A stretch of DNA of 42,189 bases from a virus: positions 1 to 42,189 of the IMG/VR virus record IMGVR_UViG_3300042372_000664. The stretch is one strand, 5' to 3'. The position numbers and the translations under genes were made by a program. This document shows, piece after piece, positions 1-42,189 of this stretch (position 1 is the first letter of the stretch; every line of letters begins with the position of its first letter). A model generated the notes under the pieces. The model made no database searches. It had not been told where the DNA came from and saw only the letters and a list, made by a program, of their open reading frames with translations.

Positions 1-127
1 TGCGCGACGGGCATAGAGACAGCGCGGGCGGGCCAAAGGGGGTTGCACCCCCCTGCCGCGCGGGCGTCTGGAAACGCGATGCCACCCCCCCAGCAGCGCC
101 AAGAGGCCAGTTGCGCGTCAAATTCCC
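1..127. repeat. 127-bp terminal direct repeat, left copy (contig closure)
   Basis: Bases 1-127 are identical to 42063-42189. An exact overlap at both ends means the molecule is circular or terminally redundant. The length of 127 equals the largest k-mer commonly used by De Bruijn assemblers, so an assembly overlap of a circular or circularly permuted genome is the simplest explanation. A real short terminal repeat of a linear phage genome is the alternative. A G5-TTGCA-C5 hairpin lies inside it at 38-52. Confidence 0.95.
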
Positions 128-179
128 AATTAGCAGACATGCCTTTCCAAACGGTGCATTTGCGCGGCTTTCCCGAAAC

Positions 180-207
180 CAGACAGACAAAACCAGACAG
201 ACTCCGG
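180..207 (-). repeat. Two tandem GTCTGTCTGGTTT-type motifs
   Basis: Read on the minus strand, this stretch has two copies of AGTCTGTCTGGTTT-like sequence. The one ending near 174 shares GTCTGTCTGGTTTCG (15 bp) with 16393-16407. The other shares CCGGAGTCTGTC with 16203-16214. The motif is thus common to this control region and the candidate attP region. It could bind the integrase (arm-type sites), an excisionase or a regulator. Confidence 0.6.
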
Positions 208-504
208 CGCGATCAACGCTCTGAAACCCGCAGAAATCCGTCGATAGGATGCCAACGCCGGTCGCGGCCAATGCCCGCGCAGCCGTATCGCAAAATCCGC
301 CGTCGACCCGCCCGCCGACGCGCAACGCGCCCCGATCCGCAAATTTTTCTGGAGCCAGACGCCCGACGCCCCCCCGCGACACGTGTGCACAGAGCGAACC
401 GGAATATCCGGCCCCTATTTTATTCATCCGCGCAGAATTGATCGAAGTCATGGGCCGCGTTGCTATCACGCAATTCATCTATTTGGCAATAACCCATCTA
501 TGCC

Positions 505-707
505 GTTCTGAATGTTCTATCTATAGAACAGCCGAAGTATATGTAATAAAACGTAAATCAGGCGCTTGTTCTACGTTCTATGTCTCGCGCGCGCATAAGG
601 CGCGTGTGCACATACCGCGCATGGAGGCCTTGACCGGTAGAACAGAACGCCAGAACATTTGCACAACATATTGATATTGCTCACTTATGCTAAAACAACG
701 TCAGAAC
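505..707. promoter_or_regulatory. Cluster of AGAAC/GTTCT motifs (iteron or operator array)
   Basis: Nine copies of AGAAC or its complement occur in about 200 bp: GTTCT at 505, 514, 568 and 575, and AGAAC near 525, 639, 644, 652 and 703. Two of them form a perfect 7-2-7 palindrome at 514-529 (GTTCTAT-CT-ATAGAAC). Less than one copy is expected by chance. This density is typical of a replication initiator or regulator binding array. Which protein binds is unknown. Confidence 0.6.
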
Positions 708-932
708 ATCCGGAACACCCCTGACCCACGAGGCACAGCCAAAATCGGCCCCAATCTTTGATTGTAATCTTTGGGTCGGGGATCGGGTAAACCGATGCAT
801 AAGCACCCGCGCGACCACAAATAGCAGCTTGTCTCAACGGGTCGGGGCGAAGAATGAGGATCCGATGCGCACCGCGCGCCGTTGGCGCGCTGCATCGGCG
901 AGAATGGCGGAAATCTGCGATAATTATTCCTA

Positions 933-963
933 TTGACAACATATTATTTATTCTAATAGGATG
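933..963 (+). promoter_or_regulatory. Early plus-strand promoter with overlapping operator
   Basis: A consensus -35 TTGACA at 933-938 is followed, 18 bases later, by TAGGAT at 957-962. TATTCT-AAT-AGGATG (949-963) overlaps this -10 and resembles the palindrome TATTCT-NNN-AGAATA seen at 11275. This is a plausible repressible promoter for the operon that starts at 997. Confidence 0.6.
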
Positions 964-996
964 ATTACATCATCAACCGGAAATGGAGTCCGACAC

Positions 997-1137
997 ATGA
1001 AACTATCAAAGATACAACCGACGCGGCGCTTCGCCTCACCTGCCGCCATGGCGGCGGCGCTGGGCACCTCGCGCTATCCGTTTCGCGATCATGGAACCAT
1101 GGCAGACCATGCCAAGGCAAAGGTGGTGCAATCATGA
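997..1137 (+). CDS. Small protein of unknown function, first gene of the right early operon
   Basis: A 46-residue ORF starting MKLSKIQPTRRF, with GGAG about ten bases upstream of the ATG and a putative promoter directly before it. Its stop overlaps the next start as ATGA, which supports translation. The product is basic with no recognisable domain. Confidence 0.6.
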   Translation: MKLSKIQPTRRFASPAAMAAALGTSRYPFRDHGTMADHAKAKVVQS

Positions 1138-1337
1138 AAGCCACCACAACCAAAGAGCAACTGCTTGCCGAACGCGACGACGCACTGGCCGGCATTGACC
1201 GCTTTATTGCGGAGCGCGATCGGCAAATGATAGCCGCCGCCGTCAACGGGCCGCATCGCCGCGCCATGCACGTCGATCAACGCGACGCGGGCCATTTACC
1301 CATTTTCATTGCAGCTAACGAACCGAGGATGATCTAA
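1134..1337 (+). CDS. Unknown protein, 67 aa
   Basis: Starts by ATGA overlap with the preceding gene and ends in a TAATG overlap with the next. The N-terminal half (KEQLLAERDDALAGIDRFIAERD) looks like an amphipathic, possibly coiled-coil helix. No family is recognised. Confidence 0.65.
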   Translation: MKATTTKEQLLAERDDALAGIDRFIAERDRQMIAAAVNGPHRRAMHVDQRDAGHLPIFIAANEPRMI

Positions 1338-1549
1338 TGACCAAGACAATTAAATATCGCTACGTCGCCATTGCTATCGGCGATAGCATCAAATTTAAAT
1401 CGCTTAAGGGCAATTGTTGGATCAATCCCCAAAGCGCGACCGTTGTCGATTTAAACTGCAACGGCCCGATAGTGTACCTTGAAGACGGGTCAAAAATTTT
1501 CGTCCGATGGCCCGAAGTCAAAGCCGTCATGAAGGCGGTGAAGCCATGA
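1337..1549 (+). CDS. Unknown protein, 70 aa
   Basis: Overlaps both neighbours (TAATG at its start, ATGA at its end). The sequence is predicted to be mostly beta, with alternating hydrophobic residues (YRYVAIAIGD, IVYLEDGSKIFVRW). It may be a small beta-barrel or nucleic-acid-binding fold, but that is inference only. Confidence 0.65.
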   Translation: MTKTIKYRYVAIAIGDSIKFKSLKGNCWINPQSATVVDLNCNGPIVYLEDGSKIFVRWPEVKAVMKAVKP

Positions 1550-2226
1550 TGCAAATGGACCTGTTTGCCGCCGCGCCTGTCATAAGACGGCCCTGCCGCC
1601 CCGACACGGCCATGCTGTTGGCAATGTCGGACAATGCCCCGCCGCGCTTTAATAAGCAGGCGACCGGCGCAGCGGCTGCCGCGTTGATTTCCGAAGCCAT
1701 GGCGATCACCGCGCAAGGCTTCTGCCTGTCCCGCGTCAAAGGCCACGAAACTGCAAAGCGCGCCGCCGAAATTGCCATAACTGGCAAGCATGACTTGGCG
1801 ATCAGCGGCGATATTCGCGTCAGCTTTGACCTATGCGCGCGGCTATGGCACTTGCGCAGCATGGCCGACGGTGACGCTGCGGGCGCATTTATGCACCACG
1901 TTAGCGAGTTTGAGGATCCCGACGCCGCGCCGATGGCTTGCGGGCTGGATGATTTTGCGGGCTATGAAGGCTACACCGAAACCAGCGCCATAATCGCCGC
2001 CCGCATCGCCGCCGCGCGCGAACGTATGAACGGCCTTTTGCCGCTTTCGGTTGACGATCATGCACGGCGGCTGATGAAGCAAGCCACCGAAGCCATGAAG
2101 CTGGACTTTCCGGCGCAAAACGCGGTGCACGACGTTGCGCGCACAATCGCCCATTTGGCCGGTTGCGGCATTGTGAACCGCATTCATATTGCCGAGGCGC
2201 TTAGCTATGTGGCGGTGCGGAAATGA
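1546..2226 (+). CDS. Protein with ComM/Mg-chelatase C-terminal-like domain
   Basis: The start at 1546 (MMQMDLFAAAP) is chosen because it overlaps the previous stop as ATGA, giving 226 aa. The last ~35 residues (VARTIAHLAG...RIHIAEALSY) match the helical C-terminal lid of the Mg-chelatase/ComM AAA+ family. The Walker A and B motifs of a full ATPase are missing. It could be a stand-alone lid domain acting on a host AAA+ partner or a helicase loader. The domain assignment rests on motif recognition, and the function is unknown. Confidence 0.6.
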   Translation: MMQMDLFAAAPVIRRPCRPDTAMLLAMSDNAPPRFNKQATGAAAAALISEAMAITAQGFCLSRVKGHETAKRAAEIAITGKHDLAISGDIRVSFDLCARLWHLRSMADGDAAGAFMHHVSEFEDPDAAPMACGLDDFAGYEGYTETSAIIAARIAAARERMNGLLPLSVDDHARRLMKQATEAMKLDFPAQNAVHDVARTIAHLAGCGIVNRIHIAEALSYVAVRK

Positions 2227-2633
2227 GCAGTAGGCCGCACTCCGAATATGCGCGCGACCTGTCCGGCCTTGGTCCACCAGCGCCGGACGAATTGCGCCGC
2301 GAAGATGAAAGCCGCCCAACGATTGGCGACCTTTTGCCGGTCGGCACTGTCATTTGCACAAGCTACAACACTGGTCCGTATCGGATCGAGACCGTAAAGA
2401 AGTATCAAACCTATCCCGACTTTCATTCTTGGTCACTTGTGTTGATCGACCAGAAGGGCGTCGACTTCATCCGCACAAAGAATGATTATTGTTACATCAA
2501 CGAATTGGTCGTGGAGTGGGACGGCGAAACGCCGCGCTTCCGCAAGCTATTTGCGTGCAACAACGACGAAGTTTTCATTGTCAGCCAGTTTGCGCCGACC
2601 ACCGACCGGCGCGGCCAAATGAGCCTGATTTAA
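2223..2633 (+). CDS. Unknown protein, 136 aa, last gene of the right early operon
   Basis: Starts by ATGA overlap with the previous gene. The central region (IGDLLPVGTVICTSYNTGPYRIETVKKY...SWSLVLID) looks like a small beta-rich domain of the kind seen in alphaproteobacterial mobile elements. No catalytic motif is visible. It ends two bases from the stop of the convergent minus-strand operon, leaving no room for a terminator. Confidence 0.7.
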   Translation: MSSRPHSEYARDLSGLGPPAPDELRREDESRPTIGDLLPVGTVICTSYNTGPYRIETVKKYQTYPDFHSWSLVLIDQKGVDFIRTKNDYCYINELVVEWDGETPRFRKLFACNNDEVFIVSQFAPTTDRRGQMSLI

Positions 2634-2635
2634 TT

Positions 2636-2887
2636 TTACATATATTCCAGCGCCACATCAACAATCACCGCCGCGACTTTCCACGCGCCGACGAAGCACA
2701 GCAACATCAAGGCAAAGCCCATTGCGGTTGACGCATAAGGCGCGATGGAAAGGGCAAAGATAACCAGCGCAATCATTCGCAGCTTTGGCTTAACAGCTTC
2801 GATCCCGTAATTTGGAATCCGTCCCGCCATGCCGAGGCGGTGAACCGCCCCCATTACCGCGCCGCTTATCATAAATGCCAATAGCAT
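2636..2887 (-). CDS. Small integral membrane protein, 83 aa
   Basis: The ATG at 2887 (MLLAFMISGAVMG) is the first good start after the duplicated junction sequence. Three hydrophobic stretches are visible at about residues 1-15, 38-54 and 57-80, separated by a polar loop. This is a membrane protein of unknown role at the end of the leftward early operon. The start context (GTGGCATGTCGCGGCAATG) is a near copy of the one used by the next gene upstream. Confidence 0.6.
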   Translation of the reverse strand: MLLAFMISGAVMGAVHRLGMAGRIPNYGIEAVKPKLRMIALVIFALSIAPYASTAMGFALMLLCFVGAWKVAAVIVDVALEYM

Positions 2888-2953
2888 TGCCGCGACATGC
2901 CACAGCGCGCCATAAACGTAAATCCTAAAGCAACCGCGCCGATTGGTCCCTTG
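2885..2953. repeat. Gene-junction direct repeat, copy 1 (offset 250)
   Basis: An imperfect 69-bp copy of 3135-3203. The core at 2927-2953 is 27 bp and identical to 3177-3203, and both ends keep the same 250-bp spacing. Each copy spans the 3' end of one minus-strand gene (last codons RDQSARLL), its stop, and the start of the next gene. Confidence 0.9.
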
Positions 2954-3155
2954 CCTTGACTTGCTCCAATGCCTGTTCAACCGGCGTTCCCATCCGGCAC
3001 AGCCACAGAGCATCGGGATAGTGCATCAACGCGACAAGAGGCGCGGCGCAAGTCGCCACGGGTTGGGGATGGATAGGATAGCCGAACAGGTCGCCACCAA
3101 AGGCAAGCGGTGCAGGGCTGGCTTGTTCTCTATTCATTGTCGCCACATGCCACAT
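2925..3155 (-). CDS. Unknown protein, 76 aa, in a direct-repeat-flanked cassette
   Basis: Starts MWHVATMNREQ (ATG at 3155; an internal ATG at 3137 is possible). It ends in RDQSARLL, exactly as the unrelated methyltransferase upstream does, because both stop codons lie in copies of the same 27-bp repeat. The middle is neutral (FGYPIHPQPVATCAAPLVALMHYPDALWL) with no recognised domain. The whole gene sits between two imperfect 69-bp direct repeats offset by 250 bp. Confidence 0.55.
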   Translation of the reverse strand: MWHVATMNREQASPAPLAFGGDLFGYPIHPQPVATCAAPLVALMHYPDALWLCRMGTPVEQALEQVKARDQSARLL

Positions 3156-3203
3156 GATCGTTTTAAGGTAAACATCAAAGCAACCGCGCCGATTGGTCCC
3201 TTG
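3135..3203. repeat. Gene-junction direct repeat, copy 2
   Basis: Partner of 2885-2953. Together they bracket the 76-aa gene, which looks like a tandem duplication or an inserted cassette that brought its own junction. Confidence 0.9.
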
Positions 3204-3744
3204 TGCCGCTTGGCCAATGGAACCGAGTCGGCGCGGACTTGTCCGTGCTGAACCTGTACCAACTGCAATCATCGGTCGCGTCATGCTTGCTGTTTAGGAA
3301 CCATTTGAGGCGGCCGACACTGACAACATCGGTGCACAGCCGCTGGCCGATGGATGTTGCCGCCTTTGTGTGCGGCCAACTGCTATCGAACAACAACCAC
3401 ACTTCATCGGCCATGGCCGCAAAATGTTCGATTAACGGATGCAGCGACGCGCGAAACCATGGCGGGTTGGTGATGATCCGCAATTCACGGGTCTGTAGCG
3501 TCAGGGCGTCCCTGCGCGGGATATAGGGGCATTGCGGCTCCAGGTCGAACCGGCCATAACATTGGTGCCCATGCACATCGAGGAGGCCAATCAACGACCC
3601 GTCACCGGCGCATGGTTCCAAATAATAGGCTTCCGGTTCCAAAAACGGCAATAACGGCACGACCGCGCGCGGATCGACCGTGGCGTAAAAATCATTCCGC
3701 CGCCGCTCCCGCGTGGTCCCCGTGGCGCGGCTAAGGGTGCTCAT
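3175..3744 (-). CDS. DNA adenine methyltransferase-like protein (N6-A MTase fold)
   Basis: A 189-aa protein with the SAM-binding motif EPCAGDG at residues 43-49 and the catalytic NPPW motif at 93-96, in the order found in Dam-like/type IIG N6-adenine methyltransferases. It is short and has no clear target-recognition domain. No partner nuclease is nearby, so protection of phage DNA or regulation of early genes is likelier than restriction. The start ATG overlaps the preceding stop (ATGA). Its first codons (MSTLSRAT) lie in a 24-bp repeat also found at 3845-3868, and its last eight residues lie in another repeat. Confidence 0.75.
   Translation of the reverse strand: MSTLSRATGTTRERRRNDFYATVDPRAVVPLLPFLEPEAYYLEPCAGDGSLIGLLDVHGHQCYGRFDLEPQCPYIPRRDALTLQTRELRIITNPPWFRASLHPLIEHFAAMADEVWLLFDSSWPHTKAATSIGQRLCTDVVSVGRLKWFLNSKHDATDDCSWYRFSTDKSAPTRFHWPSGTRDQSARLL
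3720..3743. repeat. 24-bp junction repeat, copy 1 (offset 125)
   Basis: Identical to 3845-3868. This copy covers the start codon and first codons of the methyltransferase. Confidence 0.9.
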
Positions 3745-3833
3745 TTCGCAATCATTACGCCGATAAGCGCGGCAACAAGGTAAGTCAGCATTTTAAGGCT
3801 TTGCGCAATGCTTTTGAGATATTCGTCACTCAT
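3741..3833 (-). CDS. Single-TM membrane peptide, 30 aa
   Basis: MSDEYLKSIAQSLKMLTYLV... has one hydrophobic segment (LTYLVAALIGVMIA) after a short polar helix. GGAGAAAAG precedes the ATG, and the stop overlaps the methyltransferase start (ATGA). It sits between the two 24-bp repeats. The architecture is that of small phage or toxin-like membrane peptides; function unknown. Confidence 0.55.
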   Translation of the reverse strand: MSDEYLKSIAQSLKMLTYLVAALIGVMIAK

Positions 3834-3844
3834 TTTTCTTTTCT

Positions 3845-3868
3845 CCGTGGCGCGGCTAAGGGTGCTCA
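3845..3868. repeat. 24-bp junction repeat, copy 2
   Basis: Identical to 3720-3743. Here the same bases cover the stop codon of the 59-aa gene and the untranslated bases before the 30-aa membrane peptide gene. Confidence 0.9.
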
Positions 3869-4045
3869 ATTGCTCAACTTTCGCGCGGCCTTTATTTGGT
3901 GATTAAGCGTGCAAAGATCGGCGATGGCTTGGCATTTGAAACCTTCGGCCTCTGCTTCGCTGCACCGGAATATCTTTGCCAGCGACGCGACCGAAAGCGA
4001 CGCGGCAAGCAATATACCAAGGCCAAGTTCGTGTGCCTGTGTCAT
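3866..4045 (-). CDS. Unknown protein, 59 aa
   Basis: The ATG at 4045 (MTQAHELGLGIL) is chosen because it overlaps the previous stop (ATGA) and has AAAGGA upstream. There is a moderately hydrophobic N-terminal helix, then two Cys residues (FRCSEAEAEGFKCQ) that may form a disulfide or metal site. No family is recognised. Confidence 0.6.
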   Translation of the reverse strand: MTQAHELGLGILLAASLSVASLAKIFRCSEAEAEGFKCQAIADLCTLNHQIKAARKLSN

Positions 4046-4227
4046 GATTGGTCCTTTCTGGCTGGCAAGCGCAAGGCTAACTCCAAAGCCTCCGCTTCCG
4101 TTATGTTTGCAGGATTGACGCAATGCTCGTGCATCATGGAAAGGGTAACATTTTCTTTCCCGCATTTCGTGCATTGCCCAACAAACGGCGTTCCTTTTGG
4201 GCTTGTTCGTTCAAGTGCGTGTGACAT
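4042..4227 (-). CDS. Small zinc-ribbon-like protein, 61 aa
   Basis: Contains CTKCGKENV followed by HEHC about 13 residues later, a plausible four-ligand zinc site at residues 19-36. The C-terminal half is helical and acidic, then basic. Overlaps both neighbours (TAATG at its start, ATGA at its end). Possible nucleic-acid or protein adaptor, not recognised. Confidence 0.6.
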   Translation of the reverse strand: MSHALERTSPKGTPFVGQCTKCGKENVTLSMMHEHCVNPANITEAEALELALRLPARKDQS

Positions 4228-4616
4228 TATCGCCCCTTCTCCCCTATCTCAAAGCCAAGCGCGTCCAGTGCGGCGCGGAAGTCGTTTGCCATATCCTTGG
4301 TGTCTGTATGCCCAAGCCCTATGTGGTCGCATAAGACAACCATCGGGTCAGGCTTGGGCGCAGGGATGATGAAGGATTTCAGTGTCTCAAAACCACGTTC
4401 ACGCGTTTCGGGTAAGCGATACTCAACTACTGCATTGCTCACCTTTTGCCGGAAGTCGCTATACTCTTGCTTGGTAGCTTCGTGCTGTTTGATGGCGCGG
4501 CATAGGGCTTCGTCGATGAGGAAATGGCGGTTTATCGAGGTTGGCAAGTTGTTGTATCCTTGCTCCGTCTTCACCTCATTTAGAAGTGCTATCGCTTTTT
4601 GTTTAATGTCAATCAT
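4227..4616 (-). CDS. Unknown protein, 129 aa
   Basis: The start MIDIKQKAIALL at 4616 has AGGAGG upstream and overlaps the previous stop (ATGA). Helical N-terminal half, then a Pro-rich linker (FIIPAPKPDP) and a C-terminal segment with GLGHTDTKDMANDFRAAL. No catalytic motif seen. Confidence 0.65.
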   Translation of the reverse strand: MIDIKQKAIALLNEVKTEQGYNNLPTSINRHFLIDEALCRAIKQHEATKQEYSDFRQKVSNAVVEYRLPETRERGFETLKSFIIPAPKPDPMVVLCDHIGLGHTDTKDMANDFRAALDALGFEIGEKGR

Positions 4617-4858
4617 GGCTGGCCTCCTGCTTTTGCTAGGGCTTGCTTGCAGTTTAACGCAATGACGCGTTTGAGATGAACCCAAGAGCCTTTCTCGCGC
4701 TCTGCTTCAATCTGAACGTTACGCAAAGCCTCTGTCAGTTCAGTAATGAGATCGGCGGCTTCGGCACAATCGCAACCACTGCTTGCCAACATAGCCTTGC
4801 ACTTGTTTTCACAAATACTTGAACGCAACCGCGTCACTATAGGTAGTTCACTCGCCAT
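4613..4858 (-). CDS. Unknown small protein with Cys pair, 81 aa
   Basis: MASELPIVTRLRSSICENKC... followed by a CDCAEAADLITELTEALR helix. Short proteins of this pattern (TRLR, then a Cys/Glu-rich turn and a leucine-repeat helix) are common in early regions of proteobacterial phages, but I know of no function. The ribosome binding site lies in a repeated junction sequence at 4854-4870. Confidence 0.65.
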   Translation of the reverse strand: MASELPIVTRLRSSICENKCKAMLASSGCDCAEAADLITELTEALRNVQIEAEREKGSWVHLKRVIALNCKQALAKAGGQP

Positions 4859-4870
4859 CACTTATCTCCC
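4854..4870. repeat. Repeated start-junction sequence, diverged copy
   Basis: On the minus strand this reads AGGGAGATAAGTGATGGC, a two-to-three-change version of the 18-bp junctions at 5147-5164 and 5905-5922. It supplies the Shine-Dalgarno, the last codons of the upstream gene, and the start codon of the downstream gene. Confidence 0.75.
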
Positions 4871-5151
4871 TGTTTATCTGGTGGGGTGATCGGAACCCAA
4901 TGGCCATTTGAAAGCTTCTTGCCTTTTGCCGGCAGCGACTTCCATTCTAGATACCGCCGCGCTTCCCATAATGAGATGATTACGCTTTCAAGGCTGTCAG
5001 CCATGTGATCCGGCTCATATCCGGCATCTCGCAGTAGTTTTCCTATGCCGTCCTTCGAGCGCATGGCATCAACAATTAAGTGGGCATGGCGAGAAGCCGG
5101 GCAAGTTTTGACACCCTTGTCGCGCATTTTATCCAGAGTCCGCTTACCCAT
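4858..5151 (-). CDS. Unknown protein, 97 aa
   Basis: MGKRTLDKMRDKGVKTCPASRHAHLIVD... is mostly helical and basic at its N-terminus. The ATG at 5151 overlaps the upstream stop as TGATG and is preceded by AGGAGAAT, inside a junction sequence shared with two other genes. It ends QGDK, in the next copy of that junction. Confidence 0.65.
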   Translation of the reverse strand: MGKRTLDKMRDKGVKTCPASRHAHLIVDAMRSKDGIGKLLRDAGYEPDHMADSLESVIISLWEARRYLEWKSLPAKGKKLSNGHWVPITPPDKQGDK

Positions 5152-5164
5152 CACTTATTCTCCT
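5147..5164. repeat. Repeated start-junction sequence
   Basis: An 18-bp sequence identical to 5905-5922, reading AGGAGAATAAGTGATGGG on the minus strand. It carries the ribosome binding site, the last two codons and stop of the upstream gene, and the ATG of the next. It is analogous in layout to the start-associated sequences known in some mycobacteriophages. Confidence 0.85.
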
Positions 5165-5909
5165 GTTGTGCGTTGGGGCGCGCAAAATATGTTTTCCCGT
5201 CAAGATCGTGCCCACCCTTGTCAGACTTGCGACCGCCAACCTGTTTGAAATTGAAAATCCGCCCAAGTCGCTGGCAGTCGGCTTTTAACGACCGCGCCCA
5301 ATCCAAGTCCATTGGCCTTGCGTTCGGGCCGCTCTCGCCACCGACTATGATCCAGTCCGGCGCTTCATAGTCCAACTCCACTTCACCGAGCAGTGGTTCA
5401 AAGCTGCCAAAGGTAAACAAGGGGTCAAGCGCTTCTCGCGCCATCGCCAGTTTAATGGCATCCCGATCATATTCAGCTTGGGTTGCCATCGTCGCGCCGA
5501 GCGCTGCGTTTTCGGGCCATCGGCTTCCATGGCCTACCATCTTTACAACATTACCAATGCGCTTTGTCAGCAATAGCCATACAAGGTTCGGGGTAGCGCG
5601 TATCAGGTCAAACAAATCAGAGCGCCAGTGCGGGTCAACCTCATTGTCAAACACATCGGCCAGCGACGCGCAAAAGACAAATGGGCGCGTTCCTTGCTTG
5701 GCGGCGGCTCGGTCCCATTGGATCGGTTTGCGCCAGTTGGCGTCTGACGTGCGCGAACGTGGTTCTCCCGCGCCCCATTTGACGCGATGGTAGCGCGTGT
5801 CCATCATGTCGGCGGCGTAGCAGTTGTCGCAAGCCGGACTAACGCGGGTGCATCCGATCCACGGATTAAAAGTGTGGTCGCACCACTCTATTTTTGTAAA
5901 TTCGCCCAT
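5151..5909 (-). CDS. DUF5131 / phage Gp37-Gp68 family protein (radical-SAM-like)
   Basis: A 252-aa protein opening MGEFTKIEWCDHTFNPWIGC, the hallmark of the phage Gp37/Gp68 (DUF5131) family. The cysteines C20-x6-C27-x2-C30 (CTRVSPACDNCY) are the conserved cluster, probably binding an iron-sulfur centre as in radical SAM enzymes. Further family motifs are WLLLTKR near the middle and WIIVGGESGPNARPM in the C-terminal third. The biochemical role is not established. It lies among early genes next to replication functions, so nucleotide or nucleic-acid modification is an inference. Start and stop are both in repeated junctions. Confidence 0.85.
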   Translation of the reverse strand: MGEFTKIEWCDHTFNPWIGCTRVSPACDNCYAADMMDTRYHRVKWGAGEPRSRTSDANWRKPIQWDRAAAKQGTRPFVFCASLADVFDNEVDPHWRSDLFDLIRATPNLVWLLLTKRIGNVVKMVGHGSRWPENAALGATMATQAEYDRDAIKLAMAREALDPLFTFGSFEPLLGEVELDYEAPDWIIVGGESGPNARPMDLDWARSLKADCQRLGRIFNFKQVGGRKSDKGGHDLDGKTYFARPNAQQENK

Positions 5910-5922
5910 CACTTATTCTCCT
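5905..5922. repeat. Repeated start-junction sequence
   Basis: Exact 18-bp partner of 5147-5164, at the start of the DUF5131 gene. The upstream reading frame ends EENK here, as the DUF5131 protein ends QENK at the next copy. Confidence 0.85.
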
Positions 5923-6116
5923 CTGGAACGGCTATCCCCATTGCATTGCGGATCGCGGAAAGCTGAAATACGCATTTAGCGCGGGTAAGTTCGGATCTGA
6001 TATTTTGGCTTGCACCGGCATCAAGTGGCGAGGTCTGCGCCAGCAGTGGACCGTGATAACCATTCCAAGCCTGCGCACGGGACCAACTCGCGCGCGGTGG
6101 GTGTGTGTGGGTTCAT
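5909..6116 (-). pseudogene. Small gene with apparent frameshift
   Basis: An ATG at 6116 overlaps the upstream stop (ATGA) with GGAAGA before it, and reads MNPHTPTARELVPCAGLEW... but stops after 31 codons. From about 6080 onward a second frame is open and coding-like (RAQAWNGYHGPLL ... ELTRAKCVFQLSAIRNAM ... PEENK). It ends exactly in the TGATG junction used by neighbouring genes. One indel near 6075-6090 would join the two halves into a ~68-aa protein. A sequencing error, a decayed gene or a real frameshift are possible. No classic slippery heptamer is seen. Confidence 0.5.
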
Positions 6117-6442
6117 GTCGATTTCTTCCACTGTGCGGCGCGGGTTTCCATCGAACTGGGAATATCCTTGCCGCTACATATTATCCGGCGGCGCGGTGGG
6201 TGGGTGATCGTGGCTGGCTCTGCGGGTGGCGGCGGACGATTGGCGGCATATCGCCGGTCGCCAAGCGGTGCGGGCTTTTTCGGGGTCCGGGCTATTTTTA
6301 TGCGCCGCTTAAACGTAACGCGCACGACATATGCGGGCTTTGCCACAAGGGCGCGGCTGCGCGCCCGAAACGCCGCGCCGGGCGTCCCGTCATGCGCAAT
6401 GCCCACAAAGAAAATGCCGCGCGGCGCCTTTGCCCCAGCCAT
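6113..6442 (-). CDS. Unknown basic protein, 109 aa
   Basis: Start ATG at 6442 overlaps the helicase-like gene stop (TGATG). MAGAKAPRGIFFVGIAHDG... has a beta-like N-terminus, then a very basic, Pro-rich middle (VTFKRRIKIARTPKKPAPLGDRR). It may bind nucleic acid. Coupled to the replication genes; no family recognised. Confidence 0.55.
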   Translation of the reverse strand: MAGAKAPRGIFFVGIAHDGTPGAAFRARSRALVAKPAYVVRVTFKRRIKIARTPKKPAPLGDRRYAANRPPPPAEPATITHPPRRRIICSGKDIPSSMETRAAQWKKST

Positions 6443-8388
6443 CACTCTTTTTCTTTCAAAGCCATCAAGGGTATGGCAATTGCGTTGTCGGCGTTCGGGC
6501 CGGAAAAGCGCATTTTCAGACCTTTCTCGACGCCCTCGATCTTACCCATTGATTGCAGCCAGCCACCGCCGCGCCATTCATTGCTGTTCTTGAAAAGTTC
6601 GACTAACGGCACGCATGTTGCGTGGGCAACTGCAAGATAGGCGTTCTTCCAGTCATTGATGATTGGCTCACCGGCAAGCCGAACCTTGCCGTCCTTATCC
6701 TTGTCCAACAGGACAAGCCGAAGCCCAACCGTTTTCAGCCTTGACCGTGCGACTTCGTTAATCGGGTTTGATATGGCTTCATCGCCATTGTCGCTCGTGC
6801 GCGGCTCCATTGCGCGCACAATCCATTGCCCGATTGTTTCGGCTGCATGGCCGTTCGATCCCGGCAATGTTAGCGACAAAAGATAGGCGATGACGCGCTC
6901 GTTATCCGGTCTGGACTCGACCTTGCCGCGCACCATCAATGGCAAGACCATGCGCACCCATGTTTTTTCCGTTATGTCCGTTTCATCCGCCGGAACGCGA
7001 TGCGCGGGCGCTTCATCGAACAACAACATGTCGGCACAGGCAAGCAAGGTGCCATAGGTGTCTTGCCACCGCCCTTCATAGCCGTGACTGTGGATTTCGC
7101 GCTTATATGTCGCCAGCGTGGCTTCAAAACGCGGCCATTGTTCCAACATACGGCGGTGCATCTTGCGCCCCACCATCCGCCATAATGGCAATAACGGCCC
7201 AACCTCAAACGGATCGATGGCCGCTGGCACTTGGCGCATGTCCAATATCGCAAAACGGTTGCGATCTTCGCCCAACATGGGCGTATGCAGAACGGAGGAA
7301 AACAGAAACGCCGACTGTGCAGTAAATTCCTGCCCCTTATGGTCTGCGCCACCGCGCAATATCTTGCCGCCCGATGATGATTTCTTGGCAAGGTTCATCA
7401 TCGCGCGTTGCCGTTCGGGGTTGTCCGCCGCCTCGGCTTCGTCGATCATGACGGCCAACGTGTCATTGTTCAACAATTGCCGAATGGCCGCTTCGCTGGC
7501 ATCCTCGGCACGTAATACCCAATCGTCATGAATTGCGCGGATGATGCGCTGCAATGATGATTTTCCCGACGCCGTTGGTCCGGCCAGCCATACGTGCGGC
7601 CGCCAATTCAGCGCGCCGCAAATAAACATCTGCCCGACCATGCCAAGCAACAGATATTCAGCGGGTCCGGGCTTTCCATCGCGTCCGCCGTCGACAAAAT
7701 ACCATTTGGCGAACAGCTTTAACAATTGCTCGGCCTCGTCACGGGTTGATGCCTCGGCGGCGGGCGGTGGCAAGGCATCGTCGGCGGGATAATATTTGCC
7801 GCCTATGGCACCGGCGCGCTCAACGCGGACGTCGATCCTGTCTTTTGCGACCTTGCCCGAACCGCGCCGCCAATCGCCCGCCGATGATATCAAAACCTTG
7901 TTGCCCATGTGCAGCAACAATTGTTGATCGTCGTCGCGGCCCCGATGTGCGCCGCGCCCGAATATCTTGCCTTCGGGCTTGAATATGCCTTTGACGCGGC
8001 ACGCGCCGATAATCGCCATCTGCGCGTCGTTCTGGTTAAACCCGTCTGTGTAAAATTGCGGGTCTGTGTTGCCCTTGCCGGTGCCGGGCACCAGCTTTTG
8101 TTGGGGGAAAACCTCGGTCAACCATTCCTCACCGCATAACAGCGCCAACAATCCCTTGCCCAATTCCTGCGGTTTTACCGTCGCAATCTGTTTGCTTTCA
8201 TCAAGCAGGATAATTGAGACACCATTTTTGCCGAGAGGCGTTATTGGCGCGTCAAGCGGCAGATAGACATGCTTTTGCCCTTCCTCGCGTTCTTCGCGAG
8301 ACTTCGGCTTGCGCTTGCGCATATCGGGCGCGGGCTGCGGCGTAGCAGCAGCGGCGGCAACGGCGTCGAGGTTGGACTCGGACGTCAT
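6442..8388 (-). CDS. Replicative P-loop ATPase/helicase (D5/DUF927-like)
   Basis: A 648-aa protein with a Walker A motif GPTASGKSS at residues 270-278 and a Walker B motif (LAVMIDEAE) at 311-319. A sensor-like region with FLFSSVLHTPM and an arginine-rich RNRFAIL follows. The layout (long N-terminal domain, central AAA+/SF3-like ATPase, C-terminal ~150 residues) resembles D5/DUF927 helicases of phages and integrative elements. It lies three small genes downstream of a primase, so the two probably act as the phage primase-helicase pair at the origin. The N-terminus (residues 1-40) is low complexity and charged. The start overlaps the previous stop (ATGA). Confidence 0.75.
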   Translation of the reverse strand: MTSESNLDAVAAAAATPQPAPDMRKRKPKSREEREEGQKHVYLPLDAPITPLGKNGVSIILLDESKQIATVKPQELGKGLLALLCGEEWLTEVFPQQKLVPGTGKGNTDPQFYTDGFNQNDAQMAIIGACRVKGIFKPEGKIFGRGAHRGRDDDQQLLLHMGNKVLISSAGDWRRGSGKVAKDRIDVRVERAGAIGGKYYPADDALPPPAAEASTRDEAEQLLKLFAKWYFVDGGRDGKPGPAEYLLLGMVGQMFICGALNWRPHVWLAGPTASGKSSLQRIIRAIHDDWVLRAEDASEAAIRQLLNNDTLAVMIDEAEAADNPERQRAMMNLAKKSSSGGKILRGGADHKGQEFTAQSAFLFSSVLHTPMLGEDRNRFAILDMRQVPAAIDPFEVGPLLPLWRMVGRKMHRRMLEQWPRFEATLATYKREIHSHGYEGRWQDTYGTLLACADMLLFDEAPAHRVPADETDITEKTWVRMVLPLMVRGKVESRPDNERVIAYLLSLTLPGSNGHAAETIGQWIVRAMEPRTSDNGDEAISNPINEVARSRLKTVGLRLVLLDKDKDGKVRLAGEPIINDWKNAYLAVAHATCVPLVELFKNSNEWRGGGWLQSMGKIEGVEKGLKMRFSGPNADNAIAIPLMALKEKE

Positions 8389-8708
8389 TTGTGGTTGCGC
8401 CGATTAGGTCTGGCAAAAGGATCGGGCCAAGCCGGTTCTGACCGACGGGACACTTTGCCTGCCCCTATCAATGCGGCCCAATGTGCTGCCACGCGTTTCT
8501 CGTCAGCGATGTGCTTTGCCAGTTCATCCAAACGACCGTCACGCAAAAGGCCCCACTGATAAAATCCCGTTTGCATTGTGGGTGCATTGCTATTGCGGCA
8601 GCGCCGCCTGCCCCTTTGCCATTTCAAATGGCGTTTATGTATTTCACGCGCCGTTTTGCGGCCGAACTCTCGTTCAACCCAACTTGGATATTTTGGAATT
8701 TTACTCAC
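8385..8708 (-). CDS. Unknown basic protein, 107 aa
   Basis: A GTG start at 8708 overlaps the stop of the preceding 56-aa gene (GTGA), with GGAAGG upstream. Very basic N-terminal half (REIHKRHLKWQRGRRRCRN) and C-terminus (ARPNRRNHK), with a helical middle. Position next to the ATPase suggests a DNA-binding accessory of replication, but no motif supports a precise role. Confidence 0.6.
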   Translation of the reverse strand: MSKIPKYPSWVEREFGRKTAREIHKRHLKWQRGRRRCRNSNAPTMQTGFYQWGLLRDGRLDELAKHIADEKRVAAHWAALIGAGKVSRRSEPAWPDPFARPNRRNHK

Positions 8709-8875
8709 GCCACCACCTTCCGAACGGCCCAGCGGCTAACGCAATGGCGGACGCCATCTTGAAATTCGATCAGGCATGAATTCATCGTGCCGCGCGCAAG
8801 GATGCGGCAAAGCTGCCCTTTGCGTTCCGGCAACGTCGTGCACACCCTCCAATATCTGTCGAAGGGCTGGCTCAT
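8705..8875 (-). CDS. Unknown small protein, 56 aa
   Basis: MSQPFDRYWRVCTTLPERKG... starts by ATGA overlap and ends in a GTGA overlap, so both ends are locked into the operon. It has four cysteines and reads like a small beta-barrel (CRILARGTMNSCLIEFQDGVRHCVSRWAVRKV), the pattern of a compact OB/SH3-like fold. Function unknown. Confidence 0.65.
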   Translation of the reverse strand: MSQPFDRYWRVCTTLPERKGQLCRILARGTMNSCLIEFQDGVRHCVSRWAVRKVVA

Positions 8876-9192
8876 TGCTTGGTTGCACCATCAAGCGACG
8901 CGGGATGCGAAGCGCACATCATCCACCAAAGATCGAGAAGCTCATGCAATCCTTGGCGGCTTTGCTCCGTTGGGGCATTGCCGTTCACTCCGAATACGAG
9001 CTGCGTCAACGCCATTCCCATGCCGTTCAACAAATCTTCTTCAATGTGACCGCGTAAAATTAGGCCATTCAACCGCTGCAGGACATATTGTGTTGCTGCC
9101 AGCCTTTCGGCATCGCATTGTGCGTCGCGCTCTCCGGTGCCAAATGCACTCCAATCGCTTGGCGGCGCTGCCATTGGATATTTTTTGCTCAC
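8872..9192 (-). CDS. Unknown protein, 106 aa
   Basis: A GTG start overlaps the primase stop (GTGA). The sequence is helical (AERLAATQYVLQRLNGLILRGHIEEDLLNGMGMALTQLVF), ending in a Trp-rich segment (LLDLWWMM). It could be a primase/helicase accessory by position, but no family is recognised. Confidence 0.65.
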   Translation of the reverse strand: MSKKYPMAAPPSDWSAFGTGERDAQCDAERLAATQYVLQRLNGLILRGHIEEDLLNGMGMALTQLVFGVNGNAPTEQSRQGLHELLDLWWMMCASHPASLDGATKQ

Positions 9193-10304
9193 ACTATCGG
9201 TCCCTTTGATTGGAAAGCTTCGCTTTCGGGCATCTTCACACCGCGCAACACGTCGTTAAAATCCTTATATCCGGGCGGTGGCCATAGGATGCTGACACCG
9301 CGCACTTCGCCGTCTGCCGTCATTTGTTGTTCGGCTTGCTCTTGTTGCAATGCGATGCACGCTTCCAATGCGGCAACCGCATCGCGCGGCTTGTCGGGCT
9401 GGCGCTTGTCCCATTGCCCGACGATCACCAGGTCGCCCGCTTGGGGAGGCAATATCAACGAGCCAATTTTATCCAGCGTGCCCGCTGCCAATACCCGCCG
9501 CGTTGGATCGACCATTGCGATGGTGAGCGCATCCTCAATCCCCTCGCTGACATAGACGGGCGTGCCCGCGTCGATATCGCGCAGCGTCTTGGTGCAACTG
9601 CCTTTGTGGATCGGCATGGCCGCGCCTTTGAACCCACCTAAAATCGTCTTTGGCTTATCAAGATTGGCTTTCACCCAACCTTTGCCCGTATGCTCCAAAA
9701 ACGTGCGGTGCGTGGCGATATGCTTGCCATCGATGCCGATTATTGCGGTGACGACGGCGGGGATATTGCGCCGTAATTCGGCGTTCCAAGTATCATGCCG
9801 ATATCGGATTGCGCCCGGCAACTTACCTAATTTGCTAAAATCAATGTGGCGACCCTCAAAATATTTCTGCGCGGGCGTGTCCTTCATCGGCGCGGCAAAT
9901 TGCCACAATCCGCGCGCCGACTCCTGCTTTTGCTTGGCCGCTTCTTCCTCGCTGCGCTGGCGTTCAATGCGGCGCTGCTCGACCTCGGCGCGGTTGGCCG
10001 GCGTATCAAACGAAATCCCTGCATCGGCCTCAAGCATCCGCAGCGCATCCATAAACGTCATGCTTTTGCGCTCAATCAAATATTTGATCACATCGCCGTT
10101 CCAGCCACAGCCAAAACATTGCGCAAATTGCTTTGCGTCATTGATCATGAAACTGCCGGTGCGCTCCCCGTGGAACGGGCAACATGCTTCTTGTTCGCTG
10201 CCCTTCTTGGTCAGCTTCACATCGATGCCAACAATAGACGACATCGGCACTCGGTCCTTGACCGCCCGTGCGCGCGCCTGAATGTCTGTGGTCCCCACCT
10301 TCAT
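9189..10304 (-). CDS. DNA primase, CHC2 zinc finger and TOPRIM
   Basis: 371 aa. The N-terminal CHC2 zinc finger is visible as CCPFH (C42, H45) and CFGC (C63, C66). A charged helical linker follows (residues ~107-130), then a TOPRIM-type domain with the catalytic glutamate in VYVSEGIEDALT (E254) and an acidic LVIVGQWDKRQPDK segment near 292-305. Length and order fit short phage primases that lack a DnaB-interaction or helicase domain. The partner ATPase is at 6442-8388. The start at 10304 has AGG nine bases upstream. Confidence 0.85.
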   Translation of the reverse strand: MKVGTTDIQARARAVKDRVPMSSIVGIDVKLTKKGSEQEACCPFHGERTGSFMINDAKQFAQCFGCGWNGDVIKYLIERKSMTFMDALRMLEADAGISFDTPANRAEVEQRRIERQRSEEEAAKQKQESARGLWQFAAPMKDTPAQKYFEGRHIDFSKLGKLPGAIRYRHDTWNAELRRNIPAVVTAIIGIDGKHIATHRTFLEHTGKGWVKANLDKPKTILGGFKGAAMPIHKGSCTKTLRDIDAGTPVYVSEGIEDALTIAMVDPTRRVLAAGTLDKIGSLILPPQAGDLVIVGQWDKRQPDKPRDAVAALEACIALQQEQAEQQMTADGEVRGVSILWPPPGYKDFNDVLRGVKMPESEAFQSKGPIV

Positions 10305-10313
10305 AATGCCGAC

Positions 10314-10682
10314 CTATGCTGTCGTTACAGCATGGCGGACATCCACGGCGAACGGCGCTTCGCCATGAATGCCCGCGTCATTGGCCCGGCGTTCAAGGGT
10401 GGGAGGAGAGTCGCCGGACCCATGATTGGTTGCAGGGGTCGGACTCGAACCGACGACCTCTTGGGTATGAACCAAGCAAGCTACCGCTGCTCCACCCTGC
10501 AATCTGTGAAATATCTCCGCGATCGACTTGACCTTATGCCGCTCGGTCCCGAGTTTGCTGCCGTCAGGGCCATAAAGTTCGAGAGAAGCGCCAAGCACCT
10601 GCGCGCGCCGCTTACGCGTTTCCCATTCCTTGATCGATGCGGCGCGGCTATCACGCACGGTGAGACCAATCCTTATCTGCAA
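10314..10682 (-). CDS. Unknown ORF that reads through a tRNA gene
   Basis: An ORF of up to 122 codons (TTG start at 10682, or a GTG at 10661 giving 115 aa). The first ~58 residues (RAASIKEWETRKRRAQVLGASLELYGPDGSKLG) look like a normal basic phage protein. From about residue 59 the frame runs straight through the tRNA and reads the typical tRNA-translated string EVVGSSPTPATN. No stop occurs between the coding part and the tRNA. Either the tRNA was acquired inside or at the end of this gene, or the true protein is made from a processed message. It overlaps the upstream gene by 32 bp. Confidence 0.45.
   Translation of the reverse strand: MQIRIGLTVRDSRAASIKEWETRKRRAQVLGASLELYGPDGSKLGTERHKVKSIAEIFHRLQGGAAVACLVHTQEVVGSSPTPATNHGSGDSPPTLERRANDAGIHGEAPFAVDVRHAVTTA
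10316..10333. other. Hairpin between tRNA and primase
   Basis: ATGCTGT-CGTT-ACAGCAT forms a perfect 7-bp stem just upstream of the primase start. There is no T run, so it is not a clear terminator. It may be an RNA processing site between tRNA and primase on the leftward transcript. Confidence 0.45.
10427..10501 (-). tRNA. tRNA with CAU anticodon (Met-type)
   Basis: The complementary strand folds into a full cloverleaf: acceptor TGCAGGG/CCCTGCA, D arm GAGC/GCTT with loop AGCGGTA, anticodon arm CTTGG-TTCATAC-CCAAG, T arm GTCGG-TTCGAGT-CCGAC, discriminator A and an encoded CCA. The anticodon is CAU. The anticodon stem lacks the three G:C pairs typical of initiators, so elongator Met (or lysidine-modified Ile) is more likely. 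It lies within the leftward early operon, so it is probably cut from the polycistronic RNA. Confidence 0.9.
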
Positions 10683-10914
10683 TTGGCGTGATTACGCCAC
10701 CATCTGTGATAAGCGTATCGGGGTCACTGTTCCATGATGGCTGAAATTGCGCCGCTTCACGCGCCCGTTCCGGCACCCGCCGCGCTGCGGCCAATTCCTT
10801 TTCCAACTGTTCACACAGCGCAGGCGGCAGGCCAATGCGGAAATCACCGATGAACAACTGCACCTCGCCCTTATTCTCGTTCCACACGATCTGGATATCG
10901 ATATCGGCTTTCAT
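10651..10914 (-). CDS. Unknown protein, 87 aa
   Basis: MKADIDIQIVWNENKGEVQLFIGDFRIGLPPALCEQLEKELAAARR: a beta-hairpin-like start then a charged helix. It overlaps the regulator stop (ATGA). No family recognised. Confidence 0.65.
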   Translation of the reverse strand: MKADIDIQIVWNENKGEVQLFIGDFRIGLPPALCEQLEKELAAARRVPERAREAAQFQPSWNSDPDTLITDGGVITPIADKDWSHRA

Positions 10915-11264
10915 GCTGCCCTCTCCATCTGGCTATGTTCCTGCCCGACATTCGGGCAATTCGCTTCCGAACAACTGCGCACCACGGGGTCGTCGGTGCG
11001 CAGGTCGCATAAGGTGCACAGCAACGGGCGTTCATATATGACCGCTGCTTCAAACCAGTCGGCGTGCGCCGCGATGCCCATGTCGGCGATGCGGTTCATC
11101 GTCCGCGCATTCGGCACTTTGCCGAACCGCTCCCATTGCTGCACCGCGCTGGCGGTGACAAAACCGATTCGGTCGGCCAATGCCTCACGCGTCAACCGGG
11201 CGTCCCGCTGATCGCGATACGCCTCAATCTTTTGTCCGGCTTTTGTGGTTGATGCTGTCTTCAC
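10911..11264 (-). CDS. XRE/Cro-like HTH regulator with C-terminal Cys cluster
   Basis: 117 aa from a GTG start at 11264. Residues ~24-65 (LTREALADRIGFVTASAVQQWERFGKVPNARTMNRIADM) form an XRE-type helix-turn-helix. The C-terminal part has CTLC and then CSEANC about 15 residues on, a likely zinc-binding or dimerisation knob. It is the first gene of the leftward early operon and is divergent from the 11340 regulator. It is therefore the Cro/CII-position regulator by analogy with lambdoid phages. A palindromic operator lies 11 bp upstream of its start. Confidence 0.75.
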   Translation of the reverse strand: MKTASTTKAGQKIEAYRDQRDARLTREALADRIGFVTASAVQQWERFGKVPNARTMNRIADMGIAAHADWFEAAVIYERPLLCTLCDLRTDDPVVRSCSEANCPNVGQEHSQMERAA

Positions 11265-11274
11265 TTGCCCTTTT

Positions 11275-11289
11275 TATTCTCATAGAATA
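11275..11289. promoter_or_regulatory. Operator palindrome TATTCT-CAT-AGAATA
   Basis: Perfect 6-3-6 inverted repeat in the spacer of the leftward promoter (TTGCAC / TAAAAA on the minus strand). Similar sequences occur at 949, 11318 and 11803. Confidence 0.7.
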
Positions 11290-11292
11290 CAT

Positions 11293-11328
11293 TTGTGCAA
11301 GCGATAATTTCAACTTTTATTCAGAATA
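11293..11328 (+). promoter_or_regulatory. Repressor promoter with overlapping TATTC-A-GAATA
   Basis: TTGTGC (11293) and TTTATT (11316) are spaced by 17 bases. The palindrome TATTCAGAATA (11318-11328) overlaps the -10 and runs up to the AGGAT ribosome binding site of the 11340 gene, so autoregulation is likely. The half-sites match the 11275 operator but have a shorter spacer. Confidence 0.55.
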
Positions 11329-11339
11329 GGATTTTTACC

Positions 11340-11741
11340 ATGACAGCAATAGTGATAAATTTAGCCTCTATGGCACGTAAAAGCAAAACACTCGACAATG
11401 CTCCCAATCGCATCCGCGAATGGCGGCAGCTCCGCAGCTTGACCTTAAAGGAACTGGCGAAGCGCGTCGGCGTCACCATCGGGCACATGCAAAAATGGGA
11501 AATTGCGGATCGCAATATCTCTTATGAACGGTTTAAGCGCATTGCCAGTGCGTTAGATGTAAATGTGGCGGACTTGCTGACCGCAGAAGACAATCCCGAC
11601 GCGCTGTCCGATGCCGAACGCAAGGTTGTCGCCGCCATGCGGCAAAATGACGCCTTTGCACATAGCGCCACAGTTTTGGCCGAGGCGCAGCAGACGTTCA
11701 AACAAGCGCCTGAAATTCTGCCTTTTCCGAAAGTCGCCTAA
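11340..11741 (+). CDS. XRE-family repressor candidate
   Basis: 133 aa. The ATG at 11340 is preferred over the upstream 11295 because AGGAT sits eight bases before it and the promoter overlaps the longer form. Residues ~24-78 hold an XRE helix-turn-helix (LTLKELAKRVGVTIGHMQKWEIADRNISYERFKRIASALDV). The C-terminal tail is short and has no S24 protease, so cleavage by RecA-type induction is not evident. Its divergent position next to 11264 suggests the lysogeny repressor. Confidence 0.75.
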   Translation: MTAIVINLASMARKSKTLDNAPNRIREWRQLRSLTLKELAKRVGVTIGHMQKWEIADRNISYERFKRIASALDVNVADLLTAEDNPDALSDAERKVVAAMRQNDAFAHSATVLAEAQQTFKQAPEILPFPKVA

Positions 11742-11802
11742 GCACTGAGATTACGTTCGTTTGCATTTTTGCCTATGGGAATACTTTGCCTATTGCATAT
11801 TT

Positions 11803-11817
11803 TATTCTAATGGAATA
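11803..11817. promoter_or_regulatory. Operator-like palindrome TATTCT-AAT-GGAATA
   Basis: Matches the 11275 operator with one mismatch in the right half. It lies 35-50 bp upstream of the 11852 gene, in an AT-rich patch that also has two TTTGCCTAT repeats (11768, 11785). A likely regulated promoter of the right operon. Confidence 0.6.
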
Positions 11818-11851
11818 ATGATCCTCCATCGTATTTTCCTTGGAGGATTAA

Positions 11852-12304
11852 ATGAACCGTTCAAACTCTGTCACGTCGGTTAGTGGCAACAGTGCAAATG
11901 TCGCGCATTTGCCGCTAACCCGCGCCGAACGCGAACGTGCCGTGTCCCGCGCCGTCGCTGTTCCGCAGGGGCCGGTTACCGTAATGGAAATTGCGCGGCG
12001 CTTTGCTTTGTCCGATGGTCATCATGGCGCAAGCCGCCGCACAATCATCACGCACATTCGTTTATTGCATAGCCGCTATGGCTTTCCTGCGCCTGCCACG
12101 CCGCGCTTTGAACATGGCGTCCGCTTGCATGACGAACGCGCCATTGTCTGGCGCAGCAAATGGTCGCGTGATTTGGTGGAGGCTTGGTTTGGCCATGACG
12201 ACAGCCCTGCGAACGCTGCATTGGCCAAAGACGTGGGGCACGAACGCGCCCGCAACGCACTGGCCGACAATGCCCGCCGCTTGCTGGCTGGGGGTGCCCT
12301 ATGA
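11852..12304 (+). CDS. Putative DNA-binding protein, 150 aa
   Basis: A strong TTGGAGG ribosome binding site precedes the ATG. Residues ~27-72 (RAERERAVSRAVAVPQGPVTVMEIARRFALSDGHHGASRRTIITHIRLLHSRYG) resemble a winged-helix or HTH fold. The rest is charged and helical. It directly follows an operator-like sequence, so it may be a second-tier regulator or replication protein; not identified. Confidence 0.65.
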   Translation: MNRSNSVTSVSGNSANVAHLPLTRAERERAVSRAVAVPQGPVTVMEIARRFALSDGHHGASRRTIITHIRLLHSRYGFPAPATPRFEHGVRLHDERAIVWRSKWSRDLVEAWFGHDDSPANAALAKDVGHERARNALADNARRLLAGGAL

Positions 12305-12444
12305 AAAAGATTATCCGCGAACGGTTTTACAGCTTTCTGGAAAACAATCTGGCCGTTGGCTTTGCCATGTGCCTGATTGCCGCCGGTGGCATCGGCGCGG
12401 CATGGGCAAAGTTTGAAGCCCTCACATCGGCCACCCCTTTATGA
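12301..12444 (+). CDS. Single-TM small membrane protein, 47 aa
   Basis: MKKIIRERFYSFLENNLAVG... has a positively charged N-terminus and one hydrophobic segment (LAVGFAMCLIAAGGIGAAWA). It overlaps both neighbours with ATGA. Unknown role. Confidence 0.6.
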   Translation: MKKIIRERFYSFLENNLAVGFAMCLIAAGGIGAAWAKFEALTSATPL

Positions 12445-12593
12445 ATTTGGCGAGCGTTCGAAACGCAGCCAAAGCGCGTCGCTTTGCCCACCCCGGGTTC
12501 GACGCGTCCACACTGCCCGCGCCTTGCACTTCCCATTTTCGGGATGATGGATTTCACCCGCAAGGCGCGGGTTTTTTTGGGGGCATCGCATGA
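12441..12593 (+). CDS. Unknown small protein, 50 aa, containing a terminator-like stem
   Basis: MNLASVRNAAKARRFAHPGF... is open for 50 codons and is linked to both neighbours by ATGA overlaps. Its second half lies on a 12-bp inverted repeat followed by T7, so it may serve mainly to couple translation or to couple transcription read-through to translation. Confidence 0.4.
   Translation: MNLASVRNAAKARRFAHPGFDASTLPAPCTSHFRDDGFHPQGAGFFGGIA
12516..12578 (+). terminator. Terminator-like 12-bp stem plus T7 inside the operon
   Basis: CCCGCGCCTTGC (12516-12527) pairs perfectly with GCAAGGCGCGGG (12560-12571), followed by seven Ts. The loop is 32 bases, longer than a classic intrinsic terminator. It lies within a translated ORF, so ribosomes would disrupt it. 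It could act as an attenuator. Confidence 0.5.
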
Positions 12594-12742
12594 CCAATAG
12601 CCGCCCGCCTATTTCACTTTCCGAAAAACGCCGCCGCGAACGGCGCTACGCCGAACAGCGCAGCTTGAATTGGTGCAGCAACCTTGGCCGTGTTGGCCAT
12701 GTCGGAAGCAGGAGCCAGAAAAATGGACAGCCCAGCATTTGA
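12590..12742 (+). CDS. Unknown basic small protein, 50 aa
   Basis: MTNSRPPISLSEKRRRERRYAEQR... is basic at the N-terminus. ATGA overlap at its start; its end overlaps the next gene by 20 bp. No family recognised. Confidence 0.5.
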   Translation: MTNSRPPISLSEKRRRERRYAEQRSLNWCSNLGRVGHVGSRSQKNGQPSI

Positions 12743-13127
12743 TCGCCCGCCGCTCGAAGCATCGACGGACCTGTTCGACGGCACACCCGCTGCGCCGCCG
12801 CGCGTTAAGCAACGCCATGAATTGAACAGCGCGCAACAGGCAACGCTTGACCGGCTTATGCGGCATCCGGCTGCCTTGCTGGACGTCAATAAGCTCCGCA
12901 TGGAACAAGTGACCAAGCACGGCCACAGCGACGAAAGCGATGCGGAGGAACGGCTTATCAATATGATTGGCCGATCCCGCGAACGCCTGACCCACGCCAT
13001 GGAATATTGCGGTGGAAACGAAGCCGCAAACTTCGACTATATCCGCCGCAAACTGGCCATCAGCGCCGCTCTATCCATGGCCGCAATGGACTGGATCGAC
13101 AATTGCATCATGAACCAAGAGCCATGA
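12723..13127 (+). CDS. Unknown protein, 134 aa
   Basis: The start MDSPAFDRPPLE at 12723 is chosen over an upstream in-frame ATG because AGGAG lies 12 bases before it. Mostly helical with an acidic middle (HGHSDESDAEERLINMIGRSRERL) and a C-terminal hydrophobic helix (AISAALSMAAMDWID). Overlaps the next gene with ATGA. Confidence 0.65.
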   Translation: MDSPAFDRPPLEASTDLFDGTPAAPPRVKQRHELNSAQQATLDRLMRHPAALLDVNKLRMEQVTKHGHSDESDAEERLINMIGRSRERLTHAMEYCGGNEAANFDYIRRKLAISAALSMAAMDWIDNCIMNQEP

Positions 13128-13399
13128 CGATGAAGCTTTTAACCCGCCATGTGCGCGAACGCGAGTCCGCTCATCAACGCCTTAAAATGAAGCGCGATAA
13201 CAAAAAATATCGTGCCGAACGGCGCAACAAGACATTTAGCTTAGGATTGAAGTCAAAATTTTTGTTCCTTGGCGACCGTGACAATTTATGGCGTCGCGAC
13301 GGTTGCTGGCATTGTCGCCCGCAGATATTGCTGATCATTTTACGCGGAAAAATAACGACACTTGCACAATATCGAAACGGCGATTTCTGCCCTTTTTGA
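13124..13399 (+). CDS. Unknown basic protein with CxxC, 91 aa
   Basis: The ATG at 13124 overlaps the previous stop. The N-terminal half is strongly basic (RERESAHQRLKMKRDNKKYRAERRNK). The C-terminal half has CWHC and a distal C, a possible zinc knuckle. The codon use is more AT-rich than its neighbours. Confidence 0.5.
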   Translation: MTMKLLTRHVRERESAHQRLKMKRDNKKYRAERRNKTFSLGLKSKFLFLGDRDNLWRRDGCWHCRPQILLIILRGKITTLAQYRNGDFCPF

Positions 13400-13446
13400 T
13401 CAGAATATCCACCTAACCACCAATAAACCAAAGAAGGAAAACTAAA

Positions 13447-13689
13447 ATGGCCGAAGGACATGTATCATCCGAGCAATTACGCTTGTTTATGGAGCGGATC
13501 GAGCGACTTGAAGAAGAAGAAAAGGGCATCCGCGATGACAAGAAGGACGTCTATAGCGAAGCAAAAAGCCAAGGATATGACACCAAAATCATGCGCGTTA
13601 TCATAAAGCTGCGCAGAATGACCAAGGACGACCGCGACGAAATGGACGCGATCCTCGACACCTACAAAACCGCTTTGGGGCTGGCGTGA
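13447..13689 (+). CDS. gapR: GapR / DUF2312 nucleoid-associated protein
   Basis: 80 aa, the usual length. EQLRLFMERIERLEEEEKGI...DDKKDVYSEAKSQGYDTKIMRVIIKLRRM...DEMDAILDTYKTALG follows the DUF2312 pattern throughout. Host GapR proteins of alphaproteobacteria bind overtwisted AT-rich DNA ahead of replication and transcription forks, with long coiled-coil helices forming a clamp. A phage copy next to the integrase may aid phage DNA replication, organise the prophage or compete with host GapR. AAGAAGG precedes the ATG. Confidence 0.9.
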   Translation: MAEGHVSSEQLRLFMERIERLEEEEKGIRDDKKDVYSEAKSQGYDTKIMRVIIKLRRMTKDDRDEMDAILDTYKTALGLA

Positions 13690-13701
13690 TTTGACAATGC
13701 T

Positions 13702-13724
13702 GGGCGAAAGTAGCACTTTCGCCC
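13702..13724. other. Perfect 10-bp hairpin between gapR and the HTH gene
   Basis: GGGCGAAAGT-AGC-ACTTTCGCCC. No T run follows, so a terminator is doubtful. It may be a protein-binding site or a transcript-stabilising or attenuating hairpin ahead of the integrase pair. Confidence 0.55.
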
Positions 13725-13746
13725 ACCCCACCGGAAAGGAGTCCGA

Positions 13747-13932
13747 ATGCCCGTTCTACCCATTTACCCAGAATTTCCGATCATCCGCGCTTATATCTCG
13801 CGCCTTGGCGGTCATGATGCACTGGCCCGACGCCACAATATTGACAAACGTACCGCCCAACGCATTTTAAGCGGCAAGATGGTGCCCGGCAAAAGCTTGC
13901 TGGCTGAATTACTGGAATCGGCCCGTGCCTAA
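13747..13932 (+). CDS. Small HTH protein, excisionase/regulator candidate, 61 aa
   Basis: AAAGGAGT precedes the ATG. Residues ~16-50 (AYISRLGGHDALARRHNIDKRTAQRILSGKMVPGKSLLAELL) look like a compact helix-turn-helix of the Cro or YdaS type. It overlaps the integrase start by eight bases, the position often held by a recombination directionality factor or a repressor of int. Confidence 0.6.
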   Translation: MPVLPIYPEFPIIRAYISRLGGHDALARRHNIDKRTAQRILSGKMVPGKSLLAELLESARA

Positions 13933-15196
13933 GCTACGCCGCACCCCTCGCTATTTTCAGCCTGTCCCGCGCGCCAAAGGCCGCGTCACCTACAAATGGG
14001 AACCATCGGCCACATTGCGCCGCATGGGCTGGGCAACCGTCATGCTGGGTGACAATTACGTCGCCGCCATTGCCAAGGCAGAGGCGCTGAATGCCGAACT
14101 CGACGCATGGCGCGTGGGTGCATCTGGCCATGAAGCCGAAGCAAAGCCGATTGCCCCTGCCAACCGATTCCACGCCCGCTGGTCCGACCTTGACCGCGCC
14201 TATCGCGCCGATGAAAAAAACGGCTTGCTGGCGCGCAAACCCAAAACGCAAAAGGAATATGACAGCCGGTTGAAATGGCTCTCCAAATGGGCGGAAAATG
14301 GCAACACGCGGCTATCCGATATCACCCGCGAAGTGGCCGAGGATTTGCGCGACAGCCTTGTCGACCATAGCAGCGCCTATAAGGCAGCGGCGATCATGCG
14401 CGTATTTTCACTGCTAATGGGCTATGCCGAAAAAAAGGCGAAGATGCTCCGTCGTGGATCTGACCCGTCAAAAGAGCTCGTCGTCCCTACACCGCCGCGC
14501 CGTAGGAAAAGCGTCGCGTTAGAAATCGTCGAATTTTTGGCCGCGACCGCGCGCAATCATGATTTGGAACGCGTGGCATTGGCCCTTGAACTAGGATTTT
14601 ATACGTTGCAACGGCCCGGTGACCTGCGCACCGCGACCGCGATGCACTGGCGCCGCATGAATGATCTGGATGCCAGCGACCGCGCGGCCCTGTGCGGCCC
14701 TGACGGCCTTGTCTATGGCCTCCGCTTTCAACAGGCAAAGACAGGCGCATGGATCGGCAACGCCGTGCACCATGACTTACGGCTAAAGGTCGAGGCGCGG
14801 CTTGCCGCAATGCACAATGCCGACGCCGCTTATATTTTGTTCCACGATGGCGCAGGCCAGGGAGCGGGCAAATTATGGCACGAACGCGAATTTAACCGCG
14901 ACTTCCGCAATGTCGTCAATTTCGCGATCGAGGCCGCGCGCGCATCCGGCGACAACTGGCTGACTGACGAATTGACTGGCTTGCAATTCCGCGACATTCG
15001 CCGCTCCGGCATGGGCTGGCACAAAGACATGGGCGCAAGCAAAGAACAAATCGCATCGCGCAGCGGCCATAATATCAGCGAGGTCGAAGATATTTTGAAA
15101 ACCTACATGCCCGCCAACGAACGCGGCAGCGCCGCCGCCTTCGCCCGCGCGATCATCGCCAGCCAAGACCGCAAGCAAGAAAGGAACGAAGCGTGA
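13925..15196 (+). CDS. int: Tyrosine-type site-specific integrase
   Basis: 423 aa from a GTG start that overlaps the HTH gene. An N-terminal arm-binding region and a core-binding domain (residues ~85-190) precede the catalytic domain. The catalytic residues visible are R230 (QRPGD), K272 (FQQAKTG), R359 (FRDIRR), H382 (SGHN) and Y394 (LKTY). The usual histidine of the HxxR box is an arginine (RDIR), as in a known subgroup of phage integrases. It would integrate the phage at attB. The candidate attP is 1 kb downstream (16203-16407). Confidence 0.9.
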   Translation: MPKLRRTPRYFQPVPRAKGRVTYKWEPSATLRRMGWATVMLGDNYVAAIAKAEALNAELDAWRVGASGHEAEAKPIAPANRFHARWSDLDRAYRADEKNGLLARKPKTQKEYDSRLKWLSKWAENGNTRLSDITREVAEDLRDSLVDHSSAYKAAAIMRVFSLLMGYAEKKAKMLRRGSDPSKELVVPTPPRRRKSVALEIVEFLAATARNHDLERVALALELGFYTLQRPGDLRTATAMHWRRMNDLDASDRAALCGPDGLVYGLRFQQAKTGAWIGNAVHHDLRLKVEARLAAMHNADAAYILFHDGAGQGAGKLWHEREFNRDFRNVVNFAIEAARASGDNWLTDELTGLQFRDIRRSGMGWHKDMGASKEQIASRSGHNISEVEDILKTYMPANERGSAAAFARAIIASQDRKQERNEA

Positions 15197-15588
15197 GCAA
15201 TAATAACCCACGGAAATTTCCGCCAAAGCCTGTGTTTCCTGATTTGGCAGACCATCTAAGGGCATCGCCCGACTTGGTTGCTAATGCCATTGAACATGGC
15301 ACGATGGCCATCGGCTTCGACCGCATCAAAGAAATCCGCCGCGAACTTTTGCGCCAGGGCGCGCACATTGAGGCGCTTCATCTTGGCTCTAGGGCTGAGA
15401 AAAAATTAAATGATGAGTGGGCCGATATAACGGGCACACACGAACCGTTACCACCTATTGAAAAATTTATGGGAATACCGCTCGAAACACCACCAGAACG
15501 TGGACAACCGACCCCCGATTATTGTGCATTCAGTTGGAAACGCGAGGCGCGCAGTCCCGCGATTTTATTTGAGGTAATCCAACCATAA
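15193..15588 (+). CDS. Unknown protein, 131 aa
   Basis: A GTG start overlaps the integrase stop (GTGA). The sequence has a helical middle (DRIKEIRRELLRQGAHIEALHLGSRAEKKL) and a Pro-rich C-terminus. It is more AT-rich than the integrase, suggesting recent acquisition (a lysogenic conversion or exclusion candidate). No family recognised. Confidence 0.6.
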   Translation: MSNNNPRKFPPKPVFPDLADHLRASPDLVANAIEHGTMAIGFDRIKEIRRELLRQGAHIEALHLGSRAEKKLNDEWADITGTHEPLPPIEKFMGIPLETPPERGQPTPDYCAFSWKREARSPAILFEVIQP

Positions 15589-15612
15589 ATTTGCCACGGA
15601 GTATGCCGTAAA

Positions 15613-15819
15613 ATGACTTTACGAGACGAATTTTGGTTACAGCGATTTTTGCTGTCTGCCGAGCGGCATGGTCGCATTTTGCTATCACCGCATATGTATC
15701 GGCAAGTGCGACATCATCCGCATTTTCGGTTTTTTATGCACCGTTTTGCACGGCACAGTATCGATACTCACGGCCTCGTGACTTTGCCGCGTTTCGAGCC
15801 GCAAACTGGCCTGATGTGA
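15613..15819 (+). CDS. Unknown basic protein, 68 aa
   Basis: GGAG precedes the ATG. Basic and aromatic-rich (RFLLSAERHGRILLSPHMYRQVRHHPHFRFFMHRFARH). Ends in an overlap with a possible 25-codon ORF. Unknown. Confidence 0.5.
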   Translation: MTLRDEFWLQRFLLSAERHGRILLSPHMYRQVRHHPHFRFFMHRFARHSIDTHGLVTLPRFEPQTGLM

Positions 15820-15893
15820 ACGAGGAAAGATGGAAATTACTTGCCGATTTGCTTGAGCGGGATAGCGAGTATTGGATTTATTTCTCTTTTTAA
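15816..15893 (+). CDS. Possible 25-aa peptide
   Basis: A GTG overlapping the previous stop (GTGA) opens a 25-codon frame, MNEERWKLLADLLERDSEYW..., that looks amphipathic and coding. Only the overlap pattern and composition support it. Confidence 0.35.
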   Translation: MNEERWKLLADLLERDSEYWIYFSF

Positions 15894-15907
15894 TAAAGGA
15901 ATGAAGC

Positions 15908-16201
15908 GTGAGCACCTTAGCCGAAACGTTCGACAAATATTTGCCTTATCCGGTTTATGAATTCCGTGGTGGCCCTGTTGATGGGCAAAAACTCAAAGTT
16001 GATTTGATTGATCTAGGCGAAGAAAAAGGATTAATCGCCCCTGACTTCTGGCATGTGAGCGCGCCGGATTTGTCGCTACGGGTATTGGAGTGGGCGCATG
16101 ATCCATTTGTCATGAACCGCAAAGTTTTCACCGCGACATATCGCTTCGTCCGAACGATAGGATATCGCAATGTTGGCTATTACAAATTCGTTGATAATTA
16201 A
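15908..16201 (+). CDS. Unknown protein, 97 aa
   Basis: GTG start with AAAGGAA upstream. The beta-rich sequence (YPVYEFRGGPVDGQKLKVDLIDL ... FTATYRFVRTIGYRNVGYYKFV) is typical of short phage or prophage proteins that repeat aromatic strands. Last gene of the plus-strand operon. The inverted repeat at 16204 follows it. Confidence 0.6.
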   Translation: MSTLAETFDKYLPYPVYEFRGGPVDGQKLKVDLIDLGEEKGLIAPDFWHVSAPDLSLRVLEWAHDPFVMNRKVFTATYRFVRTIGYRNVGYYKFVDN

Positions 16202-16202
16202 C

Positions 16203-16246
16203 CCGGAGTCTGTCCGACAGACTCCGAATGAGTCTGTCTGATTTCC
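16203..16246. repeat. GTCTGTC inverted repeat plus direct repeat (left arm of attP candidate)
   Basis: CGGAGTCTGTC-C-GACAGACTCCG (16204-16226) is a perfect inverted repeat directly after the stop of the last plus-strand gene. AGTCTGTCTG-ATTTCC follows at 16231. The same motif recurs at 16392 and at 180-207. It could be a terminator hairpin without a T tract, but the shared motif argues for a protein-binding site. Confidence 0.6.
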
Positions 16247-16296
16247 ATTTTGCGCACTTGACCCACGCATTTCTGCGGGTTACAGGCCGCACTTCT

Positions 16297-16330
16297 TCCC
16301 CGGTCGTCTAACGGTAAGACTGCCGCCACC
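16297..16330 (+). other. tRNA 5'-half-like sequence, candidate attP core
   Basis: TCCCCGG-TC-GTCT-AACGGTA-AGAC-T has the acceptor 5' strand, linker and complete D arm of a tRNA. The following bases do not continue as an anticodon arm. It lies between two AGTCTGTCTG direct repeats (16231 and 16392) downstream of the integrase. A tRNA fragment between arm-type repeats is what an attP looks like, though a 5' half is less usual than a 3' half. Confidence 0.45.
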
Positions 16331-16391
16331 TTCTATATTTCAATTACTTAGGTTGCAAAACTTGTCGCCATTTGCGCTTGTTTGCTGGCAA

Positions 16392-16407
16392 AGTCTGTCT
16401 GGTTTCG
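16392..16407. repeat. AGTCTGTCTGGTTTCG motif (right arm of attP candidate)
   Basis: Direct repeat of 16231-16246, with 15 bp identical to the complement of 174-188. Confidence 0.6.
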
Positions 16408-16541
16408 CCATGCAAAACGGCGACGCATTGCTACGTCGCCGCTCGGTTGACCACAGAATTTGTGTCCTGAGTCTAAAGGGGTGTTAGGTTGTGGATTTCA
16501 CAATAGGGCCAAGCCTTTCATTTTAGGCGCTGTAAGGGGCC

Positions 16542-16576
16542 GCAGCGCGCTTCGGCCACTTACGGTCCCGCGCTGC
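16542..16576. other. Hairpin downstream of the late operon
   Basis: GCAGCGCG and CGCGCTGC pair over an 8-bp stem immediately after the o-spanin stop. A second inverted repeat, CAATAGGGC (16501-16509) with GCCCTATTG (16575-16583), encloses it. No T run is seen. It is probably the RNA end structure of the leftward late transcript. Confidence 0.4.
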
Positions 16577-16577
16577 C

Positions 16578-16862
16578 CTATTGGGGCTGCACGGCCCCGC
16601 AAATCGCGTTGTGGCGGGCATTATGCGCCTGTATTTCGGCCACCGTCATGTCGCTGTCCGCTTTATTACCTAAATCGATTTGTTGATCGGCGGGCAATGC
16701 GCGCTGCGCTGGCGTCAATTGCGCATAGCTAATCCTGCTATACGCCGCGCAACTCACGTCGCTAACAGTTTTCGGGGGTTCTGGAGTCGCGCACGCAATC
16801 GGTATGGCGCACAACAGGATCGCGCCGAACCTCAGCAGCAGCTTCATTGGCATATTTGACAT
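16578..16862 (-). CDS. o-spanin candidate (Rz1-like lipoprotein)
   Basis: 94 aa with an N-terminal signal (MSNMPMKLLLRFGAILLCAIPIAC). IPIAC fits a lipobox with the lipidated Cys at residue 24. The mature part is polar, with C-terminal helices (TVAEIQAHNARHNAIC). The start is at 16862, after GAGGAAGGA. Its first 101 bp overlap the i-spanin gene in another frame, the classic arrangement of overlapping spanins. It would sit in the outer membrane and, with the inner-membrane partner, fuse the membranes at lysis. Confidence 0.7.
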   Translation of the reverse strand: MSNMPMKLLLRFGAILLCAIPIACATPEPPKTVSDVSCAAYSRISYAQLTPAQRALPADQQIDLGNKADSDMTVAEIQAHNARHNAICGAVQPQ

Positions 16863-17046
16863 TTGACATTCCTTCCTCTGCAACAATGGCGCGCACATTG
16901 GCCGCGCCGGTTTTTTCGGCCGACTGAAAAGCGACATCAATGAAATGGTTGATCGTGGCGACCGCGATGCCGACCAAAGCCAGGGCCGTCAAAACGACGC
17001 CTAGCTTCGCCAACATATTCAACCCTTTGAACCATGCAATTATCAT
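16762..17046 (-). CDS. i-spanin candidate (Rz-like), 94 aa
   Basis: One N-terminal transmembrane segment (LAKLGVVLTALALVGIAVATI, residues ~12-32), then a short charged periplasmic helix (AEKTGAANVRAIVAEEG). Overlaps the next lipoprotein gene in a different frame and the previous gene with ATGA. Short for an Rz, but gene order and topology fit. Confidence 0.65.
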   Translation of the reverse strand: MIIAWFKGLNMLAKLGVVLTALALVGIAVATINHFIDVAFQSAEKTGAANVRAIVAEEGMSNVKYANEAAAEVRRDPVVRHTDCVRDSRTPENC

Positions 17047-17285
17047 GACACGGGCGTGATGCCATAAGCTTCAAGAATTTTTTCCTTAAAAAACGCGTCC
17101 GTCGCATTGGCGGGACCGTCGATAAAGATATTCCCGCTACGCGTTCCGTTTTCATCAATGGCGGTATGCCGTACCGCCCATGTGCCGGGCGCGTCTTGCG
17201 CCAACTCTTGTTCAAATATTTCTGCGCCGTCTTCAATGACGGGCGGGACGGCTTCAAATTGCTTTCTTTCGATTATAATTTCCAT
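17043..17285 (-). CDS. Unknown protein, 80 aa
   Basis: MEIIIERKQFEAVPPVIEDGAEIFEQELAQDAPG... is acidic and beta-rich, with AAGGAT before the start. It sits between a structural protein and the spanins. No family recognised. Confidence 0.65.
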   Translation of the reverse strand: MEIIIERKQFEAVPPVIEDGAEIFEQELAQDAPGTWAVRHTAIDENGTRSGNIFIDGPANATDAFFKEKILEAYGITPVS

Positions 17286-17295
17286 GTTGTTATCC

Positions 17296-18651
17296 TTAGT
17301 TAAAAGCTGCGTGGCCTTGGGCCGTGAAGCGGACGCTACCAGCGGCAGACAATGCCACGTTCAATGCGGTATTTGCCGTCGCAATAAGTCGGTCCAATTC
17401 GAATACCTCATCAACCGACTGACCTACCGCCAGCGGAACACGATAGCGTTCGGTCGCACCATCCAGAATGATGAAATCAAGAGCAATTCCTGTGTTCGTC
17501 ATTCTGCATTTTGTCAGATTGTTTTTTAAGTTGGCCCCTGCTGCCAACACCGCAGCAATAGGTGTCGCGCTTGTGATATTCAAATTCGCATTCCACATTT
17601 GCTCGGGCAAGCCACCTTGCTTCGTAAGCAATTGGCCCGCGGTCGTCATGGTATGATCAACGCCGTCACCTGCAACAAAAGTTGTTGGCGGCGATGTGCG
17701 CGCGCGGCCACCAGCGCGCACCGCGTTTCCAGACACCGCAGCATCTTCGGCGCTTGCGCCTGCAACATTTGCCGTGACCGTTGGCGTTCCAACAATAGTT
17801 GCACCAATCGAACCTGCGCCGCTGACATTACCATTTCCACCAACAATTTCTGCGGCCAAGGGTGCCCAGCTTTGAAGGCGGATAAAGTGCAGCCTATAAT
17901 CGGTAGCCGACGCAGGGGCCGTGCTTAAATTATGTGCGCGTATCTGAAGGCGATAAAATGCCCTTGGGGCCGGCGCGCTTTGCGTTACGCGGCGCGGGGT
18001 CGTTGCCACAGAGGTAGAATCGATTGCGCTCGAGTTTAACTGCACATAATCGCCACCAACCAACATCTCGAGCATATTTGCCGGTGTAAAGTTTGGCGAC
18101 GTGCCACCCGCTAATGTAGTTGTGATCGTTGACGCCGCAGGCACAAATTCCGGCGCACCGCCGCCACGCACAACAACCAGTGCGCTTGTCGCTGACGTGC
18201 CATCAAATTTGATCGCCGCGTAATCAGGCGACGTGCCCGCGTTTGTCTGGTTGGCCGCGCTTGTGATAGGAACACCCGCCGCATCGCACTCAATAAATTC
18301 GACAAAGAACTCGCTGTTGGCAATGCGTTGCGATGCCGTAACGCTACAGCTTGACCTCATGGGAAGTTGAAACACGTCACGGCTGCGGATAATCGTTTCG
18401 CTGTCTACATCAACGCCAGAGTTGATATTCAGATAGCTTGTCGTGCCGCCGGGAAAGCTGATCGCCATGCCGGGGCCAGTGGCAATCAGTTCCCATTTAT
18501 CGGGGTCCAACGCCGCGCCGGCAAAATCATCGCGAAATTGAATTTTTATATTCTCGGAAATGTGGTGGGGCGTATGCACATCGCCATTTGCGGTCGTGCG
18601 CATATATAGCGGGGAGCGGTGGTCATCGTGCGTAAGGATATTGTCGAGCAT
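17296..18651 (-). CDS. Virion surface/receptor-binding protein candidate
   Basis: 451 aa, using the ATG at 18651 (MLDNILTHDD) with GAAAGG upstream. The N-terminal ~200 residues (FRDDFAGAALDPDKWELIATGPG...SEFFVEFIEC) resemble a concanavalin/LamG-like carbohydrate-binding sandwich. The middle is a Gly/Ala/Thr/Val-rich low-complexity stretch (GNGNVSGAGSIGATIVGTPTVTANVAG). The C-terminus is beta-rich. It lies in the tail-lysis part of the late operon. A tail-associated adhesin or decoration protein is inferred. Confidence 0.6.
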   Translation of the reverse strand: MLDNILTHDDHRSPLYMRTTANGDVHTPHHISENIKIQFRDDFAGAALDPDKWELIATGPGMAISFPGGTTSYLNINSGVDVDSETIIRSRDVFQLPMRSSCSVTASQRIANSEFFVEFIECDAAGVPITSAANQTNAGTSPDYAAIKFDGTSATSALVVVRGGGAPEFVPAASTITTTLAGGTSPNFTPANMLEMLVGGDYVQLNSSAIDSTSVATTPRRVTQSAPAPRAFYRLQIRAHNLSTAPASATDYRLHFIRLQSWAPLAAEIVGGNGNVSGAGSIGATIVGTPTVTANVAGASAEDAAVSGNAVRAGGRARTSPPTTFVAGDGVDHTMTTAGQLLTKQGGLPEQMWNANLNITSATPIAAVLAAGANLKNNLTKCRMTNTGIALDFIILDGATERYRVPLAVGQSVDEVFELDRLIATANTALNVALSAAGSVRFTAQGHAAFN

Positions 18652-18721
18652 GAATAGGCCTTTCAAAAAAGTAGCGGCACAAGACCGGTGTTAAAGGGAA
18701 TGTTTTTATCACGGCGCGGCA

Positions 18722-18931
18722 TCATGGAATGTCCGCCGCATCAAGACGCGCGATCAACGCGTCAATTTGTTCTTGCTTGGCATTCAACCCATCGTTCAAC
18801 CCGCCGCTGGCAGCCGAAAGCGATTCCTCGGCGGTTGCCGCATTGCTGGCCGCAAGCATTTGGCGCGCATGTCCGGCTTGCTGAATGGCCGCAATCTGTT
18901 CGGGGCGAAGGGCGGGGGGTTGGCTGGCCAT
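18722..18931 (-). CDS. Unknown small helical protein, 69 aa
   Basis: MASQPPALRPEQIAAIQQAGHARQMLAASNAATAEESLSAASGGLNDGLNAKQEQIDALIARLD: almost entirely helical, Ala/Gln-rich, ending in a heptad-like stretch. Start overlaps the holin candidate stop (TGATG). Possibly a lysis regulator or small virion protein. Confidence 0.6.
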   Translation of the reverse strand: MASQPPALRPEQIAAIQQAGHARQMLAASNAATAEESLSAASGGLNDGLNAKQEQIDALIARLDAADIP

Positions 18932-19242
18932 CAACTTTCCCCTTGCTCGGCGGCAAGGCGGCGTTTCTCCGCCTCTGCATCCTGTTCAACTTCACTGGCT
19001 TTGCCGCTGGCCACATTGTCCGTCATGTTGGAAATGACCGCGTTTTTGTCTTGGCTCGATTTTGATGTGCCGAAATAAAAAACAAGCGCCGTCGTCACCA
19101 TGCCGGACAACTGCCCCAGCATATAAATTATCATGTCGCGATTGGTTTCGGGAACCTGCCATTTGAAAAGCGCCGCCAGCGCGAGCTGAAACGACAGCAA
19201 CAGCACAATGGCCAATGTTGCGCGCATCAATTCGGTTTTCAT
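18931..19242 (-). CDS. Holin candidate, two TM segments, 103 aa
   Basis: Two hydrophobic helices (ATLAIVLLLSFQLALAALF, residues ~8-26; MIIYMLGQLSGMVTTALVFYFG, ~37-58), separated by a short polar loop and followed by a charged C-terminus. This is the class II holin topology. It is next to the endolysin gene, with ATGA overlap. Not assigned to a named holin family. Confidence 0.65.
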   Translation of the reverse strand: MKTELMRATLAIVLLLSFQLALAALFKWQVPETNRDMIIYMLGQLSGMVTTALVFYFGTSKSSQDKNAVISNMTDNVASGKASEVEQDAEAEKRRLAAEQGES

Positions 19243-19877
19243 GCCTCACTCACCCCTGTTGTGCCGCGCGGCATGACCGGCAGCTTGATGTTCAACAACG
19301 GGTGCGACGACGGCCAACGGATTGCCGTCACTTCACTGACAAGTATGTCGATGATCGACACCATATTGCCCTGATTTCCGCCCAGGCACTTATAATATGC
19401 GCCATCTTTGGTGATGCCGACGATCAGGAACACATGATTGCCGCCGACGCGCTTTTTGACACCCACGGCACCGACTTGCGGCGGGCATGCCTTGCCCCAT
19501 GTTGCCCAGCTAATAGCGCGCGGCGCGTCTTTTGGTGGCACTATGCCGCACTTGACCATGCAATAGGCAATGAACCCGCCACACCACGGCGTTTCATCAT
19601 CTTTGAACCATGACGCCTTTGCCGCTGCCCAATATTCAAGGATTTTGGGATTATGCTTTGGCCCCGGAATTTCTTTCAGGCCCAATTGCGACCGCGCAAT
19701 GTTCACCCATGGCACATCGCTAACGTGCGGCACGCTCGCCGTTTGCGGCTTCAACGTGCCATCTGGCTTTAATCCGGCTTCCAGCGCCGCCATAATATCA
19801 TTGTACAGGTCGGCAGGAATTGACCCGCGACGCACGCGCAACGCCTTGACGAACGCGCCGTGGTTGAATGCGTTCAT
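19239..19877 (-). CDS. Endolysin, NlpC/P60-like (TIGR02594 type) peptidase
   Basis: 212 aa. PWVNIARSQLGLKEIPGPKHNPKILEYW begins the catalytic domain at about residue 56. The catalytic Cys is C99 (PWCGGFIAY), the His H148 (NHVFLIVG), and the polar third residue is probably N168 (GGNQGN). The family cleaves peptidoglycan peptides. There is no signal peptide, so release needs the holin encoded just downstream. The N-terminal ~50 residues could be a small binding or packing segment. Confidence 0.8.
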   Translation of the reverse strand: MNAFNHGAFVKALRVRRGSIPADLYNDIMAALEAGLKPDGTLKPQTASVPHVSDVPWVNIARSQLGLKEIPGPKHNPKILEYWAAAKASWFKDDETPWCGGFIAYCMVKCGIVPPKDAPRAISWATWGKACPPQVGAVGVKKRVGGNHVFLIVGITKDGAYYKCLGGNQGNMVSIIDILVSEVTAIRWPSSHPLLNIKLPVMPRGTTGVSEA

Positions 19878-20236
19878 TGCACTGTCTCCTGTGAGGCTCG
19901 GCGGCGGCGGCGTGGCACGGGCTGGCGCTTGCCGTCGATCTGGTCGAGCAATTCAAGCCAGCTTTGCGGGATCGGCTCTTCAAGGCTCCATGTCGCGCGC
20001 AATGTGCGCGCAAGCGGCGCAACCGAAGGGTTTTTGGGCGGCACGCCATTGGTGCACAACTCAAAACATATTTCTGTCGTCAGACGCATCCGCTCTTGGT
20101 CACGACCGCGATGCTGCTTGCAGTCATTAACGTCACGTTGCAGCGTTTCAAATTTCCGCCAAAGGAAAGCGACGCCAGCGCCAACCGGCGTAAGCGCGCC
20201 GACTGCGGCGGATATGATCATGCCAAGGTCGCTCAT
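19874..20236 (-). CDS. Membrane-anchored lysis/tail-region protein, 120 aa
   Basis: MSDLGMIISAAVGALTPVGAGVAFLWRK has a likely N-terminal transmembrane helix, then a polar helix (FETLQRDVNDCKQHRGRDQERMRL) and a basic RRRRRAS tail. It overlaps the endolysin start with ATGA. It could be a holin or antiholin partner or i-spanin-like; unclear. Confidence 0.55.
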   Translation of the reverse strand: MSDLGMIISAAVGALTPVGAGVAFLWRKFETLQRDVNDCKQHRGRDQERMRLTTEICFELCTNGVPPKNPSVAPLARTLRATWSLEEPIPQSWLELLDQIDGKRQPVPRRRRRASQETVQ

Positions 20237-20292
20237 TGGCAGCACCGGTGCAAAAGCGTTTCAATCCGCATGAGGCGCTCCCCTTGCGTCAT
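20233..20292 (-). CDS. Possible 19-aa coupling peptide
   Basis: A frame reading MTQGERLMRIETLLHRCCQ overlaps the tailspike stop (ATGA) and the next start (ATGA). The next gene has no Shine-Dalgarno of its own, so translation of this mini-ORF would supply ribosomes. Supported only by the double overlap. Confidence 0.4.
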   Translation of the reverse strand: MTQGERLMRIETLLHRCCQ

Positions 20293-22235
20293 GCTTTAAA
20301 CACGCGAACCCGCAGCGTTCCGCTTGCAAGGTCAACCGTGCCGCCCGACTTGTTCTCAATTTCGATCCGCACATTATTTGCCGAAATAACCGTGGCGATG
20401 ATGTTAAGGCCCGCTTGCATTGTCGATAGGGATGCCTGGGCAAAGTCACCAACCACCGCGCCCGTCACCGTGACGTTTACAGTGTCCACCGCGCCGTTTG
20501 CGAGTGATGTCACGTCATAAACTTGCGAGTAAATCAGCGGCGCATCATTCTTTATGATATTTGCCGCGCCTGTTCCTGTGTAGTTTACAAAGCGAGACAA
20601 GTTGTCGTTTGCATGATCCCGGTTATTTTCAACAATGATGTCGCTGATATTTGCCGTTGCTACCGCAAACGACTTCATGCTGTTGCGTGAGAATACAAAC
20701 CCGCTGGCAAACTCCACAATGTCAACTTCAAGCGCGTAGTTTCCTTCAAAGCGGAAATTGCTGCACCGAAATGATAGGTTTGCATTACTGCCATTCTGCA
20801 CAAAACATTTAGGCGATACCTCAAAATAGTTGTTTAATACTGAAACGGAGCGATTAAGTATAAACGAATAAATATCACAACCCGCATAGTTGCCTTGGAT
20901 TGCGTTGTTTTCTATCATTATACCGCCGCAAATCCAAAGCGTGATACCGATTGCATTGCGTTCAATGATGTTCCCAGTAATCGAAAGCGTCGTAACCGCT
21001 TGACCTACCTCAATGCCAATCTGGTTGCCCGTAATGTGGTTATTGCGGATTGTCGCGCCATATCCCAGCTTTGTGCGGATCGGTGTGTAGAACTTCGTGA
21101 GGCGGCAACGCTCGATTACACAACCCCCTTCCATCTCCCATTCAATCCCGTATTGCGTTGAGTTAGAGCCAGAAAACCCATTGCCTGGAATCGTGGTAAA
21201 GTTGCCATATGTGATCGCGGGATTGTTTACCGTGCCTAGCGCCGTGCTGCCCGTTCCGTTGCCCGAATATGTCAGGTCAAACAGGTGAAGCGTTTGCCCA
21301 TAACCGTTTGACGCAGGAGCCGTGCGTCCACCCTTCAAGCCCGTTCCCGCGCCTGTGTATTTAAGCGTGGTGCGATCCATGCCATCGCCAAAGATGGTGA
21401 TATTTGGAGCCGTAAACGCAGAGCCACCAGTATTGAGAACACCAAAGTCAATCGCAGTTGAAAACGTATATTCACCCGCGCCAAGCATGATGGGCCGTCC
21501 AGTGCGAAACGCAGCCACCATTGCCGTGTAATTGTTCGCTACGCCAGTGCCGCCGCCGAATTGCTCCAGCGTTACAGGCATCCGGCGCATGGCTGTTTGC
21601 ATTGTTTCTGCAACAGCACCCGTCCCCGCTTGCAGGAACCCCATAAGCCCAGAGCCACCAGATGCCGCAATGTCTGTGCGCAATGCGGAATCAACACCAA
21701 TGCCGCTTGCAGGCACCATCTTGCCAGTTGCGTCACCCGCAAAGAATTTCCCGGCAAATGCTTCCCGCAAAAACCGACGGAACTTACCGCCGCGATATTC
21801 CAATATGTCGCCTTCAATCAGGCCAGCAATGTCGAGACTTGGGGCGGTTGCGCCTTCATCAACCGACACCGCCCGTGCCGTTAAATCGGCCTGTTCGCCC
21901 TCAATATCCTGAATCGCCATGACGTTGCGGTCGAGCGTGGCTTCAAGCCCTTCGGCGGACAAGGCGGCACCGGCTTGCGCGTCATATTGTTGGCTGGCTG
22001 GCGTTTTGCGCTTGTAACGCACCGTCGCGCCATTGGCCCAAAAGGGCGACAATGGCGTCATGACAGGGTTGGAAAGCGGGCCGGTGATCGTATAATGCGT
22101 GTTCAACGCCTGCAACGCGCCATTGACCTTGACGATCAAATCAGCCGCAGATTGCAGCGGAAAGCCAATATTGCGCGGCGTGGCCAAGCCATCGGCCACA
22201 TAGGCAGACCTGCTAACAACGGCTGTCTTGGTCAT
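20289..22235 (-). CDS. Tailspike / tail fibre with right-handed beta-helix
   Basis: 648 aa from MTKTAVVSRSAYVADG (ATG at 22235, GGGAAAG upstream). The N-terminal ~150 residues resemble the T7-type tail fibre attachment domain (NIGFPLQSAADLIVKVNGALQALNTHYTITG). From about 220 on, GGTGVANNYTAMVAAFRTGRPIMLGAGEYTFS begins a pectate-lyase-like beta-helix, with stacked repeats of the form I.NN.I.GN.IGI. Such proteins bind, and often degrade, capsule or LPS. The last ~80 residues form a beta-rich C-terminal cap. Likely the main host-range determinant. Confidence 0.8.
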   Translation of the reverse strand: MTKTAVVSRSAYVADGLATPRNIGFPLQSAADLIVKVNGALQALNTHYTITGPLSNPVMTPLSPFWANGATVRYKRKTPASQQYDAQAGAALSAEGLEATLDRNVMAIQDIEGEQADLTARAVSVDEGATAPSLDIAGLIEGDILEYRGGKFRRFLREAFAGKFFAGDATGKMVPASGIGVDSALRTDIAASGGSGLMGFLQAGTGAVAETMQTAMRRMPVTLEQFGGGTGVANNYTAMVAAFRTGRPIMLGAGEYTFSTAIDFGVLNTGGSAFTAPNITIFGDGMDRTTLKYTGAGTGLKGGRTAPASNGYGQTLHLFDLTYSGNGTGSTALGTVNNPAITYGNFTTIPGNGFSGSNSTQYGIEWEMEGGCVIERCRLTKFYTPIRTKLGYGATIRNNHITGNQIGIEVGQAVTTLSITGNIIERNAIGITLWICGGIMIENNAIQGNYAGCDIYSFILNRSVSVLNNYFEVSPKCFVQNGSNANLSFRCSNFRFEGNYALEVDIVEFASGFVFSRNSMKSFAVATANISDIIVENNRDHANDNLSRFVNYTGTGAANIIKNDAPLIYSQVYDVTSLANGAVDTVNVTVTGAVVGDFAQASLSTMQAGLNIIATVISANNVRIEIENKSGGTVDLASGTLRVRVFKA

Positions 22236-22291
22236 CGCACACTTTCCCAAATGGTCAAAGCGGCGGGCGGCGATGTCGTATGTAATTCAGG

Positions 22292-22307
22292 TTATTCTAT
22301 TTGGCAA
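22292..22307. promoter_or_regulatory. TTGCCAAATAGAATAA motif upstream of the tailspike gene
   Basis: On the minus strand TTGCCA is followed, 17 bases on, by TACATA, a plausible promoter for the tailspike/lysis segment. Fifteen bases here (22296-22310) also occur at 478-492, and a near copy is at 35652-35667. Confidence 0.45.
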
Positions 22308-22310
22308 TAA

Positions 22311-24734
22311 TTATTCCTGCACCTCGGCAAAGGCATTGGCAAAATCTGGCGCGCGCATTCCGCTCAGCCCCGCACCAGGTGGCGCATAATAAGCCGTGCC
22401 TTCCTTCTCGGCGCGCTGTTCCTGCTGTGCATAAGCGCCCGCTATATCTTCATCGCTCCATTCACGGATCATGTCGGCAAAGCCGCGCTCATAAGCAAGC
22501 CGCGTGTACCACAGGTTCCTACCGGGGATTTCGTTAAGCAACAGCTTCGCCGAATCCTTGGCCAGTGTCGTGTCGGTTTCAGGATCGCCATCGAACGCAG
22601 CGACCGCGCTATTGGCCGGAATGGCAAGCGCGTTGCCCAATGTCTGGCCAAGCACCGGCCCCAACAGCGTCTTGGCCACACCGCCGCCGAAACTGTTTTC
22701 CGAATTATAGATCAAATCGCCGAACAGCCCGAGGCCGCCCGATTGTATCAACGCGCGACCGGCAAATCGCGGGTCTTCCATCGGCTGCGGGTCTTTACCC
22801 GCCGCCACCTGTTTCAGCTGCACCGATATCGCGCCGCCAACCGTCATCATGCCCAGCAAGGTCAGGCCATATTTTGCCTTGTTGTGGATCCCGCCCTGTT
22901 CGAGCATCCGCCGCCCGTGCAACGAAAGCACCGCCAGCGGGAAGCCCTTGAACAGCAACGACGACCGCATGATTTCGCCAAGCCACGTCCCTGCCTTTGG
23001 CATCCCCGCCATCATCGCCCGCGTGCGCGCATCGGGCATGATAATCGCATAATCGGTTTCGGTCAGGATCATTTGCAGGAATCGCTCGCCAAGCCGCTTG
23101 TCGGCAATCTCGGTCGGCAACAGCCATTCGGCTCCGCGTTCCTCGATCGTGTCACTGGCACGGTAATTGTCCCAATCCTGCCGGCCTAATTGGTGGCGCT
23201 CCATCATCGCGCGCGTCGCCGGGTCGATATCGTCCCAGCCCTTCGCTTTGTTGTGCGTCAGCCAGCTGATCGTTTCCATGCCGAACGCCCACTGGCCATT
23301 GCGCGTGTGACGGCCCAGCCCTTGCGCACGAATGACAAAATCGGACATGCGGCGCGCAATCTCGCCGGTCAATTCCTCGCCATTGTAGCGATAGGATGCC
23401 GACGTAAGCGTCAACCAATCCTGTGTTATCAGGCCCGCCCGCACCGCAAGCGCGCGATCTTCCTGCGCGCCGGTCCACAATTTGGCATAGCGTCCGACCA
23501 TTTTCATGGCGGGAATACCGTTAAAATTGGCGGTTTTCATCATCGTTGCCATATCGGGCACGGCCGACAATATCGCGCTGCCAAGCTTCGCCGCGACTTG
23601 CTGCGCACGAAACGCGCTAAACGCCAGCGCCAAGCGCCGGTTTTCAACCATGTGATTGTTGCCGCTGATAACGTCGTACATGCGCCCAAGCTTGCCATCG
23701 ACGCTACCCAAATTGTCGATGTCCGACTGACTGCCTTTCAACTTGATCGACTTCTCCATCCAATCTTTCATAAAACGCAGCGTCGCCGTGGGGTTTGGCC
23801 CCATTTCTTCCATCAACGCTATGTCGCGCACCATGCTTTCGACATGCCCGACAAAGATATCGTAAATGTTATCCGCCCCGCCAAAGCGCCCCTGATATTC
23901 CAGCCAGTCGTCGGGATTGTCGAAGTGGATCAGGCGCGGATCACTGCGGCGCGATGCCAGCGACCCGGCAAACATTTGCCCCGGCTTTGCCTTGCTTGCC
24001 CCATCGGCACGGATATTTTCATACATGCGGCGCAAGATATCGAGTCGCTTCATGCCGCTGGCTGGCTCTCCGGTTTCAAGGTCGATCAGGCGCGCCCGCG
24101 ATATCGGTCCAAAATCGGCCCATTCTTCAAACGACACCGCGCGCACAAGCGCTTGGTCGTGGCGTTGCGGGAACACAAATTGTTCCAACTTGCCGATTCG
24201 CCCGCCCGCCTGATTGAACCGCTGGCGCAACATTTCCATGACATCACCCATCGCCTGCGAAAATTCGCGCGCGTTTACGTTGCCGGTGGATTGCCCAAAC
24301 CGCTCGCGCAGCACATCGGCAAGGTCGCTTTTGTCGCGTATCTGCCCCAGCAAATTGCGCCGATGCTTAGCGAGGAATTCATCAAGGCTGGCAAAGGCCG
24401 AACCGCGCACCGTGTCGATTTTCTTGTCGATCTGCGCCACATAGTCGATCGCCGTTGCCAGCTTGAACGGACCGTCGCCTGCATCTGCCGTCATCCGGCC
24501 AAGCCATTCACCTTGCACTTTTCTTTGCTTAAGCTGCGCATTTTGCTTCGCAATCACATCCGACTCCAGATTGGAAACGATAATCCGCGTCGCCTCTGCC
24601 TCTGCGGCCGCACGGCCAAGCCGAGGCTCATAGCCGCGCACCATTTCGTCATAACGCGCACGGATTTGCTCGGCGCGATCGGCGGGGATTTTGCCTTGCG
24701 CGATCAGGTCAGGGATGCAGGTGCCGAGTGCCAT
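22311..24734 (-). CDS. Internal virion / ejection protein candidate, 807 aa
   Basis: Long, mostly helical protein. N-terminal ~90 residues with charged helices (IRARYDEMVRGYEPRLGRAAAEAEATRII), a large middle rich in Arg/Met and a C-terminal hydrophobic segment (KYGLTLLGMMTVGGAISVQL). It follows the transglycosylase-containing protein in the late operon, matching the position of core ejection proteins of T7-like phages. No catalytic motif seen. Confidence 0.6.
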   Translation of the reverse strand: MALGTCIPDLIAQGKIPADRAEQIRARYDEMVRGYEPRLGRAAAEAEATRIIVSNLESDVIAKQNAQLKQRKVQGEWLGRMTADAGDGPFKLATAIDYVAQIDKKIDTVRGSAFASLDEFLAKHRRNLLGQIRDKSDLADVLRERFGQSTGNVNAREFSQAMGDVMEMLRQRFNQAGGRIGKLEQFVFPQRHDQALVRAVSFEEWADFGPISRARLIDLETGEPASGMKRLDILRRMYENIRADGASKAKPGQMFAGSLASRRSDPRLIHFDNPDDWLEYQGRFGGADNIYDIFVGHVESMVRDIALMEEMGPNPTATLRFMKDWMEKSIKLKGSQSDIDNLGSVDGKLGRMYDVISGNNHMVENRRLALAFSAFRAQQVAAKLGSAILSAVPDMATMMKTANFNGIPAMKMVGRYAKLWTGAQEDRALAVRAGLITQDWLTLTSASYRYNGEELTGEIARRMSDFVIRAQGLGRHTRNGQWAFGMETISWLTHNKAKGWDDIDPATRAMMERHQLGRQDWDNYRASDTIEERGAEWLLPTEIADKRLGERFLQMILTETDYAIIMPDARTRAMMAGMPKAGTWLGEIMRSSLLFKGFPLAVLSLHGRRMLEQGGIHNKAKYGLTLLGMMTVGGAISVQLKQVAAGKDPQPMEDPRFAGRALIQSGGLGLFGDLIYNSENSFGGGVAKTLLGPVLGQTLGNALAIPANSAVAAFDGDPETDTTLAKDSAKLLLNEIPGRNLWYTRLAYERGFADMIREWSDEDIAGAYAQQEQRAEKEGTAYYAPPGAGLSGMRAPDFANAFAEVQE

Positions 24735-24994
24735 TATTCAGATGCTCCCATGCGCAATGCGCCTTCGACATAGCATTGATGTGCGACCGTCGAAAGCATT
24801 TGCCGGAATCGCGTTTGAAGCCCGATATCTGGCACCGCCGAATTATACGCTTCTCCAAGGCCATCAAGCAACCGTTGCACGCCTTGATCTGCCATCCACT
24901 TATCAGCCAATTCGTCGAGGCGGTCCATTTCGGCGGGGTCGAAGCCCTCTGCGAATTCAGCATTGTCATAGAGCTTGCGAAGCGGAGGACTCAT
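24734..24994 (-). CDS. Unknown virion-region protein, 86 aa
   Basis: MSPPLRKLYDNAEFAEGFDPAEMDRLDELADKW... is acidic and helical. The ATG at 24994 overlaps the previous stop (ATGA), and its own stop overlaps the next start (TAATG). Possibly a chaperone or small ejection component. Confidence 0.65.
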   Translation of the reverse strand: MSPPLRKLYDNAEFAEGFDPAEMDRLDELADKWMADQGVQRLLDGLGEAYNSAVPDIGLQTRFRQMLSTVAHQCYVEGALRMGASE

Positions 24995-27900
24995 AAACAA
25001 TCCCTTATATTCTTGATCATTGCATCTTCGGCGTCGATTTCGGCCAGCAAGTCGGCAGGTGCAACTTCGTCGCCTTCGTCGTCCATCCGAAACGCGAATT
25101 GGTCAACCGCATCGAACAACGGCGAACCGATGGTCGACTCCTGATCGACCTTGGCTTGCATCGGGCTTGCGGCTTGGAGGCTGGCCAACTGCGCTTGCCG
25201 TTCGGCAATGGCGGGATCGACGAGCGCGCGCAGGTCGTGTTTTAGGCTTTCAAGAACACCTATTGAGGCGGGTCCGTCTGGATCGTCGAACGCGCGTAAT
25301 GCGCCTTGGTCTAAATAAGGTGGCTCTAGTTCGTCTTGGCTGTCGACGCGGCTTTGCCCGAAAGCATCCGGTGCATCTTGGCTGCCCGCGCTTGCGTTTC
25401 CGGCGTCAGCTTGGCGTCCGTCGATAGCTGCATCATCAATGCCTGCATCTTCGGCCCAGGCTTTGGCAAATCGGTCTTCGATGCTGGCATAATAATCTTC
25501 CTTAACTTCGTAAAACGCCGCTGCCTGTATGTCTTGCAGCTCACGGTTTACCATCAAAAGCACCGCGTCGTCCATAGTTTCGACATCTTCGGTTAAAAGG
25601 ATTCGTGCCGCAATTGCAAAATCGGCGTCATCCATGCTGTAACCATTGGCTTGCGCCACATCGTCAAACATGTTGCGGATATAATATTCTTCTTCCTCGC
25701 TACGGAAAATCGACTTTGCGGGCGTGGCCACATTGGCTTCGCGTGATTGACCGAACGGATATATTTTCTTGCCCTGCGTTGCAGCCAGATCAATGGCCTC
25801 CAACACCTGCGCTTCTGTTGGACGCGGCCCTTGCGGGTCGCCAAAATATCCGGCTTCATGCAACAATTCGCCGATTTCATCGATACCGCGCCCCGCCTTG
25901 CGGACAAGCGGCCCGCTGCCGGGAATAAGCTGCCGGTTATAATCGCGCCCGCCTTTGCCAAGCCGATGGCCTTTGGTGCCCAGCTTGCGTCCGCCTGCGC
26001 TCAATCCATCTTCCGAAAGACCGCCCGCGCGCCCGATGAATTTCAATATGTCGACTGGCCCATTTTCAACTGGCAAACGCATGAACTGCTGTTTCTTGTT
26101 CATGCGGATTTCTTTGCCCGCCGCCAATTGCATCAACCCCCGGCGCAGCTTTGCCGCGTTAATGCCCAATGCCTGCGCCAGCTTTTCCGGTTCATTCAAC
26201 GACTGCGCACGGTCGCGGACGACAGCGCGCAGTTGTGGCAAGATATCGGCAACGCTTTCATCGACGGGTGTTGCCACACGCGGCGCAACGGCGGGTGCCA
26301 TAATCGGCGCTGGCCGCGCGACCGCTTCAATCGGGTTCGCCAGTATCGGAATATCGCCACCATCATGAATGGGCTCTGGCAACATATCGTCTTGATCAAT
26401 CAACCGTGGCCGTGGCGCGATGACCTCAATCGCGGCACGGTCTGCATCTATTTGCGCACGCTGGCGGTCAAGGTCGGCGCGCACGGCTGCCTCCGGGTCC
26501 ATATCGACCGAACGGCCCGCGCCTGTGGACGGCCCACCCATTTTGCGCGCGGCCCAATCAATCACGTCGGCGGCGTTCATCCCCTGTAGGAACGGGTTGG
26601 CCTCAACCACCGCATCGCCGAGCACGTCGCGCACGGGCGTATTGGGCGGCACGCGATGCAGTTTGCGCGCACCGCTATTGCCCGCAAAATGCGCAAGATA
26701 CAGATTTCCGGCGTTTGGCGTGATGCCCGCACTGCGCAACGATTGTTCGTTCAACGCCATCAAATCGTCCATAAGGATTTCATTCAGACGCGGGTCCGTG
26801 CGCAACGCGGCGATTTCGGCATCGCTTTTACCCGATGCACCATAACGCGACTTATACAGCCGCGACCATGTACCGGTCAGGAATTGATACGGGCCAAGCG
26901 CCGTTGAATTGGGGTTGCGCGCAACATTGCTGCCCGACGACTCCACGACCTTGATCCGGCTTTTCAAAACACTGCGCGCATCGCCGGGAACGACGCCCGA
27001 CGATATCGACGTGCTGCGATTAAGTGTTTCACGATTTCCACGTGAAACAGCAGCGCGCGCCTGTGCGCCGAAGCCGCTAGGCGTAGGAGCATCAAATATC
27101 CGCTGCATCGCCTCAGCCAGATTTTCGGCATGAACCCGCGTCCCGGCACCGTCGGGCTGAAACGGGTTGCGCGCCTCAATCGCGCTTTCCCGCCGCACGA
27201 CCGCCACGGCATCCGCTTCGGCTTCGCTTAGATTATCGCGGCCAATGACAGCCTCGGCAATGTCGGGCAACATATCATCGCCGATGGCATCCCAATCCAT
27301 TTTGGGCCGGATCGATTCGGGCAAAGCTGGCGCGATTTTCGTCCACAGCTTTTCTTGCACGGCTTTCGGCGCGGCCTTGATTGCGTCCCAATTTTTGGCA
27401 ACACCGTAACCAACGCCGTCGAAAACCGCGCCGCCCGCCACCGCAAAGCCGACTTGTTGCACCGCGTCCGCTGTTGTGAACTCTCGGCCCATACGGTCCA
27501 TTGCCCGCTTTGTATCTGGTAACAGCGCGGCCTCGGTGATTCCGCTGACAACGCCGCCGATCAATACCGTGCGCGCAAATGTTGTCCCGCCGCCGACTGG
27601 TAGGGTCGCAAGGTTAATCGGGTCAGTCATCGCTGACGCTGCACCGCCTATCAGGCTGGGAACAAAACCCGCTGCACTGGCCCGTTCTTCATCGCGTTGG
27701 CTTTCACCAAATCGGTTCGCGACGGCCATGTCGAATTCTTCGCGCGTTGCCGGAACCTTTGTAAAATGCGCGGTATTTTGGGCCTTGCGACGATTGACTT
27801 CTTTAATGATCGCGTCGCGGTCCATTATGCGCCGCGTGAATCCCATACTGTCCTTCACGTCCATATACAACGCACCGTTGCGGCTTGTATCTACGCCCAT

Positions 27901-28095
27901 GTCGCCAAGGCTATCGAGCAAATCGCGATAAGCGTCCGCATTGCGCGGCATTTGCGTGAACAAATCTTGTCGATCCTCTGCCGACCGAAAGGCTGCGCCA
28001 ATGCCTTCAAAGAAACCTACATCTGGAGGGGGCGCTTCACTGCCGCCGCTGGGCAGTGTCTGACGCATACGGGATGGCAATAACGCGCCGGGCAT
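24991..28095 (-). CDS. Internal virion protein with lytic transglycosylase domain
   Basis: 1034 aa. A SLT-like domain spans roughly residues 375-500: the catalytic Glu is E385 in IKVVESSGSNVARN, followed by NPNSTALGPYQFLTGTW and YLAHFAGNSGA, the three canonical blocks. A Gly/Ala-rich, hydrophobic N-terminal stretch lies around 143-190. The C-terminal half is acidic. In T7-type phages such a protein (gp16) is ejected and locally opens peptidoglycan for DNA entry. It is the largest gene here and lies with the other internal proteins. Confidence 0.8.
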   Translation of the reverse strand: MPGALLPSRMRQTLPSGGSEAPPPDVGFFEGIGAAFRSAEDRQDLFTQMPRNADAYRDLLDSLGDMGVDTSRNGALYMDVKDSMGFTRRIMDRDAIIKEVNRRKAQNTAHFTKVPATREEFDMAVANRFGESQRDEERASAAGFVPSLIGGAASAMTDPINLATLPVGGGTTFARTVLIGGVVSGITEAALLPDTKRAMDRMGREFTTADAVQQVGFAVAGGAVFDGVGYGVAKNWDAIKAAPKAVQEKLWTKIAPALPESIRPKMDWDAIGDDMLPDIAEAVIGRDNLSEAEADAVAVVRRESAIEARNPFQPDGAGTRVHAENLAEAMQRIFDAPTPSGFGAQARAAVSRGNRETLNRSTSISSGVVPGDARSVLKSRIKVVESSGSNVARNPNSTALGPYQFLTGTWSRLYKSRYGASGKSDAEIAALRTDPRLNEILMDDLMALNEQSLRSAGITPNAGNLYLAHFAGNSGARKLHRVPPNTPVRDVLGDAVVEANPFLQGMNAADVIDWAARKMGGPSTGAGRSVDMDPEAAVRADLDRQRAQIDADRAAIEVIAPRPRLIDQDDMLPEPIHDGGDIPILANPIEAVARPAPIMAPAVAPRVATPVDESVADILPQLRAVVRDRAQSLNEPEKLAQALGINAAKLRRGLMQLAAGKEIRMNKKQQFMRLPVENGPVDILKFIGRAGGLSEDGLSAGGRKLGTKGHRLGKGGRDYNRQLIPGSGPLVRKAGRGIDEIGELLHEAGYFGDPQGPRPTEAQVLEAIDLAATQGKKIYPFGQSREANVATPAKSIFRSEEEEYYIRNMFDDVAQANGYSMDDADFAIAARILLTEDVETMDDAVLLMVNRELQDIQAAAFYEVKEDYYASIEDRFAKAWAEDAGIDDAAIDGRQADAGNASAGSQDAPDAFGQSRVDSQDELEPPYLDQGALRAFDDPDGPASIGVLESLKHDLRALVDPAIAERQAQLASLQAASPMQAKVDQESTIGSPLFDAVDQFAFRMDDEGDEVAPADLLAEIDAEDAMIKNIRDCL

Positions 28096-29933
28096 TATCG
28101 TGTCACGACCAGATTATAGACGCTGCCGTCTTTGTGTAACAGGGCCTTGCCCGTCGGACCTATGAACCGGTAAAGCGGCTGCCCCGCCGCATCCTCGTCA
28201 TAATATTCGGGGCGATAATTGTTCAGGATATCGGCCTTGCTGGCGGCTTGTTTATTGGCATAAACCGCGCCATCGAATTTTAACATCGATAAAGTCTTGT
28301 CAAATTCCTCTGCGGTTTTCCAAGCGGGCAAAATGACCTGTTTGCCGCGCACGCGGTCTATGCCGCCTTGTAAGACACCATTGCCGCGCTGGGTTGCGCC
28401 AAGCGCGATTTTCACCGCCACATCAAATTCCGCTTCACTCCATCCTGACGCCCCGCGACTGTTCAATTGGCCGGCGTAAATGTCCCATGCGACGCTCATC
28501 ATATTGTCATATTCGCCGCCCATCGACGCCTTGACATCGCCCACCCGGCGCGCAAAAGCTGCCTTTACTTCTTCGGTCTTGCCGAATTCATCCTTGCGCG
28601 CGTTACGCACTTCGCGGCCTTCAAGCGCATATTGTTGCGAACGCGGACCCAGCGAGGCGAGTTGACCAAGGCCCGGCTTGGCTTCTTCGGCGGCAAGGTA
28701 ACGCTGTTTGGCGGGCATGGCACGCAATTCGGATAGCACCGCCGCCTGTCCAGCGACGCCCTGTTTCGCGGTTTCTTTTAACTGCGCACCGCGCGCCTTG
28801 GCCCTACTATCGCCGATGCCCTTCAAATGCGTATAGCCGACTTGCTCCGCTTCGGTTGCGGTCCCTGCGGCCACCTTTGCGCCAAGCCGTGAGGCGGCAG
28901 CGCTGGCCTTAATACCCATTGGGTCGGCTGCTTCGTTATAGGTGCGGTTCAAACCGATCTGGATGCCCAGCCCGTCAAGACCGATTATGTCCGCTTCGGG
29001 CAATCCGTTTGCTACCGCTGCACGCCGCACTTGCGCAATTTCGGCCTGCGACGGGTTTATGCCCAGCTTCACCTTTTCTTCAACCGCTTTGACGGCTTCG
29101 CGTGCCTCCGTGCGCGCATCGCTGGCCGCTTGCTCCACGGCAATACGCGCGGCATTTTCTTCGGTTTCAATACTGCGCAGAAACGGTTTTACATCGTCGA
29201 TCACGCCATTGAGCTTGCCGGAATTGAGAAGCGTTTTTGCATCGGCATATTTGCCGGTGTTAATCAGGCCGGTGAGGAAATCTCCGAACAGGCTGGCCTG
29301 CCCTTTTTTGCGCAATATCGCTTTCTGGTCATCATTCAACGCCATGCCGTCGGCTAGGCTGTCCCAAAGCTGCACCGCCTCTTCCATTTTTTGAAGGTCG
29401 GGCGCTAATTGCAGGCCATTGCCCGTCGCCTTCAAATAGGTTTCGGCATTTTCGCCTTGCGCCTTGGCAAATTGGTCGCTGGCATAGATTGTTTCCTGCG
29501 TTTCATAGCGCGCTGCCGCCTGGACAACATTGGCTGTATAGCGCTGCCGCACACGCTCATTCTCGCCAAAGCCAGCATCAAATGCCGTCTTTTCTTCTTC
29601 AATGATGTCGGTGACGGTTTGAACATGCCCCGCGCCGCCCGGCCCATGCTTGCTGCGCGCCTCATTGATCCGCACGGCAATGCGGCTGTCGGTCTCCGCC
29701 CATTTGGCGGCCTGTTGCAGCAACAGCGCATTATCTTCATCCTGCTGGCGCTTGACTGCCAATTGGTGATTGATCGCGTCCACTTGCTGCGTTGCCTGCC
29801 GGTCGCTCTGCGCCATTTGGCCTGCCGTGCGCGCCGCGACGTCAAGCGCGTCGGCCAAGGGCGACACGGGCCGCTGGGTAATCGGGATGGCGGAACGACG
29901 GGGCGTTGCCGATATGCGCGGTTGCATTGCCAT
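28095..29933 (-). CDS. Internal virion protein (gp15-like position), 612 aa
   Basis: Highly helical, Ala/Gln/Glu-rich protein (DRQATQQVDAINHQLAVKRQQDEDNALLLQQAAKWAE), with no catalytic motif. Order gp14-like / this / transglycosylase protein mirrors T7 gp14-gp15-gp16. Overlaps both neighbours as TAATG. Confidence 0.65.
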   Translation of the reverse strand: MAMQPRISATPRRSAIPITQRPVSPLADALDVAARTAGQMAQSDRQATQQVDAINHQLAVKRQQDEDNALLLQQAAKWAETDSRIAVRINEARSKHGPGGAGHVQTVTDIIEEEKTAFDAGFGENERVRQRYTANVVQAAARYETQETIYASDQFAKAQGENAETYLKATGNGLQLAPDLQKMEEAVQLWDSLADGMALNDDQKAILRKKGQASLFGDFLTGLINTGKYADAKTLLNSGKLNGVIDDVKPFLRSIETEENAARIAVEQAASDARTEAREAVKAVEEKVKLGINPSQAEIAQVRRAAVANGLPEADIIGLDGLGIQIGLNRTYNEAADPMGIKASAAASRLGAKVAAGTATEAEQVGYTHLKGIGDSRAKARGAQLKETAKQGVAGQAAVLSELRAMPAKQRYLAAEEAKPGLGQLASLGPRSQQYALEGREVRNARKDEFGKTEEVKAAFARRVGDVKASMGGEYDNMMSVAWDIYAGQLNSRGASGWSEAEFDVAVKIALGATQRGNGVLQGGIDRVRGKQVILPAWKTAEEFDKTLSMLKFDGAVYANKQAASKADILNNYRPEYYDEDAAGQPLYRFIGPTGKALLHKDGSVYNLVVTR

Positions 29934-30550
29934 TAGAACCCTCCAGCGCCGGAACGTGGGAACGGAGATGGCGCATCGCGCGTAACTGGCCTGCCCATCC
30001 TATCGTAACGCGGCGCTTCGGCGACAAGGCCGTTTCGCGGAATGGGGATGGACCCGATCCTTTGTGGCTGCCTAAGATCGGCTGCACGACCCGCTTGCGT
30101 GGCCGCGTCAATGCGCGCCATATCATTCTGGCTCTGTATGCCCGACAATGCCGCTGCGCCCGCACGGAAAACGCCGCCGATGATCGCTGCCTTACCCCTG
30201 CTACGCGCGGCACTGGCCTGTGCCCGCAATCCGCTGGCCTCGCTTTGCGCATTGGCGCGGATCGTCATGGCCTCGCGCTGCCGTTCGATCGCGTTGGCAT
30301 AGATCATATCGGCAATGTTCCCGCTGCCAATACCTTGCTGCCCGCTGGCTGCGGCGTCCGCTGCGCCTGCGCCTTCCTCCATGCGTGATTGCCGGAGCGC
30401 GGCCAACACATCGCTTTCGCCGTTTAATTGGGTCAGGCGGGCATTTTCATCCAATTGCCGCGCTTCACCGCGCGCTTGCGCATTCTCGCTCAATCCACCT
30501 GCAACGGCGGACGCAACCTGAAGGGCGATTAACGCCGGTCCAACAGCCAT
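29933..30550 (-). CDS. Internal virion protein (gp14-like), 205 aa
   Basis: MAVGPALIALQVASAVAGGLSENAQARGEARQLDENARLT... has a hydrophobic N-terminal segment and a long Arg/Ala helix with many short side chains. A second Gly/Ala-rich stretch (SRGKAAIIGGVFRAGAAALSG) follows. This is the usual profile of gp14-like channel proteins. Confidence 0.7.
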   Translation of the reverse strand: MAVGPALIALQVASAVAGGLSENAQARGEARQLDENARLTQLNGESDVLAALRQSRMEEGAGAADAAASGQQGIGSGNIADMIYANAIERQREAMTIRANAQSEASGLRAQASAARSRGKAAIIGGVFRAGAAALSGIQSQNDMARIDAATQAGRAADLRQPQRIGSIPIPRNGLVAEAPRYDRMGRPVTRDAPSPFPRSGAGGF

Positions 30551-30990
30551 TATGCGCTTCCTCTCGGATAAATGAATATTTCGTGCGTTTCGGATCCCGG
30601 CAACGGGCGATCCGCTTCAAAGCCCAGCAACGCGGCCCAGCGCAACGCGTCAGGCTTGCTTCTATCTGCCACCATGTCGATCCGCTCCCATTTTGCGGCG
30701 GCAATCACCCGCCTGCAAATACGGGTAATTTCGATCATGTGATGGCGCTTGTTTTCGGCCAACAGGCACCAAATGCTGGCGTGGCCAGATATGCCATTAA
30801 CGACATTATCGTGATGCACCCAAAAACCACCAATAAAGAGTATTTCTCCATCTGGCGCGATCATGCTCCAGGCGGGGCCGCTATCAACAACTGACCAAAA
30901 CCATTCCATGCTGACCATATCTGCCGCCTGTGATGGCTGGATATTGAAACGGTCAATATCGCCGTCCTGATATGGCTCGAACGCGATCAT
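30550..30990 (-). CDS. gp13-like / GNAT-fold acyltransferase-like protein, 146 aa
   Basis: Starts MIAFEPYQDGDIDRF at 30990 (ATGA overlap with the tail tubular B stop). AWSMIAPDGEILFIGGFWVHHDNV...ASIWCLLAENKRHHMIEITRICRRVI follows the fold of the DUF2833/T7 gp13 family, which resembles N-acetyltransferases. Whether it retains an acetyl-CoA site is not clear. It is placed exactly where T7 gene 13 is, between the tail tube and the internal proteins. Confidence 0.7.
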   Translation of the reverse strand: MIAFEPYQDGDIDRFNIQPSQAADMVSMEWFWSVVDSGPAWSMIAPDGEILFIGGFWVHHDNVVNGISGHASIWCLLAENKRHHMIEITRICRRVIAAAKWERIDMVADRSKPDALRWAALLGFEADRPLPGSETHEIFIYPRGSA

Positions 30991-33182
30991 GTTGACGACT
31001 TCTGCAAATGCAGGATGACCGCGCGCACTGTCGCTGGCTTGGGCAGATAGCGGCGGATGCGGATTGTTTCGCTGCGCTGCCAATTGCCGATGGTTGGAAT
31101 TTCTTTATACCCTGTGAACAGTGCAAATGCACTATCGAGAGGGCTATCACCCTGCTGCAATTCAATCTTGGTTGACTTGCCCTGCACTTCAATTTCGACG
31201 CCATCGCTGTTTAACAGGGAAATATCTGTGCGGTGGACACGGCCCAGCTTGTTTTGCGCGCTGCCATTGTCGCTGCCCGCTTCTATTGAAAGCAATTCCA
31301 TTTCGGCTTCAAACGATAGGCCGACAATTTTTTTCGCAGCGGCATCGGTCAAATTGCCATTGCCATTGCTGTCCAACGTCACATTTGAATGCACCTTGCC
31401 GTCGGCAATGACTTCGACCGTTTTGCCTGCCAGATGTGGCGCAGAGATCGATGTCGATGCCGACCCGTCGATCACGACCGATGCATCGCTCATAACCTTG
31501 TCTAACGACGCGTCGGTTGATGCGCGAAACGGTGCCTGCAAAAGCACCCAATGGCTCGCGCTCGATTGCACCCCAAACCACATTTGGTCAAACCGCCCGT
31601 CTGGATCGCTTATCGATGTGTGGCTGGTCAGCAAAAGCCCATTGGCAAAGCGACGGTTAAACCATCCCAGCAACTGTTCATCGGGGTTAAATGCCACCCC
31701 TGCCGCCGTGCCGTCGTCGCAGCGAAGCCAAATGAGCCTATGCGGCTCTTTCTGCCATACCGGGTCGCGCAAGCCCCGTGCGCCAATATGGTCCGCAAAG
31801 CGCGTGAGGTCTTCCGATTCCTGTTGCAGCAAACGATTGCCATCATATCCCATCTGCAACAGCTTCGCGCGCGCGCGCTGGACATATACGGCGCGGGGCC
31901 CTACTTTAACGGCACGGCCATTGGCGCTGCCATTGCTGCCCGGCTCGGTCACATCGGCATTGCCGGGGCCGATGCCTGCCCCTGCCGACGCGGCGGTGAT
32001 GACATGCTCGCCTTTTCCCGTGCCGATAATCAAATCACGGTCGGCCAGCACCCAACGGATTTTGGATGGATTGGGCAAAACAACGGTGAAGGCCATATCG
32101 CGGCTAAGGTCGCCCAATTCGTTACGCAGCGAAAAATCGGCATAGTCAGGGCCATATCCACCAACCGCCGACAAATGCGCGCTAAAATCTTTGAATAGGC
32201 AAAGCCTGTCCTGCCAGATGCAGATATGGTGCGGCCATCCGCGCCGGTCGCTAAACGCACCAAAGCGCCAGCGCCAACTTGGCGAGGTGGCGGCAAGGCG
32301 GCGCTCGACTGTCGCCGTCATCGTGCTGGCGTCGGTGAATGCGGTAAATCGCACTTGCCCGAACCGGTCATACAGATAACGCCAGATGCAACCATATGGC
32401 CCCTTGGCGTTGATGTCCTGACCATTTTGGCCGTCCCACCGGTCGCCCTCAATATGAATTGGCGCGACGCTGCCAGTGCGCAAATTACCGCCGACATGCT
32501 GATAAACGCGTCCACCCCATTGGATCAACGCCGAGGAGGTTATTTGCATTCCGGGTTCCCAGCTCTTGACCGCTGAAAAATCGCTATACTCGATTTCCAT
32601 CAACCCGCCGACGTCGCCCGCTGCAAATATCGACGCCGATGCGCTGATTGTGACGCTGCCCGTCGTGCCGCTTGCGCTAATCGTCAGGCTTTCGTCGGCA
32701 TTGCGGCTTTCCCATGGGCCGTTGCGCAGTTCGAGCATGTTGAATGCAAATGTGTCCGCGCTTGTGCGCACTAATGCCCGCGTCGGCACGCTGCCATGGG
32801 CCATATACAGCACATCAAGGCTTTGGTCCCATTCGACCGTCTGCAACTGTGCAAAAGTAAATGGCGCCACCAATTCATAGGCGACACCCGGCGACGTTTC
32901 GATACGCGCGTCATTGGTATAGAAACGCATATAGACCTCACCGGCCTCGATCACATAGCCTTGCGTTTCATTATACTCGAACGGGATCAGCTTATTTGGA
33001 CCTTTGGCGGCGGCAACGAATAATGTGCCCGGCGCGGCCACTGCCGGACCTTGCAACGTCGGCACCCATCCCCACATTTTCTTGACCGCTATGCTGCGCA
33101 CATTTTGGTCCGTGCGTGCATCGAGCATCGGCGAAATTTCGCCGGCATTAAAACTTGCGATTATGGGTGCGACAACGCTCAT
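30987..33182 (-). CDS. Tail tubular protein B (gp12-like nozzle)
   Basis: 731 aa. VAPIIASFNAGEISPMLDARTDQNVRSIAVKKMWGWVPTLQGPAVAAPGT is the characteristic opening of phage tail tube/nozzle proteins of this family. The remainder is beta-rich, with YLYDRFGQVRFTAF and WHRLIWLRCDDGTAAGVAF-like stretches. Assembles at the distal end of the short tail. Immediately follows tail tubular A (TAAATG junction). Confidence 0.85.
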   Translation of the reverse strand: MSVVAPIIASFNAGEISPMLDARTDQNVRSIAVKKMWGWVPTLQGPAVAAPGTLFVAAAKGPNKLIPFEYNETQGYVIEAGEVYMRFYTNDARIETSPGVAYELVAPFTFAQLQTVEWDQSLDVLYMAHGSVPTRALVRTSADTFAFNMLELRNGPWESRNADESLTISASGTTGSVTISASASIFAAGDVGGLMEIEYSDFSAVKSWEPGMQITSSALIQWGGRVYQHVGGNLRTGSVAPIHIEGDRWDGQNGQDINAKGPYGCIWRYLYDRFGQVRFTAFTDASTMTATVERRLAATSPSWRWRFGAFSDRRGWPHHICIWQDRLCLFKDFSAHLSAVGGYGPDYADFSLRNELGDLSRDMAFTVVLPNPSKIRWVLADRDLIIGTGKGEHVITAASAGAGIGPGNADVTEPGSNGSANGRAVKVGPRAVYVQRARAKLLQMGYDGNRLLQQESEDLTRFADHIGARGLRDPVWQKEPHRLIWLRCDDGTAAGVAFNPDEQLLGWFNRRFANGLLLTSHTSISDPDGRFDQMWFGVQSSASHWVLLQAPFRASTDASLDKVMSDASVVIDGSASTSISAPHLAGKTVEVIADGKVHSNVTLDSNGNGNLTDAAAKKIVGLSFEAEMELLSIEAGSDNGSAQNKLGRVHRTDISLLNSDGVEIEVQGKSTKIELQQGDSPLDSAFALFTGYKEIPTIGNWQRSETIRIRRYLPKPATVRAVILHLQKSST

Positions 33183-33809
33183 TTATCGGCTACTCACGCC
33201 GGTAGGCAGATGCCGCGCACTGGCCCAGCGGCTGTTGACAAGGATATTGCCACGGTCGCGCTTGCCACTGGCAAGGCCATCGGCCAACTTTGCCGACATG
33301 GGACGCCCCAATTTACGGTCAAGGTCGCCCATCAACCGGTCGGCAAGGCCCTTTTGCCCGCTCTTGGCTTCACAATATTCAACCGCCAATTGATAGGCCA
33401 TGCTTTCGCAGAATAAGGGCGGCCATTTACCGATTTCTGCTATATCGACGAGATAGCGCACATAAATCGCGGCTTCGTCCGCGACAAGATACTCGCCTTC
33501 TTCTTCGCCCGCAAACCAATAAGGTTCGCCCTTGGCCCATGGCAACCAACGCAACATGCCTTCGGGTTTTTTGAAGCAATATGCATAACCAAATTCCGGC
33601 TTCACATCGACTTCGGCCAGCAACTTTTCGCGCTTGATCGCAAAATTCCATGTGTGCGATGCGATCAGCGAAACCCGCGCCATGACCCAAAGCTCTTGAA
33701 GGTTTTTCGCCAGCTCCCCGCTATCATTCAGGCTGGCAATCCGCTGCGTGTTGCCAAGCAGGATCAACGCCTTATTGGCAATAATCGTTTCGCTTTGATA
33801 TTCTGCCAT
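33183..33809 (-). CDS. Tail tubular protein A (gp11-like adaptor)
   Basis: 208 aa, starting MAEYQSETIIANKALILLG (ATG at 33809, GGAAGGG upstream; the longer upstream form is less likely). RIASLNDSGELAKNLQELWVMARVSLIASHTWNFAIKRE is the conserved core of gp11-type gatekeepers, which join the portal to the tail nozzle. Confidence 0.85.
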   Translation of the reverse strand: MAEYQSETIIANKALILLGNTQRIASLNDSGELAKNLQELWVMARVSLIASHTWNFAIKREKLLAEVDVKPEFGYAYCFKKPEGMLRWLPWAKGEPYWFAGEEEGEYLVADEAAIYVRYLVDIAEIGKWPPLFCESMAYQLAVEYCEAKSGQKGLADRLMGDLDRKLGRPMSAKLADGLASGKRDRGNILVNSRWASARHLPTGVSSR

Positions 33810-33820
33810 GCGCCGCCCTT

Positions 33821-33911
33821 CCAAAAAACAAAACCGCCCGCCCAGCTCTGTTGCCATTCCCCTCGAAAGGTGCCGCCCGCCAAGGGCAACAGCAACAAAG
33901 CGGGCGGGCGG
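33821..33911 (-). terminator. Intrinsic terminator/attenuator before the tail genes
   Basis: On the minus strand CCGCCCGCCC pairs with GGGCGGGCGG (33834-33843 with 33902-33911). An inner stem (CTGTTGCC/GGCAACAG) and the sequence TTTTGTTTTTT directly after the 3' arm make it a strong intrinsic terminator. It lies between the capsid-150 aa pair and tail tubular A, so read-through would lower tail relative to capsid expression. Confidence 0.7.
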
Positions 33912-33931
33912 CCCCTTGCAACCCCTTGGGG

Positions 33932-34384
33932 TTAACCTACGGCAGCGGTTTCGACTTCCACCACGATAGTGCCGGTCGTGGGCAAGTTTGCCGCCGCTAT
34001 CGTCATCAACAGCTCCGTTATTGGCTCGGTTGTCAGCAACACACCGCGCCGCGCAACCGGCAGATATTCAACAATCGCCTCTGCTGTCGTGCCATAAGCC
34101 TTAAGCGCACCAAAAAACGCAGGAGCCGCAGGCGTACCGAACGACAATTGTGCGGTCGTCAGCGATACCGACGACGATACCTTGATTGACAAAGGCGCAT
34201 GGCCCTCCGGAATTTCGGCAACCAAATTGTTCTGACCAATGTTTTTCAGAACATTTGCCTGCGACAAGTCAAAGCGTTCAACAAACGAGCATTTATTGCC
34301 GCCATTGACCGCGCCTGGGACTTTCTTGGGGCTTGGATCGGTGCCGTCGTTGACACCGGTACGATAACTTCCATAACCGGGCAT
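33932..34384 (-). CDS. Structural protein downstream of capsid, 150 aa
   Basis: A consensus AAGGAGAA precedes ATG CCC GGT. MPGYGSYRTGVNDGTDPSPKK... then a beta-rich body (APLSIKVSSSVSLTTAQLSFG, GTIVVEVETAAVG). Decoration, head fibre or head-completion protein by position; no family recognised. Cotranscribed with capsid, upstream of the terminator. Confidence 0.65.
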   Translation of the reverse strand: MPGYGSYRTGVNDGTDPSPKKVPGAVNGGNKCSFVERFDLSQANVLKNIGQNNLVAEIPEGHAPLSIKVSSSVSLTTAQLSFGTPAAPAFFGALKAYGTTAEAIVEYLPVARRGVLLTTEPITELLMTIAAANLPTTGTIVVEVETAAVG

Positions 34385-34439
34385 GATAATTTCTCCTTGA
34401 TATGTTTGGGGACCAATCCAAACGAAAACACGGGTCGGC

Positions 34440-34461
34440 GACGGGGCGCTGCCGCCCCGTC
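34440..34461. other. Strong hairpin just after the capsid gene
   Basis: GACGGGGCG-CTGC-CGCCCCGTC, a perfect 9-bp GC-rich stem, seven bases beyond the capsid stop. A T-rich stretch (GTTTTCGTTT) follows only after about ten bases. Stabiliser or partial terminator of the capsid message. Confidence 0.6.
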
Positions 34462-34467
34462 ACGTCA

Positions 34468-35445
34468 TCAGCTATTGCCGCATTCGAGAATAAAGCACTT
34501 CTTCTCGTCACGACGGGAATAGCGCACATTGGTATAGGCGCTGAACTGCGTTGGGTGGCCGTCCAAGTCGGCGCGAATATCGCGCTTTGTTTGGATGGTT
34601 AGCCATTCGCGGCCCGACATGCCCGATGGCACCCATACAGGGCACCGACGATGGCCGGAACCATTCACGGCAAGCAGCGAACTTTCGGGATAGGCTTCGC
34701 TGTTGGTGAATTCCATCGGCACAAAATGAATGCCCATAAAGTCCGTAGGCTCACCATCTTGCAACGCTTGCTGCGCACCCGAACTCAACGGCTTACCCGT
34801 TTGACTATCGGGGTTGTAATCACGGCTGATATATTCGTTGATTTGCAACAAATCTTCGATTTCTTCCGCGCTAATCCCCATGTGCAATTTTTCGACCGCC
34901 GGGTCGATCATCAACTGGCGCGCACGTTTACGGACCCAACGCAATTTTGCCAGCGTCAACCCGCGCATGACAGTATCAAACGCTGTGCCAGTCCAATCCG
35001 CAGCAAGCACATTAGCCGAAAGGAAACTGACTTGATCGGTGCCTTCCTTGCCTCGATAGGCCGTGCCATAAAGACCGACGAGGAACTCGTCCTGGCGGGC
35101 GACTTTAATCGAACGCGCAACATTGGTGGCCAACGGCGAATCCAGCGGGATTTCGGTTGCAAGCTGGTCGTCCATATCGATTGCCGTATGAACGCTGACG
35201 CTATTCTGCTTGTGCACCCAACGGCGCTCGACATCGGGGTTGCTAAGGCTTACCTTTTGCAACCGACCCTCGATGCGCTTTGCTTTCATCGTGCTAAAAC
35301 GGTCGGTGATTTCGACCTTTTCACCTGTGCATCCGCCTCGGAAATCGCACATGGCTTCAAAGCCATCTTTGATTTCTAAAAGCTGGAACTCGACTGCCTT
35401 TTCAAATTGTACGGTTGCCATTGTATCGGCATAATCTTGTGCCAT
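34468..35445 (-). CDS. Major capsid protein
   Basis: 325 aa from MAQDYADTMATVQF (ATG at 35445, AAAGGAAT upstream; an upstream TTG start is less likely). Its position after the scaffold, its size and the sequence pattern (EITDRFSTMKAKRIEGR, LATEIPLDSPLATNVARSIKVARQDEFLVGLYG, WVPSGMSGREWLTIQTKRDIRADLDGHPTQF) fit an HK97-fold capsid protein of podoviruses. No protease gene is seen, so maturation probably lacks a processing step. Confidence 0.75.
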   Translation of the reverse strand: MAQDYADTMATVQFEKAVEFQLLEIKDGFEAMCDFRGGCTGEKVEITDRFSTMKAKRIEGRLQKVSLSNPDVERRWVHKQNSVSVHTAIDMDDQLATEIPLDSPLATNVARSIKVARQDEFLVGLYGTAYRGKEGTDQVSFLSANVLAADWTGTAFDTVMRGLTLAKLRWVRKRARQLMIDPAVEKLHMGISAEEIEDLLQINEYISRDYNPDSQTGKPLSSGAQQALQDGEPTDFMGIHFVPMEFTNSEAYPESSLLAVNGSGHRRCPVWVPSGMSGREWLTIQTKRDIRADLDGHPTQFSAYTNVRYSRRDEKKCFILECGNS

Positions 35446-35673
35446 TTGGCCATTCCTTTCGCTCAAAATCGTTTTTCATGGATTTCAAGCGGGGATGCAG
35501 GTTCGCCCTGGGCCGCTCTGGCGCTTTCGGTCCGCTCGACCCGCCTGTCTTACAGGCTTGCACCAGGGCCGCTATCGCGGGGATGCTGGTTATGATCGAG
35601 TTGACCTGCCGGATTACAAGTTCGACAGGCCAACATTCCGACGCCCCTTATTTGTCAAATAGAATAATTTACG
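35446..35673. promoter_or_regulatory. Structured 228-bp leader of the capsid gene
   Basis: No ORF fits. On the transcribed strand it contains a hairpin GCCTGT-AAG-ACAGGC, a stem around CCTGTCG/CGGCAGG and a near-repeat GCATCCCCGC present twice (35493 and 35577 on the plus strand). TTGACG (around 35675) and TATTCT (around 35662) may form part of a promoter. It is unusually long and structured for a gap inside a tightly packed operon. Confidence 0.5.
35652..35667. promoter_or_regulatory. TTGTCAAATAGAATAA motif between scaffold and capsid
   Basis: Fifteen of sixteen bases match TTGCCAAATAGAATAA at 22292-22307, in opposite orientation relative to transcription. It also contains the half-site AGAATA of the operator family. 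A regulated internal promoter is possible. Confidence 0.45.
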
Positions 35674-36567
35674 TCAAGCAGTTTTTCCACGCTGCTGTTG
35701 CGCGTGGCGATCTTGCGCTACCAAACGGGTCAAACGCTCATATTCTTTTTGCTCTGGCGTCCCGGAAACAAGCGCGTTTTTGCGCCATTCGGGGTTTGTT
35801 TGCTTTTCTTTTAAGATACCATCGGCCTGCGCCGCCGCAACGCCGCCATTCATGCCGGGATTATCGTCACCGCTAATCTGTTCCAGCGGCCCGACTCGGT
35901 CGGCCATATCGAACATGAACCGGAGCAGATTGGCGCTGCCCAATTTGACATCCAGCTCTCCCAAATCTTCTTCCGACAATTGAAGACCGGCTTGTTGCAG
36001 CATCAAACCGACCTTGCCCAATTGCGCGTTGTAATTTGACCCATAGGATTTTTTGAATTCGCTAACCTCGGCTTCGCTGGCATCGCTCTGCGCCTTCGCC
36101 TCTGCGGCATAAAATTCATTATTCCAATCGGCGATTGCCTTGGCTTGCCATGGCTGCAACGCCAGCTCATGTGCCTTCGCACGGAAACCTTCGGCAAATT
36201 CGGGCTTATAGCCTTCGGGCACCGTGATGTCGTATACCGCCGCATCGGCGGGTCGCAGCGCATCCATAAACGCTTGCTGGCTTTCCGGCGTTTCACCGGG
36301 CATCGGCACTTTGCTGGACGCCAGCGCCTTTGTCGATTTATGCCCGTTTACAAGATCGTCGAGCGACTTGTAATTGGCAATCGTAGGGTCAGCGCGCAAC
36401 GCTTCGTCGGTTATGGCCGTCCGCCAATCAGCGCCCGACTGACCACCATCGCCACCGCTGCCGTCGCCACCCGTCGCGCCTGCCGCCGCTGCGGCGATTG
36501 CTACGGCCGCTGCGCCGCCATCGTTATTTTCACCTGCCGCCCCTGCGGCACCTTCAGTTCCGTCCAT
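35674..36567 (-). CDS. Capsid scaffolding protein
   Basis: 297 aa, ATG at 36567 with GAGGAAAT upstream. Low-complexity Gly/Ala/Asp N-terminus (GGDGSGGDGGQSGAD), acidic helical body (YKPEFAEGFRAKAHELALQPWQAKAIADWNNEFYAAEAKAQSD) and basic C-terminus, the usual profile for phage scaffolds. Located directly upstream of capsid. Confidence 0.75.
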   Translation of the reverse strand: MDGTEGAAGAAGENNDGGAAAVAIAAAAAGATGGDGSGGDGGQSGADWRTAITDEALRADPTIANYKSLDDLVNGHKSTKALASSKVPMPGETPESQQAFMDALRPADAAVYDITVPEGYKPEFAEGFRAKAHELALQPWQAKAIADWNNEFYAAEAKAQSDASEAEVSEFKKSYGSNYNAQLGKVGLMLQQAGLQLSEEDLGELDVKLGSANLLRFMFDMADRVGPLEQISGDDNPGMNGGVAAAQADGILKEKQTNPEWRKNALVSGTPEQKEYERLTRLVAQDRHAQQQRGKTA

Positions 36568-36898
36568 TGTCAATTTCCTCTAATTTTCTGTGCAAGGTAT
36601 CGATTTGGCGAGGGTTAATCGCCAAAAGGTCGATGAGGTAACGGACGATGTGTTGGCCACCGTCCCGAAATAATCGCAAATCTGCATCTGGAACAAACCC
36701 GCGCCGGTTCATCCCCGCTTCACGGGCCAAGTCGGAAAACAAGGCGGCGGCATCGTCGGTAACATTGCCGTCTTTGTCGAGGAACAAGCGCCGCGCCGGG
36801 CCTGTGCGTTTGGACAGGCGCGCGGCTTGGCGCTTTAATCCTGCGCGATTTTCCTGTGCCGCACCGATGGCGGCCTGCATATCGGCCTTAAGCGACAT
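36554..36898 (-). CDS. Bbp19-like phage protein, 114 aa
   Basis: Start MSLKADMQAAIG at 36898. The segment LFSDLAREAGMNRRGFVPDADLRLFRDGGQHIVRYLIDLL is the Bbp19-like domain found in podoviruses such as BPP-1. Function unknown; always between portal and scaffold. Overlaps the portal gene end by 11 bp and the scaffold start by 14 bp. Confidence 0.8.
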   Translation of the reverse strand: MSLKADMQAAIGAAQENRAGLKRQAARLSKRTGPARRLFLDKDGNVTDDAAALFSDLAREAGMNRRGFVPDADLRLFRDGGQHIVRYLIDLLAINPRQIDTLHRKLEEIDNGRN

Positions 36899-38534
36899 TG
36901 CCCTGCGCCTGGCTAAGTTTCTGTGTGACATCGGCAATTACGGGTGCAACTTCGGTCAGGTTCGCCATTTCCTGTTGCTGCGCATCGGCGGCGTCGCTTT
37001 CTTCCAATTCGGCTTCGGTCGCGGCCCAGCTTGCGGGGATCGCCTCAATTTCGGCTAGGCCGGGAACGACCTTGCGCAACGGATAGAGCGAGATAAATTC
37101 CTTGACCGCTTCGGGCGCATATTGGCCCATGGTCAACACTTGGTTGGCAACGCGGAAATATCCGCCCGCTTGTTCGGCGCGCTGCGCACGGGTTAACGGA
37201 TTGTCGTAAATTAACGCTTTTTCGCCGCCCGCTTCGCGCACTTCTCCGGGCATATCGTCAAAATCGCCCAGCAACGCCATGCACTCGATTTCCGCATCAT
37301 TCATCGGCGAAAACCACTCGTCCATCTGCCGTGCCAAAGGCTGCAACAGCACGCCTTTTTCCTGCAACCGCTCATAAAGCTGGCTATCGGTCACATGGCT
37401 TTTCATGTCTTTGTTGCCCAACAACATGTCGCGGAAGAACGCTTTGTCAATAATCGCGTATAACCGTTCCTGAATCGTCATGGCGGGCGTCGCATCGCCA
37501 ACGTCGAACAGGCGCTGCACCATCGGTTCGCCGCGCGCGTTTATGGCGCCATAGCTTATCTGCCGCGCGCCATAGATCAATTGCTGGTCAAGCATGTCTT
37601 CATGCGCGGCAAGTGGTGGCATCAACGCCATTTCGGCCCCAACCATCAAATCGATGTTGATTGCCTGCAATTCCTTAAGCGCGGGCAGGATATCAACCCC
37701 GCGACCGCGACCATATTTTTCCGTCGGGCTTTTATTCAATCGCGAATAGGTCAGCCGTGCCGACCCGTAACCGCCATGGTCGATAACGGACTTGTCTGAA
37801 ATCGACACATAGCAACTGATAAAGGGGCGACCTGCATAATCGGCGCGACCCTCGACTATTGACGGGTTCGGCTCGATCCGGTGCAAAAATTTATACTTGT
37901 TCGCCTTTGTCTTTGGATCCTGCGATGCCTTCCACACCGTCGGCGCAGCTTCCAGCTTCTTGCCCCATTTCAAAAACGCTTGCTCGGCGGACAATTCAAG
38001 GCAACGGTGGGTGCGATAGATTGTGCCCTGCCAATCTTCATCGACCCAAAGCGAACCGATATGCTCTGACCGATATTTCAGGCCAACGGGCTTTTGCGTG
38101 CGGTGGTCCCAACGCAAATCGACGCTCATACCCTGATTGCCAAATGCCAACAGGCTGGCGGCGCTTTCACCGCATTGGTCGGCAAAACCGCTGCGATATT
38201 CGTTTCGATAGAAATTTAGCCGGTTGGTCTTGGCCTCAAACCACGTCGCAACTGTTTTGCTTTTCATCAATTCCGGCTCTGCCGCGACTATGCGTTGAAA
38301 GCCTTGCGGCATGACATAGCTGGTAAAAACAGATTTACCGTCGTCCAGCGCTTGTGTCCCATAAGGATCAAATATCTGGTTAGTCCGCTCTGCGCCTGCG
38401 GTTGAATTCTGGCTGTTAAACTCGGCCTGACGGGGAAGGATCAAGTCGGCGACTTCACCCCATTGCGTATCGAAATTCGACCGCTCACCGACCATGCGTT
38501 GATGATCGGACATGATATGCTGCGCGTCGAACAT
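36888..38534 (-). CDS. Portal (head-tail connector) protein
   Basis: 548 aa from MFDAQHIMSDHQRM (ATG at 38534, AAGGGGAAGG upstream). SNFDTQWGEVADLILPRQAEFN, IFDPYGTQALDDGKSVFTSYVMPQGFQRIVAAEP and AYQSG-type helical segments followed by DAEIECMALLGDF are typical of T7 gp8-like head-tail connectors. Forms the dodecameric packaging and ejection vertex. Confidence 0.85.
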   Translation of the reverse strand: MFDAQHIMSDHQRMVGERSNFDTQWGEVADLILPRQAEFNSQNSTAGAERTNQIFDPYGTQALDDGKSVFTSYVMPQGFQRIVAAEPELMKSKTVATWFEAKTNRLNFYRNEYRSGFADQCGESAASLLAFGNQGMSVDLRWDHRTQKPVGLKYRSEHIGSLWVDEDWQGTIYRTHRCLELSAEQAFLKWGKKLEAAPTVWKASQDPKTKANKYKFLHRIEPNPSIVEGRADYAGRPFISCYVSISDKSVIDHGGYGSARLTYSRLNKSPTEKYGRGRGVDILPALKELQAINIDLMVGAEMALMPPLAAHEDMLDQQLIYGARQISYGAINARGEPMVQRLFDVGDATPAMTIQERLYAIIDKAFFRDMLLGNKDMKSHVTDSQLYERLQEKGVLLQPLARQMDEWFSPMNDAEIECMALLGDFDDMPGEVREAGGEKALIYDNPLTRAQRAEQAGGYFRVANQVLTMGQYAPEAVKEFISLYPLRKVVPGLAEIEAIPASWAATEAELEESDAADAQQQEMANLTEVAPVIADVTQKLSQAQGNVA

Positions 38535-38555
38535 GAACCTTCCCCTTACTGACAA

Positions 38556-39350
38556 TTAACCGATGGCGCGGAACAACAGGCTGTTCGCTGGAAAGCCTGC
38601 TTTGCGACCTTCACCAACCCAAAATGGCTGCACAATTTCGCAGCGCAAAACGGGGCCCTCCCCGCCGACAAAAATTTGACCTTCTTCCCCGCCGCCATCA
38701 ACCTTGCGCAGCGTAAGCCGCGCAAAGCGGAACCGCTCTGGAAGGTTGCCGACCTCAATAGGGATTTTTATCGAAACGCCGCGATCCTTATGGATATCCA
38801 TGTCCGCTTTCGGGTCGATATCTAGCTTGAAATCGATGCAATATGTCGCGCCATCATCGGCCAAAATCACATATTCGGCATCAAGGTCGATCAGATTGGC
38901 ATAATCGGCTTGTCCGCCCAACACCGCGTTTTCGGCATCTGCATTAAACAATTCTGCGACATGTTCCTTGTCCGAGCGCCGCCGACGCTGCGCTTGTTTG
39001 GCCGCCTTGGCCTCTTCTTTGGCCTTATCGGCAATTTCTTCGGCCTTAGCGGCGGCGGCGGCGGCACTGGCCTCGGCACGCTCTTGGCGCTCCCGCTCGG
39101 CTTTCGCTTCGGACGTTTCCGGCATAGCCGCGGCGACCAAATCGGGCAGGTTTTTGTCAAGATATGAGGTGACAACTTCAAGAATAGCCGCCGCGAAATC
39201 GTATTGATCGCTTGTCCTTTCTGTCAAATGCTTATGAACTGCGCTGGCTACCGCTGCTTTGAATACGCCGCTTTCGAATAGCTTTTCAGGCACGACAACC
39301 TCTGGTTGCCGCACTTCGTCGGTTACTAGCTTTTTTACTGGCTTTTCCAT
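38556..39350 (-). CDS. Unknown virion-region protein with coiled coil, 264 aa
   Basis: A helical, Lys/Glu/Ala-rich middle (AKAERERQERAEASAAAAAAKAEEIADKAKEEAKAAKQ) forms a probable coiled coil. A C-terminal beta-rich domain follows (EYVILADDGATYCIDFKLDIDP...RFRFARLTLRKVDGG). It is placed between portal and terminase-proximal genes. Head assembly accessory or DNA-packaging-related protein; not recognised. Confidence 0.6.
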   Translation of the reverse strand: MEKPVKKLVTDEVRQPEVVVPEKLFESGVFKAAVASAVHKHLTERTSDQYDFAAAILEVVTSYLDKNLPDLVAAAMPETSEAKAERERQERAEASAAAAAAKAEEIADKAKEEAKAAKQAQRRRRSDKEHVAELFNADAENAVLGGQADYANLIDLDAEYVILADDGATYCIDFKLDIDPKADMDIHKDRGVSIKIPIEVGNLPERFRFARLTLRKVDGGGEEGQIFVGGEGPVLRCEIVQPFWVGEGRKAGFPANSLLFRAIG

Positions 39351-39367
39351 CTTAAATTCCCTTCGTT

Positions 39368-39601
39368 TTAGGTTCCAAGCTGGCGTTTGCCAGTGGACGA
39401 TTCAGCGCCCATTGCGCCCAAAATCGCGTTCGACGCCGCTCCGCGCCTCCGCGAAAGCCTGTCGCGCGCAAAAACATCCTCCGCGCCCGTATCTCTTGTT
39501 TGCTGGATTTGCGGCGCTGGCGCTTCTTTCTTTTTTTTTCCGGCCAACAAGCCTGCAACGCCAAAAAGTCCTTTGGTCAAAAGAGGTTTCAACAATGCCA
39601 T
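39368..39601 (-). CDS. Small conserved phage protein, 77 aa
   Basis: Short hydrophobic start, basic tract (GKKKKEAPAPQIQQ), then DRLSRRRGAASNAILGAMGAESS-TGKRQLG. The RRRGxxxxILG...GKxxLG pattern is common to a small protein next to terminase in many tailed phages. Function unknown. Overlaps the terminase stop. Confidence 0.7.
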   Translation of the reverse strand: MALLKPLLTKGLFGVAGLLAGKKKKEAPAPQIQQTRDTGAEDVFARDRLSRRRGAASNAILGAMGAESSTGKRQLGT

Positions 39602-41160
39602 TATCTCACTCCCGCAGCTGCATATCCGGTGAATTTTGTGCGCCGATGGCTATGGCGGCGTTGGTCGCGATCCTGCCGCTGCCCCTCGATCGCAGAGCCG
39701 CGCATTTTATAGCCCAAAACGCCATGCTCTATCGCGTTGGCGACATGCGAAAATGGCCCTTTGTCGGGCTTTGCGCTTAACGATAGCCCGGTCGAAGTCT
39801 TACGCTGGACAAGAATATATCCACCCGAAAGCGCGCGGCGCAACACAGGGCAATCACTGCCAACAAGCACACCGGGTTGCCCGCCGGGCGACGAGTTAAA
39901 CCAATGGCGCATAGCCTCCAGACGCGGTTCAACCCTGTTTGCCGCATCCCCGCCCGCTTTATATTTGCACGGAAATTCAGCCTTCAAAACGCGCAGCCAT
40001 TCGTAGGAATCTTCTTCCTGCCCAAAATCAATTGACGGGTCATAGAATACGCATTTGACCTCTCGATCACCGAAATGGTCGAGAACATGCTCGCGCATCA
40101 ATTCGCCGAAATGCGCTGGGCCAAGCCGGTCAAGATAGATGTTTTCGCCGGAGCTTGTTTTTTTCGGGTCGTAAATCACGACCTCGCTCAATAGCCTCAG
40201 ATAGCCCGGCACCTGAAAAAACACCGCCGCAGGGGTTCGCCCCCCGTCTATTCCTACATAAATCGGATAATCCGAAAGCGGCGCAAGACGCTGGCCGGCA
40301 TAATGCAGACCGGGATTATATTCGGGATATACCGGCTGACCATCGACCGTCGTGCCAAATTCATTATCGACCATGCGGCGCAGCATGTTTGGCTTTTTCG
40401 ATAGCGCCATGACTTGCTGCAAATAATATCCGGGCGGCAAGTTGGCTAGATTTTCAGGCGGCGGATCGACGGAACGGCCACCCGGCTGCCGATAGAAACC
40501 TACCCCGAACAATGGTCCTAATTGCGCCCGCAATTCCGCTTCTAATTCCGCATCAAGCCCAAGATTGTTATCGACAAATAAATCATACACCCAATTGTCG
40601 ATATCGGGCGCGTTAAAATCCATGATGATGCCCGACCACGCGCAACCACCCAGCTTTGCATCGGGATAGCGGCCAATACGGGTCATACCGAAATAATATA
40701 CGCTCGGGTCGACGGTATCGGCTTCGTTAATCCAGATCAGCGTCAATTCAAGACCGCGCAAAACCTCCTCTGCGCTGCGTTCATTTAACGCGATGAAGTG
40801 CATTTCAATGTAAATGCGGATTGTCTCACCTGTCTGTGGATTAAGCCAGTTCAGATTAAGCTCGTGGACAAGATTTTTGCCGTTCCACTTGCCAATATCC
40901 TTCGGAAACCAGCCAAACCAGCTTTTGAGGACGTTGCGTTCCAACTGCGGATATGTGTTGCGGATAGCCGCCCCGCGCACGCGCCGAACGCCGTCAGGCC
41001 CCGGATTTTGCTTCAAAGCGGCGGTAATGATTTTGCGGATGCAGCTTGTGGTTTTTGCCGAACCGACCGGCCCCATTATGCCTGTGATTTTGCGCCAATC
41101 ATTGACGAAAGCCTCTGCAATCGGCCCCACAGGTGCCATCATGGCCGCAATACCGCTCAT
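39601..41160 (-). CDS. terL: Terminase large subunit
   Basis: 519 aa. ATPase domain: Walker A GPVGSAKTTS (residues 30-39) and Walker B LIWINEAD (141-148). Nuclease domain: acidic residues in GIDGGRTP (D305) and YDPSID (D374, D378), plus the PFSHVANAIEHG block with H472. This motor translocates DNA into the prohead and cuts it. Upstream gene overlaps with ATGA. Confidence 0.9.
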   Translation of the reverse strand: MSGIAAMMAPVGPIAEAFVNDWRKITGIMGPVGSAKTTSCIRKIITAALKQNPGPDGVRRVRGAAIRNTYPQLERNVLKSWFGWFPKDIGKWNGKNLVHELNLNWLNPQTGETIRIYIEMHFIALNERSAEEVLRGLELTLIWINEADTVDPSVYYFGMTRIGRYPDAKLGGCAWSGIIMDFNAPDIDNWVYDLFVDNNLGLDAELEAELRAQLGPLFGVGFYRQPGGRSVDPPPENLANLPPGYYLQQVMALSKKPNMLRRMVDNEFGTTVDGQPVYPEYNPGLHYAGQRLAPLSDYPIYVGIDGGRTPAAVFFQVPGYLRLLSEVVIYDPKKTSSGENIYLDRLGPAHFGELMREHVLDHFGDREVKCVFYDPSIDFGQEEDSYEWLRVLKAEFPCKYKAGGDAANRVEPRLEAMRHWFNSSPGGQPGVLVGSDCPVLRRALSGGYILVQRKTSTGLSLSAKPDKGPFSHVANAIEHGVLGYKMRGSAIEGQRQDRDQRRHSHRRTKFTGYAAAGVR

Positions 41161-41774
41161 GCGTCATCGCCATCATCATCGGGCAAGCGATATTCGCCAT
41201 CGACAATTCGGAAATCCAACACTTGCCCCGAATCAATGGTGCCCGCCTGCACCGCGTCACCGATCCGCTTCATGACTTCACCGACCGGGCCTATATCGCC
41301 CTGCCCCGGCGCGACAAAACCGACAATCGTGCCATCGACGCGATGATCGACCGCGACTTCGGTTGGTTTCTTACTGTGAACATAATCTGCCACTGCTTTT
41401 GCTGCCTGTAATTGCAGCGATAATGCCTTAACCGCGAGATCACCGGGCGGGGCCTTACCACTTCCCGGTGCTGCCAGCTTGATAAGTTCGACCGCTTGAT
41501 CGAGTGGCATCGAATAAATGCTAGCCATAAACAGAACCGGATCACCCGACTGCTGGCAAATCAGTTTTGCCAAAACCTGATTGCGCTTGTTTTCCGACCC
41601 AGGCGGGCGTCCTGCCTTTTTTTGCCGCGCGAGCTGAAACACATTTTTCGGAAGACTGCCGCGATCATCCCGCAGCAAATCCAGTTGATCAGCTTCCATC
41701 GGCGCGCCCAAAATCGCGCTGCCATCCGCCACTTCACGGAACGCGTTTTCAAGGGCCGAAGTCTTAGTTGACAT
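41157..41774 (-). CDS. Terminase small subunit candidate
   Basis: 205 aa, ATG at 41774 (MSTKTSALENAF; no strong Shine-Dalgarno). A KKAGRPPGSENKRNQVLAKLICQQSGDPVLFMASIYSMPLDQAVELI segment, a basic hook then helices, is the usual small-terminase signature. The C-terminal half is Pro/Asp-rich. First gene of the late operon, directly before terL. Confidence 0.7.
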   Translation of the reverse strand: MSTKTSALENAFREVADGSAILGAPMEADQLDLLRDDRGSLPKNVFQLARQKKAGRPPGSENKRNQVLAKLICQQSGDPVLFMASIYSMPLDQAVELIKLAAPGSGKAPPGDLAVKALSLQLQAAKAVADYVHSKKPTEVAVDHRVDGTIVGFVAPGQGDIGPVGEVMKRIGDAVQAGTIDSGQVLDFRIVDGEYRLPDDDGDDA

Positions 41775-42062
41775 GACACGCAACCGGGCATAGCTTCCCG
41801 ATTCCGTTCAACCCAAAGCGACCGGAAAGCATCGCTTGCACCCCTACCCGAGCCTTCAAAATTTGGCTTTTGCCTATTGGGCGGCGCGCTAAGCGTCTGT
41901 TCAAAACGCTTTCGCGCACCGCCCGCACCCCCGACCCCATTCGGCCTCGATAGATTTTGCGCACCCTGACGAGGAAATCCTCAAGCCAGCAAAGCGTGGT
42001 GCACGATATCGAGGGCAATTCCGGCCCGAGGTGATCCTTTTTCAAAAACTGCCAGCGCGGCT
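41775..42062. other. Gene-poor stretch upstream of the terminase genes
   Basis: No supported gene. A plus-strand frame (ending near 42080) reads a plausible but startless 45-codon tail, possibly a remnant. The sequence should contain the late promoter, and possibly the packaging recognition site beside the small terminase gene, but neither can be pinpointed. Confidence 0.4.
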
Positions 42063-42189
42063 TGCGCGACGGGCATAGAGACAGCGCGGGCGGGCCAAAG
42101 GGGGTTGCACCCCCCTGCCGCGCGGGCGTCTGGAAACGCGATGCCACCCCCCCAGCAGCGCCAAGAGGCCAGTTGCGCGTCAAATTCCC
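42063..42189. repeat. 127-bp terminal direct repeat, right copy
   Basis: Exact copy of 1-127. Non-redundant genome length is therefore 42,062 bp if the ends are joined. The repeat falls in the gene-poor stretch between the terminase genes and the first early operon, not at a gene boundary. Confidence 0.95.

Follow-up and report, generated by a model that had tools for sequence, protein, structure and literature searches.

The window, by which we mean the whole stretch of 42,189 nucleotides analysed here (IMG/VR record IMGVR_UViG_3300042372_000664), has a 127-bp repeat shared between its two ends, and the genome is therefore taken to be circular, at about 42,062 bp. It encodes an integrase, HTH regulators, a DnaG-type primase and a 648-aa P-loop ATPase, and the phage is thus probably tailed and temperate. 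A Pfam scan detected the connector family Head-tail_con, and the terminase large subunit (TerL) is 34% identical to that of Burkholderia phage BcepC6B; a podophage like BcepC6B is likely. BcepC6B itself carries seven copies of CTACCC in both orientations just upstream of its integrase gene (L108:25220), perhaps attP arm sites. Other features of the window include a minus-strand tRNA-Met (CAT) at 10427-10501, lying between the genes for the primase and the HTH regulators, a DUF5131 protein encoded at 5151-5912 among the leftward early genes, and a 70-bp stretch duplicated at 2885-2953 and 3135-3203 (80% identical), where alignments with relatives also break and which is possibly a recombination site.

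A dense array of the pentamer AGAAC, read on both strands (Table 1), separates the rightward early genes from the leftward operon of terminase and structural genes; the earlier note had proposed this array as a possible replication origin in a gene-free region. No gene could be recognised there by comparison, as none of the ORFs covering most of the array was matched in relatives; two minus-strand ORFs (685-942 and 701-895) overlap its last bases only, with matches mainly in the near-identical contig G005. The closest conserved gene on the leftward side encodes a 208-aa protein in the position of a small terminase subunit (TerS), assigned by position only. No match was found when the first 2.6 kb were compared with cultured phages using blastn, nor for the TerS-position protein among cultured phages, and a scan of genome contigs returned a single match, in a Bacteroidales contig without a dense array.

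Table 1. Features of the array region and of the genes discussed in the text (window coordinates).
Feature	Position	Strand	Remarks
Mirrored pentamer array, candidate origin	505..716	both	word counts; positions kept in five relatives
Exact AGAAC sites	525, 639, 644, 652, 703	+	
Exact AGAAC sites	505, 514, 568, 575	-	
One-mismatch array sites	548 (AAAAC), 712 (GGAAC)		
Interrupted palindrome TGTTCTAT-CT-ATAGAACA	513..530		inside outer left site group
AT-rich spacer between outer and inner left groups	530..567		63% AT; candidate melting region
Dyad centre	580..638		36% AT; alternating purine-pyrimidine runs 586-597, 600-615
AT-rich spacer, other side	657..702		67% AT; candidate melting region
Conserved box, reverse complement GAATAAAATAGGGGCCGGATATTC	402..425		~80 bp outside array, terminase side
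648-aa P-loop ATPase	6442..8388	-	SF3/MCM-like self-loading initiator helicase fold (predicted); proposed initiator
DnaG-type primase	9189..10304	-	CHC2 zinc finger; Toprim match below Pfam cut-off
HTH regulators	10911-11264, 11295-11741		
Integrase	13925-15196		
Terminase large subunit (TerL)	39601..41160	-	
208-aa protein in small-terminase position	41157..41783	-	GRPxGSxNKR motif; TerS by position only

Over both strands, the 42,189 bases contain 34 copies of AGAAC (shuffle mean 40.8), nine of them within 505-707, as had been reported. Positions 500-715 hold these nine against 0.17 expected (Poisson 3e-13, uncorrected for the choice of word). The earlier note had regarded an equal density elsewhere in the genome as evidence against an origin; a scan across the genome found nine copies of AGAAC in one 203-bp stretch only, that of the array. 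Among the 5-mers listed, only CGCGC, GCCGC and GCGCA also attain nine copies or more within some 203-bp stretch, and each of these is present in 345-502 copies in the window. The array is also symmetrical, with nine of its ten GAAC cores having a mirror partner about position 609.5. The perfect 16-bp palindrome described previously does have perfect 8-bp arms, but these are not continuous, being separated by 2 bp (8-2-8); the same interrupted palindrome is present in a distant relative (L026/G010). Analysis of GC skew, which had been suggested as a check on the origin, was uninformative, the skew being negative almost throughout, beneath genes of either strand.

Five close relatives carry the same array. 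In an alignment of these with the window, 2 of 55 motif columns are variable compared to 64 of 157 other columns (p 2e-8); the motif positions are nearly frozen while the intervening bases drift, and the array is thus a conserved cis element. The one-mismatch sites of the window at 548 and 712 correspond to exact AGAAC in relatives, which thereby have a tenth copy and, in three of the five, an eleventh; we therefore extend the array to 716. The mirrored layout is retained in the distant contigs L042 and L026, which were found by pattern; most of the 62 stretches that matched a second array pattern look like chance occurrences, L042 being the useful new one.

A box lying outside the array on the terminase side is also conserved. 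On the reverse strand it reads GAATAAAATAGGGG-CC-GGATATTC, and it is almost unchanged even in phages whose array word is GTAAC; L042 and L026 keep it some 80-100 bp outside their arrays. Searching with the box pattern identified ten further contigs. In nine of these a helicase relative or a TerS-position gene occurs in the same stretch; in the tenth, L112, the box is present by sequence, but the stretch has no match to helicase, TerS or TerL. The box falls inside the open TerS reading frame in L107 and L113, and may be a packaging or late-control site. The interval between the box and the TerS-position gene (41784-42062 and 1-401) is long, apparently non-coding and kept in many relatives; by eye it contains a G5-6/C5-6-T3 hairpin, and it looks like a leader with a terminator. 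The word GGGTCGGGG occurs at 41929 in this interval, and on the other strand at 773 and 839.

The earlier note recognised no initiator gene, and named three early proteins that could take part in replication from the array. The ComM-like protein encoded at 1546-2226 does not fit. It corresponds to the C-terminal portion of ComM/Mg-chelatase alone (Mg_chelatase_C, with a short YifB match). It was found solely in two contigs of the same phage (100% identity) and in L009 and L010 (98%), and was not found in the array-bearing contigs G006, G007, G008, G010 and G011, although the contigs searched are incomplete (G007 is 39.8 kb). A Pfam scan of 21 window ORFs revealed no GapR homologue. The third, the 648-aa ATPase, received no family name from Pfam or NCBIfam, and its sequence profile had no match in the PDB; Pfam DUF927 weakly matched one of 23 family members, and not the window protein. 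An AlphaFold2 model was built from 23 relatives (mean pLDDT 83.8, pTM 0.73). Its leading Foldseek match in the PDB was the helicase domain of phage NrS-1 polymerase, with SaPI5 PriRep1, poxvirus E5/D5 and ASFV PrimPol also among the best, the 50 matches listed having E values of 7.5e-9 to 1.4e-6 with TM-scores of 0.2-0.5 and large rmsd. In VIA-align, SCCmec Cch (5dgk) was the best of the matches listed (Z 16.9, 430 residues over 40-648, rmsd 6.5), while MCM helicases scored Z of about 14-15.5 over roughly 144-491 and the SaPI5 primase-helicase 14.7-14.8. A shared fold by itself shows no function.

A profile of the ATPase, hereafter the helicase, identified at least 548 relatives among viral contigs. 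The best 80 of these were combined with 12 loci found earlier, and the resulting 92 loci, which include repeat fetches of the same contigs, were scanned for clusters with the word left free. Clusters were scored in 84 loci, two of which (L139, L147) were judged false, and eight loci had no scored array. The word varies by phage, the commonest being AGAAC, GGAAC and GTAAC, with GCAAC, GAAAC, GGGAC, CTAAC, CTTAC, GCTAC and others also represented. A mirrored cluster at log10 p <= -9 was found in 73 of 89 TerS-bearing loci, compared to three of the 89 when the 1.5 kb upstream of TerS were masked and none after shuffling. The distance between helicase gene and array is 5.7 kb in the window and up to 7.4 kb at other loci, and is 100-400 bp in many relatives. 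In L177 the order is array-TerS-helicase-TerL.

Layout was summarised for 55 non-redundant loci, obtained by thinning 71 loci with at least eight sites and full helicase, TerS and TerL to less than 85% helicase identity; this set holds array-bearing loci only, and its threshold of eight sites inflates the mean site number. Arrays most often contain 12 sites (20 of 55 loci), and 6|6 is the most frequent division of sites about the best dyad (15 loci). The mean fraction of sites that are mirror-paired is 0.69, compared to 0.54 in randomised arrays, and just six arrays are fully mirrored. Averaged over 67 arrays, the centre is GC-rich and is flanked on either side by a hump of higher AT content.

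It is not possible to decide from position which protein reads the word, since the TerS-position gene is the nearest conserved gene and the survey itself started from the helicase. We compared how well the nearest relative of each protein predicts the word in the 55 loci. Using whole alignments, the helicase predicted the word in 39 of 55 cases, TerL in 28 and TerS in 22 (McNemar p 0.001 for helicase versus TerL and 8e-5 versus TerS; 20% with shuffled labels), and on the window columns alone the helicase scored 0.73. As the helicase is a better predictor than the terminase subunits, the word travels with the replication module despite the nearer packaging gene. The helicase was not clearly better than the primase, however (36 versus 33 of 51, p 0.51), so the word may simply travel with that module as a whole. 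Within the helicase, column 635 is T or N in 15 of 16 AGAAC loci and mostly R, K or W elsewhere, which is a hint only that this column separates the classes of word. Residue H148, also considered in this respect, proved to be mainly a clade marker.

Cultured phages allow the two gene families to be separated. We compared 11 helicase-family phages with other terminases to seven TerL-family phages without a match to the helicase profile; 12 of the 18 records were partly covered (L199-L202, L204-L211) and six whole (L108, L109, L196, L197, L198, L203), and the TerL of MT835618 starts at the record edge. The TerS profile matched none of the 11 helicase-family phages, and none of the 18 control records overall; the TerL profile matched S-H1 alone among the 11, weakly. 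At a uniform threshold of log10 p <= -11, arrays were found in five of the 11 helicase-family phages, one of the seven TerL-family phages and one of 42 other viral stretches, the latter being array-pattern matches from whose count four AGAAC-like words were excluded. In Bdellovibrio phage phi1422, where the TerL profile had no match, an array of 12 sites, every one mirrored (6|6), begins some 10 bp past the end of the primase-helicase gene. Strong arrays lie at the end of the helicase gene in MinM1, just upstream of it in Acjo_20, and 1.7 and 4.6 kb after it in MQ-4 and ZRG1, respectively. Those of S-H1, KLER1-1 and PY223 are weaker and below the uniform threshold, and no convincing array was found for Mwe-JY13, PHB04 or Dolphis in the part of the record covered. 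The one TerL-family phage above threshold, VA-RY-3 (partly covered), and also Ss1 have clusters 1.3-1.6 kb upstream of the TerS-position gene, with the helicase profile unmatched. Both clusters are intergenic (AGGATA x9 at L199:3794, record position 6793, and ATCCCC x7 at L198:42046) and are perhaps origins of another replication system. A further viral contig has ATGTA x14 on both strands (L044:5327), possibly another origin of the pentamer-array kind.

These comparisons bear most directly on the proposal that the array is a packaging site (pac or cos), in which the pentamers would be bound by the small terminase and the DNA cut at the centre or at the nearby box; cosB and the hexamer-flanked pac of P1 provide models for such an arrangement. 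Of the 82 loci with both a cluster and a detected TerS-position gene, 80 (all but L139 and L122) have the array no more than 1.5 kb upstream of that gene, TerS being assigned by position only. The variable distance falls on the helicase side, the array remains with TerS in L177, and the conserved box lies between the two. The same proximity counts against an origin, as the array adjoins TerS in nearly every scored relative while other genes can separate it from the helicase. However, the strong arrays of the five cultured helicase-family phages occur without a match to the TerS profile, and the TerL profile matched none of the array-bearing phages among the 11 save S-H1, weakly, so that arrays do not keep company with one terminase family. 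TerS and TerL are also the worst predictors of the word, and in G005 the array is 95% like that of the window although TerS and TerL are just 36-39% identical to the window's. Arrays with other terminases, together with the word-prediction test, displaced packaging as the leading explanation, and we now consider it unlikely.

Still less likely, in our view, is an operator array, in which a phage regulator bound to the pentamers would control diverging early (rightward) and late (leftward) promoters. The array does lie between diverging gene blocks, a promoter-like site is present at 933-962 (two such sites compared to 1.3 in shuffles) and the phage encodes HTH regulators. However, some 10 kb separates the regulator genes from the array, AGAAC is absent from the span between 8,440 and 13,752 that holds both of them, the arrays of phi1422 and MinM1 lie directly at the helicase gene, and a dyad of six plus six sites would be superfluous for an operator. 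That the pentamers are attP arm sites or a centromere (parS) array, where clusters of short sites in both orientations do occur, is highly improbable despite the encoded integrase, which lies 13 kb away and has relatives only 31-35% identical in the contigs compared, as no Par pair was recognised among the 21 window ORFs scanned and arrays are found in phi1422 and KLER1-1, records without an annotated integrase.

The explanation best supported by these comparisons is that proposed initially, a replication origin. We consider it probable that the array is the origin of the phage and that the pentamers are iterons for its own SF3/MCM-like helicase, acting as two hexamers. Among the proteins named in the earlier note, the ATPase fits the part of initiator: its family accompanies arrays in phages with other terminases, it predicts the word better than the terminase does, and its model suggests a fold like that of self-loading initiator helicases. 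Under the mechanism we propose, the pentamer copies would serve as iterons for the 648-aa helicase, and the two opposed sets of sites, ideally six and six about the dyad, would accommodate two hexamers arranged head to head. Melting would then occur in the AT-rich spacers that divide the outer from the inner groups, so that the helicases could load themselves onto the separated strands and travel away from each other. Synthesis would be primed by the DnaG-type primase, which we propose as the partner of the helicase.

Several known origins combine initiators with short repeated sites. The P4 alpha protein (on ori-crr), SV40 T antigen and papillomavirus E1 are SF3 initiator helicases acting on short repeated words, and the pentamers of the SV40 origin stand in inverted pairs, but these origins differ from the array in the number and layout of their sites. 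The origins of lambda O and plasmid Rep also consist of iterons, although there the initiator is not a helicase and the direct repeats that form the iterons are longer. Both E1 and T antigen are mentioned in PMC7581432.

Closer parallels are found in the phage satellites known as PICIs, including SaPIs, and in SCCmec. Such helicases are described as having short-iteron origins beside their own genes (PMC7581432, PMC6092414): the C-terminal domain of SaPI Rep helicases recognises a short-iteron origin directly downstream of the gene, apparently as two hexamers, Cch is related to SaPIbov1 Rep (DUF927), and the C-terminal domain of Cch2 binds the 5-nt iterons of a putative origin, a 5-nt iteron being needed (PMC7581432). 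PICIs are arranged as pri, rep and then ori, sometimes followed by a terS homologue (PMC6092414). PLE RepA belongs to another family (PMC7145576). With the rep-ori systems of PICIs and SaPIs (SaPIbov1 Rep, SaPI5 PriRep1, EcCICFT073) the array shares two opposed sets of short iterons. The proposed initiator is predicted to have a fold related to that of their self-loading helicases, and many of the phages studied here also have the array beside the helicase gene. Their published centres are AT-rich, however, whereas in the window the AT-rich parts flank the centre (in phi1422 the region between the two site sets is AT-rich by eye); the window's proposed initiator gene is 5.7 kb away rather than immediately 5' of the candidate origin; and the carriers are complete phages rather than satellites. 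Cch gives the best match over nearly the whole ATPase model, though with about 10% sequence identity in the structural alignment, and the three iterons reported for Cch2 compare with usually 8-13, with a dyad, in the phage arrays. The array thus most likely works like a PICI or SCCmec origin, but we do not class it as a member of the PICI type because the window has neither the AT-rich centre nor the adjacent initiator gene.

To our knowledge, the origins of most temperate phages are unknown, being hard to recognise by sequence. Among the matches listed in a literature search (titles and the beginnings of abstracts, with few subscription journals), such arrays were not described in these phages, and neither 'iteron' nor 'origin of replication' occurs in the available part of PMC3391216, which covers phi1422. 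More tentatively, and as a prospect that falls a little short of probable, we suggest that these arrays represent a widespread class of origin in phages that infect several bacterial phyla, comprising twelve pentamers in a dyad as a platform for loading two hexamers, six pentamers per hexamer, with a phage-private word read by an SF3/MCM-like helicase. If so, the pentamer changes fast between phages while the layout is kept, and the satellite origins of PICIs and SCCmec would fall within a larger, phage-borne family. A simple rule, of about twelve mirrored pentamers, commonly upstream of terS, in a phage with a recognisable helicase, provides candidate origins in dozens of phages, and opens to testing both the way in which an initiator helicase recognises a five-base word and the means by which the word can change without loss of replication. 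Should the arrays prove to be origins, the view of such systems would widen to include self-sufficient phages, with a bearing on the source of the replication modules carried by satellites.
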